Position numbers and translations under genes: made by a program | The notes under the pieces: generated by a model | What the model was told of the DNA's origin: nothing | The model's input: only the letters and a program-made list of their open reading frames with translations | The model's database searches: none | Shown: piece by piece, positions 1-16,476 of the stretch | How positions within the stretch are numbered: the first letter of the stretch is position 1 | Layout of the letters: each line of letters starts with the position of its first letter | Assembly: GCA_016783285.1 (NCBI GenBank) | Contig: JADHWW010000044.1 | Span: 1 to 16,476 of the forward strand | Source of the DNA: Anaerolineae bacterium | GTDB taxonomy: Bacteria > Chloroflexota > Anaerolineae > B4-G1 | Direction: 5' to 3' | Length of the DNA stretch: 16,476 nucleotides

Positions 1-4
1 TTGT

Positions 5-79
5 AGCGCGCCGGCCACAAGCCTGCGCCGGTTTGCGCTGCGATCCGTTTCCCTCAGACCCACACTCGGTGGGTTTTTT
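5..79 (+). terminator. Structured RNA 3' end with rho-independent terminator
   Basis: Two hairpins can be read. The first pairs AGCGC (5-9) with GCGCT (35-39), and inside it CCGGC (11-15) with GCCGG (27-31). The second pairs ACCCAC (58-63) with GTGGGT (69-74) around the loop ACTCG and runs into six T residues (74-79), a standard intrinsic terminator shape. It lies about 160 bases before tyrS. It may end an upstream transcription unit that is outside the window. It could also be the terminator of a tyrS leader such as a T-box, but the T-box core (GGGTGG..ACCGCG) is not visible, so that is only a possibility. Confidence 0.6.
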
Positions 80-93
80 ATTGCCCCATATTG

Positions 94-192
94 ACCTTCC
101 CGGAAGCTCCAACGCAATGAGCCTTACCAAGATTCTACACGTCCAACAAATTCTGACTGATTTGACAGCCAATTTCTAGCTTCCGGGAAGGT
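94..192. repeat. 15-bp perfect inverted repeat, MITE-like
   Basis: ACCTTCCCGGAAGCT at 94-108 is the exact reverse complement of AGCTTCCGGGAAGGT at 178-192, with 69 bases between. Each arm is itself nearly palindromic (TTCC-C/G-GGAA). The interior is clearly AT-richer than the surrounding genes and has no convincing ORF. No obvious target-site duplication flanks it. It lies between the terminator and the tyrS ribosome binding site, so it could be a small mobile element, an operator pair, or a long RNA stem in the tyrS leader. Confidence 0.6.
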
Positions 193-241
193 AGCCCGAG
201 TAGTTACCCCACCATCGAACAGAAAAGGGAGGTATTTGATT

Positions 242-1471
242 ATGAGCAAACTAACGATTGACGAACAGGTCGCCATCCTGATGCACGGCGCGGAATTTGG
301 CGATGAACAGATCAAGGAGCACATGCAAGCGGAACTGCACGAGCGGTTGATCGAAGCGGAGAAGGCTGGACGCCCGCTGCGCGTCTACTGTGGTTACGAC
401 CCCACCGCCGCGTACCTGACGATTGGACATACTGTCACCATGCGCAAACTCTGCCAGTTTCAGGAGTTGGGCCATCAGGTGATCTTTCTCATCGGTTCCT
501 TCACGGGACTGATCGGCGATCCCAGTGACACGACCAGTGCACGTGCGCAGCAGACGCCGGAACAGGTGGCGGAGAATGCTCGCACCTACACGGAGCAGGC
601 GTTCAAGATACTCGACCCGGAAAAGACGCAAGTGCGCGACAACGCGGATTGGCTGAGCAACCTCACTTTCAGCGATGTCATTGAACTGGCCTCCCACTTT
701 ACTGTCCAACAGTTCCTGGCCCGTGAGAACTTTGGCCTGCGTTATGCAAAGGGGGAAGCCGTATGGGTACACGAGTTCCTCTACGCGCTGATGCAGGGGT
801 ACGATGCCGTGCAAATGGAGACCGACGTGCAGGTAGGCGGCACCGACCAACTCTTTAATCTCCTGGCCGGGCGCAAGTTGCAGGAAGCCTTCGGTCAGCG
901 CCCACAGGTCTGCATCACGATGCCCATCCTGGTGGGCACCGACGGCCATCTTCGCATGGGCAAGAGCAAGAGGAACTATGTTGGCCTCACCGAGCCGCCG
1001 GAGGACAAGTACGGCAAGACCATGTCCATCCCCGACTCGGCGATGCGCAACTGGTTTGAACTGGTCACCCGCTGGACGCCGGAGCAGATAAACGAACTGC
1101 TGGAGATGGTGGAGCGGGACGAGGTGCACCCGATGGAGGCGAAGAAAAAACTGGCCTGGGAGATCGTGTCTATTTTCGATGGAGACGAGGCCGCCGACAA
1201 GGCCGCCGCCCACTTTGCGCGGGTACACCAGCAGCGCCAGTTGCCGCAAGAGATGCCGGTACAGGCATTGACCGGCCCGACCAACGTCGTAGACATCATC
1301 CACGGCGCGGGGTTCACTCGCAGCAAGAGCGACGCCCGCCGGTTGGTGCAGCAGGGCGCGGTCAAATTGGACGGCGAGCGCGTGACCGGCATCAAGACGG
1401 AAATTGAGATCGAGGGCGAAAGGGTGCTGCAAGTAGGAAAGCGTCGCTTTCTGCGGCTGGTAAATCGGTAG
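242..1471 (+). CDS. tyrS: Tyrosyl-tRNA synthetase, type 2
   Basis: Cytoplasmic class I aminoacyl-tRNA synthetase that attaches tyrosine to tRNA-Tyr using ATP. The 409 residues fit the family. The HIGH-type signature appears as TIGH at residues 60-63 after GYDPTAAYL. The KMSKS-type loop is RMGKSKRN (238-245), followed by GLTEPPEDKYGKTMSIPD, which is typical of the type-2 (TyrZ-like) subgroup rather than the KFGKT type. QVGGTDQLFN (197-206) belongs to the tyrosine-binding region. An S4 RNA-binding domain closes the protein (about 346-407). The ATG at 242 is chosen because AGGGAGGT (226-233) lies 8 bases before it; an in-frame TTG at 236 is too close to that site. The stop is followed one base later by an 8-bp repeat array. 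Confidence 0.97.
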   Translation: MSKLTIDEQVAILMHGAEFGDEQIKEHMQAELHERLIEAEKAGRPLRVYCGYDPTAAYLTIGHTVTMRKLCQFQELGHQVIFLIGSFTGLIGDPSDTTSARAQQTPEQVAENARTYTEQAFKILDPEKTQVRDNADWLSNLTFSDVIELASHFTVQQFLARENFGLRYAKGEAVWVHEFLYALMQGYDAVQMETDVQVGGTDQLFNLLAGRKLQEAFGQRPQVCITMPILVGTDGHLRMGKSKRNYVGLTEPPEDKYGKTMSIPDSAMRNWFELVTRWTPEQINELLEMVERDEVHPMEAKKKLAWEIVSIFDGDEAADKAAAHFARVHQQRQLPQEMPVQALTGPTNVVDIIHGAGFTRSKSDARRLVQQGAVKLDGERVTGIKTEIEIEGERVLQVGKRRFLRLVNR

Positions 1472-1472
1472 G

Positions 1473-1583
1473 TTGGGAAACTGGGAAATTGGGAAATTGG
1501 TAGATTGGGAAATTGGGAAATTGGGGAAGCTCGACCAATCTACCAATCTACCAATGTACCAATCTACCAATGTACCAATCTAC
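1473..1583. repeat. Two opposed 8-bp-unit tandem arrays
   Basis: Seven consecutive 8-bp units fill 1473-1528 (TTGGGAAA, CTGGGAAA, TTGGGAAA, TTGGTAGA, TTGGGAAA, TTGGGAAA, TTGGGGAA). Six units fill 1536-1583 (CAATCTAC with two CAATGTAC variants). The words of the two halves are partly complementary (TTGGTAGA against TCTACCAA), so the region can fold into an imperfect hairpin between tyrS and sppA. A reading frame runs through the second half into sppA, but that is a by-product of the repeat and not a real N-terminus. Confidence 0.9.
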
Positions 1584-1600
1584 CAACAAGGGGGAAACAA

Positions 1601-2557
1601 ATGAAAGACCGCACAATCTTGTGGATATTCCTGGCCTTCATCCTGGGCTTTGGGCTGCCGGTGTGCAGCTGCGCCGGGACGGGGCTGCTCACGCTGAATG
1701 TACTGAGCCGTATGGCCGGGGAACCCGCGCCGGTGACAACCGGCTTCGGCGATGCCGTGGCCGTGATGCGGCTCAATGGGGCTATCACCAGCGGCCCCGA
1801 GGACTACCTCACCATGCGGGTCATCACCCCTGAGCGTGTAGCCGACCTGTTGAAACAGGCGGCCGCCAATCCCGCCATCAAAGCCATCGTGGTGAGCGTC
1901 AACAGTCCTGGTGGCAGCGTGGTCGCTTCCGACGAGATTTATCATGCACTGCTCGAGTTCGAGAAGCCGGTCGTCGTCTGGATGAGCGAGATGGCTGCCT
2001 CGGGCGGCTACTACATCTCCTGCGGCGGCGACCACGTCTTTGCCCACCCGGGCACGCTGACCGGCTCCATCGGCGTCATCAGCCAGTTTTTCAACGCCGA
2101 GGGGTTGATGGACAAGGTCGGTGTGGACGTGGTGGTCATCATCTCTGGCCCGAGCAAGGACATCGGCAGCCCCTTCCGCGAAATGACGGAGGAGGAGCAA
2201 GCGATATGGGAAGGGATCATTGACGAGGTTTACGATGGGTTCGTCGAAATCGTGGCCCAGGCGCGGGGTCTGCCGCTGGAGAACGTGCGTGAACTGGCCG
2301 ACGGGCGGGTCTACACCGGCCAGCAGGCGCTGGAACTGGGGCTGGTGGACGAGGTGGGCATACTGGACGACGCGATAGCGAAGGCGGCCGAACTGGTCGG
2401 CATTGAGGGAGAGCCCCGGGTGATTGAATTGAAGACGACGCCTTCCTTCCTCGACGTGCTCTACGGCTTCCAGGCCCACTCGGCGCTGCCGGCTTTGGAG
2501 GAGATCCTGAGTCGGGCCGGCGCGCCGTCGTTGGAATTTCGATTCGTGGGGCCGTGA
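1601..2557 (+). CDS. sppA: Signal peptide peptidase SppA, S49 family
   Basis: Membrane-bound serine protease of the SppA 36K type, which degrades cleaved signal peptides and other membrane peptides with a Ser-Lys dyad. An N-terminal hydrophobic segment (about residues 6-35) anchors it. The nucleophile is Ser134 in MAASGGYY and the general base is Lys186 in GPSKDIGSP. Their 52-residue separation matches Bacillus SppA. Other conserved blocks are VSVNSPGGSV (98-107) and TGSIGVI (154-160). The 318-residue length is normal for the short bacterial form. The ATG at 1601 is preferred because AAGGGGGA (1588-1595) lies 5 bases upstream; the frame is open further upstream only because of the repeat array. 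It is co-directional with tyrS. Confidence 0.93.
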   Translation: MKDRTILWIFLAFILGFGLPVCSCAGTGLLTLNVLSRMAGEPAPVTTGFGDAVAVMRLNGAITSGPEDYLTMRVITPERVADLLKQAAANPAIKAIVVSVNSPGGSVVASDEIYHALLEFEKPVVVWMSEMAASGGYYISCGGDHVFAHPGTLTGSIGVISQFFNAEGLMDKVGVDVVVIISGPSKDIGSPFREMTEEEQAIWEGIIDEVYDGFVEIVAQARGLPLENVRELADGRVYTGQQALELGLVDEVGILDDAIAKAAELVGIEGEPRVIELKTTPSFLDVLYGFQAHSALPALEEILSRAGAPSLEFRFVGP

Positions 2558-2588
2558 ACGAATGACCACCAACTGAAAGGAGGAGACC

Positions 2589-2903
2589 ATGTCAAAAACG
2601 ATTAGTGGCACGGCGAGTAGCGAAATGCTGCTATGGGAATTTGATCGAAATACATTAGTGTTCTTGGACACTTTGGCTCGGATGCGCTCCCTGGTGCCCA
2701 CCCTGAACCAGAAAAGGGTTGAGCGTGTGCAGCGGGACGTCGAGCAGTTGCGTCTGGATGCACTGACAGCCGAGTTTCGGGAAGCGGTACCGGATATTGA
2801 ACCGGACTATGAACTGCTAAAACTTGTGGGGATCAACCCTGCAGGTACTGTGGAGGAAGACGGAATGCGGCTGCGCCAGGCTTTGGAGGAGCGGTTCAGA
2901 TGA
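2589..2903 (+). CDS. Putative antitoxin of the PIN toxin
   Basis: A 104-residue, charged, soluble protein that I do not recognise as a named family. It is called an antitoxin by position: it precedes a PIN-domain ribonuclease gene and overlaps it by four bases (ATGA), the usual sign of translational coupling in type II toxin-antitoxin pairs. The middle (about residues 43-65, QKRVERVQRDVEQLRLD and onward) looks helical, and the C-terminal half is acidic. No clear ribbon-helix-helix, AbrB or Phd motif was seen at the N-terminus. A very strong Shine-Dalgarno AAGGAGGAG (2577-2585) precedes the ATG. The gene begins 31 bases after sppA and may be co-transcribed with it. Confidence 0.75.
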   Translation: MSKTISGTASSEMLLWEFDRNTLVFLDTLARMRSLVPTLNQKRVERVQRDVEQLRLDALTAEFREAVPDIEPDYELLKLVGINPAGTVEEDGMRLRQALEERFR

Positions 2904-3337
2904 TTCTGGTAGACGTCAACGTGATCGAAGATACGCTGGAGAAGCGCAAAGGGTGGAAGCAAAGTCTGGCTGTGCTGACTTTGGCACGGCAAAGGAGAGT
3001 AGCGGGGGCCATCTCGGCACTGACCGTGCCAATTCTCTACTTTCTGCAACACAAGCCAGATGATATCGCCCGCGTCAATGTACAGGTAGCGATCAAGACC
3101 CTCGTCATCGTTGATCTCACCGCCACTATCATTGCTGCCGCCTTTGCCGAGCAACGCACAAATGACTTTGAGGATGCGATTCAGTTCTACTCTGCAAAGG
3201 AGGCGGGCGCAGACATCATTGTGACCCGCAACAAGAGACACTTTCGCGGATTCGAGAAAGAAATTCAAGTACAGTCGCCAGAAGAGTTTCTAAAGGAATG
3301 GAGGAGGAACCGGTCAGCCAGCGTAGGAGCGCGGTGA
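2900..3337 (+). CDS. PIN-domain ribonuclease toxin (VapC-like, PIN_3 type)
   Basis: A 145-residue protein with the PIN_3 layout: LVDVNVIED at residues 3-11 (metal-binding Asp5), then NDFEDAIQFYSAKEAGADIIVTRN (88-111) with acidic residues Asp89, Glu91 and Asp92 and the typical TRNKRHF end. PIN domains are Mg-dependent RNases, and as toxins they cleave tRNA or mRNA until the antitoxin neutralises them. The usual second acidic residue after the ISALT segment is not evident (TVPILYF). Its target here is unknown. The last residues (SVGAR) and the TGA stop are encoded by a 27-bp palindromic repeat (3323-3349), so the native C-terminus may have been altered by repeat insertion. Confidence 0.88.
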   Translation: MILVDVNVIEDTLEKRKGWKQSLAVLTLARQRRVAGAISALTVPILYFLQHKPDDIARVNVQVAIKTLVIVDLTATIIAAAFAEQRTNDFEDAIQFYSAKEAGADIIVTRNKRHFRGFEKEIQVQSPEEFLKEWRRNRSASVGAR

Positions 3338-3349
3338 CCGCGTCCCTAC
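3323..3349. repeat. 27-bp palindromic repeat, copy 1
   Basis: Left arm GTAGGAGCGCGGT (3323-3335) and right arm ACCGCGTCCCTAC (3337-3349) pair except for two adjacent mismatches. The same element occurs perfectly at 5250-5276 and nearly perfectly at 7322-7348. This copy holds the TGA of the PIN gene (3335-3337) and, on the other strand, the TAG of the M23 gene (3346-3348). The stem could block or terminate transcription from both sides, but no U-tract follows it. Confidence 0.9.
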
Positions 3350-4557
3350 GCCGGCGTCGTCGAGACGTACCACGCCGCCACCCATCCCCGCTGGCCCTCC
3401 GCCGTTTCCACATAGAGCCATTCGTCGTACCGGCCCACCAACACCCGCGCACGCTCTGGATCGTCGTGTATCGTGAGCGGCGCGTTGTGCGCCAGACGCT
3501 CAATGAGGTTGGCTTTGACCGTGGGCCGCTCGCGCACGTTCATATCCTCGACGGGATAGACGGTCAGTAACGTCTCCGGCGCCGGGCCAGGCTCGGTCTG
3601 CACGTACCAGGCGGCGATGTATCCTTTGCACCCGCGCTGCCCTGAACCTGTCGCTTGCACTGAGCCCAGTCGAAGTGAAGGGTCGGGGAGGCGCACCCGC
3701 AACCACTCACCCCGGTCGCCCAGCCTCGCCAGCGCAACCTCCCGGTCGCCGATGACCGTCAGCGGCTCGTGGGGCAGGGCGATGGCGATGCGGCTACTAC
3801 CTGTCGAGGCCCCCTTGCGCACGTTCAGCGCTTCGGTGGCGTAGACGGTCAACGGGCCAGCCGGCGTCGGGCCGGGGGGTTGCAATTGGAGGTACCAGGC
3901 GGCCACGAAGCCGTCCGTCCCATCGGCGCGCTGCACCTGGATCCACTGCCCATGCTGACCGACCCTGGCGCGGGCGGTATCGGCGTCGCCCAGCACGGTG
4001 ATCGCTTCGCCCGTGCCCAGCCACGCCAGTTGCTCAGAACCGGTCGTCGGGCCGGCGCGCAGCCGCACCTGGTCGGCAGTGTAGACGATGAGGCCGCTGG
4101 GGGCGGGAACCTCGACTTCCTGAAGATAGGGCAGCGGGTCTATCACCCCGTTCGGGTAGCCAGGCGTTTTGGCGCCGATCAACTTGAGGGTGAAATGCAG
4201 GTGCGGGCCAAAGGTGTGGCCCGTGAGCCCGGCCAGCCCGATCAGTTCGCCGGCCATCACGCGCTGGTACCTGGAGACCAGCGCCCTGGACAGGTGGGCG
4301 TAGATGGTGTGATATTCGCGGCCATTGACCCGGTGCCGGATGCGCACGTGGAGGCCGTAGGCATTACCGTCGTTGGGCCGGATGTCGAACACCTCGCCGT
4401 CCGCGCAGGCATAGATGTTGGCCCCGACAGGCGCTCGAAAGTCGAGCCCCTCGTGACCGGCCTGGTTATACTTGGCATAGATGTGTGGGTTCTCGCCAAA
4501 GTACTGCGTGATGACGTGATCGTCTACGGGCCACCGCAGCCTGAATTTGCTGGTCAT
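3346..4557 (-). CDS. M23 peptidase with three SH3b domains
   Basis: Zinc endopeptidase of the LytM/lysostaphin type, expected to cut peptidoglycan cross-bridges. The M23 domain (about residues 1-145) keeps all ligands: His35 and Asp39 in GHEGLDF, His88 in YAHLS, and His119/His121 in GPHLHF. Three bacterial SH3 domains follow (about 156-227, 236-320, 332-400), each ending in an AAWY motif; such domains bind cell wall. The second SH3b has 16 extra residues (291-306) that its siblings lack, encoded by a 48-bp repeat. No signal peptide or membrane segment is visible, so its export route is unclear. The ATG at 4557 has GGGAGGG 5 bases upstream. It is paralogous in its M23 part to the glycosidase-M23 fusion at 13199-15172. 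Confidence 0.92.
   Translation of the reverse strand: MTSKFRLRWPVDDHVITQYFGENPHIYAKYNQAGHEGLDFRAPVGANIYACADGEVFDIRPNDGNAYGLHVRIRHRVNGREYHTIYAHLSRALVSRYQRVMAGELIGLAGLTGHTFGPHLHFTLKLIGAKTPGYPNGVIDPLPYLQEVEVPAPSGLIVYTADQVRLRAGPTTGSEQLAWLGTGEAITVLGDADTARARVGQHGQWIQVQRADGTDGFVAAWYLQLQPPGPTPAGPLTVYATEALNVRKGASTGSSRIAIALPHEPLTVIGDREVALARLGDRGEWLRVRLPDPSLRLGSVQATGSGQRGCKGYIAAWYVQTEPGPAPETLLTVYPVEDMNVRERPTVKANLIERLAHNAPLTIHDDPERARVLVGRYDEWLYVETAEGQRGWVAAWYVSTTPA
3640..3687 (-). repeat. 48-bp in-frame insertion inside an SH3b domain
   Basis: Aligning the three SH3b domains of the surrounding gene by eye shows that only the second carries this 16-codon segment between its W-x-x-V strand and the final AAWY motif. 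It contains a 29-base word (3654-3682) that recurs in opposite orientation at 11706-11734 with three mismatches. The shared word, read on the minus strand here, starts CCCTTCACTTCGAC and ends CAAG. Confidence 0.85.
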
Positions 4558-4628
4558 AATTCCCTCCCTGAGAACACGGATCGGCAGGATTGGCGGATCA
4601 TGCGCGTCTAACTGCTTATTATGCCACG

Positions 4629-4656
4629 ATTATACTTCCCCTACGCGGCCTGTCAA
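4629..4656 (-). promoter_or_regulatory. Sigma-70-type promoter of the M23-SH3b gene
   Basis: On the minus strand, a perfect -35 TTGACA (4651-4656) and a perfect -10 TATAAT (4629-4634) are separated by 16 bases. The start codon at 4557 is about 70 bases downstream. The -35 box contains the TGA stop codon (4653-4655) of the upstream ligase-fusion gene, so the M23 gene can be transcribed independently of it. Confidence 0.8.
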
Positions 4657-7600
4657 ACGAGAGATGGCCCGGCGTCCGACGGCGAGACAGCGTGTGCTCG
4701 TTGGGCCAACGCCAACGTCAGGAAAAATACCAGCGCCAGGTCGGGGAAGAACAGTGTATTGTCCACCAGGCCGTGGGCCAGCATTGCAGCCATGCTGCCG
4801 ATGAGGCCAATGGAAACGCTCAAAGCCCCTACCTTTGGGCTTTGGGCTTTACGACTTGCTGATTCGCTGACTCGCTGACTCGCTGACTCGCTGACTCGCC
4901 GATTCGCTGATTTGAAAAATGCCACCTGCACTGCCACCCCCGCTAAAAGTCCCAGGATCCCCATCCGCGTCCAGTGGTCCAGGTAGACGTTGTGCGGGTG
5001 CCCCAGGTTGAACTCTTGCCAGGCGGAGGGGAGCACGTAGCGGGTGCGATAAACGGCCAGAAAGTTGCCCGGCCCGACGCCGAACCAGGGATGCTCGCGG
5101 ATCAGCGTCAGGCTACTGCGCCACAGTTCCAGCCGGAAGAAGGTGCTTCCCTGTTGCAGATCGAACAGCGAGGCGAAGCGCGGCAGGTGCAAGAACAGCG
5201 GAATGAGCGCCAGTCCGCCGGCCGCGACGAGCGCCAGCGCCGCCCAGCGGTAGGGGCGCGGTGACCGCGCCCCTACCCCGGCCCGCCAGCCCATCACCAA
5301 TAGCGCCGCCGGCAGTGCCAGAAGAAGCGCCCCCCGTGAAAAGGTCAGCCCCAGCGCTGGCGTCACCACCAGCAGCGCCAGCGCGTAGAGCGCCCGCCGC
5401 CGTCCCCGCGCCCCCCATAGCGCGACGGCCACGAGCAGCGGCCACACTCGTTCCAGATACAGCCCCGCGCTGTTGGGTGAGTGGTAGACGCTTTGCAGGC
5501 GCAGCAGCCCCCCCTCGGCGAAAACGACGTTGCGCCCCAGCGCGTACTGTGCCAGCCCGATGAGCGCCACTGCGACGCCACCCAGGACAAAGCCGTCTAC
5601 AATCCGCCATCTGGCCCGGCCGTCCAGACGAGCCATCCGTAGTAGCGCATAGTACAGCGCCGGGAGCAAGAAAACTGTCCACAGTTCAAAGATCGCCGCC
5701 CACCGGTCATCGGCGGCAAGGCTTGCCGCGAGCACCGCCAGTATCAGCAACAGAACAGAGCGGTCAGTTGGAGAGATTCGTAGGTTCGTAGATTCGTAAA
5801 TTCGTAGATTCGCAATTCCCACCCCCACCCCACACAACACGACCAGCGCCTCCGGCAGGCTGAGCGCCCGGTAGAGCATGTTGCCGGGGTGCAGATAAAA
5901 CGGCGCGGTGAAGGCGACTAGCGTCGCTCCCAGGTCAGGGCGCAGCGCGAAGAGGGCGGCCAGCGCGGGCAACGTCAGCAGGCTGGCGACGAGCCACGAA
6001 CTGCCCCAATCCCGGCCCCAACTGGCGCCGGCGGTGGCCCAGAGCAGGGCGGTCAGTCCCACGATTAGTGCTACCTGCGCCCACTCGGGCCAGGCGAGGA
6101 ACTGTTGGGTCAACGCGGCCCAGTCCACCCGCCGCGCATCGCGCACCAACAGCGCTGCCAATACCAGCCCGGCCCCGATCAGCCCGACTATCTTCCAGCC
6201 GAAGTCGTCGCGCACCGGCTCCGCGCCCACGCGCCAGTCCACCAACGCCCACTGGCCCTGCCCCCTCTCGGCCACGACCTCGACGGTGTGCGGGCCGGGG
6301 GGAAGGTCAGTTGCCAGGGGGACGGTCACGACGGCGGGGGTATTGTCGTAGAGCACGACGTAGGCGCGGCCTGTTTTGTCGCGGGGGAGAGCGTGGGCCG
6401 GTTCCCCGTCCACCGTGACGTAGAGAAAGGCGCGGTACGGTCCCCGCCGCACCGTCAGCGCGACGGCCGGGCCATCGAAGCGGAAGGTGGCCCAGTCGCC
6501 GCTGGAACCGACGTCGGCGCCCAGCGGCCCCACGCGCCAGCCGCCCTCGTAGGTCGCCCAGGGATTGAGCGCCGGGTAGCCGCCGGCGGGGGCAGCATCG
6601 GGAAGCGCGGCAGCCCAGGCCGCCACCGCGTCGTAGAGCGGGCGGGGAGCGTCGTCTCGTCCAATCAGCGCAAAGCCCCAGTGTGGATCGTCGAGAGGAA
6701 CAGCGGGCTGCAAGTGGTCCAGGAAAAACGCGCCGGCCCAGGGCCACTCGGCCCGCGCCCGCTCCAGTGCCGCGACGGTGTGTGCCGCCTGCGTCGTCTC
6801 GTCGGTCTGTCCCCACACGGAAGGCGCGCCCGTCCAGGTGGGCGGCAGCGCGTTCCATCCCCATTGGCTGGCCCATACGGCCTTGTCCGCGTCGCCGTGC
6901 CTGACCATCACCTCTCGCAGGAGGAGCACCCGCGAAAAGTTCAGCACGGTCTCGTCAACGCGACGGTCGTCGGGGCCGGTGTTAAAGCCGTAGGGCTTGC
7001 CGGCTACGATGTCAAAGTGGGGCGCGGCCCCCGCCTGGTAGAGTTGCTCTAAATAGCGCACGTCGCTCAAGTTCTGCGGGCCGGTCTCGACGGTGGGGGC
7101 CAGGCCGGCCAGGAGGATGCGGGAGTCGGGATCGGCGGCGCGGATGGCGCGGGCGGTGCGGGCCAGGAGATCGGCGTAGGCGGGCGGGTTGACGGGGCCG
7201 CCGCCCCAGTGGGCCGCCAGGTTCGGTTCGTCCCAGACCTGGTAATAGTCCACCTGTGCGCCATAGCGGGCGGCGAAGGCACCGGCGAAAGCGGCGAAGC
7301 GGTCGGGGTCGGCAGGTGGAGGCAGGGGCGCGGCGACCGCGCCCCTACAGTCGTCAAGCACGGCCACCGGTCGCAGTTCAGGGTGGCGGGCCAGCGCGGC
7401 CATGATGCGGTCGGGAACTGTCCAGTCGAAGCGGTGGGGCAGACTTTCCAGTCTGCCACCCAGACAGGCTAGAAAGCCTGTCCCACAACTGGGCTCGATC
7501 TGGCTCCAGTAAAAGGGCTGGCGCACCCAGACAAAGCCTCCCTCGACGATGCGGGTCAGGGCGGCCTCCAATCCCTCATCGTCGTACTGCTCCAGCGCGA

Positions 7601-7772
7601 CGTTGACGCCGAGGATGGGCACGCCGGCCTCGGCCACGGGCGCGGGGAAGCCATCGGGGAGGTCCCGCGTGCGGGTCTGGTGGGCCACGATGACGGACTG
7701 CGCGGCCAGCCCGACGGCGATCAGCAAGACCAATTGGATTGTAGTGCAGAGTTGATTCAGTGGACGTTTCAC
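4653..7772 (-). CDS. Glycosidase-like / O-antigen-ligase (Wzy_C) fusion protein
   Basis: A 1039-residue membrane protein. After an N-terminal transmembrane helix (about residues 9-31) comes a (beta/alpha)8 glycosidase-like domain (about 50-395) with the acid/base motif VWDEPN (Glu182). The expected nucleophile site reads WASQWGW, so Gln303 stands where related enzymes have Glu; hydrolysis may be lost. A beta-rich domain follows (about 400-520), then about a dozen hydrophobic helices (525-1025) with Wzy_C/O-antigen-ligase features: SVYHSPNSAG, REHPWFGVGPGNF and GHPHNVYLDHW. The ligase part would polymerise or transfer surface polysaccharide outside the membrane. GTG at 7772 is chosen because GGAGAG lies 7 bases upstream; GTG at 7787 has no such site. 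At least five repeat elements lie in frame within the gene. Confidence 0.88.
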   Translation of the reverse strand: MKRPLNQLCTTIQLVLLIAVGLAAQSVIVAHQTRTRDLPDGFPAPVAEAGVPILGVNVALEQYDDEGLEAALTRIVEGGFVWVRQPFYWSQIEPSCGTGFLACLGGRLESLPHRFDWTVPDRIMAALARHPELRPVAVLDDCRGAVAAPLPPPADPDRFAAFAGAFAARYGAQVDYYQVWDEPNLAAHWGGGPVNPPAYADLLARTARAIRAADPDSRILLAGLAPTVETGPQNLSDVRYLEQLYQAGAAPHFDIVAGKPYGFNTGPDDRRVDETVLNFSRVLLLREVMVRHGDADKAVWASQWGWNALPPTWTGAPSVWGQTDETTQAAHTVAALERARAEWPWAGAFFLDHLQPAVPLDDPHWGFALIGRDDAPRPLYDAVAAWAAALPDAAPAGGYPALNPWATYEGGWRVGPLGADVGSSGDWATFRFDGPAVALTVRRGPYRAFLYVTVDGEPAHALPRDKTGRAYVVLYDNTPAVVTVPLATDLPPGPHTVEVVAERGQGQWALVDWRVGAEPVRDDFGWKIVGLIGAGLVLAALLVRDARRVDWAALTQQFLAWPEWAQVALIVGLTALLWATAGASWGRDWGSSWLVASLLTLPALAALFALRPDLGATLVAFTAPFYLHPGNMLYRALSLPEALVVLCGVGVGIANLRIYESTNLRISPTDRSVLLLILAVLAASLAADDRWAAIFELWTVFLLPALYYALLRMARLDGRARWRIVDGFVLGGVAVALIGLAQYALGRNVVFAEGGLLRLQSVYHSPNSAGLYLERVWPLLVAVALWGARGRRRALYALALLVVTPALGLTFSRGALLLALPAALLVMGWRAGVGARSPRPYRWAALALVAAGGLALIPLFLHLPRFASLFDLQQGSTFFRLELWRSSLTLIREHPWFGVGPGNFLAVYRTRYVLPSAWQEFNLGHPHNVYLDHWTRMGILGLLAGVAVQVAFFKSANRRVSESASQRVSESASRKAQSPKVGALSVSIGLIGSMAAMLAHGLVDNTLFFPDLALVFFLTLALAQRAHAVSPSDAGPSLV
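4822..4913. repeat. 8-bp-unit array inside the ligase gene, with adjacent small hairpin
   Basis: Seven contiguous 8-bp units cover 4858-4913 (GCTGATTC, four GCTGACTC, GCCGATTC, GCTGATTT). On the coding strand they give an eight-residue periodic peptide, RVSESASQ-RVSESASR, in a loop between predicted membrane helices near residues 957-974. Just beside it AAAGCCC (4822-4828) pairs with GGGCTTT (4837-4843), which encodes the following KAQSPKVGAL stretch. Confidence 0.9.
5250..5276. repeat. 27-bp palindromic repeat, copy 2 (perfect)
   Basis: GTAGGGGCGCGGT (5250-5262) and ACCGCGCCCCTAC (5264-5276) are exact reverse complements around one central base. The copy is in frame in the ligase-fusion gene and encodes VGARSPRPY in a loop between two membrane helices (about residues 833-841). 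Confidence 0.95.
5775..5814. repeat. 8-bp-unit array inside the ligase gene
   Basis: Five contiguous 8-bp units: GATTCGTA, GGTTCGTA, GATTCGTA, AATTCGTA, GATTCGCA. The coding strand gives NLRIYESTNLRIS in a loop between hydrophobic segments near residues 655-667 of the fusion protein. The period is the same as in the other arrays of this window, but the word is different. Confidence 0.9.
7322..7348. repeat. 27-bp palindromic repeat, copy 3
   Basis: The sequence matches copy 2 except at two positions (a C in place of T near the left end, and a C in place of T next to the centre). It encodes CRGAVAAPL in the glycosidase-like domain of the ligase-fusion gene (about residues 142-150), a different reading frame from copy 2 in the same gene. 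Confidence 0.9.
7433..7486. repeat. Double-hairpin repeat element inside a coding region
   Basis: Two adjacent perfect stem-loops: CAGACT/AGTCTG with loop TTCC (7440-7455) and ACAGGCT/AGCCTGT with loop AGAA (7464-7481), flanked by GTGGGGC-like and GTCCCAC-like ends. The segment encodes CGTGFLACLGGRLESLPHRF in the early glycosidase-like domain. The two-stem structure is what one expects of a REP/BIME-like intergenic element, yet it is translated here. Confidence 0.85.
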
Positions 7773-7912
7773 GGTGGCGCTCTCCACACGCAGGTTTGGG
7801 AATAGGGGACATAGCCGGCCCCGTTACACATTAACACTTTTGCACATTAGAGTTATCTTGTAACACTCGAATGAGTCTGTCAAGCATCTTGGCCAGCAGA
7901 TTGGACCCACAG

Positions 7913-7941
7913 TTGACGCAACAGCCACTTGGCAGTATACT
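7913..7941 (+). promoter_or_regulatory. Sigma-70-type promoter of the HEPN-MNT pair
   Basis: TTGACG (7913-7918) and TATACT (7936-7941) with a 17-base spacer. Transcription would start near 7948 and leave a leader of about 80 bases before the HEPN start at 8031. The rest of 7773-8030 separates two divergent genes and shows no other gene. Confidence 0.75.
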
Positions 7942-8030
7942 TGTGCTGAAAGAGTCTCCAAGCGAAAGGGAGCATTTTGAATGTCTTCTCTCCGTGGCTT
8001 CGATGACTTTAGCAGTGAGAGGAATGGGGA

Positions 8031-8417
8031 ATGATTGACATTGGAAAACAAATCGCCTACTGGCAAACGGGAGCCGCTGAAGGTTGGGAAATAGCACAAG
8101 AGTTGATTAACGGCAGAAGGGTACGTCACGGTCTATTCTTCGCTCATCTGACCCTGGAGAAAATACTCAAAGCTCACGTATGCTGTCATATCCACGATCT
8201 AGCCCCCAGAATTCACAATCTGGTCAGGCTGGCTGACCTGGCTGCGCTTTCCTTGAACGTAAGCCAGGTAGACCTGCTGGCAGAAATGAACGCTTTCAAT
8301 ATTGAAGGACGGTATCCGGATCTACTTATGCCTCCACCTTCCTTGGACGAAGCAGAGGATTACTTGCGCCGCACGGAAGAGGTATACCAATGGTTGATGA
8401 ATCAATTGCCAGGATAG
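8031..8417 (+). CDS. HEPN-domain protein (toxin of HEPN-MNT pair)
   Basis: A 128-residue, mostly helical HEPN protein of the PF05168/COG2250 type. Recognisable parts are FFAHLTLEKILKAH (36-49) and the following PRIHNLVRLADLA block, typical of the family's helix-3/loop region. HEPN proteins paired with minimal nucleotidyltransferases form toxin-antitoxin systems in which the HEPN partner is usually an RNase. The RxxxxHxY catalytic motif of the DUF86/HepT branch is not present; an R32-x6-H39 spacing can be seen, but its role is uncertain. GAGAGG lies 8 bases before the ATG. The next gene starts inside this one, giving a 28-base overlap. Confidence 0.85.
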   Translation: MIDIGKQIAYWQTGAAEGWEIAQELINGRRVRHGLFFAHLTLEKILKAHVCCHIHDLAPRIHNLVRLADLAALSLNVSQVDLLAEMNAFNIEGRYPDLLMPPPSLDEAEDYLRRTEEVYQWLMNQLPG

Positions 8418-8719
8418 TCAGACAATACTTGCGAAATCTCATCAAACAGGGCATCCCCGTTCAACACGGGGTCGTCTTCGGCTCTCAAGCGCGTGGTCAT
8501 CCCGATACCTGGAGCGATATAGATTTGCTGGTGGTTTCACCACGGTTTGATAATGAGCGCAAGCGGGCGGACGTGAATCTCCTCTGGCACGTTGCCGCCC
8601 GCACCGATAGCCGCATAGAACCGATTCCAGTTGGACAGCGCCAGTTTGAAAAAGACGACAGCAGCGCCATCATTGAGATTGCCCGCCGCAAAGGTCAAAA
8701 GATATTCCTCACGGCCTGA
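8390..8719 (+). CDS. Minimal nucleotidyltransferase (MNT) antitoxin
   Basis: A 109-residue DNA polymerase beta-type nucleotidyltransferase. The signature GSQARGHPDTWSDIDLLVVS (31-50) holds the Gly-Ser pair and the metal-binding Asp43 and Asp45. A third acidic residue, Glu77 (RIEPIPV), is in the right place. In studied HEPN-MNT systems the MNT enzyme neutralises the HEPN toxin by transferring AMP groups onto it. GGAAGAGGT (8375-8383) precedes the ATG by 6 bases, inside the HEPN gene, so translation is probably coupled. Its 3' end overlaps the tail of the convergent MFS gene by 25 bases. Confidence 0.9.
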   Translation: MVDESIARIVRQYLRNLIKQGIPVQHGVVFGSQARGHPDTWSDIDLLVVSPRFDNERKRADVNLLWHVAARTDSRIEPIPVGQRQFEKDDSSAIIEIARRKGQKIFLTA

Positions 8720-9972
8720 CGTGGCTCGCGCACCGACCAGTGCAGCAAGGCAAACCCCGCCAGTCCAATCACGAATGCCACGACGAAGAGCGCCCGATAC
8801 CCCACCGCTCCGGCCAGCCAGCCGCCGAGCAGCGGCGCAACGACGTTCACGACCCCGACCGCCGTGTTGTTCAAGCCGATGTAGGTCGGGCGCGCGTCGG
8901 GGGCACTGAACTCGAACGCGATCATGATACCAGAGAGCATAAAACCGGCGGCGCTGGCGCCGATAAGAGCAAAGACGACGTAGAACCAGGTGGGGGCTGG
9001 GGCCAGTGCCGCCAGTCCCACGGCCAGCGCGCTGAGCAGTATGCTCGATTCCAGCACCAGTTTGTGTCCCTTGCGGTCGGCCAATGGGCCGAACAGGAGG
9101 TTGCACAATGCCTGGCCGATGAGCATACTGGTGGTGAAATTCCCGGCCCAACTGTCGGGCAGTTGCCAGCGCTGCGCGGCGTAGACGGCCAGAAAACCAA
9201 TCGCCATCCCGCCCGTGGCGATGACGGTCTGGCTGAGCAGATAGCGCCGAAAGTTCGGGTCGGCGCGTAACACAGATGGCAGGCGACGCCAGTACTCCCG
9301 CTGCGAGATGACCGGCTCCTGGCTGGCCCGGGGCGGCTCGCGGGTCAGCGCCAGAAAGATCCACGAGATGGATATGGAGGCTGCCGCCAACGCAAAGCAG
9401 AACACGTAGCCACGGGGGAAATCGTAGTGATTGAGCAGGTGGGTGGCAACGGCCGCGCCCAGCACCCCGGTCGCCGTCCCACCAAAGTTGGCCAGGCCAA
9501 AGAACCTCCCCCGCCGGTCGAGTGGGATGACCTTGGCGATCATGTCCTGCCAGGCGACGGCAACCACGCCCGCTCCCACCACGTGCCAGGCGAACAGCAC
9601 GAAAAAGGCAATCAGGGCCAGCGTGGGGAAGCGGGTGGAGAGCATGGCCGCCAGCGCCATCAGAACCACCGGTAGTCGTTCGGTGAACAGCCCCAGGTTG
9701 ACCACCATCACCTTCTTGCGCGGCAAACGCTGCACCCGGTTGGCGGTAAAGAGTTGGGGGAGGAGCCAGCCGGCGGCGACGATCGTCGAGAGCAGCCCAA
9801 TTACCAGTTTGCTGTCGGTAAAGTGGCTGACGTAGAGCGGCAGAATAGTGCGCGCGGCGATGAAACTGCCCCCCAACCAGAAGAAGGTGCCGTCCAGCAC
9901 GTTGACCACGGCATTGTGCCGGTAATTACGTTCTACCTCTTGTTTCAAGTCAGAATCAATCGTCATTGTCAT
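8695..9972 (-). CDS. Major facilitator superfamily transporter
   Basis: A 425-residue integral membrane protein with about twelve hydrophobic segments and a charged central loop (TREPPRASQEPVISQREYWRR) dividing two halves, the usual MFS plan. The loop between helices 2 and 3 has NRVQRLPRKK, and the matching loop in the second half reads GPLADRKGHK, an MFS motif-A form. No substrate is evident. The start at 9972 (MTMTIDSDLK) overlaps the end of the upstream kinase gene by 17 bases, and a second ATG at 9966 is also possible; no strong Shine-Dalgarno decides it. It is probably the last gene of the operon that starts at 11495. Confidence 0.88.
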   Translation of the reverse strand: MTMTIDSDLKQEVERNYRHNAVVNVLDGTFFWLGGSFIAARTILPLYVSHFTDSKLVIGLLSTIVAAGWLLPQLFTANRVQRLPRKKVMVVNLGLFTERLPVVLMALAAMLSTRFPTLALIAFFVLFAWHVVGAGVVAVAWQDMIAKVIPLDRRGRFFGLANFGGTATGVLGAAVATHLLNHYDFPRGYVFCFALAAASISISWIFLALTREPPRASQEPVISQREYWRRLPSVLRADPNFRRYLLSQTVIATGGMAIGFLAVYAAQRWQLPDSWAGNFTTSMLIGQALCNLLFGPLADRKGHKLVLESSILLSALAVGLAALAPAPTWFYVVFALIGASAAGFMLSGIMIAFEFSAPDARPTYIGLNNTAVGVVNVVAPLLGGWLAGAVGYRALFVVAFVIGLAGFALLHWSVREPRQAVRNIF

Positions 9973-10549
9973 CAGCACGTAACGCCCGGGCGATCTCGGC
10001 AAACACGGCGGCATAATCAACCGTATTCAAGTCCGTCGTATCAATCTCGACGAGGCGGTCGCCGATATCCAGCGGCTGCCACCGGCCGCACAGGAGCGTT
10101 TCTCGGAACTCGGCATAATTCAAGTGGTCGTTATGCCCCGGATGGCGGGCCCCCGACTCTGCTCGCCGTTTGAAGCGCTCAAAGAGAACGTCGCCGTCGG
10201 TGACGCACAGAATTTGCACCGAGTTGAACTCGTAACGCTCCTTGAGTTTGAAGAATCTGGCCGTATCGAACTCGATCTTGAAATTGCTCTCCACGATACA
10301 GGAACGACGGGCAGCCAGTTGCGCCTCCAGGAACTGAAAGAGGAACTCGATGCTGATCCGTCCCATCTTTCTCGACCAGGCCCGATCCTTCCAACCCAGG
10401 GTGTCGAACAACAACTCTTTGTACATATCCTTGCTCATCAGCGGCAACGAAAACTGTTCGGCCACCCGACGGGCGATCGTCGTCTTGCCTGTGCAAGGCA
10501 GGCCCGAAACAATGACCACGATGGGGTTGGGCAATTGTCTACCTACCAC
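9956..10549 (-). CDS. P-loop kinase (AAA_33 / zeta-toxin-like)
   Basis: A 197-residue soluble ATPase fold with Walker A GLPCTGKTT (16-24, Lys22), then SKDMYKELLFD and a CIVESNF strand, as in small-molecule or RNA-type P-loop kinases of the AAA_33 group. The phosphate acceptor is unknown. The GTG start at 10549 is chosen because it directly precedes the P-loop region and has AAAGGA about 5 bases upstream. The gene overlaps both a small upstream ORF (stop at 10539) and the downstream MFS gene. The context suggests a kinase in a modification/transport operon, but a free-standing resistance or salvage kinase fits as well. Confidence 0.82.
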   Translation of the reverse strand: MVGRQLPNPIVVIVSGLPCTGKTTIARRVAEQFSLPLMSKDMYKELLFDTLGWKDRAWSRKMGRISIEFLFQFLEAQLAARRSCIVESNFKIEFDTARFFKLKERYEFNSVQILCVTDGDVLFERFKRRAESGARHPGHNDHLNYAEFRETLLCGRWQPLDIGDRLVEIDTTDLNTVDYAAVFAEIARALRADDNDD

Positions 10550-10646
10550 TATTTCCTTTTGTGTTCAGGTCAACGGAACGGGCACTTTTCCGTAGGATGC
10601 CGATGATTTCATCTTTCACTTCAGGGTACGTGGTTGGTGTAGTCAT
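10539..10646 (-). CDS. Possible 35-residue ORF between ThiF and kinase genes
   Basis: Reads MTTPTTYPEVKDEIIGILRK, continues SARSVDLNTKGNSGR and stops at TAG. The ATG is three bases after the ThiF stop, and the stop lies 11 bases inside the kinase gene, so it fills the gap exactly, as a translationally coupled gene would. The Shine-Dalgarno is weak. I recognise no family. It could be a true small protein, the truncated start of a longer gene (the first half would suit an amphipathic helix), or chance. The E1-type enzyme next door makes a small acceptor peptide worth considering. Confidence 0.35.
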   Translation of the reverse strand: MTTPTTYPEVKDEIIGILRKSARSVDLNTKGNSGR

Positions 10647-10649
10647 AGT

Positions 10650-11495
10650 TCAGCCCAATTGCAGCACCTCTATCACACCCGCTTCCATATCCATCACCAG
10701 CAGCCGCCCGCGCAACAGTTCCCCCCGGCCCAGCAATATCTTGACGACTTCCTGCGTCTCCCATGCCGCCACCGCCATCGGCGTCGTGGCCGGGCACCCC
10801 GGTTGCACCTCGAGCCCTTGCTCCGGGAGGTCGTCCCCCTCGCCGTACAGGCTGCGCAAGCCCGCATCCCCGGGGAATATCGTCATCACCTGGCCCAGGA
10901 AGCCGGCGATGCTTCCGTGTACCATTGGGATGGACAGCGCCTGCGCTCCCTTTTGCAGCACCAGGCGAATGGGCAACCGGTCGAGCGCATCCACTACCAC
11001 GTCCGCACCCTCCAGGAGCCGGGGCAGGTTCTCGCGGGTCAGCGCCACCGCGTGGCCCACCACCTCCACCGCGCCGTTGACCTCGGCGACGCGCCTCCGC
11101 GCTGCCTGAACTTTGTCCGTGCCCAGTTTCGCCTCGGCGCTCAAGATCTGCCGGTTGAGATTGTGCTCCTCAAAGACGTCGCCGTCTATCAGCACCAGCC
11201 GCCCCACGCCCACGCGGGCCAGCGCCTCCACGACGTACCCCCCCAGCCCGCCCAGTCCCACGACCGCCACCGTTGCTCGCAGCAATTTGGCCTGCCCTTC
11301 CAGTCCGACCGTGCCCAGGTTGCGCAGGTAGCGCCGGGGAGCGACGCCCGCCTCCAGCGCCGCCAGTTCCACCTCCCGTGTGGGGCAGTCGAACGTGGCG
11401 GCCAACTCGCGCACCTGCTGGAGGGGGATGACGCGCGCGCCGTCTTCTATCTCTGCCAGTGCGTCAATCTGTCTTTGCAATGTCGCTCTGTCCAT
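10650..11495 (-). CDS. ThiF/MoeB/HesA-family E1-like adenylyltransferase
   Basis: A 281-residue E1-like enzyme of the ThiF fold. The nucleotide loop GLGGLGG and the ribose-binding segment LVLIDGDVFEEHNLNRQIL are intact, with the conserved Asp and Arg. Members activate a C-terminal carboxylate (usually of a MoaD/ThiS-type carrier) by adenylation. A helical N-terminal extension of about 70 residues precedes the fold. The zinc CxxC pairs of MoeB/ThiF are absent; single cysteines occur in FDCP and PGCP. No carrier-protein gene is in the window. The ATG at 11495 has AGGAG 10 bases upstream; upstream in-frame codons lack a site. First gene of a four-member minus-strand operon. Confidence 0.9.
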   Translation of the reverse strand: MDRATLQRQIDALAEIEDGARVIPLQQVRELAATFDCPTREVELAALEAGVAPRRYLRNLGTVGLEGQAKLLRATVAVVGLGGLGGYVVEALARVGVGRLVLIDGDVFEEHNLNRQILSAEAKLGTDKVQAARRRVAEVNGAVEVVGHAVALTRENLPRLLEGADVVVDALDRLPIRLVLQKGAQALSIPMVHGSIAGFLGQVMTIFPGDAGLRSLYGEGDDLPEQGLEVQPGCPATTPMAVAAWETQEVVKILLGRGELLRGRLLVMDMEAGVIEVLQLG

Positions 11496-11532
11496 TGTTT
11501 TCTTTCTCCTCTCGGCACTTGCTCGCGCCTTC

Positions 11533-11560
11533 AGTATACCTTGATTCTGACAAGGGTCAA
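11533..11560 (-). promoter_or_regulatory. Sigma-70-type promoter of the ThiF operon
   Basis: On the minus strand, TTGACC (11555-11560) and TATACT (11533-11538) are 16 bases apart. The spacer contains a small inverted repeat, CCTTG/CAAGG (11539-11543 with 11551-11555), which could be an operator half-site pair. The ThiF start is about 40 bases downstream. Confidence 0.7.
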
Positions 11561-11654
11561 ACGAACGAATGTGGAAGCGTTGTCCCGTGAGATCCCCATC
11601 AGTGTCTTCAGCGCTCCTCATATTCTCAGCGGTTCAGAGGCCCCACGCATGCCG

Positions 11655-11687
11655 ACGGGGCGACCCCAACTGAGGTCGCCCCGTTTT
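11655..11687 (+). terminator. Strong hairpin with T-run, no gene ahead of it
   Basis: ACGGGGCGACC (11655-11665) pairs perfectly with GGTCGCCCCGT (11674-11684) around an 8-base loop CCAACTGA and runs into TTTT. On the plus strand this is a classic intrinsic terminator, but the nearest plus-strand gene upstream ends at 8719. It may end an unannotated small RNA, or stop antisense transcription. Confidence 0.7.
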
Positions 11688-11705
11688 GCTGCCGGGCTGT
11701 TCTGG

Positions 11706-11734
11706 CCCTTCACTTCGACAAGGCTCAGTACAAG
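11706..11734 (+). repeat. Second copy of the 29-base dispersed word
   Basis: Starts CCCTTCACTTCGAC and ends CAAG; it matches the inserted segment in the SH3b gene (3654-3682, opposite strand) at 26 of 29 positions. Here it lies between genes. Confidence 0.8.
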
Positions 11735-11758
11735 GATTTTCTGGTTTTATCGGCAGAT

Positions 11759-11786
11759 AATCTGCGAAAATCTGCGTGAATCTGCG
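11759..11786. repeat. AATCTGCG repeats, 10-bp period
   Basis: AATCTGCG occurs at 11759-11766, 11769-11776 and 11779-11786. The neighbourhood 11496-11805 holds no convincing gene, only the promoter, the hairpin with T-run, the 29-base word and this short repeat. Confidence 0.85.
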
Positions 11787-11805
11787 TCCCAAAAAGATTT
11801 GTCAG

Positions 11806-12028
11806 TCAATCAGGATCACGCACGTGAATCCAGGGGATCCGGCCGATCGGACGGGCTTGCAAGTGGGCGATGTCGTCGTGGGAAATGAAGCGCGGGCTCG
11901 AAGGACTGTTGGCACACGATTCCGAGGGGTTGGTCTGGGATCTGCGACAGGCGATAGTTTAGCAGTTCCGTCTGGAGTGTTTGCCAGTTACTTTTTGTAG
12001 ACAACCTATTGACGGCTTGCTGATCCAT
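11806..12028 (-). pseudogene. Small hypothetical gene, apparently frameshifted
   Basis: The ATG at 12028 has an excellent Shine-Dalgarno (AAGGAGG) and a local promoter. Translation begins MDQQAVNRLSTKSNWQTLQT and continues to about VCQQ (near 11928). In that frame the tail turns arginine/proline-rich and ends at 11816. From about 11930 a neighbouring frame looks better: it reads SPRFISHDDIAHLQARPIGR, then IPWIHVRDPD and stop (11806-11808), and has clearly more G/C in third positions. The simplest reading is a gene of about 76 residues carrying one frameshift. I recognise no family. It could also be an intact 70-residue protein if the first frame is right. Confidence 0.5.
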
Positions 12029-12085
12029 ATTTGTCCTCCTTATGGTCTAACAACTTTTTCTATTATACCAGGTTGGAGGACAAAT
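12029..12085 (-). promoter_or_regulatory. 11-bp inverted repeat enclosing a promoter and hiding the Shine-Dalgarno
   Basis: ATTTGTCCTCC (12029-12039) and GGAGGACAAAT (12075-12085) are exact complements. Between them is the minus-strand -10 TATAAT (12062-12067), with a weak -35 TTGTGA at 12087-12092, 19 bases away. The downstream arm includes the ribosome binding site of the small gene starting at 12028. RNA reading through from the AbiEii gene would fold and hide this site; RNA begun at the local promoter lacks the other arm. Confidence 0.6.
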
Positions 12086-12120
12086 GTCACAATCGCTAGA
12101 TCCAGCAACTGGAAGAACTG

Positions 12121-12160
12121 ATTTCCCAATTTCCCAGTCTACCAGTTTCCCAATCTACTG
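12121..12160. repeat. 8-bp-unit array at the 3' end of the AbiEii gene
   Basis: Five 8-bp units: ATTTCCCA, ATTTCCCA, GTCTACCA, GTTTCCCA, ATCTACTG. The words are the complements of those after tyrS (TTGGGAAA, TTGGTAGA). The TAG stop of the AbiEii gene (12139-12141) and its last residues SRLGNW lie inside the array. Confidence 0.9.
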
Positions 12161-12828
12161 ACTTTGGGATCCAGCCGGTCCAGCATCTCGTTGGCAATGG
12201 AGGTGAAAAAAGACCGCAGCGTTAGTAGATCAAGCGGCTTTCTCATCTCCGGAAGACGGGCAAGTTTATTGACCTGGAGTAACGCGCCTGTGAAGTGAAA
12301 TTCGATCAAGCCCAGGTCCTTCTGCTGGGCCTTGGTGAAGAGTTCTTCAAAATCATATCCGGCCTCCAGAATAAAGTACAGATCCACGAAATCCTTGCTG
12401 CTGGTCCGCCCCAGAATGGCCGTGACCTTGTTGGCGCCGATATTCTCAATAGTGTCAACAATGATACCGCCGATCACTTCCCGTTGGCCATACTGGGGGC
12501 CGAACTCGTGCACCATATCTACCTGAAGCACCTCTTCCTCATTCTCATTGGCCTGGGATGTAAACAGGAACTGCCGAAAGTGCTCCGCCCTTCTGGCGCG
12601 CTTTATGCCCCAGCCCAACCGGGATGCCATCTCCTCGATGCAACGGTCAACCTCTGCCAGTGCGTCGTCGTCATGTGTAAACAGGTCCAAATCGTCGCTC
12701 AGGCGATGATGCAAGTGAAAGGCCGCCAGAGCCGTCCCACCGGTCAAGAAGAAGCGTTGGCCGACAGGAGCAGCGAAAAAGTGCTCCAGGAAGGTACGTT
12801 GTAAGGGTGTCAGGAATTCGTTAGGCAT
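12139..12828 (-). CDS. AbiEii/AbiGii-type nucleotidyltransferase toxin
   Basis: A 229-residue protein of the AbiEii (PF08843) family, toxins of type IV-like abortive-infection systems that use a nucleotidyltransferase fold; studied relatives modify tRNA ends. The core motif FLTGGTALAAFHLHHRLSDDLDLF (27-50) has the Gly-Gly-Thr loop and the metal ligands Asp46 and Asp48; Asp104 (LQVDMV) is a likely third carboxylate. GANKVTAILGR and SSKDFVDLYFI (143-153) are also typical. The gene starts two bases after its upstream partner and is surely co-transcribed with it. The last six residues come from an 8-bp repeat array, so the C-terminus may differ from relatives. Confidence 0.92.
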   Translation of the reverse strand: MPNEFLTPLQRTFLEHFFAAPVGQRFFLTGGTALAAFHLHHRLSDDLDLFTHDDDALAEVDRCIEEMASRLGWGIKRARRAEHFRQFLFTSQANENEEEVLQVDMVHEFGPQYGQREVIGGIIVDTIENIGANKVTAILGRTSSKDFVDLYFILEAGYDFEELFTKAQQKDLGLIEFHFTGALLQVNKLARLPEMRKPLDLLTLRSFFTSIANEMLDRLDPKVSRLGNW

Positions 12829-12830
12829 CG

Positions 12831-13106
12831 TTAATTATGGCGCCTCCACCGCTCCAGTGCATAAGCCCACAGTTCACGGTCACGGGGCCAGCGGAACCTG
12901 AGCCACGCAAAGTTCTCCCGCACGTCGTCCACGGTTAGATAGCGCCAGATGTCCTCCCAGCGGGCGTATTCCAGGATGCGGGTGATGACCCAGGCCTTTT
13001 CCACCTCATTGTCCCCCCGTAGGATCCCTCGGATGTCTTCCTCGGTAATGTCGTAATCCCAGAAGAAGTAGGGCCGCTTTGATGCTCCAGCAGTCTCCTC
13101 GCGCAT
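12831..13106 (-). CDS. Partner protein of the AbiEii toxin (DUF6922-like)
   Basis: A 91-residue protein rich in aromatic and charged residues. YFFWDYDITEEDI (13-25), then KAWVITRILEYARWEDIWRY and a terminal FRWPRDRELWAYALERWRR suit the small proteins that often sit before AbiEii-type toxins (DUF6922-like, from memory). It is much shorter than a classical AbiEi antitoxin and lacks its winged-helix N-terminus, so the antitoxin role is inferred from position. The ATG at 13106 is chosen because AGGGGAG lies 6 bases upstream; the earlier ATG at 13112 abuts that site. A consensus promoter lies just ahead. Confidence 0.78.
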   Translation of the reverse strand: MREETAGASKRPYFFWDYDITEEDIRGILRGDNEVEKAWVITRILEYARWEDIWRYLTVDDVRENFAWLRFRWPRDRELWAYALERWRRHN

Positions 13107-13126
13107 CGTCATCTCCCCTGCAATTG

Positions 13127-13155
13127 AGTATAACACGGCCTGCTGAAGGTGTCAA
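13127..13155 (-). promoter_or_regulatory. Sigma-70-type promoter of the AbiEii pair
   Basis: On the minus strand, a perfect -35 TTGACA (13150-13155), a 17-base spacer and -10 TATACT (13127-13132). The start codon follows about 20 bases after the -10 box, so the leader is very short. No factor-independent terminator was seen between this promoter and the end of the upstream gene at 13199. Confidence 0.85.
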
Positions 13156-13198
13156 AGAGCGTCATGCCGGGGGAGGGATCAATCGGCGGCGCCGCGTA

Positions 13199-15172
13199 TC
13201 AGAATTTCCCCAGCCGCGCCACCAGTTCCTGCGGCGTGTCCGCCACGAGCGCGACGTAGATGACGCCTGGGTAATACGTCTCGAAGAAGGCGGGCAAGCC
13301 GTCGCCCCAGGCGGTGGTATTGACGGCGACGACGCGGCGCGTGTCCAGGTCGCCGATGCCGGCGTCGTCGGCGCTGCCGCCGATGGTGAAGCGGTGCGTG
13401 TCCCAGCCCCCCTCGACGACGGCGCTGGCCCAGGCGTCGCCGGCTCCCGGTGGCAACAGTACATAAGTGCGGTCGTAGGGCACGCGGGGCTGCCCTCGGG
13501 GCGATGGGGGCTGCGGAGGCGGCTGGGCCGGCATCTCCGGCAGGGCCTCCAGCGCGGCCCGCAGCGCGCTGGGGCTCTCCGCCTCCACGGGCACGTAGAT
13601 GACGCCTGGGTAGTAGGTCTCGAAGAAGGCAGGCAGGCCGTCGCCCCAGGCGGTGGGGTTGACGGCGACGACGCGGCGCAAGTCCAGGTCGCCGATGCCG
13701 GCATCGTCGGCGCTGCCGCCGATGGTGAAGCGGTGCGTATCCCAGGTCGCGCCCACCACTGCCTGCGCCCAGGCCGCGCCGGCGTCCGGCGGGAGCAGCA
13801 CGTAGGTGCGAGAGTAGGAAACGCGGGGTTGTCCCCGTGGCAGCGGGTCGAGGTAGGGGCGCGGGTTGAGATAGTCGGCGTTGGCGGGCAGTTTCAACCC
13901 CTCGATGTACAGCGAAAGGTGCAGGTGGGGGCCACTGGTCGCGCCTGTCATGCCAGCGGTGCCGATCACTTGCCCGGCCTGCACCGCCTGTCCCTCCTCC
14001 ACCGGCACGTCGGTCATGTGAGCATATAGCAGCGTCACCTGTCCCACCCCCTCGACCTGGCTGCGGACGTAGACGTGGTGGCCGTAGCCGGTCTCGATCA
14101 TCTTCTTGCGGGTGACGACGCCGTCCAGGCAGGAGCGGATGGGGGAACTGGACGGATCGTCGTACTTGACGTGCATGTCCGCGCCGTTGTGACCGCCGTG
14201 CAGCGAGTGGGCATAGGAGGTATCGTAATAACTCTGCTGGTTCTCGCCGTAGAACTGGGTGTAGTGGCGGAACTCGGTGGGCCAGGTGAAGCGCATCGCA
14301 GCGGGCGGAGGCATCGCAGCGCGCGCCGCGACTCGGGCGACGACCGGGCGAGGCTGCCCTTCGGCATCCATCCAGACCTGCGAGGCATAAACGGGATCGG
14401 GCGAGCGGAGGATGAAGGCGTAGGCGGCCTGGATGCGCGGCCAATACGCCTGGTACCAGGACCAGTCGTAGCGGCACTCGTCGTACTGGGCGCAGGCAAA
14501 GTAGAACTCGGCGTACTGGTCGCCCTTGACACCGCTATTGGTGTTGGGGTTGACGTTGGCAAACTCGGAGACGACCAGTGGGATGGTCGGAAAAGTCTCC
14601 AGGTATCGGCGGATAAAGCGCATGCCGCCGTCGAAGGCGCGCAACCCCTGGGCGCTGTCCCAATAGACGTGGCAGCAGACGAAGCCGGCTGTCTCTATGG
14701 CATCGGCGCAGGCCGTCAAGAAGGCAGTCTCTCCCTGCGGGGAAGACGAGAGGCCGGGAAAGCCCGCTCGTACCTGTGGCCCAAAAGTCGTCTCAAGCGT
14801 TTCCGCGACGGTGACGAACCAGTCGCCGAACGCGGCGGCGCTATCCCAGGAGACGCCGTACCCGCGTCCAGGCAAGTTGGGTTCGCCCTGCACCTCAAAG
14901 TCATACACGCCGGCCTGGACGAACGTTTCCACCGCCGGGGCAAAATAGTCCACGAACTCTTGGGGAGAAGTGGGACGCTCGCCCGGCTCTGGGCTGAGGA
15001 GTTGGACCAGGAAAGTGTGGACGCCGATGTCCCGATAGGCGGACAGGTCAGAGGCCGGGTTGGCGATAGCCCGCAGTTTGAGCGCCTCCAGCCTGGCTTG
15101 GCGGATGATGTCGAGGTCGGCCGGGGTGGCAGGGCCACTCCCGACCAGTAGTCCGGCTTTGGCATAAGACAT
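13199..15172 (-). CDS. Glycosidase-M23 peptidase fusion with duplicated C-terminal modules
   Basis: A 657-residue, probably bifunctional cell-wall enzyme. Residues about 1-280 form a glycosidase-like (beta/alpha)8 domain with acid/base Glu97 (VQGEPN) and nucleophile Glu203 (VVSEFAN), both intact. Residues about 295-445 are an M23 zinc peptidase with His328 and Asp332 (GGHNGADMH), His385 (LYAH) and His416/His418 (GPHLHL). Two unnamed modules follow (446-531 and 559-642), offset by exactly 113 residues and nearly identical, including WDTHRFTIGGSADDAGIGDL. Similarity this high implies recent duplication or gene conversion. No signal peptide is visible at MSYAKAGLLVGSGP. AGAGGT lies 5 bases before the ATG. 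It follows the amidase gene and an 8-bp array. Confidence 0.88.
   Translation of the reverse strand: MSYAKAGLLVGSGPATPADLDIIRQARLEALKLRAIANPASDLSAYRDIGVHTFLVQLLSPEPGERPTSPQEFVDYFAPAVETFVQAGVYDFEVQGEPNLPGRGYGVSWDSAAAFGDWFVTVAETLETTFGPQVRAGFPGLSSSPQGETAFLTACADAIETAGFVCCHVYWDSAQGLRAFDGGMRFIRRYLETFPTIPLVVSEFANVNPNTNSGVKGDQYAEFYFACAQYDECRYDWSWYQAYWPRIQAAYAFILRSPDPVYASQVWMDAEGQPRPVVARVAARAAMPPPAAMRFTWPTEFRHYTQFYGENQQSYYDTSYAHSLHGGHNGADMHVKYDDPSSSPIRSCLDGVVTRKKMIETGYGHHVYVRSQVEGVGQVTLLYAHMTDVPVEEGQAVQAGQVIGTAGMTGATSGPHLHLSLYIEGLKLPANADYLNPRPYLDPLPRGQPRVSYSRTYVLLPPDAGAAWAQAVVGATWDTHRFTIGGSADDAGIGDLDLRRVVAVNPTAWGDGLPAFFETYYPGVIYVPVEAESPSALRAALEALPEMPAQPPPQPPSPRGQPRVPYDRTYVLLPPGAGDAWASAVVEGGWDTHRFTIGGSADDAGIGDLDTRRVVAVNTTAWGDGLPAFFETYYPGVIYVALVADTPQELVARLGKF
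13221..13860 (-). repeat. Tandem 339-bp duplication in the glycosidase-M23 gene
   Basis: The two C-terminal modules of the fusion protein repeat with a 113-codon (339-bp) period. Long stretches are identical or almost identical at DNA level, for example the segment reading gccgatggtgaagcggtgcg on the plus strand, at 13379 and again at 13718. A proline-rich linker (PAQPPPQPPSP) joins the modules. Boundaries are approximate. Confidence 0.88.
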
Positions 15173-15185
15173 TTTGCACCTCTGT

Positions 15186-15225
15186 AATTGGGTGACTTGG
15201 TGATTGGGTAACTTGGTGATTGGGT
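15186..15225. repeat. 8-bp-unit array between amidase and glycosidase-M23 genes
   Basis: Five 8-bp units: AATTGGGT, GACTTGGT, GATTGGGT, AACTTGGT, GATTGGGT. The array nearly fills the 54-base gap between the two genes and ends one base before the amidase stop codon complement (15227-15229). Confidence 0.9.
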
Positions 15226-15226
15226 G

Positions 15227-16078
15227 TTATGGCATCTCGCCCTCGATGAAGCAGACGATGCCGTCCACGATGCCCTGGGCCACCAGGTCGGCTCGTTGGG
15301 TGAGCAGTTGGCGATCGTTCAGCATAAAGCCGGTCTCAATGATGGCCCCCGGCGTCTGGTCGCCAATTTCGTAAAAGGTGTGATAATAGATCATGTCGTA
15401 GGTGATGCTGTTGGCGTGAAAGTACATCCCGGTGCGAGCAGCGTAACACTGCGCCAGGCAAGCGACCAGCCGCTCCTCTGCCTCCGGCACCATGCTGTCC
15501 TCGACGCTGGCGACCTTGAACCCGCTGGCCGGCGGAGTGGCGTATGGGTAGGCCGCGCAGGAATCGGCGTGGATGGAAACGAGCGCATCAGCCTGGTAAT
15601 CTTCCAGGCGGGGGTCGAACTCTTCCAGCAGGTCGGCCTGGTAGCCCAGGGCTTGCAGGATGTCAACGACCCGTCGGGCGATGTCGAGGTTGATCTCGAC
15701 CTCGGTTAGACCGTCGGGGCACATGGCGCCCGTATCGCTTCCCCAGTGACCGGCGACGATACCGATGCGCGGGACGGGAGCGGATGGGTCGGCGCGTGGG
15801 GTAATGGATGGAGCAGGGGATGGCGACGGATTGGCGGGCGAGGTAGCGGGTGGAGCAGTGGACAGTGGTGGATCAGCGGATAATGTCGCGGATGGGACAG
15901 GGAGCGGTGTAATCTCTGGGGCGACCGTGGCCGGCAGCCTCGCCCCCCACATCCCGTGGAGCATCGCGCCGATGGCGGCTATGCAGGAGACGATGACGAC
16001 CAGGCGCGAGACCTTGGGGGCAGCGCCAGTGTCCTCCTTGTATACGGTTGATGCGTGACTGCTCTTTTGGCGTGCCAT
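15227..16078 (-). CDS. N-acetylmuramoyl-L-alanine amidase (Amidase_3), membrane-anchored
   Basis: Zinc amidase that cuts between N-acetylmuramic acid and L-alanine in peptidoglycan. The 283 residues start with a short cytoplasmic tail, one transmembrane helix (about 25-46), and a Pro/Ser/Thr-rich linker (50-103) that would span the outer wall layers. The catalytic domain (104-283) has zinc ligands His111 (AGHWG), Glu126 (LTEVEINL) and His170 (VSIHAD), and catalytic Glu248 (IIETGF). Many cysteines for an exported enzyme (such as 120, 174, 207, 211) may form disulfides. The ATG at 16078 has only a weak Shine-Dalgarno. It leads an operon with the glycosidase-M23 fusion, and its own promoter lies at 16119-16147. 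Confidence 0.92.
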   Translation of the reverse strand: MARQKSSHASTVYKEDTGAAPKVSRLVVIVSCIAAIGAMLHGMWGARLPATVAPEITPLPVPSATLSADPPLSTAPPATSPANPSPSPAPSITPRADPSAPVPRIGIVAGHWGSDTGAMCPDGLTEVEINLDIARRVVDILQALGYQADLLEEFDPRLEDYQADALVSIHADSCAAYPYATPPASGFKVASVEDSMVPEAEERLVACLAQCYAARTGMYFHANSITYDMIYYHTFYEIGDQTPGAIIETGFMLNDRQLLTQRADLVAQGIVDGIVCFIEGEMP

Positions 16079-16083
16079 CCGTC

Positions 16084-16110
16084 AATCTCAAATCAACAAA
16101 TCTCAAATCA
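16084..16110. repeat. AATCTCAAATCA direct repeat in the amidase leader
   Basis: AATCTCAAATCA occurs at 16084-16095 and 16099-16110. It lies between the amidase -10 box and the start codon and would be in the untranslated leader. Confidence 0.8.
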
Positions 16111-16118
16111 CCCCATAT

Positions 16119-16147
16119 ATCTTACCCTGGAATGAGAGACAAGTCAA
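16119..16147 (-). promoter_or_regulatory. Sigma-70-type promoter of the amidase operon
   Basis: Minus strand: TTGACT (16142-16147), a 17-base spacer, TAAGAT (16119-16124). The start codon is about 40 bases downstream. It is back-to-back with the xpt promoter, the two -35 boxes being only 16 bases apart, so one regulator could affect both. Confidence 0.7.
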
Positions 16148-16163
16148 CCCGACGTCCTGCGAC

Positions 16164-16192
16164 TTGTCAGGCACGGGCACATCGTGTAGAAT
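16164..16192 (+). promoter_or_regulatory. Sigma-70-type promoter of xpt
   Basis: TTGTCA (16164-16169), a 17-base spacer, TAGAAT (16187-16192). Transcription would start near 16199, leaving about 20 bases of leader, too short for the purine riboswitch that often controls xpt in Firmicutes. Confidence 0.7.
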
Positions 16193-16219
16193 AATGTAAA
16201 TCTGTAGGAGGAGACAACG

Positions 16220-16476
16220 ATGGAAGAACTTGAACGCCGCATCCTGGCCGAGGGCAAGAATCTGGGCCGGGGCATTCTCAAGGTGGATAGTTTCATCAAC
16301 CACCAGATTGATACGCATCTGATGTTCGAGATCGGACGGGAGTTGGCCCGTCACTTTGCCGGCGCCGGCGTGACCAAAGTCCTCACGGCCGAGATCTCGG
16401 GCATCGCCCCGGCACTGGCGACGGCGCACGCGCTGGACGTGCCGGTCATTTACGCCCGCAAGATCAGGCCGATCAC
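16220..16476 (+). CDS. xpt: Xanthine phosphoribosyltransferase (5' part)
   Basis: Only the first 85 complete codons are in the window; the gene runs off its end. The product makes XMP from xanthine and PRPP in purine salvage in the cytoplasm. The Xpt signature is clear: [20 protein letters not shown], then [11 protein letters not shown] (22-32), [13 protein letters not shown], and [19 protein letters not shown] (about 54-72), followed by VPVIYARK. The PRPP-binding loop is beyond the window edge. AGGAGGAGA (16206-16214) precedes the ATG by 5 bases. The gene is divergent from the amidase operon and has its own promoter. Confidence 0.92.

Follow-up and report, generated by a model that had tools for sequence, protein, structure and literature searches.

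GTAG-ended palindromes read in frame within an O-antigen-ligase-like protein of an Anaerolineae bacterium, and their probable relation to double-foot REPs

The window analysed here is the whole 16,476-nucleotide stretch of Anaerolineae bacterium contig JADHWW010000044.1, and its relevant features are listed in the table. A scan of the whole window for 27-mers with at least 11 of 13 positions paired found such sequences at 3323, 5250 and 7322 only, which confirmed the repeated palindrome that an earlier note on this DNA had placed there. Pairing is perfect in 5250-5276 alone; two positions remain unpaired in each of the other copies, 3323-3349 and 7322-7348. The arm GTAGGGGCGCGGT, allowed up to two mismatches, matched the window seven times, and six of these matches are the arms of the three palindromes; shuffled controls gave a mean of 0.81 and a maximum of 4 matches (200 shuffles). 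The seventh match, at 13853-13865, falls where an M23 peptidase gene encodes NPRPYL; it lacks the second arm and was taken as chance. The earlier note had given one arm for all copies; this arm is exact on both sides of one copy but on one side only of another. In copies 1 and 2 the 5' foot matches GT[AG]G and the 3' end matches C[TC]AC; one end of copy 3 is GCAG. The predicted folding energy was -16.3 kcal/mol for copy 1 and -25.0 kcal/mol for the perfect copy.

Table. Palindromes, genes and other repeats of the window discussed in the text.
Feature	Position	Strand	Remarks
Putative REP copy 1, GTAGGAGCGCGGTGACCGCGTCCCTAC	3323..3349	.	between converging genes
Putative REP copy 2, perfect 27-bp palindrome	5250..5276	.	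- strand reading VGARSPRPY, residues 838-846
Putative REP copy 3, GCAGGGGCGCGGCGACCGCGCCCCTAC	7322..7348	.	- strand reading CRGAVAAPL, residues 147-155, codons 7323-7349
PIN_3-domain gene	2900..3337	+	stop codon within copy 1
M23 peptidase / SH3 gene	3346..4557	-	stop codon within copy 1
Host gene, 1044 aa, O-antigen-ligase-like	4653..7787	-	Wzy_C (O-antigen ligase) domain, residues 804-949
In-frame insert of host gene, TGFLACLGGRLESLPH, two short hairpins	7434..7481	-	
In-frame 8-bp tandem array (NLRIYESTNLRIS), host gene	5772..5810	-	
In-frame 8-bp tandem array (NRRVSESASQRVSESASRK), host gene	4848..4904	-	

Copy 1 supplies the stops of both genes that converge on it, TGA at 3335-3337 for the PIN gene and TAG at 3346-3348 for the M23/SH3 gene. 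Analysis of the consensus element in its six frame and strand readings revealed three open and three closed ones. Offset 1, which starts with TAG, is closed on both strands, as is offset 0 where the centre reads TGA; offset 2 is open on both strands, and so is offset 0 where the centre reads TCA. Each of the two coding copies takes a different open offset, and copy 1, as the end of genes, uses closed ones. The earlier note was right that two copies are read in different frames of one gene (VGARSPRPY from residue 838, CRGAVAAPL from residue 147) and that both readings are free of stops, the host gene using two of the three open readings. This frame pattern would be expected from the survival of random insertions, and gives no evidence for a frame preference of the element itself.

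In the AlphaFold model of the host protein, residues 147-155 are predicted to form a coil between a strand (139-145) and a helix (161-175), and residues 838-843 to lie between two helices (818-837 and 844-867). The mean pLDDT of this model is 60.9, so it was used solely to place the insert residues. Peptides resembling the insert at 7434-7481 occur at other positions in the homologues P0034 and P0041. Peptides of the ALSTSKG, PSTSLRAG and PSTGSGQA types recur at several sites of the host protein among homologues P0007-P0108; we read them as one repeat in several frames. Elsewhere in the window, a CTTGCACTGAGCCCAGTCGAAGTGAAGGG-type repeat is present twice in opposite orientation (90%), at 3654-3682 (within the M23/SH3 gene) and at 11706-11734, and 13210-13502 and 13549-13841 are 293-nt direct repeats (79%) in a 657-aa peptidase-like gene. 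Two toxin-antitoxin-like loci were also seen, a HEPN gene adjoining a nucleotidyltransferase gene (8031-8719) and an AbiEii-type nucleotidyltransferase gene (12139-12828).

The host protein was compared with the best 120 of 736 homologues, drawn from 7993 scored candidates, and with a genome collection in which 80 host loci were kept out of 297 and the best 40 rows per site were compared. Site A is the position of copy 3, site B that of copy 2, and sites C and D are further positions in the host protein. In the comparison with the best 120 homologues, extra residues resembling copy 3 were found at site A in the window protein, in its twin P0001 and in P0002, P0008 and P0012, and ones resembling copy 2 at site B in the window protein, P0001, P0002, P0004, P0006, P0008, P0009, P0012, P0013 and P0017. 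Other extra residues were present at site A in P0028, P0032, P0039, P0059, P0072, P0075 and P0077, and at site B in nine rows between P0027 and P0096; the GGITAPL of P0032 may represent a decayed copy. Both inserts were absent from the best 40 genome rows per site, and none of these rows encodes the same residues without the palindrome. The palindromes of sites A and B are insertions read in frame, as the earlier note had proposed, and at these positions they are absent from most homologues. The same peptides are present at other sites of the host protein in other homologues.

The insertion is not, however, the clean nine residues that had been expected, since the net gain is six residues at most host sites. 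At sites A and B the seven closest genome rows each have 69 bases against 87 in the window, a net gain of 18 rather than 27. The protein counts, which include only rows fitting the anchors, gave a modal length of 8 residues at site A (72 of 93 rows) and 14 in the four carriers. Site B has 3-4 residues in 24 of 33 rows and 10 in eight rows, one of which (P0038) holds another insert. Site C has 2 residues in 31 of 35 rows, and site D has 10 in 56 of 84; P0004 and P0006 have 8 and 16 residues at these two sites, respectively. As exceptions, P0017 gained five residues at site D, and in P0042, P0046, P0051 and P0108 the peptide replaces eleven residues, so that two are lost on balance. In locus L001, the counterpart of P0042, the DNA contains the imperfect 27-bp palindrome.

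A quick tree of 60 rows, built with the insertion-site columns excluded, required three changes each for sites A, B and D and one for site C. P0003, a close relative of the window protein, lacks inserts A and B. On this tree, repeated gain, gain combined with loss, and recombination would be indistinguishable.

The element was also found in other proteins. Pfam was run on ten ORFs from 66 palindrome-centred loci and assigned a family to nine of them, L083 being the one without; at three of the 66 loci (L112, L125 and L167, none among the ten ORFs) the locus sequence taken differed from the copy that had fetched it. In L105 (HsdM), L161 (polysaccharide synthesis) and L166 (PMT_2) the element falls within the matched domain itself; in L113 it separates two Usp domains, and in L100, L110, L118 and L170 it occupies another part of the frame. 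L109 has a possible wrong start. Of the 23 homologues that cover the HsdM site, 11 are at +18 with a 28-bp element, two at +15, one at +24 and one at +9, and the remaining eight have extra sequence of their own. Among these extras, those of L212 and L217 include GTAGGGGC-type sequence, whereas L223 has a different palindrome, L211 a PSPSPARGGG-type repeat, L221 tandem repeats and L229 a CCTGAGCGAAGTCGAAGG-type repeat. Close HsdM homologues, 82-87% identical, show filled and empty states of one loop, which makes the footprint of REP insertion measurable. The methylase of L100 has a local gain of five residues relative to L307, and at this very position L327 has a further variant of the element. 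In both the HsdM and the DNA methylase loops, different elements occupy the same loop in different genomes. A clear empty site was not found for L161, whose closest homologue is 57% identical, and homologues of the Usp linker of L113 were too variable for a net length.

With the exceptions given above, a net +18 bp was observed at five sites, namely A, B, C, D and one HsdM loop. The value comes from comparison with homologue DNA (56-71% identical) at sites A and B, from proteins only at C and D, and from the HsdM loop comparison. For an element of 27-28 bp, this net gain means that about 9-10 bp of target were lost. We infer that about nine target bases were removed by the chemistry of insertion itself, though later trimming of the loop may also account for the +18 bp. 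A wider reading, which we regard as doubtful though worth stating, is that double-foot REPs swap for about nine target bases, with a nearly constant net gain of 18 bp, and that a few loops are landing grounds shared across Chloroflexota, which repeatedly accept unrelated families of short repeats in frame.

The hairpin family was surveyed in 50 genomes reached via host-gene homologues, with titles naming Chloroflexota, Anaerolineae and their kin, and one (G006) a PVC group bacterium. The pattern GTAGGGGC-N6-16-GCCCCTAC, with a variable stem, gave 398 copies in 32 of the 50 genomes and 8 in the reversed control. Copy numbers were highest in G042 (118) and G045 (108), and the element is mostly 27-29 bp long. 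The 27-mer of the window, at up to two mismatches, was found in 22 of 298 genomes in the class of the closest sequenced genome (G001), so that the sequence is indeed repeated elsewhere. In the fetched loci, 67 strict copies had 49 distinct inner stems, in which 81% of positions are paired against 31% when permuted; the stem sequence appears to change while the hairpin is kept. Around the termini of 75 copies, direct repeats were not in excess (2-nt, 6 against 3.9 expected; 3-nt, 0 against 1.4; 4-nt, 1 against 0.5), hence no signal of target duplication. The target consensus of the 75 copies consists of a mild T (42%) ahead of GTAG only. Two more pairs lengthen the stem in 16 of these copies (5.5 expected), and the element may thus really end a little beyond GTAG and CTAC.

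In related genomes the hairpin is linked to genes of REP-associated tyrosine transposases (RAYTs). A Y1_Tnp model matched 14 of the 22 genomes searched from the 50, and two RAYT queries found matches in 157 and 169 of the 298 genomes. A RAYT gene is flanked on each side by a GTAGGGC-type hairpin in L143, and the hairpin lies within the frame in L106, L121 and L145; the model detects L143, L145 and L140 but misses L106 and L121. A near-perfect GTAG hairpin was present inside the RAYT frame in 14 of the 30 best loci, and any such hairpin in four of 60 controls, two of these four being the queries' own insert; the wrong frame was picked in L240 and L243. Under a wider rule (arms up to 110 bp apart, one mismatch each), the frame contained an arm pair in 39 of 45 distinct RAYT loci and in 6 of 58 controls, from which the two query loci had been dropped. 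These controls are HsdM and Usp homologues rather than random loci, and several of their pairs are loose matches. Of the remaining RAYT loci, two had a pair elsewhere in the locus and four had none; L289 yielded no frame. Both queries contain the element, so the best matches may be biased toward carriers. Arm pairs numbered 59 per 101,491 bases in RAYT loci (L231-L260) against 30 per 1,355,372 in host-gene loci (L001-L080). Some pairs lie between the HuH and Y motifs and some elsewhere in the RAYT frame.

Among the 45 RAYT loci, NH[IFV]H was found in 33, WQ in 40 (anywhere in the frame, a loose test), YIxNNP in 11 and the relaxed YIxxNP in 40. G001 has a RAYT gene with one hairpin inside and another 28 bases beyond the match. 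In five genomes chosen after the inserts had been seen, 11 of 40 strict copies fell within RAYT match spans. Dispersed copies in G047 mostly differ in the inner stem from those inside its RAYT gene. G045, with its 108 copies, had no Y1_Tnp model match, yet the two RAYT queries gave 10 and 9 matches in it. RAYT-like and hsdM-like genes are often no more than a few kb apart (G045:C210, G137:C314, G147:C1, G176:C2, G178:C111 and others), which may be chance; in G045 the two match spans are separated by 54 bases. In the window itself, six RAYT proteins gave no match better than E 0.37 and Pfam found no Y1_Tnp domain in 16 proteins; the cognate enzyme was therefore not seen there.

Taken together, the palindromes are very probably non-autonomous double-foot REPs, most likely moved by a RAYT and filtered by tolerant loops, open frames and a length divisible by three. 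The element, with GTAG at both ends whichever strand is read, would reside in an Anaerolineae-type Chloroflexota bacterium that encodes the RAYT, a single-tyrosine HUH transposase, elsewhere in its genome. This enzyme would recognise the hairpin and its GTAG foot in single-stranded DNA, and then copy or move the element to new sites. New copies would land broadly, and those surviving in genes would be the ones in a tolerant loop, with an open frame and a net length change divisible by three. Presumably a RAYT acting on single strands also moved the copies of the window.

The in-frame reading within unrelated proteins and a window without a RAYT would also suit a family of its own, similar to the Rickettsia palindromic elements and spreading selfishly in frame without any RAYT. 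GTAG at both ends, a length of 27-29 bp and enrichment in RAYT genes of related genomes are, however, REP-like, and make such a family very unlikely. The same GTAG and double-foot features, with the RAYT linkage, argue against the earlier suggestion of an independent invention beside the Rickettsia elements. Local template switching, which would have made perfect palindromes from pre-existing short inverted repeats with no insertion at all, could account for a net gain smaller than the element at most host sites, and the uninserted site B of L005, GGGCGGTACCGC, is already partly palindromic. But local conversion would not yield the same family at unrelated sites in many genomes, and we consider this explanation highly improbable. 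Least probable of all, in our judgement, is that regulatory or terminator hairpins were retained for their function, with the coding copies as by-products. Such a role would agree with the stable fold of copy 1 and its place between converging genes, but no T-tract terminator was found in 3200-3500, an Rfam search of the window gave zero matches, and the copies within the host gene vary between homologues.

With the double-foot REPs as the preferred reading, the known systems can be compared. According to PMC6006769, double-foot REPs (TnpAREP subclass 2.4) are abundant in Cyanobacteria and Bacteroidetes and scattered in other phyla. PMC6006769 and PMC3733652 show that in-frame REPs within RAYT and other genes have already been published. 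PMC3733652 describes 24 GTAG families; Chloroflexi (T. roseum GTAG-23) are one of several phyla with GTAG REPs, several species have REPs inside genes, and some REPs provide TAG stops. No other paper on this family in Chloroflexota proteins was found by title and abstract opening in searches of the open PMC literature. The present work extends in-frame insertion of double-foot REPs to Chloroflexota proteins, and shows one protein family as the recipient of several repeat families in several reading frames. Peptides of the VGARSPRPY and VGAQRRCAPT types in annotated proteins are translated mobile DNA and not conserved motifs.

As in the subclass 2.4 REPs of PMC6006769, the element has a GTAG foot with its reverse complement at the other end and is inserted in unrelated genes; it differs from them in its occurrence in Chloroflexota and in RAYTs with YIxNNP in 11 of 45 and YIxxNP in 40 of 45. 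It shares with the GTAG REPs, as described in PMC3733652, its length, the GTAG tag, the TAG stops provided to neighbouring ORFs, the location between convergent genes and the intragenic copies. In those REPs, however, GTAG stands at one end and is unpaired, whereas here it pairs with CTAC. What is new in the present case is an insertion that departs from a clean nine-residue gain, together with loops that hold different elements in different genomes. Like the Rickettsia palindromic elements, the palindromes are read in frame within many proteins. RPE-4 and RPE-6 are classed as CGTC-tagged REPs in PMC3733652, which calls RPE-1 longer; by this description RPE-4 and RPE-6 are set apart from the GTAG-tagged element found here.
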